A stretch of 64,000 nt of DNA, taken from the NCBI GenBank assembly GCA_023038255.1, contig CP082927.1, positions 634,146 to 698,145 of the forward strand, read 5' to 3'. Shown one piece after another: positions 1-64,000 of the stretch. Within the stretch, counting starts at the first letter, position 1; every line of letters begins with the position of its first letter. The position numbers and the translations under genes are program-made. Under the pieces are notes generated by a model. That model worked only from the letters and a program-made list of their open reading frames with translations. It was not told the origin of the DNA and did not search any database. Source of the DNA: Candidatus Peribacteria bacterium (GTDB lineage Bacteria > Patescibacteriota > Gracilibacteria > Peribacterales > Peribacteraceae).

Positions 1-902
1 CTGATGACGCGACCGCCTGTGAGAGCGGCAATGTCTTTCAGGATTTCTTTGCGGCGATCACCGAATGCGGGAGCCTTCACAGCAAGAGCCACGAATGTGC
101 CACGGAGTTTGTTCAGAATGAGGGTCGTGAGTGCTTCGCCTTCAATGTTTTCTGCAATGATCACGATTTCCTTCTTACCCTTCTGGGCAAGGCCCTCAAG
201 AAGCGGCAGGATTTCCTGAATGGAGCTGATTTTTTTGTCGGTAATGAGAATGGATGCATTCTCAAATACAGCATCCATGCGAGCGGTATCAGTCACGAAA
301 TATGGCGAGATGTAGCCATTATCGAACTGCATACCTTCCACGAATTCTTTCTCAAGACCCAGTGTCTGACCCGCTTCCACAGTCACGACTCCGTCCTTTC
401 CCACTTCGTCGATGACTTCTGCAATAGCCTTTCCGATTTCGCTGTCCTGTGCAGAAATTGTCGCAACGGCTTCGAACTCATCTTTCTTCGTCACATCTTT
501 TTTCAATTTGCCGAGGAAATCTGTCACTGCGCCCGTCGCCATTTCCATACCACGCTTGATGAGAATCGGATTGGAACCGGAGCTTAAGTGCTTCATGCCT
601 TCGTCCATCATTGCGTGTGCAAGAACGGTTGCGGTTGTGGTTCCGTCACCGGCAGCATCGTTTGTTTTCGTTGCCGCTTCCTTCACAAGCTGCGCGCCCA
701 TATTTTCAAACGGATCATCCAGTTCGATTTCTTTGGCGACTGTGACACCATCTTTCGTGACAGTCGGTCCGCCGTATTTCTTATCAATCACAACGTTGCG
801 GCCCTTGGGACCCATGGTTGCGCGGACAGCAGCTGCGAGTTTGGTGACACCGCTCAGCACTTTCTGACGTGCCTGGTCACCGAAGAGAAGTTGTTTAGCC
901 AT
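1..902 (-). CDS. groL: Chaperonin GroEL, N-terminal part (cut by window edge)
   Basis: Large subunit of the GroEL/GroES folding chamber, a cytoplasmic ATP-driven chaperonin. About 300 codons are present. They begin [19 protein letters not shown] and include the [14 protein letters not shown] segment and the ATP-binding [13 protein letters not shown] motif near residue 87, then run into the apical domain. The C-terminal half lies beyond base 1, so this is an edge truncation and not a pseudogene. It follows groES in the same direction with a 43-bp gap made of degenerate TAACCTA-type repeats. No Shine-Dalgarno sequence is visible. Expression should come from the CIRCE-controlled promoter upstream of groES. 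Confidence 0.98.
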
Positions 903-940
903 ATAATAGGTTATAGGTAATAGGAAATAGGAGAATAGGG
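903..940. repeat. Degenerate TAGGTTA/TAACCTA heptad repeat
   Basis: The groES-groEL gap consists of imperfect copies of a TAACCTAT-like unit, read in the minus sense. The same unit recurs at 18055-18091, 50477-50590 and 63951-63979, always between genes, so it is a dispersed intergenic repeat family. Function unknown. Confidence 0.5.
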
Positions 941-945
941 ATGCG

Positions 946-1275
946 TTATTTTACGAGACCAAGAATGGAATCAACGTGGAGGATTTTGACTTCGACATCT
1001 TTATTGTCTTTATCCTTGAGTTTGACGTCGTCACCGGCATATTTTCCGAAGAGGACCTTGTCGCCGACTTTCAGGTAATCGTGCGGATTTACATTGTCTT
1101 TGCCCATGCCGCCCTTTCCGAGTGCGAGCACAATACCTTCCTGGGGCTTTTCGCCTTTGGCCGTATCGGGAATCACAATGCCACTTGCTGTAACCTGTTC
1201 AGCCTCAATAGGCATGACAACGACACGATCTCCAAGAGGTTCAATCGAGACGGCTAATTTTGGAAGAGTTGCCAT
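946..1275 (-). CDS. groS: Co-chaperonin GroES
   Basis: Heptameric lid of the GroEL chamber. The 109 residues cover the whole family: [21 protein letters not shown] at residues 13-33 ends in the mobile loop, followed by the [27 protein letters not shown] core and the C-terminal VDSILGLVK. It has about ten extra N-terminal residues and a slightly longer loop than the usual 95-100 aa. Expected first gene of a groES-groEL operon. A CIRCE operator with an embedded promoter lies 37-63 bp upstream. No Shine-Dalgarno sequence precedes the ATG. Confidence 0.98.
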
Positions 1276-1311
1276 AGAAAATGTATGGGAAATGAAAGAA
1301 AAATGACTTGG

Positions 1312-1351
1312 TTAGCAGTCCCTATTTTAGAGTGATAATTTGGATCGTCAA
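1312..1351 (-). promoter_or_regulatory. CIRCE operator with embedded groES promoter
   Basis: Read on the minus strand, TTATCACTC-N9-GACTGCTAA (1338-1312) matches the HrcA operator consensus TTAGCACTC-N9-GAGTGCTAA with few mismatches and the exact 9-nt spacer. The spacer starts with TAAAAT (1329-1324). TTGACG lies 16 bp upstream (1351-1346), giving a complete sigma-70 promoter whose -10 sits inside the operator. HrcA binding should therefore block RNA polymerase directly. The dnaK promoter has the same layout. Confidence 0.85.
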
Positions 1352-1650
1352 GTAAGCGAGGTCTCCTCATAGAAATACAGCCCCCTTTCTCTGTCTTTTG
1401 AAAGAGATTTCTCTCGCAGCAGCACATTCATTTTATCCCGCACAACCGCAAAGAAGCGGCGGGGAATCCCTATGGCATCAATAATCTCATCCACACTACA
1501 GCCAGCGTCCCCGGACGAACGGACTCTGTGTACGATAAATTCCCGCAGATCATCAACCACTATCTGGATATGTTCAATGGTATCAGCGGATGCAAAACGG
1601 CGGACATCGGTCGGTCCGACAAAGCGGTGTATGGAAGAGGGCGCATTCAT
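1348..1650 (-). CDS. Hypothetical protein, possible winged-helix fold
   Basis: Function not recognised. About 100 residues, or 110 if the upstream TTG at 1680 is used, which overlaps the stop of the ATP-grasp gene. The central region VRSSGDAGCSVDEIIDAIGIPRR reads like a small helix-turn-helix, and the rest is mixed charged with no signal peptide, so it is probably cytoplasmic. It is co-directional with and immediately downstream of the ATP-grasp gene, suggesting one transcript. Its 3' end overlaps the -35 box of groES. Confidence 0.6.
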   Translation of the reverse strand: MNAPSSIHRFVGPTDVRRFASADTIEHIQIVVDDLREFIVHRVRSSGDAGCSVDEIIDAIGIPRRFFAVVRDKMNVLLREKSLSKDRERGLYFYEETSLT

Positions 1651-1676
1651 AAAAGGGCTTACTCTAGCAGAGCTGA

Positions 1677-2603
1677 TCAAGCAGGACCATATGCTTCACC
1701 CAGCAGAAGATCTGTCAGCTTTTCATAAAAATGCCTGTAGTTTTTTCCCATAGAAAGCGGGGACAGTCCTACCTTCGCATTAAGTTCAATCAATCTCCAG
1801 TTCCCGCCTTTGCCGCGTGCAAAATCCGCAGAATAAATGCGGCGCGGATACCGGGACAGTTTTGCGTCGACTATCTTCATCATGTTCAAAGCTTCATCAG
1901 GAATGTCTCCAATCAATACCTCCGTCTCCTTTCCGCCGAGAGATACATTGGAAATACGCAATCCTTCCGCAGGCGTCCGGATGTAACTCACAACTACTTC
2001 GCCATTAATGCAGACCATCCGGAAATCGTGCATGCCGTCGACCAAACCCGGAATGCCATCGGAGGTATCCACAAATTCCTGAATGAGATACGGAAAATCT
2101 GTCACATGCTTTGCAATATCCTTTTTGGACTCAATAAAAATACCGCGTCCTTCGGCACCATCAATAGGTTTGGCAACGACGGTGTCTGTAGGAATTTTCT
2201 GCAGAACACCATCAAGTTCTGATGCTGCATGGGCAACAAAAGTGACAGGAACGAGATCCGGAAACATCTCTGCTGTAAGCTCTTTGTCGGAACAAACAGC
2301 ATCAAATGCAGGATCATTGGCAAAACGCGTATTGGCATCGCCGACAAAATCTTCACCCTTGTCATACATCATATCCACGCTGATTGGCTCATCATGCAGC
2401 CGGAAATCATCATTCTCAAATGCCCAGTAGCGTGAAAATGTCATCCCTTCTCTGTACGTATCCAATCCGCGCACAATCACAAAACGGCCGCCTTTTTCTG
2501 CAATCATTGCCGCCAGGTCATGATAGGCGCTCCTGTATTCTTCTTTATTGAATGGATATCCATTGAAGTGCGGATCCGTAAAGTAGACAGCAATAGTTTT
2601 CAT
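1677..2603 (-). CDS. ATP-grasp domain protein (glutathione synthetase/RimK-like)
   Basis: About 308 residues. It has an N-terminal pre-ATP-grasp lobe (MKTIAVYFTDPHFNGYPFNK), the lysine-bearing strand VVAKPIDGAEGRGIF, YLIQEFVD, and the metal-binding C-terminal part DFRMVCINGEVV and WRLIELNAKVGLS. These are ATP-grasp features of enzymes joining a carboxylate to an amine or thiol through an acyl phosphate. The substrate cannot be told. The start at 2603 is chosen because TATAAT (2615-2610) ends 6 bp before it, suggesting a leaderless mRNA. A frame extension to 2636 exists but would include the promoter. Confidence 0.8.
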   Translation of the reverse strand: MKTIAVYFTDPHFNGYPFNKEEYRSAYHDLAAMIAEKGGRFVIVRGLDTYREGMTFSRYWAFENDDFRLHDEPISVDMMYDKGEDFVGDANTRFANDPAFDAVCSDKELTAEMFPDLVPVTFVAHAASELDGVLQKIPTDTVVAKPIDGAEGRGIFIESKKDIAKHVTDFPYLIQEFVDTSDGIPGLVDGMHDFRMVCINGEVVVSYIRTPAEGLRISNVSLGGKETEVLIGDIPDEALNMMKIVDAKLSRYPRRIYSADFARGKGGNWRLIELNAKVGLSPLSMGKNYRHFYEKLTDLLLGEAYGPA

Positions 2604-2719
2604 CCCCTGATTATACCTCTTTTCCGCACCAGGCACAGAAAATGACCGACTTAATGGAGCCCGACCAGAATCCGATTCCGCTTGTTTGCACAGAGACGTG
2701 AAAAGAGGACAATAACAGC

Positions 2720-3082
2720 ATGGAACTCAATCAGCTCACTGCAGAAGAGGCACATGTCATAGAGGACAAAGGAACGGAACGTCCGTTCAGCGGGGAATAC
2801 GATAACTTTTATGAAGCAGGAACGTATATCTGCAAACGCTGTAATGCAGAACTGTACCGCTCAACGGATAAATTTGATGCCGGCTGTGGCTGGCCCGCGT
2901 TTGATGATGCCATTCCCGGAGCTGTCAAAAGCATTCCCGACAGTGACGGCATGCGCACGGAAATTCAGTGTGCCAACTGCGGAGGACATTTGGGCCATGT
3001 GTTCCACGGAGAAAAAATTACCCCGAAAGACACGCGGCACTGTGTGAATTCACTGTCGATGCGGTTTATTCCGACTTTATAA
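2720..3082 (+). CDS. msrB: Peptide-methionine (R)-S-oxide reductase MsrB
   Basis: Reduces methionine-R-sulfoxide in oxidised proteins. The 120 residues show both zinc-binding CxxC pairs (CKRC and CANC), the GCGWPAF signature, [11 protein letters not shown], and the catalytic cysteine in RHCVNS near the C-terminus. Length is typical of a stand-alone MsrB domain. GACAAT ends 6 bp before the ATG, consistent with the leaderless pattern of the window. It stands alone, between divergent and convergent neighbours. Together with the Prx-Q gene at 11.5 kb it forms the visible oxidative-damage defence. Confidence 0.97.
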
Positions 3083-3090
3083 CCATCTAT

Positions 3091-3426
3091 TTAATAATCA
3101 CCTTCTTTTTTAAGAAGAGGGAGAATGGTATTTCCGATAAAACGCAGTTGTTGCTGATTGAAGGAAATAATTTCATGCGTAATAGGGGATTCGGCCATAC
3201 TGAGTGATCCTTTCTTGATTTCAAATACTGTCGTCTGTTCGTCATCAATAGAAATGACTTGTGCCCGAAGGATGATCTGTACTAATTTTTTTCTGCTGTT
3301 TAAACAAACAGATACAACTATATGTACTTTGCCTGCAGCCAAAACATCTTCATCGAGCATTAAATCCGGAAAACCAAGGACAGTTGCCTCATCAGTCACA
3401 TCGGCGCTGTACACGTTGAGCATCAT
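3091..3426 (-). CDS. Hypothetical protein
   Basis: Function not recognised. 111 residues, no signal peptide or membrane segment. The alternating hydrophobic pattern (KVHIVVSVCLNSRKKLVQIILRAQVISID) suggests a small beta-rich domain, and the C-terminus FIGNTILPLLKKEGDY is helical. It is convergent with msrB with only 8 bp between stops. Codon use does not stand out from neighbours. Confidence 0.55.
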   Translation of the reverse strand: MMLNVYSADVTDEATVLGFPDLMLDEDVLAAGKVHIVVSVCLNSRKKLVQIILRAQVISIDDEQTTVFEIKKGSLSMAESPITHEIISFNQQQLRFIGNTILPLLKKEGDY

Positions 3427-3545
3427 AAATTTGAGGCATTAAAGCCAAAAAAATGACAAATGCAAGAAAAATGTACAGTGAGCCAGCTTGGCAGCGCCAC
3501 GCGGCACGTAAAAACAACTGTCACTTCGCTTTGCGCGTTTTTACG

Positions 3546-3631
3546 TGGTGCCGATGGGGAGACTCGAACTCCCACAAGATTGCTCTTATACGCTCCTGAA
3601 GCGTACGCGTCTACCATTCCGCCACATCGGC
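3546..3631 (-). tRNA. tRNA-Leu (anticodon CAG)
   Basis: Minus strand GCCGATG...CATCGGC acceptor, discriminator A and encoded CCA; long variable arm as expected for tRNA-Leu; anticodon loop CTTCAGG gives CAG, reading CUG. 86 nt. An extended -10, TGGTATCAT (3684-3676), lies about 45 bp upstream. Confidence 0.95.
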
Positions 3632-3675
3632 CGATTCTGTGAAGTGCCTGCGCGCGTCTATCCGCGAGCCGGGGG

Positions 3676-3684
3676 ATGATACCA
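3676..3684 (-). promoter_or_regulatory. Extended -10 promoter for tRNA-Leu
   Basis: TGGTATCAT on the minus strand (TGn plus TATCAT) predicts transcription start near 3669, leaving about 38 nt of leader before the mature tRNA 5' end. Confidence 0.55.
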
Positions 3685-3745
3685 AAACTTGGGCCATTGT
3701 ACATTCATGTTCATTCGCCAGGTAAATTGGCCTATACTTTACGCC

Positions 3746-5779
3746 ATGAATCGTTTGTCTGTCTCCCGCATCAGTGAGTGGTCTCTTCTCCTGCTTTTGT
3801 GCTTTTCCATCCTCTGGAGAGGGGGAAAGGGCCTGGAATCAACGTGGTTACTGGCAGGTGTCGCTGGCATTATGACGCTTCTGTATGCAGCAAAACGGTT
3901 CTTTGGGATTACGAGCGGCGATGCGGCAACAGGCGCCAAGAAGATTGATACACCGGTCTTTCTTTGGGCTATGGTGCTTGGTCTGATGTTTCTCAGCATT
4001 GCTAGCTACCTGCACTCATCCGTGCAGAATTACGGACTGGACACAGTCTTTCGGAATGTTTCCTTATCATTGATTTTCCTCTGGGTGATCCGCCAGAAAA
4101 TTGATGGAACACAGGAGAGATTTTTCACTCGTTTTTTACAGGTGATTACCGCAACGGCAATCATTGCCGCTCTTATAGGAATCGCCGTCTATGTCTTCCA
4201 GCCCGTAAACCGTCTGGTTGGCACATTCTTTGATATCCGGTTCACAACAGACTATTGGCCGAATGCATGGGCTGATTTTGCGCTGCTTGCATGGCCGCTT
4301 GTTGTTCTGCAGCTCATTCGCACGGAAGCACTGAAGCTGCGTGCCGTCATCCTGTTGGGATTGGGAATGCTGATCGGTGCATTACTCCTGAGCTATTCGC
4401 GCGGCGCTCTTCTGGCATTTGTGGGACAGTGCATTCTGACAGTCCTCTCTATCGGCGCTCTTGGCATCAGTGATATCCGGTATAAGCGCATTCTCAAGAG
4501 TGCCGTATCGGGCATTATCGTACAGGCGGTGGTTGTCACAACGATCGCCGTTCTCCTCTTCCTCGGTGTGAACCAACTGCGATCACAGCTCTACCCGGTT
4601 CAGTCTGTTGCAGAAAAAATCACCTTTACCGCGTCCGAGGGGACATCATCCATCGACGAGCGCAGTCAGTTCTGGCAGCAGTCCTTCGAGCGTTCGTTTG
4701 ATCATCCGTTCCTTGGATACGGTCCATACAGTTTCCGCTTCGTGCAGCCATCTTCCATGCAGCACGTCCTGGCAACATCGGACCACGCGCATAACGTTAT
4801 TCTGAATACCGCACTGGATTTTGGATGGATTGTCGCGGTGTTGCTTGTCCTTATTGTACTCACGCCGGTGCTGTCATCTGCACGGATGCTTTTTGTGGAC
4901 AGGCGTGAATGGTCACAGGAAAAAGACATGAATGCAGTCTTTCTTTTGGTTGCGGTCCTTGGCGTTGCTGCGCACAACATGATCGACTACAACTTCCAGT
5001 TTGTGGGCATCGCGCTTCCGTTCTGGCTGTGTCTGGGATTTTTGATGGTGCCGCGTGCACGGAAAGAATCCGTCGCAACATCGTTCATGTACTGGAAATT
5101 TTCCCGCTACCTCATCCGCGTCAAAATTTTTCTGGCTGTTCTCCTTCTGACTGCCGTGTTCGCGGAAGGTATAGGACTGGTCCTTTCGTCTTTCGGTCGT
5201 CATGCAGAAGCCAATGGGGAAACCGACACCGCTCTGCAGTGGTACGACCGTGCAAAGCATGAATGGTTCAGCCGTGATATGCATCTGAGCGAGGCACAGC
5301 TGTACCTCCAGAAAAACGATCCTGCATCCGCTCTGAACGCCCTCACTGTGTACATGACACAGAATGCTCTCGATGCCCGTGCATGGAAGCTGCGGGCCAT
5401 GGCGCTCCTGCGCGATCAGGATATTTCGGGTGCAACTGCTGCTATTGAGAAAGCCTACGCAATCGGGAAATACACAGATCTCGGCATGCTGGATCTCCTC
5501 CTGCAGACCGCACGCGATCCGGAACAGAAAGCAACACTCCTCACCAGGAAACTGGAGTTCGATGCCATCTTCTCTGCCTATGCTGATGCCATTGAACAGA
5601 ACACACACTTCATCGCGCTCTCGCAGAATGTCGAAGAACTCCTCTCCGTCGCACGTGAACTCTCACAGCTCTTTCCTATGGATGAAAGACGATACAAGCA
5701 GATAGCCCGCAGAGCTGCGGACCACGCACGCGAAGAACGCGAGAAATACACCGCTCAGGCAACAGGCATGTTGTGGTAA
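3746..5779 (+). CDS. O-antigen ligase/polymerase-like membrane protein with C-terminal TPR region
   Basis: About 677 residues. It has ten or more membrane segments with a long loop carrying the Wzy_C/WaaL-type region: SYSRGALLAF, then RSQFWQQSFERSFDHPFLGYGP and the conserved DHAHNVILNTALDFGW. The last ~220 residues are soluble and tetratricopeptide-like (ETDTALQWYDRAKHEW, LYLQKNDPASALNALTVY). The family moves or polymerises undecaprenyl-linked glycans at the outer face of the membrane; here the acceptor is unknown. The start at 3746 rather than 3689 is chosen because TATACT (3733-3738) ends 7 bp upstream. The following lipoprotein has its own start signal. Confidence 0.85.
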   Translation: MNRLSVSRISEWSLLLLLCFSILWRGGKGLESTWLLAGVAGIMTLLYAAKRFFGITSGDAATGAKKIDTPVFLWAMVLGLMFLSIASYLHSSVQNYGLDTVFRNVSLSLIFLWVIRQKIDGTQERFFTRFLQVITATAIIAALIGIAVYVFQPVNRLVGTFFDIRFTTDYWPNAWADFALLAWPLVVLQLIRTEALKLRAVILLGLGMLIGALLLSYSRGALLAFVGQCILTVLSIGALGISDIRYKRILKSAVSGIIVQAVVVTTIAVLLFLGVNQLRSQLYPVQSVAEKITFTASEGTSSIDERSQFWQQSFERSFDHPFLGYGPYSFRFVQPSSMQHVLATSDHAHNVILNTALDFGWIVAVLLVLIVLTPVLSSARMLFVDRREWSQEKDMNAVFLLVAVLGVAAHNMIDYNFQFVGIALPFWLCLGFLMVPRARKESVATSFMYWKFSRYLIRVKIFLAVLLLTAVFAEGIGLVLSSFGRHAEANGETDTALQWYDRAKHEWFSRDMHLSEAQLYLQKNDPASALNALTVYMTQNALDARAWKLRAMALLRDQDISGATAAIEKAYAIGKYTDLGMLDLLLQTARDPEQKATLLTRKLEFDAIFSAYADAIEQNTHFIALSQNVEELLSVARELSQLFPMDERRYKQIARRAADHAREEREKYTAQATGMLW

Positions 5780-5788
5780 GATTTGCAC

Positions 5789-6301
5789 ATGCATCTACGC
5801 CCCATAGTTCTCGCGGTTCTTCTGCTAACAGTGTTGTCCGCCTGTTTTGCAAACACTCCCGTTACCGGTGACACAGAAAGCACTGCCTCCACTCCCACAC
5901 TAACGGTAACGCCCAACAATCAGGCAAAAGACACCGAACATGGCGAGATGATGAACCTGGCAATCGGGGCGCTTACCGGTGCAAACGGGACATTGGCAAA
6001 CGGCGTCGCGACTGCGTATGAGTTTGAAGATGGGTCCACCAATATTGGCGTACAGTTAAACATTGCGACCGCCAAAGAAGGCACGGTGTACGATGCCTGG
6101 CTCGAAGATGCTGCGGGCAAGCGTTTGCCCATTGGAACACTGGAGAATACTGCAGGCGATGTGCGTCATTACGCACGACTGACGACAAAAGCAGAGATCA
6201 AAACCTATAGAAATGTGGTGATTCTCCTGCGTCAAAAGAACGATGCGCCGGATCAGGGACAGGTGATTGCGACGGGTATACTGAAGGATAGTGCACGTTA
6301 A
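5789..6301 (+). CDS. Putative lipoprotein with RskA-C-like domain
   Basis: About 170 residues. The signal peptide MHLRPIVLAVLLLTVLSAC ends in a clear lipobox (LSAC), followed by a Thr/Ser-rich spacer and a domain running from MNLAIGALTGANGTL to VIATGILK. The stretch TVYDAWLEDAAGKRLPIGTL resembles the C-terminal domain of anti-sigma-K factors, but this is weak and no anti-sigma region is attached. It is anchored on the outer membrane face. TAAGAT ends 6 bp before ATG 5789. A TTG at 5783 is in frame but lies inside the promoter-to-start gap. It begins 9 bp after the ligase stop. Confidence 0.7.
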   Translation: MHLRPIVLAVLLLTVLSACFANTPVTGDTESTASTPTLTVTPNNQAKDTEHGEMMNLAIGALTGANGTLANGVATAYEFEDGSTNIGVQLNIATAKEGTVYDAWLEDAAGKRLPIGTLENTAGDVRHYARLTTKAEIKTYRNVVILLRQKNDAPDQGQVIATGILKDSAR

Positions 6302-6357
6302 AAATGACACCTGAGAAGCCGCGAATCCACAAAGCATTGCCGATAGCCTTATAACAC

Positions 6358-6381
6358 AAAAAGAACCCCATTATCGGGTTC
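6358..6381 (-). terminator. Rho-independent terminator of the candidate ncRNA
   Basis: On the minus strand GAACCC-GATAATG-GGGTTC is followed by TTTTTG, a standard intrinsic terminator. No protein gene on the minus strand ends here, so it most likely closes the transcript starting near 6672. Confidence 0.75.
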
Positions 6382-6672
6382 ATAGAGACGGCCGTCTCAG
6401 GGTCGATACCGTAGGGAGAGGGGATGATGGTCATTCGCCGGTGCGAATGTCGGTGGGCCTTTCACTTCACCTGCTCTTACCGAAGAGTCGGGAGGCTCAT
6501 TACCATGCTCAATGTGAGGAAGGTAATGAACGCTACGTGCATAAGCACGAGCGGAAGTGAAGCAGCGCGATGCGTTGTGTACTTCACGTGTTTCATAGTA
6601 GGTCCCCGGAAGGGACTCGGGGAGTGTACGGAGACGGATTTTATTGTCCAGTGATGATTGACGCAGGAATGT
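6358..6672 (-). ncRNA. Candidate structured non-coding RNA, ~315 nt
   Basis: Between a strong extended -10 (6687-6679) and an intrinsic terminator lies ~315 nt without a convincing protein gene but with at least seven perfect stems: 6603-6607/6619-6623, 6557-6562/6582-6587, 6531-6553 with a one-base bulge, 6497-6504/6522-6529, 6474-6478/6483-6487, 6432-6438/6443-6449, and the palindrome 6385-6398. The half CCGTCTC of that palindrome can also pair with GAGACGG at 6631-6637 to close the whole molecule. I compared it by eye with tmRNA, RNase P RNA, SRP RNA and 6S RNA and found no signature. A hydrophobic ORF of about 39 codons lies inside and is a weak alternative explanation. Confidence 0.55.
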
Positions 6673-6678
6673 GTTCTA

Positions 6679-6687
6679 ATTATAACA
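6679..6687 (-). promoter_or_regulatory. Extended -10 promoter of the candidate ncRNA
   Basis: Minus-strand TGTTATAAT is a perfect TGn-TATAAT. No good -35 is seen, as expected for extended -10 promoters. Predicted start near 6672. Confidence 0.65.
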
Positions 6688-6915
6688 ACAATTTGTGTAA
6701 CATTTTGCTTGATCTCACGTTTATCACCGGCATATTCGAGGAATAGCATTAGATCACATGTTCACAATTTTTGTACATCATCGTGTTTTGAGAGTGGGGG
6801 ACTAGTATTGCTATATTTTAAATTTATTGTTTATTAATCATATTTTGTTCATAGAAGCAACAAAGACGCAGCACCCTAGCCTGAGCGAAATAAGTCTTGT
6901 AGTATCGCGCGCAGT
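6685..6915. other. AT-rich intergenic region upstream of tRNA-Pro
   Basis: No protein gene seen. It contains a strongly AT-rich core (about 6810-6850) and TAGTAT at 6900-6905, about 10 bp before the tRNA, which can serve as its -10. The rest is unexplained. Confidence 0.4.
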
Positions 6916-6992
6916 CGGGACGTAGCTCAGTTGGCTAGAGCGTACGGTTCGGGACCGTAAGGCCGAAGGTTCAAGTCCTTTCGTCCCGACCA
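6916..6992 (+). tRNA. tRNA-Pro (anticodon CGG)
   Basis: CGGGACG/CGTCCCG acceptor, discriminator A, encoded CCA; anticodon stem TACGG/CCGTA with loop TTCGGGA gives CGG. 77 nt. pdxS starts 25 bp downstream on the same strand. Confidence 0.95.
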
Positions 6993-7016
6993 TGAAGTAA
7001 TAACATCTCTCTTTTC

Positions 7017-7892
7017 ATGACGTCCTCATCTCATACCCTCGGCGACGATCTCGCGCGCATGCTCAAAGGCGGCGTCATTATGGATGTGGTGAATGCGGAG
7101 CAGGCAAAGATTGCGGAAGAAGCAGGAGCGTGTGCAGTGATGGCACTCGAACGTGTTCCATCCGATATCCGCCGCGACGGGGGAGTGGCACGCATGAGTG
7201 ATCCGCGTCTGATCAAAGACATTCAGGCAGCAGTCTCTATTCCTGTTATGGCAAAAATCCGCATCGGTCACACCGCTGAGGCGCGCATTCTTGAATCACT
7301 CGGAGTGGATTTTATTGATGAGAGTGAAGTCCTTACGCCGGCCGATCCGTTTGACCATGTCGAGAAAAAAAGTTTTTCGATTCCGTTTGTCTGCGGCGCC
7401 ACAAACCTCGGCGAGGCGCTGCGGCGTGTGAACGAAGGAGCAGCCATGATCCGTACAAAAGGGGAGGCGGGGACAGGGAACGTGATTGAGGCAGTCCGTC
7501 ATCTGAAAATGATCCAGCGGGAAATGAAGAGCCTGCAAACCATGAATACCGACGGCCGCAAACAATTTGCAGAGACCGAAAGAATCCCGCTTGCACTCGT
7601 CGAGCGCATCCGCGATGAACAGCGCCTGCCTGTGGTGACATTCGTGGCCGGCGGCATTGCAACTCCGGCAGATGCAGCGCTCCTGATGGGACTCGGTGCA
7701 GAAGGCGTATTTGTGGGATCGGGTATTTTCAAATCAGAAAATCCTGCACAGACTGCTGCAGCTATTGTCCGTGCCACCATCAACTACACCGATAGCGCAA
7801 TGCTCGCGACCCTTTCCGAGGGCCTCGGCAACCCGATGCCGGGACTGGAAATTTCCACATTGGAAACATCCATGCAGCAACGCGGATGGTAA
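7017..7892 (+). CDS. pdxS: Pyridoxal 5'-phosphate synthase, lyase subunit PdxS
   Basis: Forms PLP from ribose 5-phosphate, glyceraldehyde 3-phosphate and ammonia delivered by PdxT, as a dodecamer of TIM barrels. 291 residues, full length. It carries the pentose-binding lysine in [20 protein letters not shown], the [19 protein letters not shown] region, the second catalytic lysine in VMAKIRIGH, and the phosphate-binding [30 protein letters not shown]. pdxT follows 19 bp later. Most CPR genomes lack B6 synthesis, so the complete pair is notable. Confidence 0.98.
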
Positions 7893-7911
7893 TTGTTTCT
7901 GTGCACACTGT

Positions 7912-8490
7912 ATGAGTCAGGAGATTCCGGTCATCGGCATTCTCGCATTCCAGGGTGACGTCGCAGAACATGCTGCGATTTTTTTAAAGCTCGGGCACAC
8001 CGCAACAGAAATCCGCACACGCACAGATCTGACGTCGATCACGCATCTCGTGATTCCAGGTGGAGAAAGCACCGTCATCGCGCGGTTTTTGCGGGAGACG
8101 GGGGTGGGGGAGGTGATCACACACAAAGTGTCTGATGGAACACTTGCCGTTTTTGGAACCTGCGCCGGTGCAATTCTTCTGGCAACAGCCGCAACCGGAA
8201 AGAATGCACCGACACCCCTTGGGCTGATCGACATCACGATTGAGCGCAATGCCTACGGAACACAGCGTGATAGTTTTGAAGCAGATATTGCGGTCACCGG
8301 CATTCCTGATGCTGTTCATGCAGCATTCATCCGCGCACCGCGCATTACACAGGTCGGTCAGGATGTGACGGTTCTTGCGTCTTATCAGAAGGAACCGGTG
8401 CTCGTACAATCAAAGCGCGTACTCGCAGGAACATTTCATCCGGAAGTCCGCGGCGATACTGCTCTCCATCACTTCTTTCTGTCTCTCTGA
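7912..8490 (+). CDS. pdxT: Pyridoxal 5'-phosphate synthase, glutaminase subunit PdxT
   Basis: Class I glutamine amidotransferase feeding ammonia to PdxS. 192 residues beginning MSQEIPVIGILAFQGDVAEH. It contains the oxyanion motif PGGESTVIARFL, the nucleophile cysteine in FGTCAGAILLA, and the His/Glu pair in GTFHPEVRGD; length is normal. Longer in-frame openings upstream would overlap pdxS. Its TGA overlaps the ATG of the next gene (TGATG), indicating coupled translation. Confidence 0.98.
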   Translation: MSQEIPVIGILAFQGDVAEHAAIFLKLGHTATEIRTRTDLTSITHLVIPGGESTVIARFLRETGVGEVITHKVSDGTLAVFGTCAGAILLATAATGKNAPTPLGLIDITIERNAYGTQRDSFEADIAVTGIPDAVHAAFIRAPRITQVGQDVTVLASYQKEPVLVQSKRVLAGTFHPEVRGDTALHHFFLSL

Positions 8491-9179
8491 TGTTAGAAAT
8501 TCTGTCTCTCTCCACGCTCACGGCACTTGCAAAAAAAGGAACCGGCGTCACAGCACGGGAATTCCGGCAGGCGGTGCTGGAAGCAGTGAAGGACGGCAAG
8601 CTCACAAAAGAGGAAATCGATACACTCGAAAAGACACGGGAAGAATTGGGTCTGCCTCTTGAGGTGCTCGATGCCATCCGCGTACAGGCATATGTGACTG
8701 CATTCGAGACTGCAACAACAGATACCGACGTGACCGATGATGAATGGGATGAGCTCGAGCAGATTCAGGATTATCTGGGATTGAAGGACGCCGATATCGC
8801 AAAAACGAAAAAGCAGCTCTACCGAATGCGGGTCCTCAGTGAAATGCGCAAAGGCAACATGCCGATTATTGATATCCCGCGCATGCTTCTGCGCCCGCAG
8901 GAACGGGTCTACTGGTCAGAGGCCATGAATCTGCAGGCGGACGACTGGAAAGATAGCGGCAATCTCATTATCACCAATAAACGACTGGTATTTAAGGGCG
9001 GGAAGAAATCCATCAGTATCAACCTCGGCCAGGTTCTTGATGTCGACAATACCGGCCAGTTTTTACGCATTCATGCAAACAGGCACCCCTCTCTGCGACT
9101 AGAGTATGCCGATGAGGATAATGCGCCGATTCTGGACTCGATTCTGCTTTTTGTGCTTGAAAACGCTCAGAACGCCTAA
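8490..9179 (+). CDS. TerB-like / PH-like domain protein
   Basis: 229 residues, apparently cytoplasmic. The N-terminal ~110 residues are helical with EF-hand or TerB-like pacing (FRQAVLEAVKDGKLTKEEIDTLEKTREELG, then TDDEWDELEQIQDYLG). The C-terminal ~90 residues look like a bacterial PH/GRAM domain (SGNLIITNKRLVFKGGKKSISINLGQVLDVDN). Proteins with this pairing are mostly uncharacterised and linked to stress or membrane sensing. Translationally coupled to pdxT, although no link to vitamin B6 is obvious. Confidence 0.6.
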   Translation: MLEILSLSTLTALAKKGTGVTAREFRQAVLEAVKDGKLTKEEIDTLEKTREELGLPLEVLDAIRVQAYVTAFETATTDTDVTDDEWDELEQIQDYLGLKDADIAKTKKQLYRMRVLSEMRKGNMPIIDIPRMLLRPQERVYWSEAMNLQADDWKDSGNLIITNKRLVFKGGKKSISINLGQVLDVDNTGQFLRIHANRHPSLRLEYADEDNAPILDSILLFVLENAQNA

Positions 9180-9224
9180 ATAGTACATCGCCAAAGTGTA
9201 AAAGAAATGCTACACTGGCACTTC

Positions 9225-10535
9225 ATGGAAAAGGACACCCCTTCAGAGACCGGCAGTTTTCACGCACTCCCGATTGAGCCCAAGCTCCTGGCAGCTCTCG
9301 ATCGCGAAAAATTCGTGACCCCGACGCCTATTCAGGCTTCCTGTATTCGGCCGGGCATTGAAGGAAAAGATATTATCGGTATTGCACAGACCGGAACCGG
9401 AAAGACATTGGCGTTTGGCATCCCGATGATCCAGCACCTCCTTGCAAGCAAAGGACACGGACTTGTGATTCTCCCGACCCGCGAACTCGCGCTCCAGGTA
9501 GATGAAACATTCCAGCGCGTCGCACGCTCCCTGGGACTCCGCACAGCGGTCCTGATTGGAGGAGCATCAATGAACCTGCAGCGCCAGATGATCCGCAACA
9601 AGCCGCATGTGGTGATCGCCACACCCGGTCGTTTGATCGATCACATGGAACACCGCACGATTACTCTTGCAACCGTAAACATGCTCGTCCTCGATGAAGC
9701 GGACCGCATGCTTGATATGGGATTCGCCCCGCAGATCAATCAGATCCTCGGTGCCGTATCCAAGGAACGTCAGACCATGCTCTTCTCGGCAACCATGCCG
9801 CACGAAATTGTAAAAATTGCGACAGCACACATGAAATTGCCGCTGCGCATTGAGGTCGCACCTGCAGGAACCGCTGCAGAACGCGTGCAACAGGAAGTAT
9901 TTGTTGTCGCCCGTGGTGACAAGATGCGCCTGCTCGAACATTTGCTTGCGGAATACAAAGGATCAGTCCTCGTGTTCTCCCGCACAAAGTTCGGCGCAAA
10001 GAAAATCGCCCGCTCTGTAAACGTCATCGGACACCCGGCTGCAGAAATTCACAGCAACAGAAGCCTGGCACAGCGCCGCGAAGCACTCGACGGATTCAAA
10101 TCCGGAAAGTACCGCGTGCTCATTGCAACAGATATTGCCGCTCGTGGCATTGATGTGACCGGTATCGAACTCGTCATCAACTACGACATGCCGGATGACG
10201 CAGAAGACTACGTCCACCGCATCGGTCGTACGGCCCGTGCAGGACGCGAAGGCAAAGCTATCAGCTTCGTGCAGCCGGATCAGCTCAATTCACTGCGCAC
10301 CGTTGAACGTCTCATCCGTGGACAGATTCCGAAGGCCGCAATGCCGAAAGATCTGCCCCCGCCCCGCGCTCCTATTGCCGTCGAACGTGACGAAGAACGC
10401 CCACGGTACGATTCTCCGCGCTCTCCACGCACACCGCGATCATCAGCAGCCCGTCCACCATCGCGCGGACCGGCCCGCCCACCCCGTGAAGGGGGAGGCA
10501 GACGCGGCCCGCGTCGTGGGGGAAACCGCCGTTAA
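9225..10535 (+). CDS. DEAD-box RNA helicase
   Basis: ATP-dependent RNA unwinding in ribosome assembly or mRNA turnover. About 436 residues with all motifs in order: AQTGTGKT (I), PTREL (Ia), TPGR (Ib), DEAD (II), SAT (III), VLVFSRT (IV), ATDIAARGID (V) and HRIGRTAR (VI). The C-terminal tail is a Pro/Arg/Gly-rich basic RGG-like RNA-binding extension. Start 9225 is preceded by an extended -10, TGCTACACT, ending 8 bp upstream, predicting a leaderless mRNA. An in-frame TTG-type extension to 9207 would overlap the -10. RhlE/CshA-like by layout. Confidence 0.95.
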   Translation: MEKDTPSETGSFHALPIEPKLLAALDREKFVTPTPIQASCIRPGIEGKDIIGIAQTGTGKTLAFGIPMIQHLLASKGHGLVILPTRELALQVDETFQRVARSLGLRTAVLIGGASMNLQRQMIRNKPHVVIATPGRLIDHMEHRTITLATVNMLVLDEADRMLDMGFAPQINQILGAVSKERQTMLFSATMPHEIVKIATAHMKLPLRIEVAPAGTAAERVQQEVFVVARGDKMRLLEHLLAEYKGSVLVFSRTKFGAKKIARSVNVIGHPAAEIHSNRSLAQRREALDGFKSGKYRVLIATDIAARGIDVTGIELVINYDMPDDAEDYVHRIGRTARAGREGKAISFVQPDQLNSLRTVERLIRGQIPKAAMPKDLPPPRAPIAVERDEERPRYDSPRSPRTPRSSAARPPSRGPARPPREGGGRRGPRRGGNRR

Positions 10536-10694
10536 TTATTTGCCGGTGCCGACTCCTTTCTGGTCCTTGTCGCCCAGGTCGGAAATACTTCCGAAGAAGG
10601 GGACACCTTTTTTGCCGGAATCTTCCCAGCGTTTCTTTTCTGCTTCTTTTTCAGCGAGCTTCTGCTCTTCAGTCTTTTCATCTGCCATAGACAT
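10536..10694 (-). CDS. Small charged protein, ~52 aa
   Basis: Minus-strand ORF directly abutting the helicase stop. It reads MSMADEKTEEQKLAEKEAEK, then RWEDSGKKGVPFFGSISDLG, and ends KGVGTGK. The N-terminal half is a Lys/Glu-rich amphipathic helix and the C-terminal half is Gly-rich. The composition and the stop exactly next to the convergent helicase stop favour a real gene over chance. Function not recognised. An ATG two codons in (10688) is an alternative start. Confidence 0.55.
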   Translation of the reverse strand: MSMADEKTEEQKLAEKEAEKKRWEDSGKKGVPFFGSISDLGDKDQKGVGTGK

Positions 10695-10742
10695 GAGGGG
10701 GAGAAAATAGAATCAGATCAGAATCTGAAACATAGTGAGTCC

Positions 10743-10919
10743 TTACGGGTTCGGTGTATTGCCTCCAGGAAGGTCGACATCAACGTCGATTCCTGAATTA
10801 CTTGCCGGCGCACCTGCATTCGGCAACTGCTTATAAAGAAGGAAACCGAGAGCAACGATGACCAGGATGGCTACAAGAGCCACGATCATGGTCGATGATG
10901 ACGATTCGTTTTCTGCCAT
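10743..10919 (-). CDS. Small single-pass membrane protein, 58 aa
   Basis: Reads MAENESSSSTMIVALVAILV..., with one strong hydrophobic segment (MIVALVAILVIVALGFLLY) flanked by a Ser-rich N-terminus and an Asp/Gly/Pro-rich C-terminus (IDVDVDLPGGNTPNP). The upstream in-frame extension to 11009 has a different composition and is not favoured. Function unknown. It is tandem with and 48 bp upstream of the 52-aa gene, so the two may share a transcript. Confidence 0.6.
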   Translation of the reverse strand: MAENESSSSTMIVALVAILVIVALGFLLYKQLPNAGAPASNSGIDVDVDLPGGNTPNP

Positions 10920-11066
10920 AGGGAAAAGGGGAAGGAAGTACGTATACAGATAAGACGCAGTGCCGGTCTCATCCTTACAGAATTGCCTGTCCGCTTTTTT
11001 GTTTTTCATTGCGTCGTGCTTTAAAACAGGTCCTCTGAGCTTTTATAACCATGAAAGACGAGTAGA

Positions 11067-11495
11067 ATGTCAGATAAACTTTCCCCCTTCTTCATGGATG
11101 CTTCGATGTTTTTATCTGTACTGATAGCGGCCCTTTTAAATATGGTCGTCGGTTCCATCTGGTATGCCCCCAAAGTTTTCGGCAATATCTGGATGAAAGA
11201 AGTGGGGCTGAAAAAAGGGAAAATCACAAAGGATCACATGATCAGCGCCATGATCACATCGTTTCTGTGTTACCTGGTAACCGGCTACGTGTTGCTTCAG
11301 ATGCCGCGCGCGTTCTCGGGAAGTCTGCAGGACATGCTTGCGAGCGTCATCGTCATATGGGTCGGCTTCATTGCTGCAGTCAGACTGTCACACTTTGCCT
11401 ATGAACAGAAATCCTTCCGCCTGTTCTGGATAGTCTCCCTGCATGACCTCGCCGGACTTCTGGTGATGGGACTCGTCTTCTTCTATTGGAAATGA
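11067..11495 (+). CDS. DUF1761 family membrane protein
   Basis: 142 residues with four predicted membrane helices. The N-terminal NMVVGSIWYAPKVFGNIWMKEVG is the recognisable DUF1761 signature. Family function is unknown. The stop overlaps the start of the peroxiredoxin gene (ATGA), indicating translational coupling. Confidence 0.8.
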   Translation: MSDKLSPFFMDASMFLSVLIAALLNMVVGSIWYAPKVFGNIWMKEVGLKKGKITKDHMISAMITSFLCYLVTGYVLLQMPRAFSGSLQDMLASVIVIWVGFIAAVRLSHFAYEQKSFRLFWIVSLHDLAGLLVMGLVFFYWK

Positions 11496-11956
11496 TTCCC
11501 GCAGCAGGTACCAAAGCTCCCGATTTTTCGCTGCCGGATCAGAATGGCGAGATGCATCGTCTGAGTGATTTTCACGGACAATGGATCGTTCTCTATTTCT
11601 ATCCGAAAGATGACACGCCGGGCTGTACAACCGAAGCCTGCGCCTTTCGCGATTCTGTCCACGAACTCACAAAAAGGAAAGTGAGCGTGATTGGTGTCAG
11701 TACCGATTCAGTTGCAAGTCATAAGAAATTTGCCGACAAATACGAACTGCCGTTTTTGTTACTTGCAGATACAGAGAAAACCGTCGTCGAGGCATACGGT
11801 GTGTGGGGACCAAAGAAAATGTACGGCAAAGAATATATGGGCATCCTGCGGACAACATTCCTGATTGATCCCACCGGAACCATCATCAACGTCTACGAGA
11901 ACGTACAGCCGGACGGCCACGCATCGCAGATTCTCGCAGACAGAGACGCGGCATGA
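11492..11956 (+). CDS. bcp: Peroxiredoxin Q/BCP-type thiol peroxidase
   Basis: Reduces H2O2 and organic hydroperoxides using thioredoxin-like donors. 154 residues beginning MIPAAGTKAPDFSLPDQNG. The peroxidatic motif PKDDTPGCTTEACAFRD has the CxxxxC spacing (peroxidatic and resolving Cys five apart) typical of the Prx-Q subgroup, and the C-terminal RTTFLIDPTGTI strand is present. The start is the ATG in the ATGA overlap with DUF1761. Confidence 0.95.
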   Translation: MIPAAGTKAPDFSLPDQNGEMHRLSDFHGQWIVLYFYPKDDTPGCTTEACAFRDSVHELTKRKVSVIGVSTDSVASHKKFADKYELPFLLLADTEKTVVEAYGVWGPKKMYGKEYMGILRTTFLIDPTGTIINVYENVQPDGHASQILADRDAA

Positions 11957-12022
11957 CGCTGAATGCGTCTTGCGGTTTGGCCCCGTATTCGATAGTATGA
12001 TTCTCTACTTTTTCGCTCTTCT

Positions 12023-12562
12023 ATGCAGTTTTCAAAGCAGAATCTCTGGATTGCCTCCGGCGTGATCGGCGCCATTGTTGTGATCGTAGCCATCTTCGCT
12101 ATCAGCGATGCGCTGACTCCTGCATTCAGCATCAGCAGTTCGTTTGAGGATAACGGGAACATTCCGGCTGCCTACACGTGCGATGGAGAGGGAATCAGTC
12201 CGTCTATCTCTTTTGAGAACGTTCCGGAAAACACGCGCAGTCTTGCTCTCTACATTTTTGACCAGGACGCACCAAAAGAAGGATTCACACACTGGGTCGT
12301 CTATAACATTCCGCCGCAGGTCACAGACATGCCGCAGGGTAAAGTTCCCGTCGATAGCGTCGAAGGCTTGAACTCCACACAGAAAGCAGGCTTCCAGCCC
12401 TTCTGTCCTCCGACCGGTACGCACCGCTATCTCTTCACCGCCTACGCACTCAGCAACACGTACACGTTCAAGAACATCGCAGATATCGACCAACTCAAAA
12501 AAGTCATGAAGTGGCAGGTGCTTGCGAAGGCGACACTCACCGGAAAAGTGACACGCCCCTAA
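12023..12562 (+). CDS. PEBP family (YbhB/YbcL-like) protein, membrane-anchored
   Basis: 179 residues. An N-terminal hydrophobic segment (LWIASGVIGAIVVIVAIFAI) acts as anchor or uncleaved signal. The phosphatidylethanolamine-binding fold follows: SPSISFENVPENTRSLALYIFDQDAP (DxDAP anion-site motif), GFTHWVVYNIPP, and CPPTGTHRYLFTAYAL with the PPxGxHRY motif. The ligand is unknown; prokaryotic members are poorly characterised. It stands alone between convergent-free neighbours. Confidence 0.9.
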   Translation: MQFSKQNLWIASGVIGAIVVIVAIFAISDALTPAFSISSSFEDNGNIPAAYTCDGEGISPSISFENVPENTRSLALYIFDQDAPKEGFTHWVVYNIPPQVTDMPQGKVPVDSVEGLNSTQKAGFQPFCPPTGTHRYLFTAYALSNTYTFKNIADIDQLKKVMKWQVLAKATLTGKVTRP

Positions 12563-12652
12563 AGAAGAATTGGAGGTGGATTTTTTTGGAAAAACGTATG
12601 ATATGTCATGCATCGTTTGCTATGATCATCGTACATTTCCTTCCTCACTCCC

Positions 12653-13216
12653 ATGAAATTTTCCTGGAAACTCATTATCCCTGCCATTCTGCTTCTTCTC
12701 GCAGCCTGGGTTTTTAGCAGTTACAACGGACTCGTTACGCAGAAGGAAAATGTCGATAACTCCTGGAGACAGGTAGAAACACAGTACCAGCGTCGTTTCG
12801 ATCTCGTGCCAAACCTTGTCAGTACCGTCAAAGGTGCCGCGAATTTTGAACAGAGCACACTCACCGCTGTCACAGAAGCCCGCACACAGTGGCTCAATGC
12901 CGGTGGAAACCGCGAGGCCGGTGTTCTTGCTGCACAAAACCTTGATAGCGCATTGTCCCGTCTTCTTGTCTCTGTGGAAGCCTATCCGCAGTTGCAGGCC
13001 ACACAGGCATACCGCGATCTCATGACACAGCTTGAGGGAACCGAAAACCGCATCGCAACCGCCCGGAAGGATTACAACGATGTTGTGCGCGACTATAACA
13101 TCCGCGTCCGCACCTTCCCGGGAAATATTGTCGCATCATTCTTCGGATACGTACCCGAAGCAGGTTTCCAGAGCACACCTGGCGCAGAGACTGCTCCTTC
13201 CGTCCAATTTGATTAA
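12653..13216 (+). CDS. lemA: LemA family protein
   Basis: 187 residues. An N-terminal membrane segment (LIIPAILLLLAAWVFSSYNG) is followed by the conserved LemA helical region, including VDNSWRQVETQYQRRFDLVPNLV, ENRIATARKDYNDVVRDYN and the C-terminal FPGNIVASFFGY. It is exposed outside the cytoplasmic membrane and its molecular role is unsettled. The TPM-domain gene follows 3 bp after the stop, the classic lemA-TPM pair. Confidence 0.95.
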   Translation: MKFSWKLIIPAILLLLAAWVFSSYNGLVTQKENVDNSWRQVETQYQRRFDLVPNLVSTVKGAANFEQSTLTAVTEARTQWLNAGGNREAGVLAAQNLDSALSRLLVSVEAYPQLQATQAYRDLMTQLEGTENRIATARKDYNDVVRDYNIRVRTFPGNIVASFFGYVPEAGFQSTPGAETAPSVQFD

Positions 13217-13219
13217 CAC

Positions 13220-14089
13220 ATGACTACCACCCGCCTGTCTCTTTTTGGTCTCGGTCTGTGTGCTCTTTTTCTGGTGAGCGCACCGGCACATGCATTTGAA
13301 CTGCCGGAAAACGACGGATACGTCACCGATGCAGCCGGTATTTTTACACCGGAACAAAAGGACAGTCTGGAACAGAATCTGAAAGAGTATGACCAGAGCA
13401 CAAGCAATCAGCTCGCTGTGCTGACCGTACAGTCATTGAGCGGCGCAGATATTGCCGAAGTCGCGCTTGAAGCAATGCGTACCTGGGGAGTTGGACAGAA
13501 AGACAAGAATAACGGAGCGTTGATGCTCATTGCGTATCAGGATAGAAGCATCTGGATTGCAACCGGGTACGGACTTGAAGGGGCACTGCCGGATCTGGTC
13601 GTAAAAGGGATTGTGGAAACCGATATCATTCCTGCATTCCGTGACGGCGAATACGCTGATGGCATTGAGTCTGCAGTGGAATCTATGAAGAAACACATCG
13701 GCGGCGAATACACCGCTGACCGGTACGCTGCAGAAGAATCCTCCGGCATGTTCCCGTGGATTCTGTTTTTAGTGTTTATAGGCTTTAACTGGCTGGCCGC
13801 AAGTTTTGCGAAGTCGAAGTCGTGGTGGGCAGGAGGCGTCGCTGGTGGTGTCCTTGGTATTGTTCTCACTGTGCTCTATGCATGGTGGCTGAGTATTCCG
13901 GTCCTCGTCGCACTCGGACTCTTCTTTGACTACATCGTCTCCAAGCACAGTCATCTCTTCAAAGGCGGCCGCGGCGGTCGCGGTGGCATGTGGGGTGGAG
14001 GAGGATTCGGTGGTAGCAGCGGGGGTGGGGGATTTGGGGGATTTGGCGGCGGCTCATCCGGAGGAGGTGGCGCGGGAGGAAAGTGGTGA
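13220..14089 (+). CDS. TPM-domain (YgcG-like) secreted/membrane protein
   Basis: 289 residues. The signal peptide MTTTRLSLFGLGLCALFLVSAPAHA ends in AHA. The TPM domain follows (GYVTDAAGIFTPEQKDSLEQ to IIPAFRDGEYADGI), then two membrane segments, and a C-terminal Gly/Ser-rich tail of GGGGFGGSS type. This architecture is typical of YgcG proteins paired with LemA. Plant TPM proteins act in photosystem repair; the bacterial role is unknown, perhaps envelope stress. Confidence 0.93.
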   Translation: MTTTRLSLFGLGLCALFLVSAPAHAFELPENDGYVTDAAGIFTPEQKDSLEQNLKEYDQSTSNQLAVLTVQSLSGADIAEVALEAMRTWGVGQKDKNNGALMLIAYQDRSIWIATGYGLEGALPDLVVKGIVETDIIPAFRDGEYADGIESAVESMKKHIGGEYTADRYAAEESSGMFPWILFLVFIGFNWLAASFAKSKSWWAGGVAGGVLGIVLTVLYAWWLSIPVLVALGLFFDYIVSKHSHLFKGGRGGRGGMWGGGGFGGSSGGGGFGGFGGGSSGGGGAGGKW

Positions 14090-14129
14090 TAATGCTGGCA
14101 TCCGGTACAGAGTTCCTTATCATGGTTGT

Positions 14130-15002
14130 ATGATCACTCTTTCAACCTCACTCATTGCAGCTGCAGTTTTAAGCAGTGCACTCTCCGTCACACAGACACC
14201 AACGACGATAGGCTCCGTTCCTGTCGGCGGCAGCCGCATCCCCATGCTCACACTGACGTTGCAGGCTTCCTGCGCAGCACCGGTCAGCATCCGGACTCTC
14301 ACCGTGCATCACAAGGGAATGGGGGCGACAGACGATATTGAACGAGTGTATTTACTTGAAGGGACAACCCGCATCAGCAGAGCCGCTGTCTTGCAGCGCA
14401 CCACAGGGGAAGCGATTCTTCGTCCTTCCAAACTCACGATTGATGCCTGCACAACACGCACGCTCCAGGTTGCCATGGATCTCTCCGCAGACGCACACGC
14501 CGGCGCGGAACATAGCATTGTGCTCAACGGCGAAGACGATATTCAAAGCAACGGGGACGTCAGCGTGAAAACAGCAACATCTGCATCCGTCTCGGCGGCT
14601 CCCAAAAACGCAGGCAGCGTGACCTATACAGAAGTGCCGCTTGCCACCCGCAATGTCCTGTTTGGAAAAAACCGCAGCCTGCTTCGCTTTTCTCTGAAAG
14701 CAAACACTGTTGCACAAAGCGTGAACGCGATCACCTTCACCAACGACGGCTCTGCCCGCAATACCGATCTCCAGAACCTCGCACTCTACACATCCAATGG
14801 CCAGCAGATATCAGAAAGCGCGATCTCTCTGGACGATGACACGGTCCGCATTGTGTTTGATCCCGCGTTCACCATTGAGAAAAATGCGACACACCTCCTC
14901 ACGCTCCGCGGTGATGTGACTGCATCCAAAAGACGGACGATAGACCTCAGCGTGAAAGAGCCGAGTGATATAGAAGCAGTACCCATGAAACGGGCTCGGT
15001 AA
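14130..15002 (+). CDS. Secreted protein, repeated beta-sandwich-like domains
   Basis: About 290 residues with an N-terminal signal (MITLSTSLIAAAVLSSALSV). Two similar ~130-residue halves can be seen, each opening with a 'gene-product variable strand then helix-poor' pattern: VGGSRIPMLTLTLQASCAAP...IERVYLLEGTTRIS, and GKNRSLLRFSLKANTVAQS...LQNLALYTSNGQQIS. They are probably tandem Ig-like surface domains. No named family recognised. The start at 14130 is chosen because TATCAT (14118-14123) ends 6 bp upstream; the frame is open much further into the TPM gene but that part is a shadow. Confidence 0.65.
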   Translation: MITLSTSLIAAAVLSSALSVTQTPTTIGSVPVGGSRIPMLTLTLQASCAAPVSIRTLTVHHKGMGATDDIERVYLLEGTTRISRAAVLQRTTGEAILRPSKLTIDACTTRTLQVAMDLSADAHAGAEHSIVLNGEDDIQSNGDVSVKTATSASVSAAPKNAGSVTYTEVPLATRNVLFGKNRSLLRFSLKANTVAQSVNAITFTNDGSARNTDLQNLALYTSNGQQISESAISLDDDTVRIVFDPAFTIEKNATHLLTLRGDVTASKRRTIDLSVKEPSDIEAVPMKRAR

Positions 15003-15056
15003 ACTGGAAATGCCGCTCGTTTTCTGCCACACTGTCTTCCGGCCTTTCACCCATTC

Positions 15057-15944
15057 ATGAACAGATTCTTCCCAGCGCTTTGCTCCGTCGTCTTTTTCGT
15101 CTCCTGCACCCGCGCAGGCGACCTGCCGCCCTCGCAAGTTTTACATAAAGCCGCGGAGGCGAGCCAGTCACTGGAATCTGCCGCTTTCGACGTGCGTGCT
15201 AGTTTTTCTGGAAAGACAGAACTGATTGATGGCAGTTGGGATGGCGACGCACACGCAACCGGCAGCCTCACCGATGGCGGCAAGCAGCTGCAATTTGCAC
15301 TGCAGGTTGATGCAACAAAGCTCAATGAACAGAAGCAAAAAAGTACCGTGTCTCTCTCCAGTGACGTGATTGTCGCTGCAGAAAACGAAGTCTATTTGCG
15401 CTTAAACACCTTCACCATCGACCCTGCCAGTCAGCTTCTGCCACCGGAACTGCTCGCACAGATGATGAATCAGTGGTGGGTGATTCCCTCGGACAATGCA
15501 GACAGCCCTGCTGATCTTGCACCAGACCCGTCTCTTCTGAGAATGCAGGCAAGTGTGGTCACCGTGACAAACGATCATGGACTCACCACCATCGGTGATC
15601 ACACGGCGTATGAATACGACATCACCATTGATCCGCAGAAAATGAGAGACTACCTGACTGAAGTATCCCGCGTCTCCGGACAGGAAGCGACCGCCGACAT
15701 GGATGCGCTCTCCGATCTGCAGGCAAACGGAACCATCTGGATTGATGCAGACACCTTCCAGATCCACCGCATCTCGTGGACTATTTCTTCGACCAATGCC
15801 GCACAGCCGCAGGATGTTGAGCTCACGGTTGATATCAGCAAGCATAACATTCCTGTCACGTTCACACTTCCCACAGACGCCGCACCGTTCCCGGGAGCGG
15901 GTCTGACGACTATGTCCGGTTCCGTTTCACCTTCTTCCCGCTGA
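15057..15944 (+). CDS. Lipoprotein, LolA/LppX-like fold
   Basis: 295 residues. The signal MNRFFPALCSVVFFVSC ends in a lipobox. The mature part has the pattern of LppX/LprG/LolA half-barrels: HKAAEASQSLESAAFDVRASF at the start, ANGTIWIDADTFQIHRISW near the end. Such proteins bind lipids or act as outer-surface scaffolds; the ligand here is unknown. Likely co-transcribed with the PKD protein 4 bp downstream. Confidence 0.7.
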   Translation: MNRFFPALCSVVFFVSCTRAGDLPPSQVLHKAAEASQSLESAAFDVRASFSGKTELIDGSWDGDAHATGSLTDGGKQLQFALQVDATKLNEQKQKSTVSLSSDVIVAAENEVYLRLNTFTIDPASQLLPPELLAQMMNQWWVIPSDNADSPADLAPDPSLLRMQASVVTVTNDHGLTTIGDHTAYEYDITIDPQKMRDYLTEVSRVSGQEATADMDALSDLQANGTIWIDADTFQIHRISWTISSTNAAQPQDVELTVDISKHNIPVTFTLPTDAAPFPGAGLTTMSGSVSPSSR

Positions 15945-15948
15945 TTCT

Positions 15949-17970
15949 ATGGCAGAGACACCCGTGTCCGTCGATGGCCTCACTCCACAGCCCGTTGAGC
16001 CGTTGCCTCCGACACCTCCGTCCGCCCCCACTCCTGCGCCACAGCAAATGTCTGATGCAGCAAAGAAGATCGAGAAAATGCTGCTGATGGGTGCCGGTAT
16101 TGCCTATGCCCTCTACATTCTGTGGTCGTTCGCGCTCATGGCCATCCTGCCGTCGTCTGACCAGGCCATGCGTTCTTTGGTGCTCGTTGGACTGCTGAGT
16201 ATGGCGATCGGTGGTTTCGTCTTCGTGATTGCAGGAGCCGCGCTCCTCATGCGCATTGCGCAGTCTCACGTTGTGGGAAACACCCGCCAGAACGCCCTCA
16301 TCCGTCTGGTGATTTTTGTCATTCCAGGATTAATCCTGAGTGCGTTCACCGCCTTCATGATTTCCCGCGAACCGGGCATCAGTATTGATATCACCAAGCC
16401 CACCACCAGCCAGGAAATGGTCGCACCGGTCTCCATGAACTTCAGTGTCGAAAAAGCTGTCGCTGTCCTTGCCACCCGTGGATTCAGACCTGTGACATAC
16501 AAATGGGACTTAAACGGCGACCGCAAAGCGGATCAGGAAACTGTTGTCCCGACTCTCACCGCGACCTATGACCGCGAAGGTGCCTACACACTATCTGTAA
16601 CCATGACCGCCGCAGACGGCAGCACGCGCACAGCAGGAAGGCGCTTCACCATCCTCACGGCAGTCTTTGGGGTCTCCCCGTCTATTCCCATTGTCGAAAA
16701 ACCGGTGGTCTTCAGTATTGCCTCCCTCGTGAAAGATCCGACCGGACTTGCAAACGTGCAGTGGGATTTTGAGAGTGATGGCAAAGTCGACTCCGAAGGA
16801 AAAACACTCCAGGCAACCTACACGTATTTCAAAACAGGCACCTACACCGTCACCGTTCTCATTGAGCTTGTGAATAAAACGCAGGCCACCTACAAGCGCA
16901 CCATTACTGTGCAGGAACCGCAGCCATTGCCGTTCCCGGTCACACTGGAACACGAACCGTCTCTTTTGATTGGTTCTCCGCCTTTTGCAGCCCTCTTCAG
17001 TATTCAGACCACCACCCCCGTCGCAGATGTACAGTGGGATTTTGGGGATGGCCAGCAGGGAAGCGGCATGCGCGTCGCACACACGTTCTCTGAAAATGGA
17101 AACTACGCCATTGAAGCAAAAGTCCGCTCCGAAAGCGGCGCTGTTGCCACTCTCAACACAGCTGTGCAGGTCGTGGATCAGCTCAGTCTTCCGGATCTCT
17201 CGTTTGAAGGATCACCAAAACCACAGGGCGATACCATTCAGGGCGAAGTGCCGCTCACATTGAATCTCACCCCCAGTACGAAAACCGCGTTTGTGGAATT
17301 CAACTGGGAAGCACCGGATGCGACCGAAGTCGGTTCTACAAAGACGAATCTCCAGGCCATTTACCGCCGTGATGGCACGTACACGCTCACACTCGTCGCA
17401 CAGGATCTGAATAATCACGTCCTGCGTAAAACATTCAAAGTGATTGCCAAGCAGCCCTCTGCACTCGTCTCGATCGCCATGAATCCGGAGACTGGCCTTG
17501 CTCCGCTCAAAGTAAGTTTCGATGCATCGGAAACAAGCATCCCCGGAGACGACGTAACGGGATTCATCTGGAACTTTGGAGATGGCACGCCGGAAGTCAC
17601 GCAAGGCGCCAGAGTCACGCACACCTACACCATTCCAAAGACTTATACGATCGGCCTCACAGTCCAGACCGCCGCCGGTAAATCCCACCGCGCAACGTCG
17701 TCACTCGTTGTCCGTGCTCCTGTCTTGCTTGCATGTATGACACGCAGCAAAGAGAACATTCAAGCAGGCAGCTCCGTCCAGTTCTACTCAGCCTGTACCA
17801 CGGGCTCCCCGAAAAACTACCTCTGGGACTTTGGAGACGGCGCACAGTCATCCGATGCCAACCCCGTTCACCTCTACGCCGAACCCGGTGACTACACCGT
17901 AAAATTGATTATTGATGACGGAGCCGGTCACGAAAACTCGACTTCTACCTCTCTCACCGTTCTCCCATGA
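15949..17970 (+). CDS. PKD-repeat surface protein with three membrane helices
   Basis: 673 residues. A Pro-rich cytoplasmic N-terminus is followed by three hydrophobic segments (about residues 45-70, 85-105 and 120-142) and then an extracellular region with about six PKD-like repeats. Their cores read YKWDLNGDRKAD, VQWDFESDG, VQWDFGDGQ, FNWEAPDAT, FIWNFGDGT and YLWDFGDGA, each ending in a YT-T/N-Y-x-V strand. PKD domains serve as adhesive or spacing modules. A 28-aa gene overlaps the stop by ATGA. Confidence 0.85.
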   Translation: MAETPVSVDGLTPQPVEPLPPTPPSAPTPAPQQMSDAAKKIEKMLLMGAGIAYALYILWSFALMAILPSSDQAMRSLVLVGLLSMAIGGFVFVIAGAALLMRIAQSHVVGNTRQNALIRLVIFVIPGLILSAFTAFMISREPGISIDITKPTTSQEMVAPVSMNFSVEKAVAVLATRGFRPVTYKWDLNGDRKADQETVVPTLTATYDREGAYTLSVTMTAADGSTRTAGRRFTILTAVFGVSPSIPIVEKPVVFSIASLVKDPTGLANVQWDFESDGKVDSEGKTLQATYTYFKTGTYTVTVLIELVNKTQATYKRTITVQEPQPLPFPVTLEHEPSLLIGSPPFAALFSIQTTTPVADVQWDFGDGQQGSGMRVAHTFSENGNYAIEAKVRSESGAVATLNTAVQVVDQLSLPDLSFEGSPKPQGDTIQGEVPLTLNLTPSTKTAFVEFNWEAPDATEVGSTKTNLQAIYRRDGTYTLTLVAQDLNNHVLRKTFKVIAKQPSALVSIAMNPETGLAPLKVSFDASETSIPGDDVTGFIWNFGDGTPEVTQGARVTHTYTIPKTYTIGLTVQTAAGKSHRATSSLVVRAPVLLACMTRSKENIQAGSSVQFYSACTTGSPKNYLWDFGDGAQSSDANPVHLYAEPGDYTVKLIIDDGAGHENSTSTSLTVLP

Positions 17971-18053
17971 AACAGAAGCAAATTGTCCGTGTTGTTGCCG
18001 TCCTTGGCCTACTCGCCATTGTGTTAAGTGCTATTTTGCCGGCATTCGCCTAA
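17967..18053 (+). CDS. Micro-protein of 28 aa, hydrophobic
   Basis: ATGA overlap with the PKD gene, then MKQKQIVRVVAVLGLLAIVL and ending SAILPAFA before TAA. It has a basic N-terminus, one hydrophobic helix and an AFA end. It could be a single-pass micro-protein, or a signal-like peptide with nothing behind it. Exact stop-start coupling and codon use like the neighbours argue that it is translated. Function unknown. Confidence 0.55.
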   Translation: MKQKQIVRVVAVLGLLAIVLSAILPAFA

Positions 18054-18054
18054 A

Positions 18055-18091
18055 TGATGGGTTATGAGTTATGGGTAATGGGTTATGGGGA
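18055..18091. repeat. GGGTTATG-type heptad repeat
   Basis: Four imperfect copies of a GGGTTATGA-like unit in the short gap before truB. Reverse complement of the TAACCCA/TAACCTA family seen at 903-940, 50477-50590 and 63951-63979. Confidence 0.5.
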
Positions 18092-18149
18092 CGACGATGA
18101 AGTGCTCTAATCTCTGGCAAAATGAGGCCAAAATCTATAGTCTCCTCCC

Positions 18150-19010
18150 ATGCGTCACGGCTTCATTTTGATCGATAAACCAGTCGGCCCCACCAGCCAC
18201 GATATTGTGCAAACCGTGCGCAATGTTTTGCATGAATCCAAAGCAGGACACCTGGGCACCCTCGACCCGGCAGCCTCTGGTCTGATGGTCGTGGCAGTCG
18301 GTGCAAAGGCACTCAAGGTGATTGAATTTTTCAATCACCTCACCAAAGAATACGAAGCAACGGTCACCTTCGGCGCCGTCAGCAGCACCTACGACCGCGA
18401 AGGCAGCATCGAAAAATATCCCATCAAACCCGGCGTCCCGGAACCGGACCACATTGCCGTCCGCCGCATGATTGAAGAGCGTTTCGTTGGGCGTATATCG
18501 CAAACTCCTCCCGCACACTCCGCGGTCCATGTAGACGGTCAGCGCGCATACGATCTCGCACGGCAGGGGATCGAGGTGCAGATGCCCAAGCGCGAGGTGG
18601 AAATCTCCGCGTGCGATATTGTCTCCTACACCTACCCATCACTCGTCCTGCGCGTTGCCTGTGGCTCCGGTACGTACATCCGCTCCCTCGCACATGACCT
18701 GGGACAGTTACTCCGGGTCGGTGGGTACCTGGAAGCGTTGCGCCGGACGAAAGTAGGGAACTGGGACGTGAAGCAGGCCGTCAAACCCGACGCAGCCGTC
18801 TGGTCCGATGTCATCCCGCTGAAAGACATTCTGAAAGATTTTGTGTCAGTTGAATTGGACACAGAGCAGGCTGCGGCCATCTCCCTCGGAAAGAAAATCC
18901 CCCTCATCATCCAGCCAAACACCGTCGCCTGGTCCGAAGGCCTCCCCATAGCCATTCTGGTTCCTTCTAGTGATAATCCGGAAACGGCGCATGCGCGGAA
19001 GGTTCTCTAA
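18150..19010 (+). CDS. truB: tRNA pseudouridine-55 synthase TruB
   Basis: Converts U55 in the T-loop of tRNAs to pseudouridine. 286 residues. It begins with GFILIDKPVGPTSHD and carries the catalytic aspartate motif GHLGTLDPAASGLM, the YEATVTFG strand, and the VACGSGTYIRSLAHDLG motif that binds the target. The C-terminal region lacks a clear PUA domain. TATAGT (18136-18141) ends 8 bp before ATG, the leaderless layout seen throughout. It is followed by tRNA-Lys. Confidence 0.97.
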   Translation: MRHGFILIDKPVGPTSHDIVQTVRNVLHESKAGHLGTLDPAASGLMVVAVGAKALKVIEFFNHLTKEYEATVTFGAVSSTYDREGSIEKYPIKPGVPEPDHIAVRRMIEERFVGRISQTPPAHSAVHVDGQRAYDLARQGIEVQMPKREVEISACDIVSYTYPSLVLRVACGSGTYIRSLAHDLGQLLRVGGYLEALRRTKVGNWDVKQAVKPDAAVWSDVIPLKDILKDFVSVELDTEQAAAISLGKKIPLIIQPNTVAWSEGLPIAILVPSSDNPETAHARKVL

Positions 19011-19126
19011 AGAAGCTTTGCGCAGAACAGGTCTTTTGCTATCCTATCGCGGTCCGATCATTGGATCGGCATTCGTTTTCAAGTTTACATACCCTACTTC
19101 GCTCTCTGGAGCTTCGCGGGGCGCGT

Positions 19127-19202
19127 GGATCGGTAGCTCAGTCGGTAGAGCAGTTGCCTCTTAAGCAATTGGTCGCGGGTTCAAGTCCCGCCCGGTCCAC
19201 CA
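19127..19202 (+). tRNA. tRNA-Lys (anticodon CTT)
   Basis: GGATCGG/CCGGTCC acceptor, discriminator A, encoded CCA; anticodon loop CTCTTAA gives CTT. 76 nt. An extended -10, TGCTATCCT, lies near 19037-19045 upstream. The AT-rich island starts immediately after the CCA, so this tRNA marks the left border of the acquired segment. Confidence 0.95.
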
Positions 19203-19213
19203 GAAAAATTTTA

Positions 19214-20179
19214 TTATAGTCTTACTATTTTTGTTTCATCTACATTTTTGATAGATGTAATATTAATTTCACTAGGAACAAAAATCATTGCTCTAGCTCT
19301 TTTTTGTGCAAAAAATTTCCTAATCAAATCTGGCCTATACTCAATAACTGTTTGCAAAATTATTAGATACGGAGGAAGGTCTTTTATTCTTACACCCTTT
19401 CCATTACTAGTTGCTTCCACGATCATTAATTTCATTTGATCAGGTGAAAGATTTAATGCTTTTAGTAATGTCTGAATATTTTTTGTTAAACCTATTATAT
19501 TCTCTGTTAAATCTTCTTTTAGCCATAATTCTTCAAGAATTTCTTTTAAAGAGAGTAAATCTTGAATTTCATCATTTTTCTTGTGCAATTCAGGAGAAGC
19601 GGCAATTTTATCGATTTCCTTAATTGACACTTCTGCATGTTCAAGCATGGCTTTAATTTGATAAGCAACTCTTGCCTTCGGCCAGCTAATATCATCAGTT
19701 TTATAAGTCAAATCATGAGTAGCAATTGTCCATGCATGTTGAAGATAAGTTTTTATCTGCAATTCAAAAATAATGTCATCTATAGGATCAGGACGTAAAG
19801 AAGGATTTTTTTTTATTTTAAGATATAACCTCAAATCATCAAAAATAAAAGAGCTTGGGGCTTTCTTTGTAAAATCTCTCTTTTCTGGGCGTTGATGTTG
19901 AATTTCAAACTTTTCACAAACTTTTTCAATAGCCTCATCTATTTCAGATGAATTTCTTACAACAAGTGTACAAGCAAAAAAATCTTCCAAGCTTCTAGGA
20001 TCTCCACCCCAAATGGATTCAACTTTAAGTGCAAAACTTTCAATCTTTTTTTGCCTACCTTCATAATGCCACTCTTTTTTACTCAATCCCTGCAAAAGAG
20101 CTCTAACTTTTTTTTCAAGCTGGATATTGCCTTCGACCTGCTGTTGATATGCATTTCTTAAAGATGCAGTAATTTTCAT
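19214..20179 (-). CDS. RelA/SpoT-like nucleotidyltransferase domain protein (divergent)
   Basis: 321 residues, no membrane segment. It shows the synthetase-fold pattern: GRQKKIESFALK at 41-52 (ATP-side R/K...S...K), LEDFFACTLVV at 64-74 aligning with the D-x-x-G-x-R motif, and FELQIKT at 138-144 followed by QHAW-x4-HDLTYK, aligning with E-x-Q-I-R-T and the helix after it. The aspartate and the E/Q pair are kept. The Arg of DxxGxR is Thr and the usual YxSxH is not seen, so specificity or activity may differ. The ~160-residue helical C-terminus is unassigned. It follows the DUF262 gene with a 1-bp gap. Family members make (p)ppGpp or pyrophosphorylate tRNA; here the function is inferred only at fold level. 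Confidence 0.7.
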   Translation of the reverse strand: MKITASLRNAYQQQVEGNIQLEKKVRALLQGLSKKEWHYEGRQKKIESFALKVESIWGGDPRSLEDFFACTLVVRNSSEIDEAIEKVCEKFEIQHQRPEKRDFTKKAPSSFIFDDLRLYLKIKKNPSLRPDPIDDIIFELQIKTYLQHAWTIATHDLTYKTDDISWPKARVAYQIKAMLEHAEVSIKEIDKIAASPELHKKNDEIQDLLSLKEILEELWLKEDLTENIIGLTKNIQTLLKALNLSPDQMKLMIVEATSNGKGVRIKDLPPYLIILQTVIEYRPDLIRKFFAQKRARAMIFVPSEINITSIKNVDETKIVRL

Positions 20180-20180
20180 A

Positions 20181-21230
20181 TTAATCTAATAAGGCACTTT
20201 TTAAGGCATCATATCTTGCTTTTCGTTGCTTGAAATCAGTGCTTGCACCACTTGTATTTACAAAATATTCATAAGCATTCTTATATGACGCGTCATGTGT
20301 TGCCAAAAAAGAATCAGCATCTTCTTCATTTTTAAATTCACTTACTTTATCTAGGAATTTTAAATAATTCTCCGCAATAACAGTATGATCTTCTGTAATA
20401 TTATTGAGAGTTAATACAGCCCAGAGCGTATAAAGATTGTAACCAGTCTTTATAAAATCAATACAACGATCATTTGAGTCAACCATATCTTCAATAATAG
20501 ATTTAATTGAAGATTTTTTTTCTTGATATGCTTCTTCATCAAATTCAATTCCTTCAATTGAATCAAGTTCGGAATAACGTTTATCTAAATAATCTTGATT
20601 AAAGCCTTCAATTTTATTATCAATAGTAATTAATAATAATTCAGACACCAATTGAACATCTCGCATTCTTCTAATATTTGCTTTGGTACTTAGTTTAATT
20701 TTTTCCCAAAAAGGAGCTAATGCTTCAGTTTCAGCTTCTTTTATAAACCACCCTTCATATCTTGCATGCCTTAATTCCTGCTCAACAAGCTTACGAGCAT
20801 TTCTATTAACACGATCAAAAACCTCATTTACTTCTTCGCCTGATGGAATATCTATATAATCAACTAATACAACGTAATCCCAAAATATTTTCTTATATTT
20901 TGAATCTAACTCACTGAACTTTTTACCATTTAAATTTGTGTCTCCAAAGTCTCTATCAATTGCTATTTCATCTTTAGTAAACATTATTATTGTTTGAATA
21001 CGTTGCTTACCGTCAACAACATTATATGTTGCAGAACCATTATCATCTTTATCTTGATGAAGAAAGATGGGAGGAAATGGATAATTTCTAAAAATAGTAT
21101 CCAAAAGAAATTTCCTATCTTTTGCAGTCCATACACTACGTCTCTGATAAGGGGGGTCGAGATTAAGTTTATTAAAATTAGACTGGTCTAAAAACCAAGA
21201 AATATCGTGTAATGTAGGTCTGCGTTCCAT
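20181..21230 (-). CDS. DUF262 (GmrSD-N/ParB-nuclease-like) protein
   Basis: 349 residues. DUF262 hallmarks are clear: PPYQRRSVW at 26-34, DGKQR at 73-77 (the ParB/Srx-like nucleotide-binding or nuclease motif), and FDRVNRNARKL at 138-148. The helical C-terminus resembles other stand-alone DUF262 proteins. No DUF1524 HNH domain is attached, unlike GmrSD or SspE. DUF262 proteins act in anti-phage defence, using NTPs to license a partner effector; the likely partner is the RelA/SpoT-like gene 1 bp downstream. TAAACT ends 6 bp before ATG. Confidence 0.85.
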   Translation of the reverse strand: MERRPTLHDISWFLDQSNFNKLNLDPPYQRRSVWTAKDRKFLLDTIFRNYPFPPIFLHQDKDDNGSATYNVVDGKQRIQTIIMFTKDEIAIDRDFGDTNLNGKKFSELDSKYKKIFWDYVVLVDYIDIPSGEEVNEVFDRVNRNARKLVEQELRHARYEGWFIKEAETEALAPFWEKIKLSTKANIRRMRDVQLVSELLLITIDNKIEGFNQDYLDKRYSELDSIEGIEFDEEAYQEKKSSIKSIIEDMVDSNDRCIDFIKTGYNLYTLWAVLTLNNITEDHTVIAENYLKFLDKVSEFKNEEDADSFLATHDASYKNAYEYFVNTSGASTDFKQRKARYDALKSALLD

Positions 21231-21306
21231 GCGTACAGTTTACCTAACTTTTATTTTTTTCAAATAGTTAAATAATGGTGATTTAGCAATTTCTCAAATA
21301 ACAGCA

Positions 21307-21327
21307 CACAATGTACAATTGTGAACA
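21307..21327 (+). promoter_or_regulatory. Methyltransferase promoter with operator-like palindrome
   Basis: CACAAT (21307-21312) and ATTGTG (21318-21323) form an inverted repeat with a 5-bp spacer. Inside it lies TACAAT (21314-21319), a -10 box ending 8 bp before the ATG. A protein bound to the palindrome would block transcription, fitting the tight control expected for a restriction-modification locus. Confidence 0.5.
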
Positions 21328-22887
21328 ATGATAGTTACAGCGCAAATAGGAAAATCAAAGGCTATTAAGCTTCCAAAATCGATTTTATACCAGGTAGAAG
21401 CTCTTAGAATTAGAGCTGCACTTGAAACAACTTCTGAAAAAAAATCTAGTCTAGGTCAATTTTTTACACCAGCACCAATTGCTCATTTATTAGCTTCAAT
21501 GTTCGAATTTAACAAATCCCATCTTTCCTTACTAGATGCAGGTGCAGGTGTTGGAAATCTTTCTATAGCTTGTATTCAAGAAATATGTAAAAGATCTTCC
21601 AAAACCAAGAGTATAAAACTAACTGCCTTTGAAGTTGATACAGAACTTTTAGCTTATTTAGAAGAAACATATAAAATTTGCGCCCTTCTATGTAAAAATC
21701 AAGGAATTAAATTTGAATATGAAATAATTAACTCAGATTTTATAAAAGATAGTGTTCAGAAATTACAACAGTCATCCGAGCAGCAATTATTTGACTGTGT
21801 AGTAATGAATCCTCCGTATAAGAAAATACATAGTCAGTCAGATATACGATTTTTACTGAGAGAAGTAGGAATCGAAACAGGGAATTTATACGCAGGATTC
21901 TTAGCAGTTGCTATGAAATTATTAAAGGCTGATGGTCAAATGGTTGCGATTACACCAAGAAGTTTTTGCAATGGTCCATATTTCCGTCCTTTCAGAGAAT
22001 TATTTTTGAAAAAGATGGCATTATCGAAAATTCACATTTTCGAATCTCGTAAAGATGCATTTAAAGAAGATGCAGTACTACAAGAAAATATTATATTTAG
22101 CGCATTTAAAAACAGAGAGATTCCCTTTGTTCAAATTAGTTCGAGTAATAAATCAGTTGACGCAATCAACTCATCAAGAGAAATACCTTACTCAAAGGTA
22201 ATTAATCCAAATGATCCTGAAATGTTTATACATATAATACCGAACGAAATTGGTGATTGGGCTTCAAAAAATATGAACTACTTTAATTCCTCTTTATCAA
22301 ATTTAGGACTTAAAGTATCAACAGGAAAAGTTGTGGATTTCCGTGCAAAAGAATTTTTAAGAGGTATGCCTGAATCAGATACAGTTCCTCTAATTTTTCC
22401 AACTCATTTTAGTGAAGGAAAAATACATTGGCCAAAAATGAATTCTAAAAAGCCGAATGCAATTATTCGAAATATCAATACTGAACCTTCATTGATTAGC
22501 AATGAGAGATATGTGATCGTAAAACGTTTTTCTTCAAAAGAAGAAAAGCGCCGAATCGTTGCGGTCATTTATGAACCATCTTTTACGAAAGCTGACCTAA
22601 TTGGTTTTGAAAACCATTTAAATTATTTCCATATGAATGGAGTAGGTTTGGACGAGAATTTAGCTAAAGGAATATTTGTATTTCTTAATTCAACTCTAGT
22701 TGATACTTATTTCCGACTTTTTAACGGTCATACACAAGTTAATGCCACTGATCTAAACAGCATTAAATACCCATCATTAGAAGAACTTAGAACTCTAGGT
22801 AAAAAAACTCCATTCCCTATATCCCAAGAAACAATTGATGCTCTCGTGCAAAAAGAGTTACTTAACAAGAAAATTGCGCTACTATAA
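21328..22887 (+). CDS. Type II adenine-N6 DNA methyltransferase (BsuBI/PstI-like)
   Basis: 519 residues. AdoMet-binding motif I is DAGAGVGNLS at 70-79, preceded by GQFFTP at 43-48; catalytic motif IV is NPPY at 161-164. The large C-terminal target-recognition region ends in HTQVNATDLNSIKYPS, typical of gamma-class enzymes such as M.BsuBI and M.PstI. It protects host DNA from the partner endonuclease 18 bp downstream. The CTGCAG target is inferred from family membership only. The sequence is AT-rich and clearly foreign. The leaderless-type -10 suggests it is expressed with host signals. Confidence 0.92.
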   Translation: MIVTAQIGKSKAIKLPKSILYQVEALRIRAALETTSEKKSSLGQFFTPAPIAHLLASMFEFNKSHLSLLDAGAGVGNLSIACIQEICKRSSKTKSIKLTAFEVDTELLAYLEETYKICALLCKNQGIKFEYEIINSDFIKDSVQKLQQSSEQQLFDCVVMNPPYKKIHSQSDIRFLLREVGIETGNLYAGFLAVAMKLLKADGQMVAITPRSFCNGPYFRPFRELFLKKMALSKIHIFESRKDAFKEDAVLQENIIFSAFKNREIPFVQISSSNKSVDAINSSREIPYSKVINPNDPEMFIHIIPNEIGDWASKNMNYFNSSLSNLGLKVSTGKVVDFRAKEFLRGMPESDTVPLIFPTHFSEGKIHWPKMNSKKPNAIIRNINTEPSLISNERYVIVKRFSSKEEKRRIVAVIYEPSFTKADLIGFENHLNYFHMNGVGLDENLAKGIFVFLNSTLVDTYFRLFNGHTQVNATDLNSIKYPSLEELRTLGKKTPFPISQETIDALVQKELLNKKIALL

Positions 22888-22905
22888 ACGAGCCCTATAG
22901 CTCAA

Positions 22906-23844
22906 ATGAAACATATTCAAGAAGCACTGGCTATACTCGAACAGCTAGAATTACCTAGAGAGCAGCAGAATGAACGTTCTGCTTTAACTTTATTAGCATT
23001 GCTTGATATAAAGCCAAAAAATTCATGGGATGAAGCGAATAATCCATTGTGCGGCATTACTCCAATGATGGAATTCTTTGCTAAATATTACAAAAAAAAA
23101 TATAAGCCAAACACTAGAGAAACTGTGAGAAGACAGAGTGTTCATCAATTTATTGAAGCTGGCTTAATCACTGCAAATCCAGACAAGCCTGATCGGCCAG
23201 TAAATAGTCCTAAAGCAGTGTATCAGATTGATCCAACAGTTCTTGAGCTTCTTAAAACTTATGGAACAAAAGAGTGGGGAAATAATCTAACTGTATATCT
23301 AAGCATCATTGAAACATTGAAAAAACGTTACGCACGAGAGAGAAAGATGAATCGCATCCCAGTAAAACTTGCAGCCGGAAAAACAATAACTCTATCTCCA
23401 GGTGGGCAAAATATTTTAGTTAAGCAAATAATTGAAGAATTTGCATCTATTTATACACCAAATGGCAAACTAGTTTATGTTGGTGATACTGAAGAAAAAT
23501 TTGCTTATTATGATGAAAAGTTGATTGCAAACTTAAACATTACAGTTGAATCGCACGGTAAAATGCCAGATGTTATTTTGTATCACGTTGAAAAAAATTG
23601 GCTTATTCTTATTGAAGCTGTTACATCACATGGACCTGTAGATGGAAAAAGAAGAGATGAATTGAAGCGATTATTTAGCTCCTCAAAAGCTGGTTTAGTT
23701 TTTGTAACTTCATTTTTAACCCGTAAAGCCATGGTTAAATATTTGAGTAATATTTCTTGGGAATCTGAAGTATGGATTGCAGAAGAACCTACACATTTAA
23801 TTCACTTTAATGGTGATAGGTTTTTAGGACCATATACAAATTGA
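22906..23844 (+). CDS. BsuBI/PstI-family type II restriction endonuclease
   Basis: 312 residues. The N-terminal ~140 residues are a helical winged-helix-like domain (TRETVRRQSVHQFIEAGLI). The C-terminal nuclease part contains GKMPDVIL (218-225) and LILIEAVTSHGPVDGKR (233-249), the conserved PD...E...K-like core of the BsuBI_PstI_RE family. It cleaves unmethylated sites, probably CTGCAG. Co-directional with the methyltransferase. The C-terminus FLGPYTN matches the family end, and the gene looks intact. Confidence 0.93.
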   Translation: MKHIQEALAILEQLELPREQQNERSALTLLALLDIKPKNSWDEANNPLCGITPMMEFFAKYYKKKYKPNTRETVRRQSVHQFIEAGLITANPDKPDRPVNSPKAVYQIDPTVLELLKTYGTKEWGNNLTVYLSIIETLKKRYARERKMNRIPVKLAAGKTITLSPGGQNILVKQIIEEFASIYTPNGKLVYVGDTEEKFAYYDEKLIANLNITVESHGKMPDVILYHVEKNWLILIEAVTSHGPVDGKRRDELKRLFSSSKAGLVFVTSFLTRKAMVKYLSNISWESEVWIAEEPTHLIHFNGDRFLGPYTN

Positions 23845-23852
23845 CATACGGA

Positions 23853-24590
23853 TCACCCCTCCACCTCCTCCTGAATCCCCTTAATAATCTCCTGCACCCG
23901 CTTCGTCGCAGCTTCTTTCTCTTCCGCACTCAACTTTGCCGTCACCGGACCAATCACTTCCTGCGCCTTTGTATCGCCAAGGATTCCCGCAACCGTGAAC
24001 CACGAATACGCTTCCATGTTGTTCAGGGCTGCACCTTCTCCTTTCGCATACATGACGCCAAGGTTGAACGCAGCATCGGCAAAGCCTTTCTCTGCAGAGG
24101 ACTTGAAGTAGTTCATTGCGCGCTTCATGTCGATGGTGACGCCTTCGCCGCGGTAAAACATGACGCCGAGGTTATATTCCGCACGGTCGCTACCGTTTTT
24201 TGCGGCTTTGTCGAACCACTGGCGGGCTTTTGCGTAGTCCTGGGGGAGATCGAGTCCGTCGTAGTAGGAAATACCAAGGTTGAACTGGGAGCGCAGGTCG
24301 CCTTGTGCGGCTGCTTTCTCCAGCCACTGCACACCTTTGGCCATATCTTTCGGTACTTCAATTCCTTCCATGTACATGCTTCCCACTTCAAACTGCGCAT
24401 CAGCATTGCCTGCGTCTGCGAGTGCCATCAGCATTTCTTTCGTCATCACCTGACCGGTGCCGGTTGCAGTATCGATCGTCGCACCCGTGCCGGTGTTTGT
24501 GCCGCTACCCGTTTGTGGGTCGGTCACAGAACCTGAACAGGCTGCGAGAAAAAGGCTAAGGACGAGGCTGAGGGTGAGTGTGGAACGCAT
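23853..24590 (-). CDS. Sel1-repeat lipoprotein
   Basis: 245 residues. The signal peptide MRSTLTLSLVLSLFLAAC carries a lipobox, followed by a Gly/Thr-rich linker and then about five Sel1 (TPR-like) repeats: ALADAGNADAQFEVGSMYMEG, LEKAAAQGDLRSQFNLGISY, FDKAAKNGSDRAEYNLGVMF, FKSSAEKGFADAAFNLGVMY, FTVAGILGDTKAQEVI. It is a protein-protein interaction scaffold on the outer membrane face. An extended -10, TGCTAGACT, ends 6 bp before the ATG. Convergent with the island's restriction gene. Confidence 0.92.
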   Translation of the reverse strand: MRSTLTLSLVLSLFLAACSGSVTDPQTGSGTNTGTGATIDTATGTGQVMTKEMLMALADAGNADAQFEVGSMYMEGIEVPKDMAKGVQWLEKAAAQGDLRSQFNLGISYYDGLDLPQDYAKARQWFDKAAKNGSDRAEYNLGVMFYRGEGVTIDMKRAMNYFKSSAEKGFADAAFNLGVMYAKGEGAALNNMEAYSWFTVAGILGDTKAQEVIGPVTAKLSAEEKEAATKRVQEIIKGIQEEVEG

Positions 24591-24628
24591 GCAGCCAGTC
24601 TAGCAACATGCATCTACAGGCACAACAA

Positions 24629-26074
24629 TCAGAGATCGTTTGCAACCACGAGCGTGCCTCCAGTGGAGACAAGAGCGTGCAGGAGGGTGGTACCCGGGGT
24701 GTTTTCGTACTTCTTGAAGACGAAGCGGGGGATACCCTTGTGGTAGGTTGCAACGAGAGGTTTTACTTCCTGACGACCGTCGGTGTGTGTGACGGTGCGC
24801 ACCCATCCCACCTGATCGTGTCCGAGGGGCTTGAGTTCACTGGCGCGAGGCTTCGTGTTGTAGAAGTACGGGCCATCGAGAGAGACGGTGCGGTTATCGC
24901 TGATGCCGTAGACCTGCACAGTTACGTCGTCAATGTCATGAATGTAGGCCTGAATGAGCAGGTACCCTTCGGTGTCGTTTCTGAAGCGCATGTCGTGGAC
25001 ACCAGGGAAGATAGTGGCATCGAGTCCGGCACCATACGGTTCGTAGTGGTCGACCCACATACTGTGGTTGCGCTTTTCAACAATCGGAAATCCTGCGAGG
25101 AGTGCTGCACGGAAGACCGTGGTAGCAGCCTGACAGATACCGGCACCAGGAGTGAGGGCAGCGCCACCACCGAAGAGGCCAAGACCTTCTCTCCAGCCTT
25201 TATCCAGCGTGACAGGGCCACCGAGAGTATCCACAAACGAGAAGACTTCTCCCGGCTTCACCACAATGTTATTTATGCGTTCATCAATAGCCTTGTGCAC
25301 GTTCCAGACGCGCTCTTCCGGAGAGTTCGAAAAGTCGGAGCGGCCGGATGCAAGCAGTGTGAGGGACTGCTCTTTTCCATCGAGGGCGACAATCACGTCA
25401 GCCTTTTTGAAGGCGACGTTTACTTCGACGTTGTCGTATCCATTCTCCAGAGCATTCGCCACAACGCGGCTCATGGAATTGCTGTCGTATGCAAATCCAT
25501 TATGTGCGACAGGAGCATCCACCGCGCGGGAGACTTTCTGCTTGTCCTGCGTGACAGCTGTCACTTTGGTCGAGACATGCTGGCGCTGGTTTTCAAATAT
25601 TCCTTTTGCAATATACGAAGAGAGAAGAGCTTTATCGACCGTGAAGGATGCGGAAGACCACTGCACATCAAGTGTGATCAGTTCCGGATGATTCTTGAGA
25701 GAGACTGTCCATTCCGTTTTTTCTGCACTCGATGCTGAGTCAGATACTTTCACCGTGACAGACCGTGTCTGCAATACCTCGCGCTGTTCAAGCGCACGGA
25801 CGAGCGTTGCAACACCCGGGACCATACCGCCACTCGCAGAGAGTCTCTTCTGGAGGTTCTGCGCTTCGTTCAGAAGGGCGCTGGATCCGGTGTAGGCCTC
25901 GCAGTCACCGCAGTCTGCAACCGACCCTGTAGGGGCACTGGGCGCAGCCTCGTGAACGCTGTCGCGGACGACGGACTGAAGGAGGTAGATATTTGACAGA
26001 ACTAACAATAAGGCGATTCCTGATAATGTGCCTAGAGAAGCTCCGTTAAGGAATTTGGTGTATTTGTGTATCAT
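24629..26074 (-). CDS. VanW family protein, membrane-anchored
   Basis: 481 residues. A single N-terminal membrane helix (GTLSGIALLLVLSNIYLL) is followed by an extracytoplasmic region (peptidoglycan-binding-4-like VDKALLSSYIAKGIFENQRQ) and a C-terminal VanW domain: VWNVHKAIDERINNIVVKPGEVFSF, then PGAGICQAATTVFRAAL and NHSMWVDHYEPYGAGLDATI. The family is linked to cell-wall modification and vancomycin clusters, with unknown chemistry. TATAAT ends 8 bp before ATG. Confidence 0.92.
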   Translation of the reverse strand: MIHKYTKFLNGASLGTLSGIALLLVLSNIYLLQSVVRDSVHEAAPSAPTGSVADCGDCEAYTGSSALLNEAQNLQKRLSASGGMVPGVATLVRALEQREVLQTRSVTVKVSDSASSAEKTEWTVSLKNHPELITLDVQWSSASFTVDKALLSSYIAKGIFENQRQHVSTKVTAVTQDKQKVSRAVDAPVAHNGFAYDSNSMSRVVANALENGYDNVEVNVAFKKADVIVALDGKEQSLTLLASGRSDFSNSPEERVWNVHKAIDERINNIVVKPGEVFSFVDTLGGPVTLDKGWREGLGLFGGGAALTPGAGICQAATTVFRAALLAGFPIVEKRNHSMWVDHYEPYGAGLDATIFPGVHDMRFRNDTEGYLLIQAYIHDIDDVTVQVYGISDNRTVSLDGPYFYNTKPRASELKPLGHDQVGWVRTVTHTDGRQEVKPLVATYHKGIPRFVFKKYENTPGTTLLHALVSTGGTLVVANDL

Positions 26075-26151
26075 TTGATTGTATTATACTACATTTTTCT
26101 AAATATTGCAAATATAAAGATACATGACGAAATAACACTTCGTTTTTCTAC

Positions 26152-26180
26152 AAAAAAGAGGACCCGAAGGCCCTCTTTTT
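26152..26180 (-). terminator. Intrinsic terminator of the LPXTG gene (bidirectional)
   Basis: AAAAAGAGG-x-CC hairpin with a 4-base loop (TTCG on the minus strand) and T-runs on both sides. It lies 20 bp after the minus-strand stop at 26200. Confidence 0.8.
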
Positions 26181-26199
26181 ACAGTCGATAGGGGAGTGC

Positions 26200-27564
26200 T
26201 TAACGCAGCTTGCGGCGCTGGAGCTTCATACCGGCGAATGCAAGGGGAGCGGTCGCAACCATGAAGAGAAGATCCATAGCGGCACCAGTAGCCGGAAGGT
26301 TTCCGACAACGGATGTGGTGGTGGAAACAGTCACTTTCTCGTTGAGAGTGGCGTTACCAACGTCCTTTCCGCTGAGCGTTGCAACGCTGTTGATAGCGGT
26401 ACCGTTCTTCAGGTTGTTTGAGACGCGGACTGTGTACGACGTTCTCCATGTCTCACCGGACTGAAGGACCGGGAGAGTCCACTGGATGATACCGTTTCCA
26501 ATGATCTTGCCTTCTCCAGCGTCGACGATCGTGACGAGAGCCGGGTCAAAACGCTCGGTAATGACTGCATCGCGGACCGTGTTCAAAAGAACGTTCTGGA
26601 CAAGGAAGGTGTAGCGGATAGTGCCACCCGGGACGACGTCACCGGAGTCTGCGGTCTTGCGGAAGAGAACACTCTTGGCGTTCGCAGAAGACGTGCGGGA
26701 CGAGTGATTGTCGCGGGAGCTGATGGTTGTAATGCCATTGCGTTCCGTTGCGACCATGAAGGTCGGATCACCGTGCAAATCGCGGGAAAGGGTCGTATCT
26801 GTAGCGGTATAGGTACCTGCGCGGGCAATCACACGGGCTGCGGTGTACGGAGCCTGGCGCTTGCGCATGTCTGCATTGAAGGTGAAGGTCTTCTGTTCGT
26901 TCGGCTCAAAGTAGACGTCTCTCCAGGTAATAACCGGGTAGGAGATGTTTGCAGCAGGGGAGATAGAGTCGACAGAGTTGAGGGATGTGACGTTTGCGGT
27001 CACATCTGTGCGGGCTGCAGATGCAGAGGTGTTGCGCACAGTCACAACGTAGTGCTGTGTTTCACCCGGATAGACCAATTCAAGGTTATCCGTCACATGT
27101 ACGCGGAATGTGCTGTCTGGGAGGCGTCCGGTCACGGTGGTGACATCAGAAGCCTGGAGGTTGGAGGACTGAGCAACAGCGTGGAGCTCTGTGTTTACAG
27201 AGATATTGGTCTTCAGCTTCACAGAAATGGTGAAGATCTGCTTTTCCCCCTGGCTCACAGCCACTTTGTCCCAAATGACGCGGTTTCCTGCGACACGGCC
27301 ATCACGGTCCGGATACACAGTGTCAGCCTCGCTCGGAAGCGTGACAACCAGGTCAGAATAGCCAACAGGTCCTGCATGGCGGGTCAGAGTGACCACGTAG
27401 AGGATTGTTGCACCCGGGGCTACAGTCACCTTTCCATCAGTGATGGAGATGGTTGTATAACCGGAAGAAGAACTAGAATCGGCCAACGCGACCGTTGTAC
27501 CGGCGATCATGCTCAGAAGAGCAAATGCGGACAGCGTCCGGCGGAGGAAGGAGAACTTTTCCAC
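26200..27564 (-). CDS. Cell-surface protein, DUF11-like repeats and LPATG sorting signal
   Basis: 454 residues starting at GTG. It has a signal peptide (TLSAFALLSMIAGTTVALA), then three to four DUF11-like beta domains, for example VAPGATILYVVTLTRHAGPVGYSDL, VYPGETQHYVVTVRNTSAS and VVPGGTIRYTFLVQNVLLNTVRDA. The C-terminus has LPATG at 423-427, a hydrophobic stretch and RRKLR, a complete sortase sorting signal, so it is expected to be covalently attached to the cell wall. The matching sortase is not in the window. No Shine-Dalgarno sequence is seen. Confidence 0.85.
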   Translation of the reverse strand: MEKFSFLRRTLSAFALLSMIAGTTVALADSSSSSGYTTISITDGKVTVAPGATILYVVTLTRHAGPVGYSDLVVTLPSEADTVYPDRDGRVAGNRVIWDKVAVSQGEKQIFTISVKLKTNISVNTELHAVAQSSNLQASDVTTVTGRLPDSTFRVHVTDNLELVYPGETQHYVVTVRNTSASAARTDVTANVTSLNSVDSISPAANISYPVITWRDVYFEPNEQKTFTFNADMRKRQAPYTAARVIARAGTYTATDTTLSRDLHGDPTFMVATERNGITTISSRDNHSSRTSSANAKSVLFRKTADSGDVVPGGTIRYTFLVQNVLLNTVRDAVITERFDPALVTIVDAGEGKIIGNGIIQWTLPVLQSGETWRTSYTVRVSNNLKNGTAINSVATLSGKDVGNATLNEKVTVSTTTSVVGNLPATGAAMDLLFMVATAPLAFAGMKLQRRKLR

Positions 27565-27604
27565 GGGTGGTTGGGGGGATTAATAAGAAAGGAGGAGTAT
27601 TAAA

Positions 27605-27835
27605 CCATGGTTTATAATAGATGTAAAGCATTTTCTTATAATCTGTCAAATAGGCGTATAAATGCCCTATATCTATTTTATACCGGCATCCCCGTCACAA
27701 AAGCGCAGCAAAGAGAGGCTATTTATGGTATAATGGTCGGATCTATCCGAAGCCAAATTCAGACAAGAGGTTCAGACCTCTTCTTTGTTGAGAGAGCATT
27801 TGCTATAGTCCCCGCACCACGATTTTGCGACCTTT
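27605..27835. other. Promoter-rich intergenic region upstream of tRNA-Phe
   Basis: It holds an extended -10 TGGTATAAT near 27726-27734, then a hairpin AAGAGGT-TCAG-ACCTCTT (about 27768-27785) followed by CTTTGTT, then a second extended -10 TGCTATAGT (27801-27809) about 27 bp before tRNA-Phe. The first two could frame a transcript of about 50 nt. Minus-strand TTGACA and TTTACA boxes near 27640-27670 can serve the LPXTG gene. No protein gene seen. Confidence 0.4.
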
Positions 27836-27910
27836 GGCCAGGTAGCTCAGTGGTAGAGCACTCGCCTGAAGAGCGAGGTGTCGCCAGTTCGATCCTGGCC
27901 CTGGCCACCA
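27836..27910 (+). tRNA. tRNA-Phe (anticodon GAA)
   Basis: GGCCAGG/CCTGGCC acceptor, discriminator A, encoded CCA; anticodon stem CTCGC/GCGAG with loop CTGAAGA gives GAA. Short D-loop. 75 nt. An extended -10, TGCTATAGT, lies upstream. Confidence 0.95.
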
Positions 27911-27933
27911 TTTCCTATCAATGCGTTAGAATA

Positions 27934-27973
27934 GATCACTTTTTCACGAATTCGTAGAATAGTGATCATTTTT
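27934..27973 (+). terminator. Probable terminator after tRNA-Phe
   Basis: GATCACT/AGTGATC stem with a 20-nt loop (which itself contains the palindrome ACGAATTCGT), followed by ATTTTTG. Confidence 0.5.
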
Positions 27974-28055
27974 GTAAGTCACGCCGGAAGCCCCCGTCAT
28001 CACTACTGCAATCGTGCACGATTGTTCCTTACTTACTTCTTTTCCCCCACGTTCT

Positions 28056-28196
28056 ATGAAAAAGAATCAGAACGACAGGCAGCAGCAGGATGCTCAGACA
28101 AGTAGTAATAGAGACGATATGCAGAATGACACGGCACGACAAGGATCCACCGATACGGATCGCGATATTGATACCACACGGAGCGGTAATCGGTGA
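28056..28196 (+). CDS. Small hydrophilic protein, 46 aa
   Basis: Begins MKKNQNDRQQQDAQTSSNRD and ends DTTRSGNR. Extremely polar, rich in Asp, Gln, Arg, Thr and Ser, probably disordered. A strong intrinsic terminator starts 14 bp after its stop, which supports a real transcription unit. Function unknown. Confidence 0.55.
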   Translation: MKKNQNDRQQQDAQTSSNRDDMQNDTARQGSTDTDRDIDTTRSGNR

Positions 28197-28210
28197 AAGA
28201 GGGGGTTTCT

Positions 28211-28235
28211 GGGCGGGCTGAAGCCCGCCCTTTTT
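28211..28235 (+). terminator. Strong intrinsic terminator
   Basis: GGGCGGGC-TGAA-GCCCGCCC followed by TTTTT; closes the 46-aa gene unit and lies just before the convergent obgE stop. Confidence 0.9.
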
Positions 28236-28240
28236 GGTAT

Positions 28241-29617
28241 TTAGAGATGTTCGTCCACGCGGACCTTTCCTATATAGACATGACGGTCCGCATCCTCCTC
28301 ATTCTCTTTCTTGAGGTGCTGCTTGAGTGCGCGCAGGAATCCGATGCGGTCCAGCACATCGCGGAAGCGCTCAACGGCGCCGGCTGAATCAAAGTTGGTC
28401 ATGGCAGTAAACTGCTCCAGGCGCTTACCGGTCACATAAATGTGTCCGTCTTCTTTCTTTTCAATACGGTACGCACCCATTTTGATCGATGCCTCCTGAG
28501 GCTTGAGAATAGGCAGGGCAGATGCCTTTTCTTCGGCAATGTCGTCTGCAAGCTGGGCGCGCTTCTCACGTTCTTCCAGGACAAGCGGCAGAAGCTTCGT
28601 CACGAGCTCATCTGTGTTTCCTTTCGTGGCAGAGGAAATGCTCATGTAAATATCGATGCCGTTCTTCTTCAGTTCTTTCTCAATGGCAGCGGTATCGCCA
28701 CCAATAAGGTCGGTTTTATTGAGCAGAACGAGCTCACGCTTCGTATCGAGCGTCTCGGAATAAGCATGCAGTTCTTTGCGGATGGCATGATAGTCATCAA
28801 TCAGTTTCTGCACATTCACCTTGTTTCCTTCTTCAAGCGCACGTTCGATATCCAGCAGATGCAGAAGCACTCCGCAGCGTTCGACGTGCTTGAGGAATTT
28901 ATCACCAAGGCCTTTGCCCTCGCTGGCGCCTTCAATCAGTCCCGGAATATCGCAGACCACAAACGAGCGTCCGCCCTGGGAACTCGAAGATGAGCCGATA
29001 GTGACCACACCGAGGTTTGGCACAAGCGTGGTAAACGGATACGCAGCAATTTTCGGACGTGCAGCACTAATAACGGAGATGAGAGTCGACTTTCCAACGC
29101 TCGGGTATCCGATGATTCCCACATCTGCCACCAGTTTCAGTTCCAGAATCATAAAACGATGCTCACCGGGCTCACCGAGTTCTGCAAAATCCGGACGCTG
29201 ACGTGTGGAGCTCAGGAAGTGGCCGTTTCCAAATCCGCCGCGCCCACCGGCTGCAGCGACGAGTTGATCGCCCACCACACGCAAATCTCCAATGAGGATG
29301 CGCTTGGTTGGGTCCGTAGGATCGACTTCTGAGACGGTTGTTCCCGGTGGAACAGCGAGAATCAAATCCTCTGCCGCCTTTCCTGCTTTATGTGCCCCGC
29401 GTCCGAAGCCGCCTTTTTCCGCTTCAAACCGTTTACGGGATGCGAAATCGCTGAGTGTATCTGTGTTCGAATCCGCCACAAACACCACATTGCCGCCGCG
29501 CCCGCCGTTTCCACCGTCCGGTCCGCCTTTGGGCACGTACTTTTCACGGCGCCAGCTGACACAGCCGTCACCACCATCACCGCCGGAGACTTCGATTTTT
29601 GCTTCGTCTAAAAACAT
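28241..29617 (-). CDS. obgE: GTPase ObgE/CgtA
   Basis: Ribosome-assembly and stress GTPase. 458 residues: the glycine-rich Obg fold (residues 1-158, GGDGGDGCVSWRREKYVPKGGP), a G domain with GYPSVGKST at 170-178, DIPGLIEGAS (G3) and NKTD (G4), and a C-terminal OCT-like domain (MGAYRIEKKEDGHIYVTGKR). The C-terminal tail is acidic. TATACT (29629-29624) ends 6 bp before ATG. It is divergent from the 60-aa gene at 29692. Confidence 0.98.
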   Translation of the reverse strand: MFLDEAKIEVSGGDGGDGCVSWRREKYVPKGGPDGGNGGRGGNVVFVADSNTDTLSDFASRKRFEAEKGGFGRGAHKAGKAAEDLILAVPPGTTVSEVDPTDPTKRILIGDLRVVGDQLVAAAGGRGGFGNGHFLSSTRQRPDFAELGEPGEHRFMILELKLVADVGIIGYPSVGKSTLISVISAARPKIAAYPFTTLVPNLGVVTIGSSSSSQGGRSFVVCDIPGLIEGASEGKGLGDKFLKHVERCGVLLHLLDIERALEEGNKVNVQKLIDDYHAIRKELHAYSETLDTKRELVLLNKTDLIGGDTAAIEKELKKNGIDIYMSISSATKGNTDELVTKLLPLVLEEREKRAQLADDIAEEKASALPILKPQEASIKMGAYRIEKKEDGHIYVTGKRLEQFTAMTNFDSAGAVERFRDVLDRIGFLRALKQHLKKENEEDADRHVYIGKVRVDEHL

Positions 29618-29657
29618 AGGGGCAGTATAGCGTATTTTTCTCTTTCCGCTCTGTCTT

Positions 29658-29691
29658 TTGACAGATTCTTAAAAATGTCTACCATTCAACT
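29658..29691 (+). promoter_or_regulatory. Leaderless promoter with consensus -35
   Basis: TTGACA (29658-29663), a 16-bp spacer, TACCAT (29680-29685), then 6 bp to ATG 29692. This is the clearest case in the window where -35, -10 and start codon together predict a leaderless mRNA. Confidence 0.75.
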
Positions 29692-29874
29692 ATGAACGAA
29701 CCAAACAACTATCGGGGGGAGTCTCCTGAAGAAATGGAGCAACAAATCAGGGAGCCTGCTGTGGATAAACTGATTGAATGTCTCCTGCAGGAACGGGACA
29801 GCAATTACAGAGGAATCAATATTAGTATTAATGGTGAAAGACTCTTTCCTGGACGGGACTGGTCGGAGAATTAA
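29692..29874 (+). CDS. Small hypothetical protein, 60 aa
   Basis: Begins MNEPNNYRGESPEEMEQQIR, with a central helix VDKLIECLLQERDSN and a C-terminal strand pair GINISINGERLFPGRDWSEN. No signal peptide. A consensus promoter precedes it. It ends 76 bp before dnaK, just upstream of the dnaK operator. Function unknown. Confidence 0.6.
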   Translation: MNEPNNYRGESPEEMEQQIREPAVDKLIECLLQERDSNYRGINISINGERLFPGRDWSEN

Positions 29875-29885
29875 AGAGAAAGATA

Positions 29886-29930
29886 TTGACCCTGCAAATT
29901 TATCACTCTAAAATCCCGAGTGATAAATTT
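29886..29930 (+). promoter_or_regulatory. dnaK promoter with CIRCE operator
   Basis: TTATCACTC-N9-GAGTGATAA (29900-29926) is a perfect inverted repeat with the CIRCE spacer, extended to 13 bp per arm (AAATTTATCACTC/GAGTGATAAATTT, 29896-29930). TTGACC (29886-29891) and TAAAAT (29909-29914) flank 17 bp, so the -10 begins the CIRCE spacer. HrcA control is predicted. Leader length is about 30 nt with no Shine-Dalgarno. Confidence 0.88.
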
Positions 29931-29950
29931 CCTCATTTACCCCCTAGATT

Positions 29951-31852
29951 ATGAGCAAGATCATTGGAATTGACCTTGGTACCACCAACTCCTGCGTCGC
30001 GGTTATTGAAGGCGGTGAGCCGGTCGTGATCCCGAATGCCGAAGGAAACCGCACGACCCCGTCTGTCGTTGCCTTCAAGGACAACGAAGTCCTTGTCGGA
30101 GTATCCGCCAAGCGCCAGGCTGTCACGAACCCGAAAAACACGATTTTCTCTGCGAAGCGTTTCATTGGTCACAGACACGATGAAGTAAAGAGCGAAGCGG
30201 CCAATATGCCGTTTGAAGTGAAGAGCGGCAAAGAAGGCCGCGCATCGATTGTCGTGAACGGCAAAGAAATGCTGCCACAGGAAGTCAGCGCAAAAGTGCT
30301 GCAGAAACTCAAAGCAGATGCGGAAGCGTTCCTCGGAACGAAAGTCGATAAAGCAGTCATCACCGTTCCTGCGTACTTCGACGACTCCCAGCGTCAGGCT
30401 ACGAAAGAAGCGGGCCAGATTGCCGGACTCGAAGTGGTGCGCATCATCAACGAACCGACGGCCGCTGCGCTTGCGTACGGACTTGATAAAGGAAAGGAAG
30501 AGAAGATTGTGGTGTACGACCTCGGAGGAGGAACCTTCGACGTCTCCGTGCTCGAAATGGGCGACGGCGTGTTCGAAGTACTCGCGACAAACGGTGACAC
30601 ACACCTCGGAGGAGATGACTTCGACCAGGTGATTATTGAATGGATTCTCGCAGAATTTAAAAAGGAGAGCGGTGTCGATCTCAGTGCCGATAAGATCGCT
30701 ATCCAGCGCCTGAAGGAATCCGCAGAAAAAGCGAAGATCGAACTGTCGTCGTCCATGGAGACAGAAATCAACCTGCCGTTCATTACCGCTGATGCGACAG
30801 GCCCGAAGCATTTGCTGATGAAGCTCTCCCGCGCGAAGCTCGAATCACTCGTTGCGGATTTGATCGAGAAAACCATCGAGCCGTGTATGAAGGCGATGAA
30901 AGATGCAAAGGTCTCGAAGAGCGATATTCATGAAGTGGTGCTGGTGGGAGGAATGACGCGCATGCCGAAGGTGATTGAGAAGGTGAAAGAGATTTTCGGC
31001 AAAGAGCCGCACAAGGGTGTGAACCCGGACGAAGTGGTCGCAATCGGTGCTGCCGTGCAGGCCGGTGTGCTTGGCGGAGACATTAATAAAGACATCGTCC
31101 TCGTCGACGTGACGCCGCTCAGCTTCGGCATCGAAACCATGGGAGGCATTGCTACCAAGCTGATTGAGCGCAACACAAAGATCCCGACCTCTAAGAGCCA
31201 GATCTTCTCCACCGCCGCAGACAATCAGCCGTCCGTCGAAATTCACATCACACAAGGTGAACGCGAACTCTCGAAGGACAACAAGTCTCTCGGCCGCTTT
31301 ATCCTCGATGGCATCCCCCCGGCTCCGCGCGGTATGCCGCAGATTGAAGTCTCTCTCGACCTCGACTCAAACGGTATCCTCAACGTGAAAGCGAAAGACA
31401 AGGGAACCGGCAAAGAGCAGCACATCACCATTCAGGGCTCCACAGGTCTCAGCAAAGAGGAAGTTGAGCAGATGAAGAAAGATGCAGAACTGCACGCAGA
31501 GGAAGACAAGAAGAAGCGCGAAGAAATTGATATCCGCAACTCTGCCGATGCAATGATCTTCAACCTCGAGAAGCAGCTGCGCGAACACGATGCGAAGATA
31601 AAGGATGACACGAAGAAAACCGTGAACGAAAAGATGAACACGCTCCGCGACCTCCTGAAGAAGGAAGACACACCGAGCGAAGACATCAAGAAGGCAACGG
31701 AAGATCTCGCACTCTCAGCGCAGGAAATAGGCAAGATTATCTACGAAGAAGCACAGAAAGAAGAAGCTGCAAAAGCATCCGGCGGTGAGAAGCCGAAAGA
31801 CGATGTGGTGGATGCGGAAGTGGTCGATGAAAAGCCAACGGAAGAAAAGTAA
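29951..31852 (+). CDS. dnaK: Chaperone DnaK (Hsp70)
   Basis: ATP-driven cytoplasmic chaperone. 633 residues: [14 protein letters not shown] phosphate-1 motif, [27 protein letters not shown] phosphate-2, [12 protein letters not shown], the interdomain linker [16 protein letters not shown], the substrate-binding beta domain, and an alpha lid ending in an acidic [16 protein letters not shown] tail. No grpE or dnaJ is adjacent. Controlled by the CIRCE promoter upstream. A long palindrome follows the stop. Confidence 0.99.
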
Positions 31853-31865
31853 TAGGTACTCTCAT

Positions 31866-31902
31866 TAGTCAATAACAGACGATTGCTGTCTGTTATTGAC
31901 TA
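31866..31902. repeat. 15-bp palindrome downstream of dnaK
   Basis: TAGTCAATAACAGAC, a 7-nt loop, then GTCTGTTATTGACTA: a perfect 15-bp stem with no T-tract. It may be a 3' mRNA-stabilising or processing hairpin or a factor-dependent terminator; it also lies 33 bp before the next start and could be an operator. Confidence 0.6.
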
Positions 31903-31934
31903 TGTAAAAAAAGATAGGAAAATAGGAAGAAAGT

Positions 31935-32792
31935 ATGAGGCTGCATAACCCGGAAGCAACGGATTTGCCAACAAACGCTCTTCCTGCCGGATACAAACAG
32001 AAGGAATACATGCGCATTCTCCAGGATGATGCTCTGCGCAACCGCATTGCGAGCTTGTTCATGGAAGAAGAAATCTACGCGCACGATATTGTAAACCGCC
32101 TCCACGATGAACTACATCTGAACGAACGTGCCGCACCAAAAACAAATGAACAGATTGTGAGAAAAGTGATTATCAATGCCGTTCCTACAGAAAAGAGAGA
32201 ACTGATAGAAGCAAGGCAACGACACAGGAAATATGAAAACCATGCAGGAAAACTTGCGGAGAAACGTACAAAAAAACTCACAGAGGATCACCGAGTGGTA
32301 TTCTCTCCGGAGGAATGGGCATTCCTGCGTGAGAAAGTAGAAAGCAGAAAGTATCTCACGGCAAAGAAAGAAGTGGATTACATCACCATTGCAGGTCTCA
32401 TGAACGTCCATTTTGGGACATCATCATTTTCAAATGACAACTGCAGACAGAAATATCAGAATCACAACCGGGATGCACGTTTGCGCAGAGCAAAACTGAT
32501 GGCAATCGGACTATTGCCACAGGAAGCTCCGGAACATGCAGGAGAACGGAGCTCCCTTCAAACTATCGTGTCAATTGCAACAGAGATATCAGAGCGTACC
32601 GCCAACATATTTGGCAAGTTCCACGATTCTATTGCTGTAGCCCCACTCGTTGTCGTACCAACCGAATACTTTGGCGAGGTTCTTACCCATGACCTGCGTC
32701 AGAGCAGAGTCGATAATACAGCTGCTGGGGTCACCAACGATGTCGTGGGACACAATCGGGCGCTTCTCGACGCGGAGAATTCCTTTGAGTGA
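31935..32792 (+). CDS. Hypothetical protein overlapping the gap gene tail-to-tail
   Basis: 285 codons, no family recognised. Residues 1-215 have ordinary coding character with Lys/Arg/Glu-rich helices and two helix-turn-helix-like stretches (AHDIVNRLHDELHLNE and TIAGLMNVHFGTSSFSNDNC), so nucleic-acid binding is possible. The last ~68 codons lie antisense to the 3' end of the GAPDH gene and look like a frame extension, as if an original stop near 32590 were lost. AGGAAG lies 5 bp before the ATG, one of the few Shine-Dalgarno-like sites here. Confidence 0.55.
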   Translation: MRLHNPEATDLPTNALPAGYKQKEYMRILQDDALRNRIASLFMEEEIYAHDIVNRLHDELHLNERAAPKTNEQIVRKVIINAVPTEKRELIEARQRHRKYENHAGKLAEKRTKKLTEDHRVVFSPEEWAFLREKVESRKYLTAKKEVDYITIAGLMNVHFGTSSFSNDNCRQKYQNHNRDARLRRAKLMAIGLLPQEAPEHAGERSSLQTIVSIATEISERTANIFGKFHDSIAVAPLVVVPTEYFGEVLTHDLRQSRVDNTAAGVTNDVVGHNRALLDAENSFE

Positions 32793-33596
32793 TCCGCTGG
32801 CTGCCGCTGCATCGAAGGCTGCATTGATGGCATCCACACTGACTTCTTTCTCCGTCATAATAGTGACATCATTCAAACTTCCGGTCGGTGTCGGCACGCG
32901 GACAGCAATACCGTTCATCTTGCCCTGGAGTTCCGGAACCACCAGTCCGATTGCTTTGGCAGCGCCTGTGCTCGTCGGCACCATGTTGATGGCTGCGGCG
33001 CGGGCGCGGCGGAGATCGGAGTGGGGGAGGTCGAGGAGATTCTGGTCGTTTGTGTAGCTGTGGATAGTCGTCATGAATCCGTTTACGATGCCAAATGAAT
33101 CGTTCAGGACTTTCACCATCGGAGCCAGACAGTTGGTCGTGCAGGATGCATTGCTGATGACATGCATGGTTGCAGGGTCATACACCGTCTCATTCACACC
33201 CATGCAAATCGTGGCATCGGCCTGGTCCTTGCAGGGAGCGGAGATAATGACTTTCTTGGCACCTGCGGTGAGATGCAGCGCCGCATCGTCGCGCTTGGTG
33301 AAACGCCCCGTACACTCGAGTACCACATCCACGTTCAGCTCTTTGTGCGGAAGCGTAGCAGGATCTTTGATGGCGGTAATTTTGATGGCCTTTCCATTGA
33401 TGACAATGCTGTCTTCTGTCGCAGATACATCTCCCTTGAAAATGCCGTAGCTACTGTCGAACTCAAAAAGATGTGCGAGCGTCTTCGTATCGGTCAGGTC
33501 ATTAATGAGCACAACGTTCACGTCCTGATGCTTGTCGAGAATGATACGGAGAGCCTGGCGGCCGATGCGTCCGAATCCATTGATGGCGAGGTTCAT
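32589..33596 (-). CDS. gap: Glyceraldehyde-3-phosphate dehydrogenase, glycolytic type
   Basis: 335 residues. NAD-binding GFGRIGRQALR with the NAD-selecting aspartate in VVLINDLTDT, the active-site SNASCTTNCLAP, the HSYTNDQNLLDLPH region, and the C-terminal WYDNEWGYSNRIVELA. Interconverts glyceraldehyde 3-phosphate and 1,3-bisphosphoglycerate. Compared with the second homologue at 51958-52980, it keeps Asp after Asn, so NAD use is expected. TAGCAT lies 13 bp upstream of the ATG, giving a very short leader. Confidence 0.98.
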   Translation of the reverse strand: MNLAINGFGRIGRQALRIILDKHQDVNVVLINDLTDTKTLAHLFEFDSSYGIFKGDVSATEDSIVINGKAIKITAIKDPATLPHKELNVDVVLECTGRFTKRDDAALHLTAGAKKVIISAPCKDQADATICMGVNETVYDPATMHVISNASCTTNCLAPMVKVLNDSFGIVNGFMTTIHSYTNDQNLLDLPHSDLRRARAAAINMVPTSTGAAKAIGLVVPELQGKMNGIAVRVPTPTGSLNDVTIMTEKEVSVDAINAAFDAAAASGSLKGILRVEKRPIVSHDIVGDPSSCIIDSALTQVMGKNLAKVFGWYDNEWGYSNRIVELAKYVGGTL

Positions 33597-33653
33597 GTGA
33601 AAGAGGGGAATGCTAAATCATCGACATCCTAGCAAAGATAGTGCCTCAATAAA

Positions 33654-34478
33654 TTACAATCCACGATAATACTCTTGAATGAGCAAGGTATCCTTTTCCA
33701 TCAGCGGGGACTCACACACGAGTATTCCGCCTACTTTTCGCTTCTTCAGGACGCTCACATACTCCCGCCACTTGAATTCTGCTTCATCCATCGGCAGGTG
33801 TTTCTTTTCGCCCTTCTCGGAATACAAAATCCCGGAGAGATGAAAGTGCACATGCTGGAGTGCATCTTCACCCAGATACTCAGCGTAGGTATCGAGCATC
33901 TGTTTCCATTCTTTCTCCGCATTCATGCCGCCATTCGCGCGCGCATGCATATGCGAAATATCGACGCACGGATACAAACCAAACTCTTTGCTGACGGTCA
34001 GCACTTCTTCCAGCGTGCCAAACTGCGTCTGCTTTCCCATGGTTTCGTACGCGAGATTCACATCCGGAAAGAGCGTATTTTTGGATTTCAGAATGTCATC
34101 GGTCGCACGCCGGACTGATTCCAGCGCTTGGGCTGATGTTTTGCCCTGGTAAAAGGCCGGATGAATACACACAGAGACGGCACCTGCAATCTGTGCCATA
34201 GCGCATGCATCAATAATTCTGCGTTTACTCGCTTCCAGCTTTTCCGGGTCATCCGCACAGAGGTTGATGAAATACGAACCATGCACCGTGAGCGCAAAGC
34301 CGCATTGCTTTGCTGTCTCCGCAACCTTTGCCACGTGATCCGGATTCTTCGGCGTCGACTGTACCCATTCCATTTCCATGGCATTAATGCCCAGTGTCGC
34401 GGCGTATTCGATACCTTCAATGGTGCCGCTGCCTTTCGGGGCAGAGAGGGGAACGCCGGGAGTTGCGATGCGGAGCAT
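33654..34478 (-). CDS. TIM-barrel AP endonuclease family 2 (EndoIV-like) protein
   Basis: About 274 residues beginning MLRIATPGVPLS. Endonuclease IV-like elements: AATLGINAMEMEWVQ, LTVHGSYFINL (metal His), VCIHPAFYQGK, LAYETMG, YPCVDISHMHARANGG and HVHFHLSGI, then LVCESPL. These supply His/Glu/Asp ligands for a metal cluster. It may be DNA repair or a sugar isomerase of the same fold. Start 34478 is preferred: TATACA (34492-34487) ends 8 bp upstream and overlaps the promoter of the divergent cca gene. Confidence 0.85.
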   Translation of the reverse strand: MLRIATPGVPLSAPKGSGTIEGIEYAATLGINAMEMEWVQSTPKNPDHVAKVAETAKQCGFALTVHGSYFINLCADDPEKLEASKRRIIDACAMAQIAGAVSVCIHPAFYQGKTSAQALESVRRATDDILKSKNTLFPDVNLAYETMGKQTQFGTLEEVLTVSKEFGLYPCVDISHMHARANGGMNAEKEWKQMLDTYAEYLGEDALQHVHFHLSGILYSEKGEKKHLPMDEAEFKWREYVSVLKKRKVGGILVCESPLMEKDTLLIQEYYRGL

Positions 34479-34500
34479 AAAGAGAGTGTATACTGACTTC
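34479..34500. promoter_or_regulatory. 22-bp bidirectional promoter
   Basis: The whole space between two divergent start codons is 22 bp. On the plus strand TATACT (34489-34494) ends 6 bp before ATG 34501. On the minus strand TATACA (34492-34487) ends 8 bp before ATG 34478. The two -10 boxes share TATA. Both mRNAs would be leaderless, and the two directions would compete for polymerase. Confidence 0.65.
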
Positions 34501-35850
34501 ATGAGTCTTACGAAAGAGATCATCGACGCAACACTGAGAACTGCATACGGAGAAGCGGCCTATAAAATTGTAGAAACACTGAGTGATGCAGGGTTTGATA
34601 CCTGGTGGGTAGGAGGATGTGTCCGCGATATGCTGATGGCAAAAGTTCCCGCAGACATCGACATTGCAACAGCCGCAACGCCCGAACAGATCATCGCGCT
34701 CTTCCCGAAAGCGACGCTCACCCCAAAGGCGCTCGGCAGCGTACGCATTCCAATCGGAAACGATGAGTTTGAAATCACGACCTTCCGCGAAGACGACGAG
34801 GCATCGGACGGACGGCATCCGGAATCGGTCACATTCAGTGATCGAGACAGTGACGCAAAGAGACGCGATTTCACTATCAACGCCCTCTATTTTCACCCGA
34901 TCAGCCGGGAACTCTACGATCCATTCGACGGCGAAGCGGATCTGAAAGAAAAGATGATCCAGTTTATCGGTGACCCCGCTACGCGCATCAAGCATGACGC
35001 ATTGCGAATATTGCGCTGCGTCCGCTTCAAGGCATTACTGAACGGCCAGTATCATCCGGATACGTATCGGGCACTGCGTGAACAGGCTGCACTGGTCAAA
35101 ACCCTGTCTGGGTCGCGTCAGTTGGAAGAAGTCGAAAAAATACTGATGAGCCCGCATCCGCAGATTGCATTTGAAGATTTGTGGGAGCTCGGTATTCTCG
35201 AGCATTTCCTTCCGGAACTGTATGCCTGTAAAGGCATGGCTCAGCCGGTGGAATATCATCAGGAGGGAGATGTCTGGAATCACACGATGAATTGTCTGAA
35301 AAAATTCAGAGAGGAAGATGGTGCCGATGTCAGAATCGCAACACTGTTTCATGATGTCGGGAAAACGAAAACATTTTCCCAAGAGGAACGGATCCGATTC
35401 AATGAACATGCAACCGTCTCATCGGAGATTGCTATCGACGTATTCACACGCCTGCAGATGCCGAAAAAGCGCATCGAGAAAATTGCCTGGATGATCAAAC
35501 ACCACATGATGATGAATGCGTTTTTCGAGATGGAAGACGACCGCAAAGGGCACTGGTATTACCATCCGTGGTTTGCAGAACTCATACAACTCTTCTACCT
35601 CGATGCAGCAGGAACAACTCCTGGCAATTTCGATCTCTACTACCGCATCATCGCGGATGAAAATGCATTCCTCGACAGGCAACCGCGTCCGCAAAAGCCG
35701 CTCCTTACCGGCGATGACGTGATGGACCTTCTGGGTGTCAAACCGGGAGCAGAAGTCGGAGCGCTGCTGCAGAAAATTCATGAAGCGCAGCAGAAAGGAA
35801 TGATTACATCAAAAAGTGAAGCGAAAGACTATCTGAAGACCTTACTGTGA
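34501..35850 (+). CDS. cca: CCA-adding enzyme / tRNA nucleotidyltransferase with HD domain
   Basis: 449 residues. The class II nucleotidyltransferase head WWVGGCVRDMLM with DID metal motif (ADIDIATAA) is followed by RRDFTINALYF, the ALRILRCVRFKALLNG neck, a mid HD domain (TLFHDVGKTKTF, HATVSSEIA) and a C-terminal HTH-like tail. It maintains tRNA 3' ends, although all tRNA genes here already encode CCA, so it is probably a repair enzyme. The start is set by the -10 that ends 6 bp upstream. Confidence 0.93.
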   Translation: MSLTKEIIDATLRTAYGEAAYKIVETLSDAGFDTWWVGGCVRDMLMAKVPADIDIATAATPEQIIALFPKATLTPKALGSVRIPIGNDEFEITTFREDDEASDGRHPESVTFSDRDSDAKRRDFTINALYFHPISRELYDPFDGEADLKEKMIQFIGDPATRIKHDALRILRCVRFKALLNGQYHPDTYRALREQAALVKTLSGSRQLEEVEKILMSPHPQIAFEDLWELGILEHFLPELYACKGMAQPVEYHQEGDVWNHTMNCLKKFREEDGADVRIATLFHDVGKTKTFSQEERIRFNEHATVSSEIAIDVFTRLQMPKKRIEKIAWMIKHHMMMNAFFEMEDDRKGHWYYHPWFAELIQLFYLDAAGTTPGNFDLYYRIIADENAFLDRQPRPQKPLLTGDDVMDLLGVKPGAEVGALLQKIHEAQQKGMITSKSEAKDYLKTLL

Positions 35851-36138
35851 TAGATCAAATTTCCTGACTGTCACATTGCTCGCAAGTCCCAGTGCGTCGA
35901 CATCTGCAGTGACTTCTTCAAAGTGATCGGTTGTCACCACAAAGGAATGGGGGCCTGTAATCAACGTGGTGAGCGCAAAACCTGATCGGTCTTCGATAAG
36001 GAAAATATCGCTGAGTAATGTTTTAACCTGATCAGCAGTAACCGCGATTCCTTGCTGAAGAGTCACTCCCGGAATGTCTTTTAACAATTGAGTCACGTCT
36101 GATTCAGTTTCGACGGTTCCTGTTTCAAGACTGCTCAT
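35842..36138 (-). CDS. Small hypothetical protein, 98 aa
   Basis: Acidic, cytoplasmic-looking protein beginning MSSLETGTVETESDVTQLLK. It contains VTADQVKTLLSDIFLIEDRSGFALTTLITGPHSFVVTTDHFEEV, an alpha/beta pattern suggesting a small ferredoxin-like fold. It overlaps the cca stop by 9 bp, convergent. Function not recognised. Confidence 0.55.
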   Translation of the reverse strand: MSSLETGTVETESDVTQLLKDIPGVTLQQGIAVTADQVKTLLSDIFLIEDRSGFALTTLITGPHSFVVTTDHFEEVTADVDALGLASNVTVRKFDLSQ

Positions 36139-36155
36139 AGTGAAAAAGAGGAATA

Positions 36156-36602
36156 TTAAAACGCCACAGGGATACGAACCTCCGCCGCATTCTCTGACAA
36201 GCCGGACGGATTATCCTTTTCCAGAACCAATGTTCCGGTAGGCGTTGCAGGCGTCGTAAAATTCAATGTGGCAACAAACGGTACAAAGTCTTCCGTCATC
36301 CAATCACTCTGTGCCTGTGCAGGAGTAATCGCAATTTCGTTCCCATTGCCATCAAGGAGACGGACGGGGAATGATGCCTCAAAATACCAGTTTCCGCGCG
36401 CCTGTCCCGTGACCGTCAGCGGACTGGTTACAGTCGCATTCGCATGGGGGGCAGAAATCTGAATCATCACCTGGGAGTCCGAGACGGACGTCTGGGCGCT
36501 ACTGGCAGAAGAACTATTCTGCTGACCATCAGGTGAGGTGGTGCAGGCTGTGAGAAGTGCAAGAGAGAGAAGAGCCGATGTTGAAAGGAAAGTTGTACGC
36601 AT
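36156..36602 (-). CDS. Lipoprotein with Gmad2-like Ig domain
   Basis: 148 residues from MRTTFLSTSALLSLALLTAC (lipobox LTAC), a Ser-rich linker and a single beta-sandwich domain. ISAPHANATVTSPLTVTGQARGNWYFEASFPVRLLDGNG matches the Gmad2 immunoglobulin-like domain known from spore-germination and CPR surface proteins; it ends in EVRIPVAF. Extracytoplasmic, probably an interaction domain. It is 17 bp upstream of the 98-aa gene and may share its transcript. Confidence 0.8.
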   Translation of the reverse strand: MRTTFLSTSALLSLALLTACTTSPDGQQNSSSASSAQTSVSDSQVMIQISAPHANATVTSPLTVTGQARGNWYFEASFPVRLLDGNGNEIAITPAQAQSDWMTEDFVPFVATLNFTTPATPTGTLVLEKDNPSGLSENAAEVRIPVAF

Positions 36603-36685
36603 AGAAAGTATGATCCCGGAAGAAAAACAAAGCGTCAACGAAATAGCAGTGAAAAGTGAGAGTGTGCATGTTTGTCTGTATCCGA

Positions 36686-36705
36686 AAGCCCGCCGGAGCG
36701 GGCTT
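36686..36705 (-). terminator. Hairpin terminator of the 32-aa gene
   Basis: Minus strand AAGCCCGC-TCCG-GCGGGCTT, then TCGG. Strong stem, weak T-tract; positioned 15 bp after the stop of the 32-aa ORF. Confidence 0.6.
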
Positions 36706-36720
36706 CATCGAGAGGCTGAC

Positions 36721-36819
36721 TTATTGCGCAGCGGTCTCTGTATCGGGAGTCGCACTTTCGGGTTCCACTGGCGTTGCTGGTGCTTCTGCACCTTCTGCTT
36801 CGTCAAAAAATGTCGTCAT
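36721..36819 (-). CDS. Micro-protein of 32 aa, acidic
   Basis: Begins MTTFFDEAEGAEAPATPVEP and ends ESATPDTETAAQ. Ala/Glu/Pro/Thr-rich, with no membrane segment and probably disordered. A hairpin terminator follows immediately. The composition resembles the Ala/Pro/Glu tail of the rpsP product. Evidence for translation is context only. Confidence 0.4.
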   Translation of the reverse strand: MTTFFDEAEGAEAPATPVEPESATPDTETAAQ

Positions 36820-36944
36820 ACAATAACGGGGAAAGAAAATAGACTGATTTGACAGTACGAGAGTATCTATGGGATAGCAAACATTCTGTCGACTTAATTC
36901 CAATAGAAGCTTGGTTCGCTAGGATTCCACACAGATAATTTGTT

Positions 36945-37021
36945 TGGTGGGCCAGGGTGGAGTTGAACCGCCGACCGCAGGTTTATAAGTCCTGAGCTCT
37001 AACCAACTGAGCTACTGGCCC
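36945..37021 (-). tRNA. tRNA with anticodon TAT (Ile, AUA-reading), two stem mismatches
   Basis: Acceptor GGGCCAG/CTGGCCC, discriminator A, encoded CCA; loop CTTATAA gives anticodon TAT. It shows an A-A mismatch at the base of the anticodon stem (CAGGA/ACCTG) and a C-A mismatch in the T-stem (GGCGG/CCACC). Most bacteria read AUA with a CAT anticodon modified by TilS; a TAT tRNA-Ile is uncommon. An extended -10, TGATATGAT (37040-37032), lies directly upstream. Confidence 0.8.
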
Positions 37022-37032
37022 ACACGAAATGA

Positions 37033-37323
37033 TCATATCACAGGGCCTTCTATAGGCCACAATTCTTGTTGCTCCAGAAGCATCTGCAGTAACTGTTTCT
37101 TTTCCTGCGCCGCGCCTGCGTGGTTGATGAATCCTTCACGTTTGCGGGCATGTTTGTACGTATCTATTTCTTCAAAGTACGCGAGCCGCAGTGGCCGTCT
37201 GTTGCGGGTAGCAGAGACTTTCCCGGTACGATGCGCATTGAACTGGTCTTTGAGATCAAGCTCTGTGCAGTTCGTGTGCCAACGCTGGTCTTTGTCGCTA
37301 TACAGGAAATAGAGATACGCCAT
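37033..37323 (-). CDS. GIY-YIG-like endonuclease domain protein (degenerate)
   Basis: About 96 residues from MAYLYFLYSDKDQRWHTNC. The layout matches short UvrC-like GIY-YIG proteins: an initial Y-x-Y-F-L-Y strand, DLKDQFNAHRTGKVSATRNRRPLRLAYFEE, then KHARKREGFIN. The second half-motif (usually YIG) is WHTN here, but the R/H and catalytic E regions remain, so activity is uncertain. The family mostly has unknown function. The stop overlaps the tRNA-Ile promoter. A longer frame to 37365 is possible. Confidence 0.75.
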   Translation of the reverse strand: MAYLYFLYSDKDQRWHTNCTELDLKDQFNAHRTGKVSATRNRRPLRLAYFEEIDTYKHARKREGFINHAGAAQEKKQLLQMLLEQQELWPIEGPVI

Positions 37324-37375
37324 ACATGTGGTAAAGAACCATCCTATGGGATACCGACATTCCATTGCAAGTTAA

Positions 37376-37404
37376 ACCAGGGAGCGACAAAGTCGCTCCC
37401 TGGT
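37376..37404 (-). terminator. 13-bp hairpin downstream of the 37430 gene
   Basis: ACCAGGGAGCGAC with a 3-nt loop and GTCGCTCCCTGGT, followed on the minus strand by TTTAAC. Very stable, short T-run; likely terminator of the orphan gene ending at 37430. Confidence 0.65.
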
Positions 37405-37429
37405 CCACACCGAAGACATACAGAAAGTA

Positions 37430-37870
37430 TTAAGCTTCTGCGTTTTCATGAATGAACATCTTGAACAAGTTCAAGATTGCAGGATCAATTCCTGGCAGTT
37501 TTGGTACGGGGGTGAACTGTTCCAGATCTGCCCTGTTATTTGCTGAAATATCGATCAGATCCCATGAAAGTGGCTTGAGCCCATCCTGAGTTTCATTGAA
37601 AAACATGCGATGGATTTCATATTCACCCTTCTTCATGACCATAGATCCATTGTGCGTCTCAACGCTGAAGAAGATTAGGTTCTGCCAAGGGTTCCCCGTC
37701 AATTTCTCCAGCAAAGGAACAATCACAGAAGCAGCATTATAGATGTCGGGTGCATCACGTTTTATACACGCAAAGTACACCTGGTTCCCGACAACCAAAT
37801 ATGCCAGCTTCCCCGTATAGACTGACTCGTCACGATTCGTTCCCTTGTATTCTGCTGTTAATAAACTCAT
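37430..37870 (-). CDS. Orphan hypothetical protein, ~146 aa
   Basis: Begins MSLLTAEYKGTNRDESVYTG. Mixed alpha/beta, cytoplasmic: KLAYLVVGNQVYFACIKRD, DIYNAASVIVPLLEKLTGNPWQN, LIFFSVETHNGSMVMKKGEYEIHRMFF. Function not recognised. It has its own very AT-rich upstream region (37960-38030) and its own hairpin terminator, so it forms a stand-alone cassette. AAGG precedes the ATG closely. The same layout is seen for the orphan genes at 41401 and 42193. Confidence 0.6.
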   Translation of the reverse strand: MSLLTAEYKGTNRDESVYTGKLAYLVVGNQVYFACIKRDAPDIYNAASVIVPLLEKLTGNPWQNLIFFSVETHNGSMVMKKGEYEIHRMFFNETQDGLKPLSWDLIDISANNRADLEQFTPVPKLPGIDPAILNLFKMFIHENAEA

Positions 37871-38032
37871 GACCTTCGTTCTCTTTTGTCTTCGGTGGTT
37901 AAAATGATCGGAGCCGAAAATCTCGGCAACATATGGTTTTCCGATTGAACGCACAGTGCGCCCATATGTATTATTATAATATATTATTTTTTAATTTTGT
38001 CAATATATAGAGCAATTGACTGCTTTATATAC

Positions 38033-38058
38033 AAAAACGGACCCTTCCGGGTCCGTTT
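38033..38058 (-). terminator. Intrinsic terminator of rplI
   Basis: Minus strand AAACGGACCC-GGAA-GGGTCCGTTT followed by TTG, 20 bp after the rplI stop. Confidence 0.85.
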
Positions 38059-38078
38059 GAAATGCGATGATGCGGTGA

Positions 38079-38534
38079 TTACTTTGCTTCCTTTTCTGCA
38101 TCGACGACAACAGAGAGGGGGATCATCTGATCGTTCATCTTGATACGGACGGAATGTGTGCCGGTCGACTTGATCGGTTCGTCCATCATGATGGCGTCTT
38201 CTGTCAGATCCATCGTGAGCTGTTCCTTGATAGCCTCAACGATTGCCTTCTGGTTGATAGCTGCATAGAGCTTACCGGCCTTCGTGACCTTCTTTGTGAA
38301 GGAGATAGACTTGCCGGAAAGTGCCTTGGCAGAACCAGCCTGAGCGGCTCTTTCTGTCTCACGTTCTTCAGCGCGGCGACGGATAAGGTCAGCGTAACGC
38401 TTGCGGACGAGAGGGGTTGCAACCAATGCTGCACGACGAGGGAGCAGGTTATTGAGGGCAAAACCGTCTCCAACGACCAGGAGGTCATTTTTCTTTCCAA
38501 TGCCGGCGATGTCTTCGAGGAGCAATACTTCCAT
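38079..38534 (-). CDS. rplI: Ribosomal protein bL9
   Basis: 151 residues beginning MEVLLLEDIAGIGKKNDLLVV, with the conserved N-domain GDGFALNNLLPRRAALVAT, the long central helix, and the C-terminal domain (EAIKEQLTMDLTEDAIMM, GTHSVRIKMN). The start is chosen by family alignment; an in-frame ATG at 38546 would add four residues. bL9 is often missing in CPR genomes, so its presence is informative for placement. No rpsF, ssb or rpsR is adjacent. Confidence 0.95.
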   Translation of the reverse strand: MEVLLLEDIAGIGKKNDLLVVGDGFALNNLLPRRAALVATPLVRKRYADLIRRRAEERETERAAQAGSAKALSGKSISFTKKVTKAGKLYAAINQKAIVEAIKEQLTMDLTEDAIMMDEPIKSTGTHSVRIKMNDQMIPLSVVVDAEKEAK

Positions 38535-38635
38535 ACTGTGGTTCATAAAGGGTGAAGAGATCCTACGGGAGTGAGGGGGATACGTCAATGGTAAGAGAAC
38601 ACTGAGCGTAACGCCTATAAGACCCGCATTTCGGC

Positions 38636-40870
38636 CTACTCTTGCGCAAACAGACTTGACAGCCATGGGAAAAAACTGAGCCATCCTGTTCCATCAGCAA
38701 AAACACGCTCCTGCTTCACATACCAGCGCCCCAGGGTCAGAAAACGGTCGGAATGGAGGGATAGGTGCCCCAATTCAATGCCGAGGATGTCGTCACGGTG
38801 GGAGAAGGTGTAGAGCGGGGAATACAGGAAAATCGCCGGAACATCCTTTTTCAGTACTTCTTTGAGCTTTACGAGGGCATTCGTGCGTTCGGTCTCATTG
38901 GCAGTCCCACGGATGGTTTCCAGTAGGGAATCGCTGGCGAAGGATTGGTACTGGGACAGGTTGTAGGCATCCAGACGGAGGTCATTTCTGTTACCGGTGA
39001 CTTTCTGGACCCCGCTCGAGTGCCAGTAGGGATAGCTATCCAGATTGTCGAGCAGCGACTGCCCGAAGAGCAGAACATCATAATCTCTCTTGAGAAGGCG
39101 GTCCTCAAAATCCGCGCGGCTTTCAGGAATCACCACGTTCACATCTACACCGAGTCTGCCCCACTGCTTCTTCACATTTTCAGCGACCCCTTTATAGGAA
39201 GCCGGAGACGGACTCGTGAGCAGGGTAAGCGTGAGCGACTGACCCGCATCATTCGTACGCGTCCCAATAACATCGGTCGGACGACGCAGGCGCAAAAATC
39301 CTTTTTCAACTGTCAGGTCCTTCACGGTGATGCGCTGATCTTCCGGAATGCTACCCGCGCGTGACTTCAGGAAAATATCGACAAGCTGCTGTTCATTCAA
39401 AGCAAGTTGATACTGCACGGCATCCACTGCTCTGCGGACGTAAAATGAATCGATGATTTTTCCTTTCTCATCCGTCAGCTTCAGAAGATTCAGTCCGATG
39501 CGGATACTGCCCGTCCCGCGCGACACAGTCGGCAATGCCACAATCCATCCTCCGGATGATGTCGGATTACTCTGGAGCGGGGCACCATTCACCCTGTTCT
39601 TGCCGCTCAGTCCTCCGCCGGAGCCACTCACATTCAAGACAGCCCCTGTATCCAAAAAGACAACCGATTCCATTTTCAGAAGTCCCTGCTGATTTGCTTC
39701 GCGCTGCTCAAGGAGGCGCTGGAGATGAATTTTTTCGGGGAAGTACCACTCCGACTGAAAGAGCGCGCCTGCTGCCGCTTCAGGATCGAAATGATAGCGC
39801 CAGTCTGTGTCATCAAGTTCGAGAAGGGGGGTATCTACAATCACAGATTCTCCGACAGACTCGGCAAGCTCCTGCTTGTTTGTTCCAAGCTGAAGCCCGA
39901 GACGCAGTTCCTGATCCTGCACGATCTTGCGGTCCATGTTGAAAAAGAGCGCTGTGTATTGCGGTAGCGTGTAATTTCCTGCCTTGAAACGGTTGGGCAC
40001 AGCCGGCCTGCCGTTCTCTGTATGCGGCACCAGGCGGATGCCATCAAGATTGTGCAGATCCGAGAGGAGCGTCTGATAATCCGGGAAGACACGGAGCACA
40101 ATGCGCTCGAGGTGGTACTCCGGCGCAAGTTCGCGCTCGAAACGTTCCAGTGTGACTTCCGTACTCAATTCGGTTTCGACAATACTTTTGAGTTTGTACG
40201 GGCCCGCCCCGATGGGGTTGAATCCGAAATCAAGCGTCTGGTCGAGCAGTTTGACCGGCACATCTTTGAATGACGACTGCGGCAAAATACCGAGTGTCAG
40301 ATTGCTCGTGAAAAATCCGTACGGCTGATCAAGGACAAAGCTCACGGTTCTGTCATCAATGCGATTGATGGTCACACCGCGGAAATTCTGACGGAGAAGG
40401 CTGTTTGGGAAATCCGGATCCTGGATTGTTTTATAGGTAAAGACAATGTCATCTGCTGTAACCGGATGCGGCGCTTCCTCAGTGGAATCCTGCCAAAAGA
40501 CATTCGGTTTCAGGGTGAGGGTGTAGGTCTTTGCATCTTTGGAGACAGTATATGTCGCAAGATCTTCTTCAATCGCACGCGTCTGCGGGTTGTATTTCAG
40601 GAGACCTGCAAAAATAAGAGACACAATGTCGCGGTTCACATCGTTTGTAACGGTGAACCACGGATTGAGTGGCTGCAGAGTCCCGACCGATCCTTCAATA
40701 TACGTGCCTCCTGTTGCAGGAACGAGCACGGTACTCTGACGGTAAAAACGCCAGAGCAGAATGAGGAGACTTCCGACAAACAGCGTCGCGAGCACGGCAA
40801 TAATCCAGCGTTCCCATCGCACATACGCGCGAATCAGACTCTGGAAAATGGAGCGTGAAGATTGAACCAT
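38636..40870 (-). CDS. Membrane-anchored peptide ABC transporter substrate-binding protein (SBP_bac_5)
   Basis: 744 residues, longer than the usual ~550. An uncleaved N-terminal helix (WIIAVLATLFVGSLLILLWRF) replaces the lipoprotein signal. DppA/OppA features: GGTYIEGSVGTLQPLNPWF, DIVFTYKTIQDPDFPNS, GAGPYKLKSI, FFNMDRKIVQDQELRLGLQLG. An insertion of about 90 residues in the middle (rich in Gly/Ser, VLNVSGSGGGLSGKNRV) is atypical. No permease or ATPase genes are adjacent. It follows secG by 14 bp. Confidence 0.88.
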   Translation of the reverse strand: MVQSSRSIFQSLIRAYVRWERWIIAVLATLFVGSLLILLWRFYRQSTVLVPATGGTYIEGSVGTLQPLNPWFTVTNDVNRDIVSLIFAGLLKYNPQTRAIEEDLATYTVSKDAKTYTLTLKPNVFWQDSTEEAPHPVTADDIVFTYKTIQDPDFPNSLLRQNFRGVTINRIDDRTVSFVLDQPYGFFTSNLTLGILPQSSFKDVPVKLLDQTLDFGFNPIGAGPYKLKSIVETELSTEVTLERFERELAPEYHLERIVLRVFPDYQTLLSDLHNLDGIRLVPHTENGRPAVPNRFKAGNYTLPQYTALFFNMDRKIVQDQELRLGLQLGTNKQELAESVGESVIVDTPLLELDDTDWRYHFDPEAAAGALFQSEWYFPEKIHLQRLLEQREANQQGLLKMESVVFLDTGAVLNVSGSGGGLSGKNRVNGAPLQSNPTSSGGWIVALPTVSRGTGSIRIGLNLLKLTDEKGKIIDSFYVRRAVDAVQYQLALNEQQLVDIFLKSRAGSIPEDQRITVKDLTVEKGFLRLRRPTDVIGTRTNDAGQSLTLTLLTSPSPASYKGVAENVKKQWGRLGVDVNVVIPESRADFEDRLLKRDYDVLLFGQSLLDNLDSYPYWHSSGVQKVTGNRNDLRLDAYNLSQYQSFASDSLLETIRGTANETERTNALVKLKEVLKKDVPAIFLYSPLYTFSHRDDILGIELGHLSLHSDRFLTLGRWYVKQERVFADGTGWLSFFPWLSSLFAQE

Positions 40871-40884
40871 CGATCAGGGGAGTA

Positions 40885-41097
40885 TCAGACGAACCAGTCG
40901 ACGAGTGTCAGGATGAAGAATGCGATGCTGAGGACGATCGTACCCTGATGCAAGACTTTCTCTGCGCCACGACGCTGCACGAAGGTCACACCTGCGCCAC
41001 CCATGCCAATCGACATGCCGGACGCCTTGTGCTGCAGAAGAATCGCAAACGACAGAAGAACCGCGATAATTGCCTGTATGAAAACAATGAAACCCAT
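40885..41097 (-). CDS. secG: Protein translocase subunit SecG
   Basis: 70 residues with two membrane helices (FIVFIQAIIAVLLSFAILL and GTIVLSIAFFILTLVDWF) flanking the conserved loop QHKASGMSIGMGGAG and RRGAEKVLH. Accessory subunit of SecYEG. TACACT (41109-41104) ends 6 bp before ATG, the leaderless layout. Likely co-transcribed with the peptide-binding protein. Confidence 0.93.
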   Translation of the reverse strand: MGFIVFIQAIIAVLLSFAILLQHKASGMSIGMGGAGVTFVQRRGAEKVLHQGTIVLSIAFFILTLVDWFV

Positions 41098-41206
41098 GAA
41101 AGCAGTGTAGGGATTTTTAGCCGCTGATCAAGCTAATGAGTGAGTTATAACGACGTATGAGAGCCATATTTGACTAAATTAATTATTTATATCATAATAA
41201 TAGTTA

Positions 41207-41297
41207 CTTCTACGCAAGTAGAAGCTGATCTTTGACAGAGTTCTCCTCAGCAGATCATAGCACTGTGTCCATCCGCGGGTGTATAGAGTGCTATGAT
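41207..41297 (+). promoter_or_regulatory. Promoter with 11-bp inverted repeat upstream of the 41401 gene
   Basis: TTGACA at 41232-41237 with a -10 candidate TCATAG at 41255-41260 (17 bp). ATCATAGCACT (41254-41264) and AGTGCTATGAT (41287-41297) form a perfect inverted repeat covering the -10 and the early transcript. A second perfect hairpin, CTTCTAC-GCAA-GTAGAAG, lies at 41207-41224. Suggests repressor binding or a 5' leader hairpin. The preceding 41130-41205 is AT-rich with nothing else recognised. Confidence 0.5.
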
Positions 41298-41400
41298 GCC
41301 GGTTTTCGGCGCCCCAAAGAAAAGGAATGAAGAGATGCTGGCAACTGTTGCCACCATACATTTCTTTGTCTTGAGGGGACTTACAGTAAGGAGACATAGC

Positions 41401-41820
41401 ATGTTTAAGTTTCTGATCGCAGCTTTGGTCGTCGTTATTGCAAGCATGACTTCCGCCTTCGCCACCGAAGCACAGAATGACGAGATCAAGTTGGTTTCGC
41501 GCGTTATGCAAAAGGCAGAGTTCTGGAAGAGCTTCGATTCGTACACGACAGCGATCCTCATTGATGGAAACATCGAGGAGATTGCCGTCATCACGTACGA
41601 GAAGATTGAGAAGATGAGTGAGACAAACTTCGTCGCCGCCAATGCACTGGCAACAGCGCATCGGCGCATGGCAGCGCAAAGCGAGAATGAGAAGTTGGTT
41701 GAACATCTGCGCAAAGCAGCTCACTTCTATGACCAGGCCACAATCCTGTCTCAAAGTGAGGACGAGAGACAGACCATGACCATGGCGAGCATTGTCTGCA
41801 AGTTGATCCTCGGCTCATGA
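41401..41820 (+). CDS. Orphan secreted protein, ~139 aa, with strong Shine-Dalgarno
   Basis: Begins MFKFLIAALVVVIASMTSAF; signal peptide cleaved near AFA-TE. The mature part is all-helical: NDEIKLVSRVMQKAEFWKSFD, FVAANALATAHRRMAAQS, FYDQATILSQSEDERQ. Function not recognised. TAAGGAG lies 7 bp before the ATG, a textbook Shine-Dalgarno that is exceptional here. It has its own promoter and terminator and a ~140-nt leader, so it looks recently acquired. The upstream frame from 41293 is not used. Confidence 0.65.
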   Translation: MFKFLIAALVVVIASMTSAFATEAQNDEIKLVSRVMQKAEFWKSFDSYTTAILIDGNIEEIAVITYEKIEKMSETNFVAANALATAHRRMAAQSENEKLVEHLRKAAHFYDQATILSQSEDERQTMTMASIVCKLILGS

Positions 41821-41850
41821 CGAGCAAACATGCAATGAACTGTCAAAGAG

Positions 41851-41880
41851 AGACCCCAGTTATCCATACTGGGGTCTTTC
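41851..41880 (+). terminator. Intrinsic terminator of the 41401 gene
   Basis: AGACCCCAG, 9-nt loop, CTGGGGTCT then TTC; 30 bp after the stop. Confidence 0.75.
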
Positions 41881-41945
41881 ACTATAGATTAAAAATGGCC
41901 TGCCAGCCGTAGCCAGGAGGAGATGGTTTTGATGGTAATGCGCAG

Positions 41946-41971
41946 CCCGCCTTCGTGTGACTACGGCGGAC
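41946..41971. repeat. Mini-hairpin repeat (CCCGCCTTCG...CTACGGCGGAC)
   Basis: Imperfect palindrome related to the element at 45973-46001 (reverse orientation, shared GTCCGCCGTAG). It lies next to tRNA-Val. Likely a small dispersed intergenic repeat. Confidence 0.5.
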
Positions 41972-41989
41972 AACCTCCTGCGGAGGTTG
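41971..41989 (-). terminator. Hairpin at the 3' end of tRNA-Val
   Basis: CAACCTCC-TGC-GGAGGTTG perfect 8-bp stem directly after the tRNA CCA end; probably a processing or termination hairpin, without a T-tract. Confidence 0.45.
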
Positions 41990-42064
41990 GTGGGCGCCAG
42001 AGGAATCGAACCCCTGACCTACTCGGTGTAAGCGAGTCGCTCTAACCAACTGAGCTAGGCGCCC
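41988..42064 (-). tRNA. tRNA-Val (anticodon TAC)
   Basis: GGGCGCC/GGCGCCC acceptor, discriminator A, encoded CCA; stem ACTCG/CGAGT with loop CTTACAC gives TAC. 77 nt. TATACT on the minus strand (about 42084-42079) is the likely -10. Confidence 0.95.
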
Positions 42065-42123
42065 GGAATGTTGCTGGAGTATACACAAAAATCAGAAGAT
42101 TTATAGAAAATATGCATATCAAA

Positions 42124-42163
42124 GGGGGGCTGCATTGCTACAGCCCCGGATAGTTTCTATCCG
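42124..42163 (-). terminator. Tandem hairpins downstream of the 42193 gene
   Basis: Minus strand CGGATAG-AAA-CTATCCG (42163-42147), then GGGGCTG, 8-nt loop, CAGCCCC (42147-42126) and CCTTTG. The second is terminator-like. Confidence 0.6.
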
Positions 42164-42192
42164 AACCCCTTTTTGCCATTGTTTCCGATTTA

Positions 42193-42729
42193 TTATTCCA
42201 ATGGCTTCTTCCGCGTACGCCTCACAGCGAGGCGAGGCACGAATTTGGTTATCTTCGTAAGAGTTCGCCAACCGAAGTTAAACTCCAGCCAACTGAATGG
42301 CTTACTTGGAGTATAGGGCTTCGGGGGATGTGTCTCTTCCCAACGCTGCCTGTCATCTGCTTCGATGTTGTACAAGGCGGTTATTGTTTCGTCATCAAAG
42401 CATTGAACAATGAAGTTCGTGATCCATGCGTAGATAATGCTCCCAATAATGAAAACAAACATCGGGTCGTCAACCATTTGACCGGATTGACGACTCATCA
42501 GAGAGCAAGAAAACATCATCTCTCCGACGGCAAAGATCCCCAGCCAGCAGCAACGACCCTCCCAACTCAACCAGACGCAACGAGCGAGGTAGAGAGCTGT
42601 CAGGCGTGCTTGTTTCCAAAGGTAACAAATTGGTTGAATTAAGAACAACATCAAGATGGACGCGGTCAAAAACCACGTCACACGGTTGCTCATGAAATCA
42701 ACAACGACATCGTGGGCATAATTCAGCAT
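42193..42729 (-). CDS. Orphan membrane protein, ~178 aa
   Basis: Begins MLNYAHDVVVDFMSNRVTWF. Three to four membrane segments: TWFLTASILMLFLIQPICYLW, CVWLSWEGRCCWLGIFAVGEMMF, PMFVFIIGSIIYAWITNFIV. The cytoplasmic C-terminus has a basic end (PRLAVRRTRKKPLE). Unusually rich in Cys and Trp. GGAG lies 8 bp before the ATG; a TTG start at 42765 is an alternative. It has its own AT-rich promoter region (TATAAT inside the palindrome TATTGTATAATATACAATA near 42796-42815) and terminator. Function not recognised; codon use differs from neighbours. Confidence 0.6.
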   Translation of the reverse strand: MLNYAHDVVVDFMSNRVTWFLTASILMLFLIQPICYLWKQARLTALYLARCVWLSWEGRCCWLGIFAVGEMMFSCSLMSRQSGQMVDDPMFVFIIGSIIYAWITNFIVQCFDDETITALYNIEADDRQRWEETHPPKPYTPSKPFSWLEFNFGWRTLTKITKFVPRLAVRRTRKKPLE

Positions 42730-42835
42730 CTCAACTTCTCCATCTAAGGGGTACGGTGATTCCAACGAACAATCGTGGAATGAGGTGTAGAAACTATTGT
42801 ATATTATACAATATTATTTAAAATATGGAATTCAT

Positions 42836-42861
42836 AAAAAAAGGCCCATATAGGGCCCTTT
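42836..42861 (-). terminator. Intrinsic terminator of the rpsP-khpA-pilin operon
   Basis: Minus strand AAAGGGCCC-TATAT-GGGCC followed by TTTTTTT, 19 bp after the last stop of the operon. Confidence 0.85.
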
Positions 42862-42879
42862 CTCATTCTTTTGAAAGAC

Positions 42880-43218
42880 TTACGCTCCGGTTCCTCCGGT
42901 GTTTCCGAGTGACTGGAAGATTTCCTGCATGAGATTCACGATGGTCGTGAAGTTGAGCTCGAACGGAATATTCAGCAGTCTGCTGATCCACGCAACGGCG
43001 AAGAACGCGACGAAGGTGACAATCAGACCGATGATTGCATAGCGGATCGTATGAACGGCCTTGCGGATTTTGTCTTCGTTACCCGCAGAGAGGATAAAGC
43101 TGATACCTCCAATGATGATGAACACCAAACAGAGGATGGAAGCAACGATCAGGGACAGTGCGATAAAGGTCGCAATAATGTCGATGATGCTTCCGTTTTC
43201 AAGAAGTTCACGTAGCAT
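42880..43218 (-). CDS. VirB2/TrbC-like small membrane protein
   Basis: 112 residues with two long membrane helices (IIDIIATFIALSLIVASILCLVFIIIGG, and YAIIGLIVTFVAFFAVAWI) joined by SFILSAGNEDKIRKAVHTIR. This G-G-I-x-F-I-x-S-A-G-x-x-x-K-x-x-K-A pattern is typical of TrbC/VirB2 pilin-like proteins common in CPR genomes, where they are thought to form or seed pili. It is the last gene of rpsP-khpA-pilin, 7 bp after khpA; no other type IV secretion gene is nearby. A Gly-rich tail ends the protein. Confidence 0.7.
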   Translation of the reverse strand: MLRELLENGSIIDIIATFIALSLIVASILCLVFIIIGGISFILSAGNEDKIRKAVHTIRYAIIGLIVTFVAFFAVAWISRLLNIPFELNFTTIVNLMQEIFQSLGNTGGTGA

Positions 43219-43224
43219 AAAATG

Positions 43225-43512
43225 TTAGGAAGGGGTGGATGAAGTCGGCGGCTCTAAAATTTTCAGATTGATACGCTGCTGGAGATTGCCGCCAAGGATC
43301 CGGAGCAACGTGCGGAGAGCTTTGACAGTCTGTCCGCTTTTGCCGATGAGCTTTCCCATATCGCGGTCACTCACCTGCACGGTTAAAAGAATGCCAAGTT
43401 CATCGAGCCGGGATTCAATGACCAGCTCATCTTTGTCTTCGATAATGGACTCCAGAACATAGCGCAGAAAGGCCAGGCCCGGAACGTCCGTCGACGGGGT
43501 GGAATTATTCAT
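43225..43512 (-). CDS. khpA: KH-domain RNA-binding protein KhpA
   Basis: 95 residues with a single type II KH domain: VIESRLDELGILLTVQVSDRDMGKLIGKSGQTVKALRTLL, with GKSG as the GxxG loop. KhpA/KhpB bind mRNAs and small RNAs and affect cell division in Gram-positives. Placement directly after rpsP is the classic order. The Pro/Ser/Thr-rich C-terminus is short. Confidence 0.92.
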   Translation of the reverse strand: MNNSTPSTDVPGLAFLRYVLESIIEDKDELVIESRLDELGILLTVQVSDRDMGKLIGKSGQTVKALRTLLRILGGNLQQRINLKILEPPTSSTPS

Positions 43513-43524
43513 ACGGAGATGAGA

Positions 43525-43971
43525 TTACTCTTTCTTTTCTGCGTTGTCATCAGTCGTTGCGGCCTCAGCTGCAGGTGCAGCAGGAGCTTCAGCGACAGGA
43601 GCCTCTGCAGGAGCAGCCTCCGCAACCGGTTCTGCAGCCGGAGTCGGTGCAGCGGCAGCAGGAGCAGCCGGCTCTTCAGCAGGTGCGCTCTTCGAACGCT
43701 TCTTTGTGTAGCGATCCATGTACTTTTCCATTCCCTTCATACCCTGCTTGCTCAAAATGCGGGCAACAGTGTCGCTCGGGATAGCACCCTTGGAGATCCA
43801 GAAGGTGGCACGTTCGGTGTTCACGCTCAGCACAGGCTTCTTTTCCGCAGGCAGATAGTGCCCGAGGATTTCGATGGACTTTCCCTTTACAGGGCGAGCC
43901 TTCTCGGCGGCAACAATACGGTAGGTTGCCAGGTTTTTACGGCCGGTGCGCTGGAGACGAAGAACTAACAT
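43525..43971 (-). CDS. rpsP: Ribosomal protein bS16 with Ala/Pro/Glu-rich C-terminal extension
   Basis: 148 residues. The first ~85 match bS16: MLVLRLQRTGRKNLATYRIV, KGKSIEILGHYLP, RATFWISKGAIPSDTVARIL. The last ~50 residues are low complexity (AEEPAAPAAAAPTPAAEPV and similar) ending DDNAEKKE; ordinary bS16 proteins are 75-100 aa. The tail is probably disordered and solvent-exposed. First gene of the operon. TAGACT lies 11 bp before the start. Confidence 0.95.
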   Translation of the reverse strand: MLVLRLQRTGRKNLATYRIVAAEKARPVKGKSIEILGHYLPAEKKPVLSVNTERATFWISKGAIPSDTVARILSKQGMKGMEKYMDRYTKKRSKSAPAEEPAAPAAAAPTPAAEPVAEAAPAEAPVAEAPAAPAAEAATTDDNAEKKE

Positions 43972-44029
43972 AGTAGGCCAGCAGTCTAGGGAGAGAGAGT
44001 TTCGGATGCAAGTCTTCTTTCAAAAAGCA

Positions 44030-44320
44030 TCAATCCCGTCCGATCCGGACATCAATAACCCCGGCAAATGCGCATTCTTTTGCCAAAAAAGCCTTTAAAT
44101 CGGCAATGGCACCCTGGCATTCCTGAACCGCAATCGAGTGCCTGCACTGAATATGCAGCGTGGTTTCTTTATATGTTTTCACGGAAACCACTCCTTTAAG
44201 ATGCGGAAAATGTTCCTCAAACCAGCGGTTGGCCCGCAACACGACAAGCGCACCTTCTGCATGCTCCTGGAGTCCGCGTTTACGCAGAACTTTCGGCAGA
44301 ACAGAGAAGAGGCGATCCAT
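44030..44320 (-). CDS. DUF721/DciA-like protein
   Basis: 96 residues. An N-terminal helix (LFSVLPKVLRKRGLQEHAEGA) is followed by a KH-like alpha/beta part (RWFEEHFPHL, VSVKTYKETTLHIQCRHSIAVQECQGAIADL), matching the DUF721 layout. DciA proteins load the replicative helicase DnaB, which is encoded at 54.4-55.7 kb. The usual W-x-x-x-V-G-x-x-x-x-x-H motif is weak, so the call is moderate. It is divergent from the SLH protein. Confidence 0.6.
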   Translation of the reverse strand: MDRLFSVLPKVLRKRGLQEHAEGALVVLRANRWFEEHFPHLKGVVSVKTYKETTLHIQCRHSIAVQECQGAIADLKAFLAKECAFAGVIDVRIGRD

Positions 44321-44428
44321 GCTCTATAGTCTCGTCCCGAAAAACGGTTCTGTCCATCACATTCCATTGCATTGTTGCGCTCCGATTCGCACACTGGAGC
44401 CTCTTTCATTTACTTTCCACTCTTTGCT

Positions 44429-45892
44429 ATGTCTTTCACGTCACGAAAGATGCGGTCACTGATGGGCGCTGTGTTTACAGTCGGCGTTCTTGTTGGTGTC
44501 GCTGGTACAGGAATCGCGGCCACTGTGCGCGGTTCAGCAATTTTCCCGGATGTTCCGGCAGGTTCCTTCTATGACGCCGCCATCGGACAAATGTATAGCC
44601 TCGGCATCATCAAGGGATACGACAACGGAAAATTCGGTCCGGACGATGCAGTGACCCGCGGTCAGCTGGCTGTCATGCTCCAGCGTTTCCGCGACGAGCT
44701 GACAGACGGCGGCACTGTTGAGGTGCGCAGTTCTTCTTCCAGCAGGCAGAGCATCAGCTCATCATCGAGCAGCTCCAGCAGCTCGAGTTCCTCCGTCGGC
44801 GTTATTCCGCCGCAGGGAACATTCCGCTTTACGGCAGCAACCTATGCAACGGCAGAAAGTTCCGCTGTGCAGATTTTCGTCGTCCGCACAGGTGGCGCAA
44901 AGGGAACAGTCACCGTTGATTACACAACAGTGAACGGTACTGCTGTCTCCGGAACAGACTTCACCGCAAAAAGCGGCACACTCTCTTTCGCGAACAACGA
45001 AACAAGCAAGTCGTTCAGCCTGACCATGATCAATAACCCGCTTGCTCAGGGAAACAAGTCGTTTACCGTTGCTCTCAGCAACGTGACAAACGGCGGTACA
45101 CTCAGCAACCCGAGCACAACGACAGTCACGATTCAGGACAACCAGTCTGCAAACTCATCCTCTGCAGGATCAAACGGATCTGTGAGCTCCAGTTCATCCA
45201 GCAACCCGGCAGGAGTCTTCAACCTCAGTGCCCTTGCGTACATGATCAATGAAAAGAGCGGACCTCTCACTGTCACCGTTCTGCGCGAAGAAGGAACAAC
45301 CGGAACAGTCACCGTTGCCTATGGCACATCGAACGGCACCGCAACATCCGGCTCCGACTACACAAGTGTGAGCGGCACGCTTACATTTAACGCAGGTGAA
45401 ACATCGAAGACTATCAGCATTCCGGTCAACTACAACGCAAGCATCACCGGAAACAAGTCGTTCAACATCATCATCGGTTCACCGACAGGGGGAGCCTCGC
45501 TCGGAACAGTCGCATCATCCCCAGTCACACTGTTTGATAACGAGTCTGCTGAGTCCGGTTCCGGCACAGTGAAATTCGTGAAGGCGACGTACAACGTCAG
45601 CAAGTCCAGCGGCTACATTGACATCCCTGTCCAGCGCGCCGGTGCCGCTGCAGGAACAGTCACAGTGAACTATTCCACCACTCCGCTCACCGCGAGCGCT
45701 GGTGTCGACTACACCAACACATCCGGCACACTGACATTTGCTCCGGGTGAATCATCCAAGAAAGTGCGTATCCCCATCATCAAGACCTCAAGCGCAAGCT
45801 CTGGAAAGACCTTCGCGCTCGATCTCTCCAATGTGACCGGCCCGGCTGTCATGGGCAGCATCACCAGCACATCGATTACGATCGACAACTAA
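44429..45892 (+). CDS. SLH and Calx-beta domain surface protein
   Basis: About 487 residues. Signal or anchor SLMGAVFTVGVLVGVAGTGIAA, then one SLH domain (IFPDVPAGSFYDAAIGQMYSLGIIKGYDNGKFGPDDAVTRGQLAVML), a long serine run linker, and three Calx-beta domains (TVDYTTVNGTAVSGTDFTAKSGTLSF; TVAYGTSNGTATSGSDYTSVSGTLTF; TVNYSTTPLTASAGVDYTNTSGTLTF) separated by Ser-rich linkers. It probably attaches to wall polymer through SLH and acts as an adhesin or S-layer component. TATAGT near 44331-44336 gives a ~90-nt leader. Confidence 0.92.
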   Translation: MSFTSRKMRSLMGAVFTVGVLVGVAGTGIAATVRGSAIFPDVPAGSFYDAAIGQMYSLGIIKGYDNGKFGPDDAVTRGQLAVMLQRFRDELTDGGTVEVRSSSSSRQSISSSSSSSSSSSSSVGVIPPQGTFRFTAATYATAESSAVQIFVVRTGGAKGTVTVDYTTVNGTAVSGTDFTAKSGTLSFANNETSKSFSLTMINNPLAQGNKSFTVALSNVTNGGTLSNPSTTTVTIQDNQSANSSSAGSNGSVSSSSSSNPAGVFNLSALAYMINEKSGPLTVTVLREEGTTGTVTVAYGTSNGTATSGSDYTSVSGTLTFNAGETSKTISIPVNYNASITGNKSFNIIIGSPTGGASLGTVASSPVTLFDNESAESGSGTVKFVKATYNVSKSSGYIDIPVQRAGAAAGTVTVNYSTTPLTASAGVDYTNTSGTLTFAPGESSKKVRIPIIKTSSASSGKTFALDLSNVTGPAVMGSITSTSITIDN

Positions 45893-45914
45893 GAGAAGAA
45901 AATGTGTATTGAAG

Positions 45915-45945
45915 AAAGTCCTCGTCGAGAGATGGGGACTTTTTT
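45915..45945 (+). terminator. Intrinsic terminator of the SLH/Calx-beta gene
   Basis: AAAGTCC, ~13-nt loop, GGACTTT followed by TTT; 22 bp after the stop. Confidence 0.8.
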
Positions 45946-45972
45946 CATGAGCTTCTAGCTTTTAGCTTTCCT

Positions 45973-46001
45973 TGTCCGCCGTAGCCATAGCGAAGGTGGA
46001 A
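45973..46001. repeat. Mini-hairpin repeat (GTCCGCCGTAGCCATAGCGAAGG)
   Basis: TCCGCC...GGTGGA imperfect stem around GTAGCCATAGCGAA; same family as 41946-41971. Flanked by AGCTTTTAGCTTT and GAAGCTTTCAGG, another low-complexity unit also found at 50970-51000. Confidence 0.5.
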
Positions 46002-46005
46002 GCTT

Positions 46006-47043
46006 TCAGGAATTTTTGAGTATGGCTGCTGTTTCCTGTGCAGCTTTTGTCCAGGTCCCGACAATGTATGGTTCTTTCTTTTGAAATGTCATCGACATCG
46101 CGTCTGCAAATGCATCGACTGTCGGTTCGATCAGCATCGCATGTCCTGCGGTAATTTCCGGGAGCACGCTGCGGCTTGCTGCGATCACCGGTGTGCCGCA
46201 GGCAAGCGCTTCCGCAACCGGCAGACAGAAGCCTTCATACAGACTCGCGGTCACGAGTGCATCTGCTGCAGAGTAGAGCGCAGGCATATCCGCATCCGGC
46301 ACATTGGCAAGCTGACGAACATGCGGTGGAAGCGGCAGTAATTTTTCATACTCTTTTCCACCGGTCATCAGCACAAGATCGCGATCTGCCTGTTGTACAC
46401 GGGAAAATGCTTTCAGGAGAAGCGGCACATTCTTATGTTCTTTCGCATTGCCGACATAGAGCAGATACGGACGATCGAGGCCATACACTGAACGGACACG
46501 CTGTTGCTCTGTCTCTGAGGCCGGACGGTAGAGAGAGGAGACACCTTCACAGACAACGTGGGATTTTTTGGCGATTCTCTTGCCGTACATCTCGCGGATT
46601 TCTGTTTTCGTAAAATCGCTGACTGTCAGAATGCGCGTTGCTTTGCGCACCGCACGGGAAATGAGAATTTTGTACAGAAGAATTTTCAGACGTGATGCGT
46701 CGTTTGGGAACCGGTGCAGAATCAGATCATGAATAGTCACGACAAACGGCACCGGACAGAAAAACGGAATATTGAAATGCGGCGAGAAGAAAAGATCCGC
46801 ATGCACTTTGCGGAGCAATGACGGAAGAGTGGTCTGTTCCTTGAGGGAATAATGCGGAAAATCCGCTGTCACGATCTGCACATGGGCACTGCGGGGAATC
46901 CACTCTTCATCGGGCGATCTCACAAAAAGAACGTAATGCACGTCACCGTCTTCTTCCACCAGGCAGGTCACCAGTTCGCGGGTATAACGCCCGATTCCAG
47001 ACAGGGTGGCTGCAAACCGGCAATCGATCGCAATTATCTTCAT
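46006..47043 (-). CDS. Glycosyltransferase family 4 (GT-B)
   Basis: 345 residues beginning MKIIAIDCRFAATLSGIGRY. GT4 features: FVVTIHDLILHRFP, TVSDFTKTEI, YLLYVGNAKEHKN, VPDADMPALYSAADALV, and the E-x7-E motif EGFCLPVAEALACGTPVIA. Probably adds a sugar to a lipid-linked glycan at the inner membrane face. Start 47043 is chosen because TATCAT (47056-47051) ends 7 bp upstream; it is divergent from prmC. Confidence 0.9.
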   Translation of the reverse strand: MKIIAIDCRFAATLSGIGRYTRELVTCLVEEDGDVHYVLFVRSPDEEWIPRSAHVQIVTADFPHYSLKEQTTLPSLLRKVHADLFFSPHFNIPFFCPVPFVVTIHDLILHRFPNDASRLKILLYKILISRAVRKATRILTVSDFTKTEIREMYGKRIAKKSHVVCEGVSSLYRPASETEQQRVRSVYGLDRPYLLYVGNAKEHKNVPLLLKAFSRVQQADRDLVLMTGGKEYEKLLPLPPHVRQLANVPDADMPALYSAADALVTASLYEGFCLPVAEALACGTPVIAASRSVLPEITAGHAMLIEPTVDAFADAMSMTFQKKEPYIVGTWTKAAQETAAILKNS

Positions 47044-47061
47044 CTCTGGCATGATAGCGTC
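47044..47061. promoter_or_regulatory. 18-bp bidirectional promoter
   Basis: The gap between two divergent ATGs is 18 bp. Minus strand TATCAT (47056-47051) is 7 bp from ATG 47043; plus strand CATGAT (47050-47055, 4/6 to consensus) is 6 bp from ATG 47062. The two boxes almost coincide. The minus side is convincing, the plus side weaker. Confidence 0.5.
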
Positions 47062-47874
47062 ATGTTGATACGCGATACACAGGGAAATGGCGTTGATGCC
47101 CTCGACCGGGATGTCATTTTGTCCTTTGTCTTGCAGAAACCAAAAACCTGGATTCTTGCGCATCCGGAATATGAACTCACATCAGATGAGGGGGAACGCT
47201 GGTCTGAATGCCTCTATCGCAGGAAAAGAGGGGAGCCCGTTGCATACATAACAGGGGAGAAAGAATTTTACGGACGATCATTCAGCGTTCATTCATCCAC
47301 CCTTATTCCGAGACCCGCAACAGAGGTGCTTGCTGAGAGTGCAATCAGGTGCATGAAAGGCGAGACTGTCGCGCCTGTTATAGACGCCGATACAGGAATC
47401 GTCATCGCATCGAATATCTGGGGCGATGTGTCGACAGTCCGCACCGTTGCCGATGTCGGAACGGGGAGCGGCTGCATTGGGATCACGCTTGCCTGCGAAG
47501 TGCCGAGCATCAGAGTGATCGCAACGGATATCAGTCCGCAGGCACTGAGGATCGCCAGGAAAAATGCGGATCGTCACAGCGTGAGTGATCGCATGATCTT
47601 TGTACAAGGCGACGCATGTGCACCGCTCGCGGATATTGCCGAACCTTTTTTACTCGTCAGCAACCCGCCGTATATTCCTGACGCAACCACGCTGATGAAA
47701 GACGTGTATCAATTCGAGCCGCATGCAGCACTCTTTGGCGGAAGTGACGGAACAGACATTATCAAACGTATGATGCACGATGCAGGAAAACATCCGTTCT
47801 GCATGGGCGTGATGATGGAATGCCGCAGTGAACAGGCAGCGGTGATTACTGCTCCAGTCTCTCGCCCCATTTGA
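47062..47874 (+). CDS. prmC: Peptide chain release factor N5-glutamine methyltransferase PrmC
   Basis: Methylates the GGQ glutamine of RF1/RF2. About 270 residues: N-terminal helical region with WSECLYRRKRGEPVAYITGEKEFYG, motif I VGTGSGCIGITLA, and the substrate motif SNPPYIPDATTL. The C-terminus is short and overlaps the nadK 3' end by 29 bp, tail-to-tail. No prfA is adjacent. Confidence 0.94.
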   Translation: MLIRDTQGNGVDALDRDVILSFVLQKPKTWILAHPEYELTSDEGERWSECLYRRKRGEPVAYITGEKEFYGRSFSVHSSTLIPRPATEVLAESAIRCMKGETVAPVIDADTGIVIASNIWGDVSTVRTVADVGTGSGCIGITLACEVPSIRVIATDISPQALRIARKNADRHSVSDRMIFVQGDACAPLADIAEPFLLVSNPPYIPDATTLMKDVYQFEPHAALFGGSDGTDIIKRMMHDAGKHPFCMGVMMECRSEQAAVITAPVSRPI

Positions 47875-48733
47875 GTTTGGTGCGGAGTGTATGGAAAAAC
47901 GTATCCTCGCGGCGGCGCAGGAATTTGATCGTTTCCGAGTGCACCGATACATGCACACGATCCTGTCGCTGCAGTTCGTGGTAGACCTGTCCATCAATCG
48001 TCAGACTCACCGTGCTCTGCAAAAACGATTCGTTGGCCTTAAAGACTTCCACTTCAATATCAGCATGCGACGGCAGGACAATCGGACGCTGGTTGAAGCT
48101 ATGAGGATTGATAGGCGTCAAAATAACGGCATCGATCTGCGGATGCACCACAGGTCCGCCCGCAGCGAGAGAGTACGCGGTCGATCCGGTCGGGGTTGCG
48201 ATTATCAATCCATCGGCGTGGAAATTGGCGAGATGCTCTTTTCCGACATTTGTTTTGAGATCAAGCAGGCGGGAGATAGTGCCCTGGGAAATAACCGCCT
48301 CATTCAGTGCATATGACTGAAAAATATTGTTTCCTCCACGCTCCACAGTGACTGTCAGCATACTGCGCTCGTCCATCACTCCGTCACCGCGCAGGAGCAA
48401 AGGCAACAAGGTATCGGCTTCTTTCATTGTCACCTCCGCCAGAAATCCGACAGCCCCTCTGTTCACGCCGATGATCGGCACAGAAAACTGCGTGAGCTGA
48501 CGCACGGACCGCAGAATGGTTCCGTCACCGCCAATCACCAGTAACGCATCCAGCTGCACATCTGGTGAAATGGACGGCAGATCTTTCACGCTCTCGCACT
48601 CGCCGATATTCACTCTATCCACAAAAACCTCTGCGCCTTCTGTCCGGAGAATGGCAAGAATGGACGCAATCGTGTCCTCTTTGTCCGTCAGGTGCGGTTT
48701 AATAGTCAGGCCGATCTTTGAATAGTGCCCCAT
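47846..48733 (-). CDS. nadK: NAD kinase
   Basis: Phosphorylates NAD to NADP. About 295 residues beginning MGHYSKIGLTIKPHL. It carries GGDGTILRSVR, NRGAVGFLAEV, and the second conserved segment FHADGLIIATPTGSTAYSLAAGGPVV. TATCCT ends 8 bp before the start, a fair leaderless match. The frame extends to 48790 but that part overlaps the upstream glycosyltransferase. Supplies NADP for the NADP-type GAPDH suggested at 52 kb. Confidence 0.96.
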   Translation of the reverse strand: MGHYSKIGLTIKPHLTDKEDTIASILAILRTEGAEVFVDRVNIGECESVKDLPSISPDVQLDALLVIGGDGTILRSVRQLTQFSVPIIGVNRGAVGFLAEVTMKEADTLLPLLLRGDGVMDERSMLTVTVERGGNNIFQSYALNEAVISQGTISRLLDLKTNVGKEHLANFHADGLIIATPTGSTAYSLAAGGPVVHPQIDAVILTPINPHSFNQRPIVLPSHADIEVEVFKANESFLQSTVSLTIDGQVYHELQRQDRVHVSVHSETIKFLRRREDTFFHTLRTKLKWGERLEQ

Positions 48734-48750
48734 AGGAAAGGAGGATACGC

Positions 48751-49815
48751 TTACAGAGCCGCTAAAAACAGATCCACCGTCCGTTTCCATGAGAATTCTT
48801 CCGCCTGCTTCTTGCCTTTTTCCCGCAGCGAATGGCGCAAATCTGCATCTGTGAGGATTTTTTCGAGTCCGTGACGGATGCTCTCTACGCTTTCTGGATT
48901 GATGAGCAATGCTGCAGAGCCTGCGACTTCTTTCAGGCTGCCGCGATCGGATGTCAGGACCGGAACGCCGTGGCGGAATGCATCAAGGACCGGCATCCCG
49001 AATCCTTCGTACAGAGAGGGGAATGCAAAGACAGTTGCAGACCGGAATAATGTTTCACATGCATCATCCGGCAGGTACTGCTTCCATTCAACATTAGGCG
49101 TGGTTGATGCGCGTCTCACAATCTCTTCGTCATCCCATCCGCGTTTGCCGACGAGCACAAGTCTGTGCGATGCCCGGAGATGTCCGGGAAGAGATGCGAA
49201 TGCAGCAATCAGCCGCAGCTGATTTTTTCGCGGACACAGCGTGGCAATACACAGAATTGTTTTGCCGTCTGCGCGATTATCGGATGTATCGTTCGTCATG
49301 GGTCCTGCGAAGACCGGAATGATGTTCGCATCAGGCAGCTTCGGATATCTGTTGAGCAGATCTTTCATCGTCGACGCACTGACTGTGCAGATGCGCGTTG
49401 CCGAAAAGACCGTGCGGCGCAGCGTCATTTTTTCTATGAATGTTGCACGCGCGTCATGCGGCTCATTCTGAAATGCAATGAGATCGTGCACGACAGGAAT
49501 AACTTTTTTTCTGCGGCCGACAATCCACGGCACAATGTAACTGACGGTGCTGACATACGCATGAATGGCATCGTGCTGCAGAAAATGTAATGCCGCTCTC
49601 CAGTGCCAAAAGAGACCTTTCGTCTCGATGGTCACGACGTGCACGGTCTTTTTTTTGTCGATGATATTTAGCCAGCTCTCCGGAAGGGGAGCGTCTGTAT
49701 AGAGTGTCATCTCTGCATCGCGTATGAGAAGTTCCGACACGAATCCAAATGTCCACTGACCTTTGCCGGTGCGATGAAGTGCGCATGCTTCGCGCACGTC
49801 GATTCCGATGTGCAT
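48751..49815 (-). CDS. Glycosyltransferase family 4 (second)
   Basis: 354 residues beginning MHIGIDVREACALHRTGKGQ. VIPVVHDLIAFQNEP, CTVSASTMKDLL, ILCIATLCPRKNQ, YLPDDACETLFRSATVFAFPS and EGFGMPVLDAFRHGVPVL. The E-x7-E motif has Asp in the second position (EGFGMPVLD). Not a recent duplicate of the 46-kb gene, being clearly diverged. TACACT ends 6 bp before ATG. Confidence 0.9.
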   Translation of the reverse strand: MHIGIDVREACALHRTGKGQWTFGFVSELLIRDAEMTLYTDAPLPESWLNIIDKKKTVHVVTIETKGLFWHWRAALHFLQHDAIHAYVSTVSYIVPWIVGRRKKVIPVVHDLIAFQNEPHDARATFIEKMTLRRTVFSATRICTVSASTMKDLLNRYPKLPDANIIPVFAGPMTNDTSDNRADGKTILCIATLCPRKNQLRLIAAFASLPGHLRASHRLVLVGKRGWDDEEIVRRASTTPNVEWKQYLPDDACETLFRSATVFAFPSLYEGFGMPVLDAFRHGVPVLTSDRGSLKEVAGSAALLINPESVESIRHGLEKILTDADLRHSLREKGKKQAEEFSWKRTVDLFLAAL

Positions 49816-49891
49816 GCACCCAGTGTACTGCGACTAGCAAGCGCGGTCACTGTCCATTCATCTCCCGCTTTCTTTCTGCTACCATTCACCC

Positions 49892-50473
49892 ATGGTCACT
49901 CACATGAAGCGCGCATGGACAGCATTGGATCTTGAAGAACGAATATTAAATGGAGCGGCAATCATTGCGCTCATCTCTGTCACGTTGCCATGGCTTTCCG
50001 GAGAATGGCTCGGAGGAGATGCTGTCACATATACCGGTTTTGGATTCTATACATCGTTCATCGGCATTGCAGTCTTTGCAATTCTTGCATTCCTGCTCCT
50101 CATCACACTTGTTCCGCTCCTCGGAGGTCCCGCCATTGTCCGCAGAAAACAGCGCGACATCGTCCGGCTTTGTCTTGCATCGCAGGTCACTGTCCTTCTT
50201 CTAGCTGCCCTCTCTGTGCTGATGAAAGTGACGTATGAATATTCCCGCATCGAAATCCGTTTCGGCATTTATACAGCGCTCATTGGCAGCATTGTGGTCA
50301 GTATTTATGCTTTCCTGCGCTGGCAGGAAGACCGGAAGACGGATTCCCACGAACTGTTCCATCATCCGGAAGGACACTCGATTGAAAGTGAGCGCCAGGA
50401 ATTCCACCACATTCCGCCGCCTCCACCCCCACCTCCTCCTTTGGAACCAGAAGAGCATCATTTGCACCGGTAA
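49892..50473 (+). CDS. Four-helix membrane protein with polyproline tail
   Basis: 193 residues. Membrane segments AAIIALISVTLPWLSG, FIGIAVFAILAFLLLITLVPLLGG, LCLASQVTVLLLAALSVLM and FGIYTALIGSIVVSIYAFL. The cytoplasmic tail holds nine consecutive prolines followed by LEPEEHHLHR. The proline run would require EF-P for translation. Extended -10 TGCTACCAT ends 6 bp before the ATG. Function not recognised. Confidence 0.7.
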   Translation: MVTHMKRAWTALDLEERILNGAAIIALISVTLPWLSGEWLGGDAVTYTGFGFYTSFIGIAVFAILAFLLLITLVPLLGGPAIVRRKQRDIVRLCLASQVTVLLLAALSVLMKVTYEYSRIEIRFGIYTALIGSIVVSIYAFLRWQEDRKTDSHELFHHPEGHSIESERQEFHHIPPPPPPPPPLEPEEHHLHR

Positions 50474-50476
50474 TCT

Positions 50477-50590
50477 GGGTTATAGGTTATAGTTTTTAGC
50501 TTATAGGTGATTGGAAGCATTATTGCGCATTTAAAAGGAAAGAGCTTTTTTTAGTATCCCATAACCTATAACCTATAACCCATAACCTAT
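50477..50590. repeat. Inverted pair of TAACCTA heptad arrays
   Basis: GGGTTATAGGTTATAG (50477-50492) is perfectly complementary to CTATAACCTATAACCC (50566-50581), with a 73-nt loop. The right arm continues as repeated CCATAACCTATAACC-like units to 50590. The intervening sequence holds no gene. Part of the dispersed family seen at 903, 18055 and 63951. Confidence 0.7.
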
Positions 50591-50600
50591 CAGCTAAAAC

Positions 50601-50969
50601 ATGACTGAACCCGTCCAGCCACCCGCAGAGGCAACCGTCGTCACCGTCACCTATAAAGATGACGATCTGGTGTATGTCGATCCGGAACTGCGCACAGTCG
50701 TCGGTCGTGTGGAATTTTTGCCAAACGGAAAGTCCAAGCCGCTCGCCATGAAAAACAAAGTGGTGGAAGCAGATGCCGATGCAGCTCCGTCCGATGATCC
50801 GAAAATGAAAGGAAAAATGCGTCCGCGCCGCGAACGGTATTACCCATGGGGAACGTACCGCTCCATGAAGCGCATTTACAAAATCGAAGGAAAGCCTATC
50901 CGTGAGGAAAACAGAAAGACTCTCGACGAAGTGATCGAGAAAGCCCTGCAGGAACCGTTCTGGGATTGA
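50601..50969 (+). CDS. Hypothetical protein, 122 aa
   Basis: Begins MTEPVQPPAEATVVTVTYKD. A possible N-terminal beta domain (DDDLVYVDPELRTVVGRVEF), a polar Asp/Lys middle and a C-terminal basic helix region (RRERYYPWGTYRSMKRIYKIEG). No signal peptide. Function not recognised. It lies directly after the repeat array, which may carry its promoter. Confidence 0.55.
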   Translation: MTEPVQPPAEATVVTVTYKDDDLVYVDPELRTVVGRVEFLPNGKSKPLAMKNKVVEADADAAPSDDPKMKGKMRPRRERYYPWGTYRSMKRIYKIEGKPIREENRKTLDEVIEKALQEPFWD

Positions 50970-50984
50970 GAGAGCTTTCGGCTT

Positions 50985-51932
50985 TCAGCTTCTAGCCGCT
51001 AACATCCTCACAGACCGCTCGACTTCGTTCTTCGATCCGATGATGATGGGGCTGCGCTGATCAATAGATTCGATCGTTTTATGGAGGATAGATCCTTTTC
51101 CATCAGATGCGCTGCCTCCTGCCTGTTCTGCAAGATAGGCGAGGGGGCCGCATTCAAACACGAGGCGCAATTTCCCTTCCGGATACTTCTTACCGCCGAC
51201 GTTGGTAAATACGCCCTGACCTTTGCTGAACACGTGATGCACGTCCGCAACCATCGCACCGGAATAGCGGAGTGTGAGCTCTTCATCCATCCACGTCTGC
51301 ATGAGTGCAGCGTACCCGGCGTTGTCTTTAATGGCGCGCAGGTTTCCGGGGCTGTAGTTTTTTGCATCGTCTGCAATGCCCATGTATTCGCGGAGCAGCA
51401 CAAACTCTCCGACGTCATCGAGCAGGAATTCATGCACGCCGTTGCCGGAACTGTAGATAAGGAGCGTGCGTGGTCCGTAGAGAATGTAGAGGGCAGCAAC
51501 CTGCTCTTTTGGCTTACGGCCGATCAGTTCCTTGCCCGGGTAAATACCGAAAATCGTCCCGATGGAAAAGTTCACATCGACGAGTGAGGAGCCATCGAGC
51601 GGATCGTAGACAACGGAATACGGAGCATCGGAATTGAGTTCAATCACCTCGCTCTGTTCTTCGGAAATGTAGCTTGCAACCAGTCTGCTTTCGCGAATGT
51701 GCTGCTGGATAATGTCATCGCTGAGCACATCGAGCTTGATCTGCTCTTCTCCAAATTGATTTCGTGTTCCCGCAAGTCCTGTCTGTGTCGTACGCAATGC
51801 GAACTGAATGTATTTGGCAGAGCGTGCGATATCGAGAATCAGGTGACGGAGATCATCGGATGCCTTACTCACGTGGTACAGGTGATTATTGAGCGAGACG
51901 CGTGCCGGAATGAGCATGGCGGTGGAGTTCAT
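50985..51932 (-). CDS. fbp: Fructose-1,6-bisphosphatase, class 1
   Basis: Key irreversible step of gluconeogenesis. 315 residues with the metal site EEQSEVIEL and DPLDGSSLVDVNFSIGTIFGI, the YGPRTLLIYSSG segment, and RYSGAMVADVHHVFSKGQGVF, with KLRLVFECGPLAYLAEQAGGSASDG near the C-terminus. Co-directional with and 25 bp after the second GAPDH gene, so the two form an anabolic pair. Confidence 0.97.
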   Translation of the reverse strand: MNSTAMLIPARVSLNNHLYHVSKASDDLRHLILDIARSAKYIQFALRTTQTGLAGTRNQFGEEQIKLDVLSDDIIQQHIRESRLVASYISEEQSEVIELNSDAPYSVVYDPLDGSSLVDVNFSIGTIFGIYPGKELIGRKPKEQVAALYILYGPRTLLIYSSGNGVHEFLLDDVGEFVLLREYMGIADDAKNYSPGNLRAIKDNAGYAALMQTWMDEELTLRYSGAMVADVHHVFSKGQGVFTNVGGKKYPEGKLRLVFECGPLAYLAEQAGGSASDGKGSILHKTIESIDQRSPIIIGSKNEVERSVRMLAARS

Positions 51933-51957
51933 GGGTGGAAGGAAGGAGATGAAACTC

Positions 51958-52980
51958 TTAAGAATGCAATAGTTCGCCGAGGCGGACGGTCATTTCCGTC
52001 ACACGCATCGCGTAGCCCCATTCGTTGTCGTACCAGCTCAGAATCTGTGCAGCACGTCCGCCGATCACTTTCGTGGATGGTGCGTCAATAATCGACGAAT
52101 GCGGATCTGTCTGGAAATCAATCGATACACACTGATCCTCCGATACCTCAAGCACATCTTTCAATTGAGGAGAGGCAGCAGCCTGCTTGAAGTGCGCATG
52201 AATATCTTCAACCGTCGCATCTTTTTTGAGCGTGAATGCCATGTACGCACAGCTCACGGTCGGCACAGGAACACGGAACGCCATACCGTCGATTTTGCCT
52301 TTCAGATGCGGAAAAATAGAAGCACACGCTTTCACGGCGCCGGTTTTTGTCGGGATCATGGACAGCGTGGCTGCACGCGCTCTCCGGAGTTCACCGCTTT
52401 CCTTCGCCTTGTTATCAAGCAGGTTCTGCGATGCGGTAAATGCATGCACAGAACTCACCAGCAAAAACTCAATACCGTAGAGCTGATCGATGAGCATAAT
52501 GACCGGTGCAATACAGTTGGTTGTGCAGGATGCATTGGAAATGATATCCATGTCTTTTGTGAGCAGATGATCATTCACCCCTTTCACAAAGGTCGGCGTG
52601 TCGTCTTTCATTGGTGCAGTCACAATCACGCGCTTGGCACCGGCTGCGAGATGTCCGGCAACTTCTTCGCGCACATCAAAATTTCCCGTCGACTCCACCA
52701 CAATGTCCACGTTCAGCTCAGCCCACGGACACTTGTCCGGGTGACGCTCTTTCACCACTTTCACACGCTTGCCGTTGACGATCATGTCTTCGCCGTCCAC
52801 TTTGATATCGGCATTGAGACGATGGTGGAGAGAATCGTATTTGAGTAAATACGCACGCATCTCCACGTCGGATGATGCATTGATGGCGACGACCTCGACT
52901 GTATCTCCATACTCCTGAATGAATTGACGATGGACCAGACGCCCGATGCGTCCGTATCCGTTAATGGCAACTCTCAGCAT
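51958..52980 (-). CDS. Second glyceraldehyde-3-phosphate dehydrogenase, GapB-like
   Basis: 340 residues. Active site SNASCTTNCIAP, WYDNEWGYAMRVTEM. The cofactor loop reads VVAINASSDVEMRAYLLKYDS: the NAD-selecting Asp seen in the 32.6-kb gene (VVLINDLTDT) is replaced by Ala, as in B. subtilis GapB (AINAS), which prefers NADP and works in gluconeogenesis. Pairing with fbp supports that. TATCAT ends 6 bp before the ATG. Confidence 0.93.
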   Translation of the reverse strand: MLRVAINGYGRIGRLVHRQFIQEYGDTVEVVAINASSDVEMRAYLLKYDSLHHRLNADIKVDGEDMIVNGKRVKVVKERHPDKCPWAELNVDIVVESTGNFDVREEVAGHLAAGAKRVIVTAPMKDDTPTFVKGVNDHLLTKDMDIISNASCTTNCIAPVIMLIDQLYGIEFLLVSSVHAFTASQNLLDNKAKESGELRRARAATLSMIPTKTGAVKACASIFPHLKGKIDGMAFRVPVPTVSCAYMAFTLKKDATVEDIHAHFKQAAASPQLKDVLEVSEDQCVSIDFQTDPHSSIIDAPSTKVIGGRAAQILSWYDNEWGYAMRVTEMTVRLGELLHS

Positions 52981-53034
52981 GGCTTTATGATACGGCTATG
53001 CAGAGCGAAATCAAGCAAGTGCATCTGTCATCCT

Positions 53035-54357
53035 TTAGCGGACCAATCCAAGGATGATTCCAAGCAAAGCGGCAAATCCGCCCACAATCCAGAGACGCAT
53101 GGTTACTTTACTTTCCCCCCAACCCAAGGCCTCGAAGTGATGATGGATGGGAGCTGCGAGGAATACTTTTTTGCCTTTGCGCAGTTTCTTGCTGGTGAGC
53201 TGGATGATTACAGAAAGCATTTCGATCACAAACACGAAGCCAATGAGCGGCAGAATCATCGCCTGGTCAATCATCATGGCAATCACCGCGAGCGTTCCTC
53301 CAAGGGCGAGTGATCCCGTATCGCCCATAAAGAAGAGCGCAGGCGGAACGTTATGCCAGAGGAAGGCGGCAATAGCACCCACGCAGACTGCGCAGAAAGC
53401 AGAGAGAATAAACAGGCCTTCGACATACGCAAGAATCCCGAAGGCGCCGAACGCAATCACCAGAAGTCCGCCGGCAAGGCCATCAAGACCATCCGTAAAG
53501 TTCACCGCATTGGACGTCCCGACGACAATGAACATGAAGACGGGGATATACCAGAGTCCGAGATTCACTTCACCCACATAGGGCACATGGATCTGGCTGA
53601 TATCAAGCTTGAAGTAAAACCACAGAGCGCCGATGAGACTCAGGATGAGAAGGGACAGAATTTTCGGCATGACGCCGAGGCCGCCTTTCTTGCGTTCTCC
53701 AAGCAGCACCTTCTGCAATGCGTCATCGAGCACGACACCGCTGAGCGCGAAGAAGATCATCACAAACAGGAAGAAGGCATACCAGACTGAAACCCCGATG
53801 AGCCCGAAGCCGAAGCCCGGGGTTACAGCTTCGATGGTCGGAGCACGGAGATAGTTGATGAAAAAGTAGAGAGCGGCAGGAATAACCACGACAGCGCTTG
53901 CGAGCACAAATGTTTTGATTCTGCGCATCGCTCTGCGCATACGTGCTTCATCGGTGCCGATAATATTCAGGTAGTCATCAAATGCCCCGAGAATACCGAG
54001 CGAGAACAGCACAAAGAGCGGCAGATACACCTGTCCACGCTGCAGCAGGGAATGCTCCACAAGGCCTGGTAGCGCGAGCAGGCGCGACATGAAGACCGTC
54101 AGGAAAATACCACCCCAGATAAGAAGTCCACCCATCGTCGGCGTCCCGAATTTACTCTGATGGTACGTGCGGAAAATCATCGGATCTTTCCCGTCGACCG
54201 TTTCAACACGCAGCTGTTTTCCGATGTTGTTTTTGCGGAGGAATGCAACAAACCAGGGCGTGAGCGTCAGCACGACAGCAAACGCAAAGAGTGCGTACCC
54301 GAGAATCCCGAGAAGGGAGATCTCCGGTCTGGCCGGTGACAACGCAAACGGCTCCAT
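53035..54357 (-). CDS. mraY: Phospho-N-acetylmuramoyl-pentapeptide transferase MraY
   Basis: Makes lipid I. 440 residues, longer than the usual ~330-360. Motifs: GTPTMGGLLIWGG, GAFDDYLNI, NFTDGLDGLAGG, FFMGDTGSLALGG and APIHHHFEALGW, with ten membrane helices. The extra length is mostly a cytoplasmic insertion in the first half (GVVLDDALQKVLLGERKKGGLG). The rest of the mur operon is not here; it follows dnaB by 17 bp. Confidence 0.96.
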   Translation of the reverse strand: MEPFALSPARPEISLLGILGYALFAFAVVLTLTPWFVAFLRKNNIGKQLRVETVDGKDPMIFRTYHQSKFGTPTMGGLLIWGGIFLTVFMSRLLALPGLVEHSLLQRGQVYLPLFVLFSLGILGAFDDYLNIIGTDEARMRRAMRRIKTFVLASAVVVIPAALYFFINYLRAPTIEAVTPGFGFGLIGVSVWYAFFLFVMIFFALSGVVLDDALQKVLLGERKKGGLGVMPKILSLLILSLIGALWFYFKLDISQIHVPYVGEVNLGLWYIPVFMFIVVGTSNAVNFTDGLDGLAGGLLVIAFGAFGILAYVEGLFILSAFCAVCVGAIAAFLWHNVPPALFFMGDTGSLALGGTLAVIAMMIDQAMILPLIGFVFVIEMLSVIIQLTSKKLRKGKKVFLAAPIHHHFEALGWGESKVTMRLWIVGGFAALLGIILGLVR

Positions 54358-54374
54358 AGGAAAGTAATCCTAGA

Positions 54375-55733
54375 TTACGGCTGACCGTGCACTTTGTCGA
54401 TGTCATAAAACCGCATCTGCTCCTTCTTGAACAGAAGTTCCACGCGACCGGTCGGACCGTTACGGTGTTTGCGGATGAAGATGTCGGTTATTCCCTGGCG
54501 GTCGGAATCTTCGTTGTAGTAGTCCTCGCGGTACATCATCATCACAATGTCGGCATCCTGCTCGATGGAACCGGATTCACGGAGATCGGAGAGCTGCGGA
54601 CTTTTATCCGGACGGGCTTCAACCGCACGGGACAGCTGCGAGAGGGCGACAATCGGGATGTGTAGTTCGCGCGCAATCTGTTTGATGGTACGGGAGATTT
54701 CCGAAATTTCCTGCACACGGTTTCCGGCGTAGTTCGCATTATTCGTACTCATCAGCTGCAGGTAGTCGATCACGATCATATCGAGACCATGTTCCATCTG
54801 CAGACGGCGTGCCTTCGTGCGGAATTCCGGCATGGAAGAGGCAGAGGAATCATCAATGAAGATATTGGCTTTGCTGAGTTCGTCCATGATGGGACCCATA
54901 TTCTGGAAGTCACTGTCGTCGAGTTTACCGCGCTGAAGTTTCCATGAGTCAACACCGAGCATGGACGCAAAAAGACGATCGACCAGCTGTTCTTTGCTCA
55001 TTTCCAGGGAGAAAATGCCAACTGTCTTTTTATATTTGATAGCGGCATTCACCGCCATGTTCATCGCCAAGCTTGTTTTACCCATGGACGGGCGTGCTGC
55101 GAGAATGACAAGATCGCTCGGCTGGAAACCGGTCAGTTTGGCATCAAGAGCAGAAAATCCCGTCGGCACCCCCTTAATGGCATCGTCATTCGGGGACGCA
55201 TGCAATTCCGCAAATTTCTCATAGCGCTCATCAAGCACGTCGCGGATGTGCACGAACTTTTCTTTCAGGAAGGTATTCGTAATCTGGAAAATCGTCTTCT
55301 CCACTGCATCCAAAATCTCCGGAATCGGCTTATCCACCTCATAGCCCAGGCCCACAATGCGCCGTCCCGCTTCGATAATATTCCGGTTAAGCGCTTTCGC
55401 CTTCACAATCTGCCCATACTGATACACGTGTGATGACGTGGGGACAGACGATGCAAGTTCGGCAAGAAACGCGCTTCCACCAATGCTCTGCACGTTTTTA
55501 CTGTCCGCAAGCTTGTTTGTAACAGTAATAAAGTCGATCGGCTCATGCGCCATGTACAAATCGAAGATCGCCTGGAAGATTTCCCGGTACGTCGGATCGT
55601 AAAAATCCTGGGGCAGCAAAAAGTCTGTCACTTTCACAACCGCTTCAGGATCGAGAAGTAATGCACCCAAAACGGTCTTCTCTGCTTCCAGAGAATGCGG
55701 CGGTGCATCAAACATCGTTGCGGTCGTCGTCAT
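54375..55733 (-). CDS. dnaB: Replicative DNA helicase DnaB
   Basis: Hexameric 5'-3' helicase at the fork. 452 residues: N-domain PPHSLEAEKTVLGALLLDP, Walker A AARPSMGKTSLAMN, GIFSLEMSKEQLVDR, Walker B MIVIDYLQLM, QLSRAVEARPDKSPQLSDLRESGSIEQDADIVM and the arginine-finger region, ending GRVELLFKKEQMRFYDID. No intein. TACAAT about 33 bp upstream of the start is the probable -10. Confidence 0.98.
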   Translation of the reverse strand: MTTTATMFDAPPHSLEAEKTVLGALLLDPEAVVKVTDFLLPQDFYDPTYREIFQAIFDLYMAHEPIDFITVTNKLADSKNVQSIGGSAFLAELASSVPTSSHVYQYGQIVKAKALNRNIIEAGRRIVGLGYEVDKPIPEILDAVEKTIFQITNTFLKEKFVHIRDVLDERYEKFAELHASPNDDAIKGVPTGFSALDAKLTGFQPSDLVILAARPSMGKTSLAMNMAVNAAIKYKKTVGIFSLEMSKEQLVDRLFASMLGVDSWKLQRGKLDDSDFQNMGPIMDELSKANIFIDDSSASSMPEFRTKARRLQMEHGLDMIVIDYLQLMSTNNANYAGNRVQEISEISRTIKQIARELHIPIVALSQLSRAVEARPDKSPQLSDLRESGSIEQDADIVMMMYREDYYNEDSDRQGITDIFIRKHRNGPTGRVELLFKKEQMRFYDIDKVHGQP

Positions 55734-55878
55734 AGGAGTCGGGAAATAAGCAGGGGACTGATTGTAACGTGATCACCCCGCCTGACAATCCACTTGGTCT
55801 TGCCACGTTTCTTGACTAGTCTCTGTTCATGTGGAAATAAATTACTTTCCTGTGGAGGAAATGTGGATAACGTGTGGA

Positions 55879-56388
55879 TTAGAGGTTGTGTTCACGCGCG
55901 TATTTGAGAAGCGCGACCACGCTGGGTGAGTGGATGCGTGGAGAAGAGAACACACGATCAATCGCTTCTTTGATAGGCAATTCGAAGACTTCAATAAGTT
56001 CATCATCATCCTGGGGCAGGGGACTCTTGTAGAGATCACTCGCGAGAAAAATGTTATTGGTAATGACAATTGAATCAGAGGTGTAGATCTGACCGTAAGG
56101 CGTCATGATGTTTGCCGCAAATCCTGTTTCTTCCTGCAATTCCCGTCCTGCAGCAGTCAGGACATCAGTCTCTTTGTCCACTTTTCCGCTCGGCAGCATC
56201 CAGATGTATTCCTGATAGAACGGACGGTACTCTTTTAAGAGCAAAATATGACCGGGTTTTGGAAACGCGAGAATATGAACAGAGTCACAGCGGTGCACGC
56301 GGACAGACTGTTTCGTCCGCCCATCCGGCAATGATGCCGTGTCGAGTGTCAGCCGCCAGCCATATTGATTGAAGAGTTCCTCCTGCAT
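55879..56388 (-). CDS. Nudix hydrolase, ADP-ribose pyrophosphatase-like
   Basis: 169 residues. The Nudix box runs from GKVDKETDVLTAAGRELQEETGF with the catalytic REL-x-EE-x-G core intact; the first Glu of the consensus is Thr (shifted by one). Substrate unknown; the flanking FPKPGHILLLKEYRPFYQEYIWMLPSG is ADP-ribose-type. TAGCAT ends 6 bp before the ATG. About 100 bp downstream of recA but with its own promoter. Confidence 0.9.
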   Translation of the reverse strand: MQEELFNQYGWRLTLDTASLPDGRTKQSVRVHRCDSVHILAFPKPGHILLLKEYRPFYQEYIWMLPSGKVDKETDVLTAAGRELQEETGFAANIMTPYGQIYTSDSIVITNNIFLASDLYKSPLPQDDDELIEVFELPIKEAIDRVFSSPRIHSPSVVALLKYAREHNL

Positions 56389-56447
56389 AGAGGCATGCTA
56401 CTCCGCTGTCCGCATAGTGCGAATAATTTCTGATACTAATTTTTACA

Positions 56448-56473
56448 GAAAAAAAGCGGGGATTCACCCCGCT
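56448..56473 (-). terminator. Intrinsic terminator of recA
   Basis: Minus strand AGCGGGG-TGAAT-CCCCGCT followed by TTTTTTTC, 24 bp after the recA stop. Confidence 0.93.
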
Positions 56474-56496
56474 CTTCCTCCATACAATATCTCCTG

Positions 56497-57564
56497 TTAC
56501 TCAGGCGTCGCCTTCGAACGAATTTCTTCGTCGAGCTTTGCCGTCAGTGTTGGATTCGCAATAAGGTTCTGGCGTGCAGCTTCACGCCCCTGCCCGATAG
56601 TCTCTTCGCCGTAACGGAAGTAGGCACCTGCCTTTTCAATGACACCATACTTCACACCAAGATCGAGAATATCTCCTTCCTTACTGATACCGCGGGCGTA
56701 GAGGATATCGAATTCCGCCTGACGGAACGGAGGAGCAACTTTGTTCTTCACCACTTTCACACGAGTGCGGTTACCGACAATTTCCTGTTCAGCACCGTCA
56801 CCTGTCCCGATCTTCTCGGTGATTTTATCGATACGGCGGACATCCAGACGGAGCGATGCGTAGAACTTGAGAGCATTGCCGCCGGTTGTGGTTTCCGGGT
56901 TTCCAAACATCACCCCGATCTTCATACGCAGCTGGTTGATGAAAATAACAGAACAGTTGGTCTTGCTGACAATGGCAGTGAGCTTACGGAGTGCCTGGCT
57001 CATGAGACGTGCCTGCAGACCCATATGACTGTCTCCCATGGTTCCTTCGATTTCTGCACGCGGCGTGAGAGCGGCAACAGAGTCGACGACGATGAGATCG
57101 ATACCACTGGAACGGACAAGTGTCTCCGTAATTTCCAGCGCCTGCTCGCCATCGTCCGGCTGGGAGACGAGGAGACTATCGATATCGACACCGATCTTCT
57201 TGGCGTAGGAAAGATCAAGCGCATGCTCAGCATCAATGAATGCCGCGCGGCCGCCTGCTTTCTGGATTTCTGCAATGGCGTGGAGTGCGAGGGTTGTCTT
57301 TCCGGAGGATTCCGGACCGTAGATTTCAATAATACGCCCGACCGGGAAGCCGCCGCCAAGGGCGAGGTCGAGTGAGAGAGATCCGGACCCGAAGCGGGCA
57401 ATCTGGGAAATGCTGTTGTCACCCATCTCCATAATCGCGCCGTCCCCATACTGCTTCTTGATCTGGTCGAGAGCATTCTGGATAGAGGCAACTTTAATCT
57501 GATCCGGCGTGAGGGAAACTTTTTTAGCGGCTGCAGGAGCCTTGATCTTTGCATCAGTGTCCAT
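56497..57564 (-). CDS. recA: Recombinase RecA
   Basis: Strand-exchange and SOS co-protease. About 355 residues from [15 protein letters not shown]: Walker [73 protein letters not shown], and the L2 loop [13 protein letters not shown]. The acidic tail is short. Start uncertain: TATGAT at 57598-57593 would start mRNA near 57586 and favour 57564, while in-frame ATGs at 57597 and 57594 and a GTG at 57633 also exist. Two operator-like palindromes lie upstream. Confidence 0.97.
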
Positions 57565-57626
57565 AGAGGAGGAGAGGGTAGTGGATTGCTTCATCATACG
57601 AGTGGTGAAAGAAAAAGAAATAGTGT

Positions 57627-57725
57627 GGTACACGAACGTACACCTACTATTCCTCCATTCATCCTCCTGATCAAGAAAGTGAACTTGATAGATGAGAAAA
57701 AGATGATGGTGTATGAAAGTACACC
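57627..57725 (-). promoter_or_regulatory. Two 18-bp operator-like palindromes upstream of recA
   Basis: Read on the minus strand: GGTGTACTTTCATACACC (57725-57708) and GGTGTACGTTCGTGTACC (57644-57627). Both fit GGTGTAC-K-TTC-R-T-R-Y-ACC and are palindromic at the ends. The first lies between TTGAGG and CATCAT, a 16-bp-spaced promoter candidate. Position and symmetry suggest a LexA-type SOS operator, with a sequence unlike the E. coli box and only partly like the Gram-positive GAAC-N4-GTTC. Confidence 0.55.
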
Positions 57726-57740
57726 CTCAACCTCACTCAT

Positions 57741-58577
57741 TCAGCGTCCACCCAACGGCCGGCAGATACCGCTTCCGATAGTGGTATCCGTTACCGCACA
57801 GTAGCTTCCGGATACACACAAAATTCCCGCAGGTCCGCCGCACGGCGTGCCGGACAGAGATCCTGTTCCGGTTGTTGCAGCGGAAGAAGGGGTGTGTGTG
57901 AATGTGATGGTCTTCAGAAGTTGTAACACGCTCTGCACAGGTTCTTTGCGTGTAGGATCACTCAGTGTGTCGTCCAGGGAAATAGCAATCACGTCCTGAC
58001 CATTCTGTACATACACGACCAGTCCTGAGCCGGTCGTCACACGGACTGCCCGCTGGCCACCGACTACCAGTGGCGTGCCGGACGGGAGGCTGGCAAGAGA
58101 TGAGCGGCTGATCGTCAGGAGTGCCGTAGACGATCCGGTCTGTGTGAAGCGGATACCGTCATCGAAGACATCACCGTTCCAGGCAAGGGGTGCGGAGAAG
58201 GTGAGCTTGAGTGCTGGAATAGTCCACGGATGGGACGGCTGTTCAATGCGTGTGACTTGTGTGGCAATCAGAACAGGGAGTGCCTTGGAATCCGTATTCA
58301 GTTCAAGTGTTCCTGTAATCGTCACATCCATACCGGCAAATGCACGCAGGTTCACAACACTGCTTTCCACGTAATACACGTCATGGCCATCCTGTCGCAG
58401 GACATCTGTGCCACGGCGTGTGAGAGACAGATCGACAGGAGAGAGGGCACCTGTGAGCGTCTGCGGACCAGTGGGAAGAACGATCACATCTTTTTTCTGG
58501 CAGCCATTCAGAAACACAACGGCAATGAACGTCGTGAGACCAATGGCAAAAATGCGGGTTTTGAGTGAGGAGGACAT
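57741..58577 (-). CDS. Lipoprotein with Cys-rich C-terminus
   Basis: About 278 residues. Signal MSSSLKTRIFAIGLTTFIAV then VFLNGC lipobox. The middle is beta-rich (TGALSPVDLSLTRRGTDVL, MDVTITGTLELNTDSKALPVL, WTIPALKLTFSAPLAWNG). The C-terminal CGGPAGILCVSGSYCAVTDT plus SGICRPLGG forms a small four-cysteine module like those on many extracellular proteins. Function unknown; extracytoplasmic. TAAGCT, a weak -10, ends 6 bp before ATG 58577. Confidence 0.7.
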   Translation of the reverse strand: MSSSLKTRIFAIGLTTFIAVVFLNGCQKKDVIVLPTGPQTLTGALSPVDLSLTRRGTDVLRQDGHDVYYVESSVVNLRAFAGMDVTITGTLELNTDSKALPVLIATQVTRIEQPSHPWTIPALKLTFSAPLAWNGDVFDDGIRFTQTGSSTALLTISRSSLASLPSGTPLVVGGQRAVRVTTGSGLVVYVQNGQDVIAISLDDTLSDPTRKEPVQSVLQLLKTITFTHTPSSAATTGTGSLSGTPCGGPAGILCVSGSYCAVTDTTIGSGICRPLGGR

Positions 58578-58610
58578 GGACACAGCTTACAAGCATCTAG
58601 CTCAGACAAC

Positions 58611-58639
58611 AAAAAATCCGCCTTGTGGGCGGATTTTTT
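58611..58639 (-). terminator. Bidirectional intrinsic terminator
   Basis: AATCCGCC-loop-GGCGGATT with A-run before and T-run after, so it works on both strands; 20 bp after the stop of the sigma4/winged-helix gene. Confidence 0.9.
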
Positions 58640-58658
58640 AGAATCAATGGGAGAATGC

Positions 58659-59759
58659 TTACTTCTTAGCGGAGTCGAAGGAGTAGACAGCGCGACCCAC
58701 ACGGACGAAGTACGGCATTTTCTGGAGGTTGAGGGAAATGGTTCCAACCTTCACCGTGCGCTGCTTGGCAACTTCGGCGATGATCTCCTTCTTGGACAAA
58801 GGACCCTTTTCCTTCAGAATTGCTTCAATCACATCAGCAACGGTACCCGGTTCGTAGCCCCACTCACGGAGTGCGTAGAGACCGCGTCCAACGAGAACAA
58901 ACTGCGGGTAGCGGATGAGTTCATTGTGGACAGCCTGTACCGTGACGTTCTTGTGGTCGAAGCGAGCTTCGCGGATGCGGTTGGCAATTTCCATGAAGTG
59001 CAGAGGAACGCCGGCCTTGCGGAGCACAATCTCGACTTTGTCACGGATAGAGCGCGGGCGGACAAAGCGCCACTCGGTCAGTCCCCATCCTTCATCAATC
59101 TCGCGCAAACGCTCGTCGATGGTCATACAGCTATTGATGAGTTCTTTGCCTGGGATTCTGTCCTTGAAGAGGTTCAGTGCCTGCACGGATGAAACGAGTT
59201 CTTCACGCTTCATACAGCTGCGGCGCTTCTTCAGGATCTTCACCATGTTCTCGACAATCACGGAAATATCTTCCATGGCCAGAGAGTCAAGCCGCCAGAA
59301 AGGAACAAATGTTCCGCTGTGGCCGGAGGTGCTCATGTCGGTATCAATGGAGAAGGACAGGCGGAGGACCGCTCCGTCGAGGTCTGTGGAATTCGGCATG
59401 CGCTTGAGGACCTGGCTGATGACTTCATCCTCACGCATCACGCCACCGTTCACACGGAGAATGCTCTTCGCCATTTCGTTGACATCATTAAGTTTTGTTG
59501 TGCGGACTGTTCTGCGGAGCTTGCTCAGTGCAATGCCCTCAATCTGACGGACACGCTCGCGTGTCACCTTAAAATGTCGTCCAATCTTCTCCAGTGTCTG
59601 TTTTGGTTGACCCTGAAGGGCAAAACGACGCTTGATCACCATTGCCTCCTTCTCCGTTAAGACCATAAAAAGATCGTCCAGCAAGGACTGTAAATTGACA
59701 GCAAGCTTGCCGCTTGCTGCGGTATTCTGAGGAGTAAGGGTGGAGGAGGCGTCAGCCAT
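58659..59759 (-). CDS. Sigma-70 region 4 fused to tandem winged-helix/HARE-HTH domains
   Basis: 366 residues. Residues 34-84 are sigma region 4: LTEKEAMVIKRRFALQG, then TLEKIGRHFKVTRERVRQIE (55-74), which reads like the -35-binding helix-turn-helix. No region 2 is present, so it cannot replace a sigma factor. The rest contains at least three winged-helix units: ~92-160, ~240-300 (VEIVLRKAGVPLHFMEIANRI, HARE/RpoE-delta-like) and ~305-362 (EAILKEKGPLSKKEIIAEVA). Likely an RNA-polymerase-associated regulator; known as an uncharacterised CPR family. Confidence 0.82.
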   Translation of the reverse strand: MADASSTLTPQNTAASGKLAVNLQSLLDDLFMVLTEKEAMVIKRRFALQGQPKQTLEKIGRHFKVTRERVRQIEGIALSKLRRTVRTTKLNDVNEMAKSILRVNGGVMREDEVISQVLKRMPNSTDLDGAVLRLSFSIDTDMSTSGHSGTFVPFWRLDSLAMEDISVIVENMVKILKKRRSCMKREELVSSVQALNLFKDRIPGKELINSCMTIDERLREIDEGWGLTEWRFVRPRSIRDKVEIVLRKAGVPLHFMEIANRIREARFDHKNVTVQAVHNELIRYPQFVLVGRGLYALREWGYEPGTVADVIEAILKEKGPLSKKEIIAEVAKQRTVKVGTISLNLQKMPYFVRVGRAVYSFDSAKK

Positions 59760-60001
59760 AGGATCGGGAGGAAAAAGAGAACATCCTTCGTTTTACCAGA
59801 ACATTGACAGGAGCAAAAGATCTTCCATTGGTTCGTCTGGACTGTTTTCCACGGTTATGTTGCCGTGGCCGGATGTAGTGAAAACGAGCAAGTGTTATAA
59901 TTTATATCATTTTTGGAGTTTGTCAAATTTGATATTTATGACACAAATGTGTTTTTAAACAAGTTTAGACATTTTCCCATGAGGCTGTCATCCGTCAACT
60001 A

Positions 60002-60367
60002 TTAACGCCTCTCCAGATATGTCTGGAGAAGTTCACATGCTGCGCGTGCATCGCCGTCGAAAGAAGTCATTTTTGATGTCGTGTACCGTTCGTCCATAAA
60101 AACGACCGCAACACCGCGTTCTTCCAGTTTCTCAGCACACATCCGGACATACAGGACCTGCTCTCCTTCTTTCCCGGAGGGCAGCAGGGGCAATCCGATA
60201 ACCACTTCATCCACTCCACGTTCATCAATAATACCGGCGACCCGTTCAATCATTCCATCTACTGTGTTTTCGATAATCGTATCGAGCGGCAGAGGGATGT
60301 CATTATCGGTATCGACAAAAGCAACACCTGTCCGTTTCTTCCCGATATCCAGGGCAAGGAGGTGCAT
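60002..60367 (-). CDS. ruvX: Holliday junction resolvase-like RuvX/YqgF
   Basis: 121 residues, RNase H-like fold: ALDIGKKRTGVAFVDTDN, VDEVVIGLPLLPSGKEGEQ, VVFMDERYTTSKM. Involved in 16S rRNA 5' maturation and possibly Holliday junction cleavage. It starts 9 bp after the rpsT stop in the same direction. Confidence 0.93.
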   Translation of the reverse strand: MHLLALDIGKKRTGVAFVDTDNDIPLPLDTIIENTVDGMIERVAGIIDERGVDEVVIGLPLLPSGKEGEQVLYVRMCAEKLEERGVAVVFMDERYTTSKMTSFDGDARAACELLQTYLERR

Positions 60368-60375
60368 TGGAAACC

Positions 60376-60636
60376 TTATTTGGCTGCAACGAGACGAGCC
60401 ACCAGGGACTTTTTGCGTGCAGCGGTGTTCACATGGATGATCTTCTTCTTGGCAGCCATGTCGATACTCTTATAGACCTGCGGCATGAGGGCGATTGCCT
60501 CATCCTTCTTTCCTTCCTTCACCGCATCAGCAAACTTCTTCATCATGGTTTTCATGATGGTTTTGTAGGGAACGAGACGCTTGTGGCGCGCGTTATCCTG
60601 TTTTACCCGTTTGATGGCTGATTTGGTCAAAGGCAT
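60376..60636 (-). CDS. rpsT: Ribosomal protein bS20
   Basis: 86 residues beginning MPLTKSAIKRVKQDNARHKR, helical and basic, with AAKKKIIHVNTAARKKSLVARL near the end, as in the family. TACAGT lies 9 bp before the start. First gene of an rpsT-ruvX unit. Confidence 0.95.
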   Translation of the reverse strand: MPLTKSAIKRVKQDNARHKRLVPYKTIMKTMMKKFADAVKEGKKDEAIALMPQVYKSIDMAAKKKIIHVNTAARKKSLVARLVAAK

Positions 60637-60888
60637 AGCCGCGAGACTGTAAAGGAAGGGGAAAGGGGCGTCAAGAGGCAATTACGCCGTTTGTGTGGAG
60701 AACAAACAAAGGCGAGAGCATGTTTTGATTGATCCCTCAAAAAAGACAGTGTGACATGCCAGATATTTTCATTGATCGATGAAAACAGAGAATGGTCAAA
60801 AGATTCACAGAATATTGACGATTCGCCCCTAGCTGCACCCAATGCCTATGAGTATACTGCGCGGCATACCTCTTCTTGTTCTATAGAT

Positions 60889-62667
60889 ATGTGCGGAATC
60901 TTCGGATACATCGGATCCAAAACTGATGCGACCAAAATGGCTGTGGACGGGCTGAAGAGCCTTGAGTACCGCGGCTACGATTCCTGGGGCGTTGCGTGGA
61001 AGAACGGAACAGAAACACATCTGACGTCCAAGAAAGAGATCGGGAAGATCAGCGGGGTGGATGGCGCACTGCTGTCGGGTAACAGCTCACTCGCGATCGG
61101 TCACACACGCTGGGCCACACACGGCGGCGTCACGGTTGCCAATGCGCATCCACAGTTCAACACCGATAAAACAATCGCCGTGGTGCATAACGGCATTTTT
61201 GAAAACTATCAGGAGCTGCGCGACGAACTGAAAGCAAAGGGACATGTGTTCACATCGGAAACGGATACGGAAGTGGCACCGCACCTCATTGAAGAATATC
61301 TGAAGGAAACGAATGACTTCGCACATGCTGTCCGGCTCGCCTGCCAGAAGTTCACCGGCCGCTACGCGATCCTCGCAGTCCACGCGACCAGCGACACAAT
61401 GGTGGCGGCACGCACGGGCTCTCCGTTGATTGTGGGAGTCGGAACGGACGGATACTTCGTTGCATCCGACACGCCGGCGTTTATGCATCACACGAAGACG
61501 GTGCAGTATCTGGATGACGGAGAGATGGTCGTGACAGACGGCAAGTCGATCATTTTCTCGGATATCGACACCGGCACAGAGCATCACAAGCGTGAGATTG
61601 AAATCACCTTCAATGTGGAACAGGCGGACAAAGGAAATTTCGCACACTACATGCTGAAGGAAATTATGGAACAGAAAGAGAGCGTGGCAAAAGCCGTGAA
61701 CCAGAGTGATGAAGAAATCATGACCGTGGCCAACGCCATCAACGAAGCACAGGGAACCTTCCTTGCAGCCTGCGGTACCGCTGGAAAAGCGTGTATGGCT
61801 GCGGAATATTTCTTCTCAGTCGTTGCACAGAAACACGTGAATTTCGCTCCAGCAAGCGAGTTTAAGGTGTATCACCATTTCCTGAAGAAGGAATCGCTGC
61901 TAATTGTCGTCAGCCAGAGCGGTGAGACTGCAGATGTGCTCGAGGCTATGCAGGTCGCAAAGAGCAAAGGTGCGAAAGTGCTCTCGATTGTGAACGTGGA
62001 AGGATCGAGTATCGATCGCGCGTCTGATTACACACTGCGCATTAACGCCGGACCCGAGCGTGCCGTTGCCTCCACCAAAGCTCTCACGGGACAACTCGCT
62101 GTGCTTCTTCTTGTTGCATACGCGCTCGCCGGAAAACTACAGGAAGGAAAGAAGCTCCTCCTCGAAAGCGCATCAATGATCAACGACATGTTGAACCCGC
62201 GCTACGTCGAACGCCTCAAGCAGCTCGCGGACCGTATCAAGGCAAAAGAAGACCTTTATATTATCGGCAAGAGCTGGAACTACCCGATGGCCCTCGAGAG
62301 CGCGATCAAGATTCAGGAAGTGAGCTACATTCACGCGGAAGGATTTGCCGGCGGCGAACTGAAACACGGACCCATCGCCCTCATTGAAGAAGGAACGCCG
62401 TGCATTGTTCTCGCAGGAAACGACGAAGTGACGCCGGATATTCTGAGTAATGCCGTACAGCTGAAAGCGCGCGGTGCGCTTGTAATTGGCGTTGCTCCGG
62501 AGAACAACGAAATCTTTGATGAGTGGATCAAAGTGCCCGATGCTGCAACAGCACAGGCTCTCGTGAACATTATTCCGATTCAGGTGCTTGCGTACGAACT
62601 CGCGATTCAGCGCGGGAAGGATCCGGATATGCCACGGAATTTGGCGAAGAGCGTGACGGTGAAGTAG
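60889..62667 (+). CDS. glmS: Glutamine-fructose-6-phosphate aminotransferase GlmS
   Basis: First step of UDP-GlcNAc synthesis. 592 residues: N-terminal nucleophile CGIFGYIG, HTRWATHGGVTVANAHP, HNGIFENY; C-terminal SIS domains with GTAGKACMAAEYFF, VSQSGETADVLEAM, ASTKALTGQLAVL and the C-terminal DPDMPRNLAKSVTVK. The glutaminase motif EYRGYDSWG has Trp where almost all homologues have Ala. The start is set by Cys2, since Met is removed to free the nucleophile. No glmS ribozyme sequence recognised upstream; TATACT near 60852-60857 may be the promoter. Confidence 0.97.
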   Translation: MCGIFGYIGSKTDATKMAVDGLKSLEYRGYDSWGVAWKNGTETHLTSKKEIGKISGVDGALLSGNSSLAIGHTRWATHGGVTVANAHPQFNTDKTIAVVHNGIFENYQELRDELKAKGHVFTSETDTEVAPHLIEEYLKETNDFAHAVRLACQKFTGRYAILAVHATSDTMVAARTGSPLIVGVGTDGYFVASDTPAFMHHTKTVQYLDDGEMVVTDGKSIIFSDIDTGTEHHKREIEITFNVEQADKGNFAHYMLKEIMEQKESVAKAVNQSDEEIMTVANAINEAQGTFLAACGTAGKACMAAEYFFSVVAQKHVNFAPASEFKVYHHFLKKESLLIVVSQSGETADVLEAMQVAKSKGAKVLSIVNVEGSSIDRASDYTLRINAGPERAVASTKALTGQLAVLLLVAYALAGKLQEGKKLLLESASMINDMLNPRYVERLKQLADRIKAKEDLYIIGKSWNYPMALESAIKIQEVSYIHAEGFAGGELKHGPIALIEEGTPCIVLAGNDEVTPDILSNAVQLKARGALVIGVAPENNEIFDEWIKVPDAATAQALVNIIPIQVLAYELAIQRGKDPDMPRNLAKSVTVK

Positions 62668-62745
62668 GCCTTCATGAAACGGAATAAGAAAAGGATAGTT
62701 TACTCTTGCGTGTCTGTGGGAAAGTTTTAGAATCCGCAGCCATGT

Positions 62746-63621
62746 ATGTCTCCTAAACGTTCGCAGTCGGCTCCTCTCAATCCTGTCGCTGTGTATTTAC
62801 AGGAGATAGATGCATCGCCATTACTTTCACCGGCAGAGGAGCAAATATTGGCGGAACAAAAGGAGGCAGGGGATGCTGAAGCAAGCGAACACCTCATTCA
62901 ATCGAACTTACGTCTTGTTGTAAGCATTGCACGCACAAAAGTACGAATGGGGCTGTCTCTGCAGGATGCCATTCAGTCTGGAAATCTGGGATTGATAAAA
63001 GGAACGAAAAAATTCAAAGCCCGCAACATCCGGTTCTCTACATTCGGCTCATACTGCATCGAACGCGAGATAAACAGAACAGCTGACGATCAGAGAGGAA
63101 CCATACACATTCCGCATCATGTACAGGATTTTCAAAGGAAAGTAGCGAAAAGAAAAGAGGCATTGCACTCCACCCTCGGACGGGAACCGACTGATGAAGA
63201 AATGCGGGAGGCAATGGAATTGGAGAAAAGAAAATGGGAATCAAAGAAAAAATTAAGCGCACATGCAGTGATGGCAAAAAAGGCCAATGCAAAAGGAGAA
63301 AATGTAGACGTGTTGCAGCTGGATCAAAGAATTTCTCATAATGAAAAAGATCCTGCTCTCGTACTGCAGCAACAGGAAACAATGCAGGTCATGTTGAATC
63401 TGATCAAATCACTGGAACCCGATCAGCAGGAAATTATCCGCATGCGGTATCTCACTCTCGAGGGAGGAAAAACCACTCACAAGGAAATTGGTGAAGTATT
63501 GGATATGAGTGTCACGCAGGTCAGGAAACGTGAACGGAAGACATTGGCACAATTGCGTGCACTTTTAGGTGCGCAGCTCGGACTGACAGAACACGATGTA
63601 TTTGATAACGACGGATATTGA
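62746..63621 (+). CDS. RNA polymerase sigma-70 family factor
   Basis: 291 residues: region 1.2 (PVAVYLQEIDASPLLSPAEE), region 2 (NLRLVVSIARTKVRMGLSLQDAIQSGNLGLIKGTKKF, FSTFGSYCIEREINRTADD) with the -10-binding helix, region 3 to ~190 and region 4 (LIKSLEPDQQEIIRMRYL, THKEIGEVLDMSVTQVRKRERKTL). The 2.4 sequence is shifted from housekeeping RpoD (SYCIEREINRTADDQ instead of TYATWWIRQAI), so it is an alternative, group 2/3-like factor. It forms a unit with the 103-aa gene 9 bp downstream. Confidence 0.9.
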   Translation: MSPKRSQSAPLNPVAVYLQEIDASPLLSPAEEQILAEQKEAGDAEASEHLIQSNLRLVVSIARTKVRMGLSLQDAIQSGNLGLIKGTKKFKARNIRFSTFGSYCIEREINRTADDQRGTIHIPHHVQDFQRKVAKRKEALHSTLGREPTDEEMREAMELEKRKWESKKKLSAHAVMAKKANAKGENVDVLQLDQRISHNEKDPALVLQQQETMQVMLNLIKSLEPDQQEIIRMRYLTLEGGKTTHKEIGEVLDMSVTQVRKRERKTLAQLRALLGAQLGLTEHDVFDNDGY

Positions 63622-63630
63622 TACCTCACT

Positions 63631-63942
63631 ATGGAAAATACGAAAGAAGTACACTATTGGGAAGTATCACTCTGTACAGAGCTGCACAGATATGAAGAAT
63701 ACAGAAATCCGGCACAGGTCATAGAATCCGCAAACCGTATGGCGACGAGTGTGACAAAAAATATTTACGATATTCAGGATGCAACTATCATCTCGACATT
63801 ACGCATTCTGACAAAAGCGATGCAGGTGGTACGACGGGACAGTCATGCAGCTACTTTTCGTATCAGTGAAATTATTGCCATGCTGCAAAAGAAACAGGGT
63901 TACAGATTGGACGAAGACGGAAAACCAAGTGCGGATTTATAA
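63631..63942 (+). CDS. Hypothetical protein, 103 aa, in operon with the sigma factor
   Basis: Begins MENTKEVHYWEVSLCTELHR. All-helical pattern (NPAQVIESANRMATSVTKNIYDIQD, ISTLRILTKAMQVVRRDSHAATFRISEIIAML). No signal or membrane segment. The 9-bp gap to the sigma gene suggests co-expression; it could be a partner or anti-sigma protein, but no family is recognised. Confidence 0.55.
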   Translation: MENTKEVHYWEVSLCTELHRYEEYRNPAQVIESANRMATSVTKNIYDIQDATIISTLRILTKAMQVVRRDSHAATFRISEIIAMLQKKQGYRLDEDGKPSADL

Positions 63943-63950
63943 GTGATCCG

Positions 63951-63979
63951 CATAACCCATTACCACTAACCCATAACCG
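63951..63979. repeat. TAACCCA heptad repeat
   Basis: CATAACCCATTACCACTAACCCATAACC just after the last stop; same dispersed intergenic repeat family as at 903, 18055 and 50477. Confidence 0.5.
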
Positions 63980-64000
63980 GTCTGGCACGCTGGAGGATTA

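Follow-up and report, generated by a model that had tools for sequence, protein, structure and literature searches.

A small gene specific to Peribacteraceae, with its own promoter and conserved RNA hairpins in its reading frame, encodes a predicted membrane protein

A stretch of minus-strand sequence at 6687-6358 of the DNA analysed here (64,000 nucleotides from a Candidatus Peribacteria bacterium, hereafter the window) raises the question of what a strongly folded, apparently stand-alone transcript does in a genome of this kind. Candidate-phylum (CPR) bacteria have reduced genomes with few genes and little regulation, and the Peribacteraceae are a family of tiny groundwater bacteria within this group. 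The preliminary description took the stretch to be gene-free and read it as a structured RNA, either a divergent copy of a universal RNA or a new class. The elements on which it relied are present: an extended -10 TGTTATAAT (6687-6679, minus), an intrinsic terminator GAACCCGATAATGGGGTTC-TTTTT (6381-6358, minus) and several perfect stems between the two, and the minus-strand fold (-98 kcal/mol) is better than that of dinucleotide shuffles (z -3.8). Searches against Rfam gave no family match in the region at the gathering threshold, and relaxing the limit to E 10 added nothing but a chance match to ROSE_3 on the opposite strand, which scored 13 of 43 bits. The stretch is not a divergent RNase P RNA or tmRNA, since the genome has its own copies at other sites (143 and 84 bits, respectively). 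A search of the whole genome (1,239,242 bp in one contig) also gave a 6S-like match of 35.7 bits, below the cut-off, at C1:141287-141440, and no SRP RNA was found in it with two bacterial SRP models. The protein-coding character of the locus, described next, speaks against either of these two RNAs here.

Comparison with relatives places the conserved part of this region in a reading frame. When 58 related genomes were searched at the DNA level, 14 matched, including the window's own, all of them from one family, and alignment of these matches identifies the conserved part as a minus-strand frame of 39 codons plus TAA (6596-6477). This open reading frame (ORF) is unannotated and lies inside the supposedly gene-free stretch; its product is MKHVKYTTHRAASLPLVLMHVAFITFLTLSMVMSLPTLR. 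In the same DNA matches sequence conservation ends near the stop codon and does not extend into the 3' half of the proposed RNA (below ~6477). A protein profile of the ORF, searched in a way that reads through stops, recovered homologous ORFs in 62 of the 74 genomes of the family, normally one per genome and spanning 35 of its 40 genera; none of the 62 carries an in-frame stop, even where protein identity to the window copy drops to ~26%. In a class-wide draw the homologue was present in 39 of 44 same-family genomes and absent from all of the ~200 same-class genomes of other families, and those relatives that bear names belong without exception to Candidatus Peribacteria, Peregrinibacteria or Peribacteraceae. 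In some of the family genomes with no match the neighbouring gene sits at a contig end, which makes absence there uninformative; in a few others (G058, G074 and G008) inspection of the sequence flanking the neighbour revealed no homologue.

The pattern of change within the frame is that of a protein. Among the 42 rows tested, the true frame is the only one that is free of stops in every row, and its pN/pS of 0.56 is the lowest among the frames. Indels in the protein alignment are codon-sized, His20 is invariant, and Ile24 and Pro36 are nearly so. An open frame kept across divergent genomes, with selection at the level of amino acids, is what is expected of a small-protein gene, and by this comparison the ORF is almost certainly protein-coding. 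The homologues are ~33-45 residues long, each with one predicted helix that has the invariant histidine inside it, and the AlphaFold model is likewise a single helix (residues 7-34, with pLDDT of at least 90 at 14 residues). On the strength of this predicted transmembrane helix the product is a putative membrane protein. Proteins such as CydX, KdpF and MgtR, which have ~30-40 residues and one helix, are easily missed in annotation. The present protein is like them in being short and single-helix, and unlike them in the invariant histidine within its helix and in having no Pfam, NCBIfam or PDB match. PADLOC gave no convincing match either, which leaves the protein without a counterpart in the libraries searched; weak Pfam matches confined to single members (DUF4791, Vps55 and others, E 0.01-0.09) are attributed to chance. 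A literature search on small proteins of Peribacteria found nothing.

Upstream of the ORF the relatives share a promoter different from the one originally proposed. The extended -10 at 6687-6679 is not conserved in relatives, and among 54 anchored sequences there is no conserved -10 upstream of the first of the boxes described below. The conserved promoter lies ~55 bp further downstream (6650-6623, minus) and comprises a -35 element TGGACA (6650-6645; family consensus CTRGACA) and a -10 element TACACT (6628-6623; family TAcAcT). The arrangement TRGACA-16 bp-TAcAcT is found in most of the 62 relatives, with the 16-bp spacer in 57 of them. It is preceded by two further boxes on the same strand, GAACACA (6676-6670), which is conserved in relatives at a fixed spacing, and GTCAA (6662-6658), which emerges from the upstream alignment and its anchored logo; the starts of GAACACA, GTCAA and the GACA of the -35 element follow one another at steps of 14 bp (window 6645-6676, minus). 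As judged from its sequence, the conserved promoter is sigma-70-like with two extra upstream boxes, and transcription is predicted to start at ~6617. The 16-bp spacing of -35 and -10 and a -10 of the form T-A-x-A-x-T are also those of sigma-70 promoters with upstream activator sites. Such promoters differ from this one in their TTGACA, where the small gene has CTRGACA, in the two boxes at 14-bp steps, and in the restriction of the composite to one gene per genome. Of 15 genomes scanned for the composite motif (54 bp), 14 have a single site each, located in every case at the small gene, and controls gave zero; no second site that would point to a regulon was found in the 15 genomes, and a scan of 242 same-class genomes gave none outside the family.

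The structure noticed in the RNA persists once the gene is recognised. In the window sequence alone the plus strand folds better (z -5.1) than the minus strand, which might suggest an RNA from the opposite strand. However, conserved stems contain 41 G-U wobble cells when read as the sense (minus) strand as against 10 A-C cells, and the sense strand has the more negative fold in 23 of 31 relatives, both of which favour the minus strand, and the plus-strand RNA was rejected. The coding sequences themselves fold better than synonymous resamplings (mean z -1.5, with 46 of 62 below -1) and better than codon permutations (mean z -2.05). Pairing was counted on an alignment built by sequence and not fitted to structure, with stems picked after the fold had been seen. 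In this count the stems covary, as the preliminary description had proposed to check. RNAalifold finds two of the three ORF hairpins, C and D, unprompted.

Hairpin C (CGTGC-TTAT-GCACG, 6549-6536, minus) shows the strongest covariation, with 96.4% of cells paired against 8-71% in slid controls, 24 double changes where shuffles give 6.5, and double substitution at three of its five pairs. The compensation runs through the code, in that codon 17 is GTG (Val) where His20 is CAC (32 rows) and ATG (Met) where it is CAT (5 rows). This hairpin has the largest excess of pairing over codon-preserving column shuffles, but the value, 0.075, barely exceeds the maximum that the null reaches at any position (0.073). 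When its pair states are mapped on a tree of the neighbouring protein, they change 3-5 times each, and a sign test on independent pairs, of which there are too few, does not reach significance. Hairpin D, formed by TTCATTACC (6530-6522) and GGTAATGAG (6504-6496) within 6530-6496 on the minus strand, also covaries, with a small excess over codon-column shuffles (0.003-0.015). Hairpin C thus has more compensatory change than column shuffles, slid controls or codon constraint would give, and D has a weaker excess when codons are held. Hairpin B (6587-6557, minus), which joins GTGAAG (6587-6582) to CTTCAC (6562-6557), is the weakest of the three, with 80% of cells paired. A fourth hairpin, A (GTCCC..GGGAC, 6616-6601, minus), lies in the 5' UTR with its 3' arm over the Shine-Dalgarno region; it recurs with differing sequences in at least 13 relatives and is absent in many others. 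Taken over these comparisons, RNA structure in the ORF is very probably under selection.

At the other end of the transcript, 28 of the 62 relatives have terminator-like sites no more than 300 nt from the stop codon, as against 9.4 in shuffles. Beyond it lies a pair of plus-strand genes (window 3689-6301) for a Wzy_C/TPR O-antigen-ligase-like protein and then a small lipoprotein with weak likeness to the RskA C-terminal domain; both are present in the flank of the small gene at 56 of 62 loci, nearly always tail-to-tail with it. This conserved convergent pair makes an envelope role the first guess for the small protein. The link is weak, however, as genes in this orientation do not share a transcript with the small gene, and such a role is offered tentatively. 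On the upstream side a tRNA-Pro(CGG) gene (window 6916-6992, plus) is divergent from the small gene, and it is near the small gene in several relatives too. In ~20 relatives the upstream same-strand gene encodes an enzyme that resembles LeuA in some genomes and threonine dehydratase in others (e.g. L052, L095, L096).

The reading that we consider moderately probable from these comparisons is that of a Peribacteraceae-specific gene for a small membrane protein, with its own promoter and with mRNA hairpins that restrain translation. The gene, the promoter and the RNA structure of the ORF emerge from comparison between genomes; from them we infer hairpin control of translation and action at the inner membrane. 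A dedicated regulator would bind the upstream boxes and set transcription, and the intrinsic terminator would end the short transcript. The early ORF hairpins B-D, joined in some genomes by the 5'-UTR hairpin, would keep the ribosome-binding site and the first part of the coding region partly closed, with the result that translation would be low or would await a trigger. The small protein would then insert N-in into the inner membrane, where its functions may concern the envelope. A precedent is the AapA3 mRNA of Helicobacter pylori, which has hairpins that sequester the Shine-Dalgarno sequence in both its 5' UTR and its ORF (PMC6733600). An effect of the RNA structure on translation has a slightly better than even chance. 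Both loci have a short mRNA, a small hydrophobic peptide, and 5'-UTR and ORF hairpins able to close the Shine-Dalgarno sequence. Unlike AapA3/IsoA3, the small gene is normally single copy, its synteny is conserved and antisense sigma-70-like promoters are not enriched near its 3' end; the likeness is one of features of mRNA and peptide.

The same likeness leads to the main rival explanation, namely a type I toxin-like system in which a hydrophobic peptide depolarises the membrane, its mRNA is locked by structure and an antisense RNA silences it. The product has the form expected of such toxins (a hydrophobic peptide of fewer than 60 residues with one helix), and its size, single helix and structured mRNA, with a 5'-UTR hairpin that covers the Shine-Dalgarno region, agree with both membrane type I toxins (PMC8309996) and AapA3 (PMC6733600). 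Typical toxin loci are, however, mobile and patchy, whereas this gene is normally single copy, holds its synteny at 56 of 62 loci and occurs in most of the family. Antisense sigma-70-like promoters over the 3' end of the ORF and the 3' flank are not enriched (3% against 9% in shuffles), and the PADLOC search gave no match; this explanation is considered unlikely. A comparably low probability is given to the view that this is an ordinary small membrane protein gene whose hairpins are functionless by-products of codon and amino-acid constraint. Amino acids do already dictate much of the pairing in hairpin D, as its small excess indicates. Against this, hairpin C exceeds codon-preserving shuffles, the choice of valine or methionine at codon 17 is linked to a synonymous choice at His20, and the ORF as a whole folds better than synonymous resampling allows.

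It could also be proposed that the hairpins serve a dual-function RNA, one that acts in trans as a regulator and also encodes the peptide. Conservation of both RNA structure and protein would suit this, as would a stand-alone gene with its own promoter and terminator, but sequence conservation in the DNA matches stops near the stop codon and no conserved unpaired seed was seen outside the ORF, and we regard it as improbable, more so than either of the preceding explanations. Least credible, and strongly disfavoured, is the original reading of a non-coding structured RNA in which the ORF is accidental. The covariation of hairpins C and D and the lack of an Rfam match are what it has in its favour; the absence of stops in all 62 genomes despite the divergence of the proteins, the codon-position pattern of change, the codon-sized indels and the invariant histidine all speak against it. 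What survives of that reading is a predicted minus-strand RNA, structured and terminated, with no Rfam match. The non-coding class does not survive, the conserved core being a small-protein gene.

Searches for structured RNA can therefore land on unannotated small-protein genes, and the 62 sequences collected here form a defined set on which the protein and RNA layers can be tested. A further combination, less likely than not, is that the small membrane protein of the whole family has an invariant histidine within the membrane, that its coding sequence is at the same time a conserved RNA regulatory structure, and that the regulator of its promoter has this gene as its only target. For the Peribacteraceae, the retention of one copy per genome in most of the family, together with a dedicated promoter motif and RNA structure in the frame, suggests a tightly dosed membrane component.
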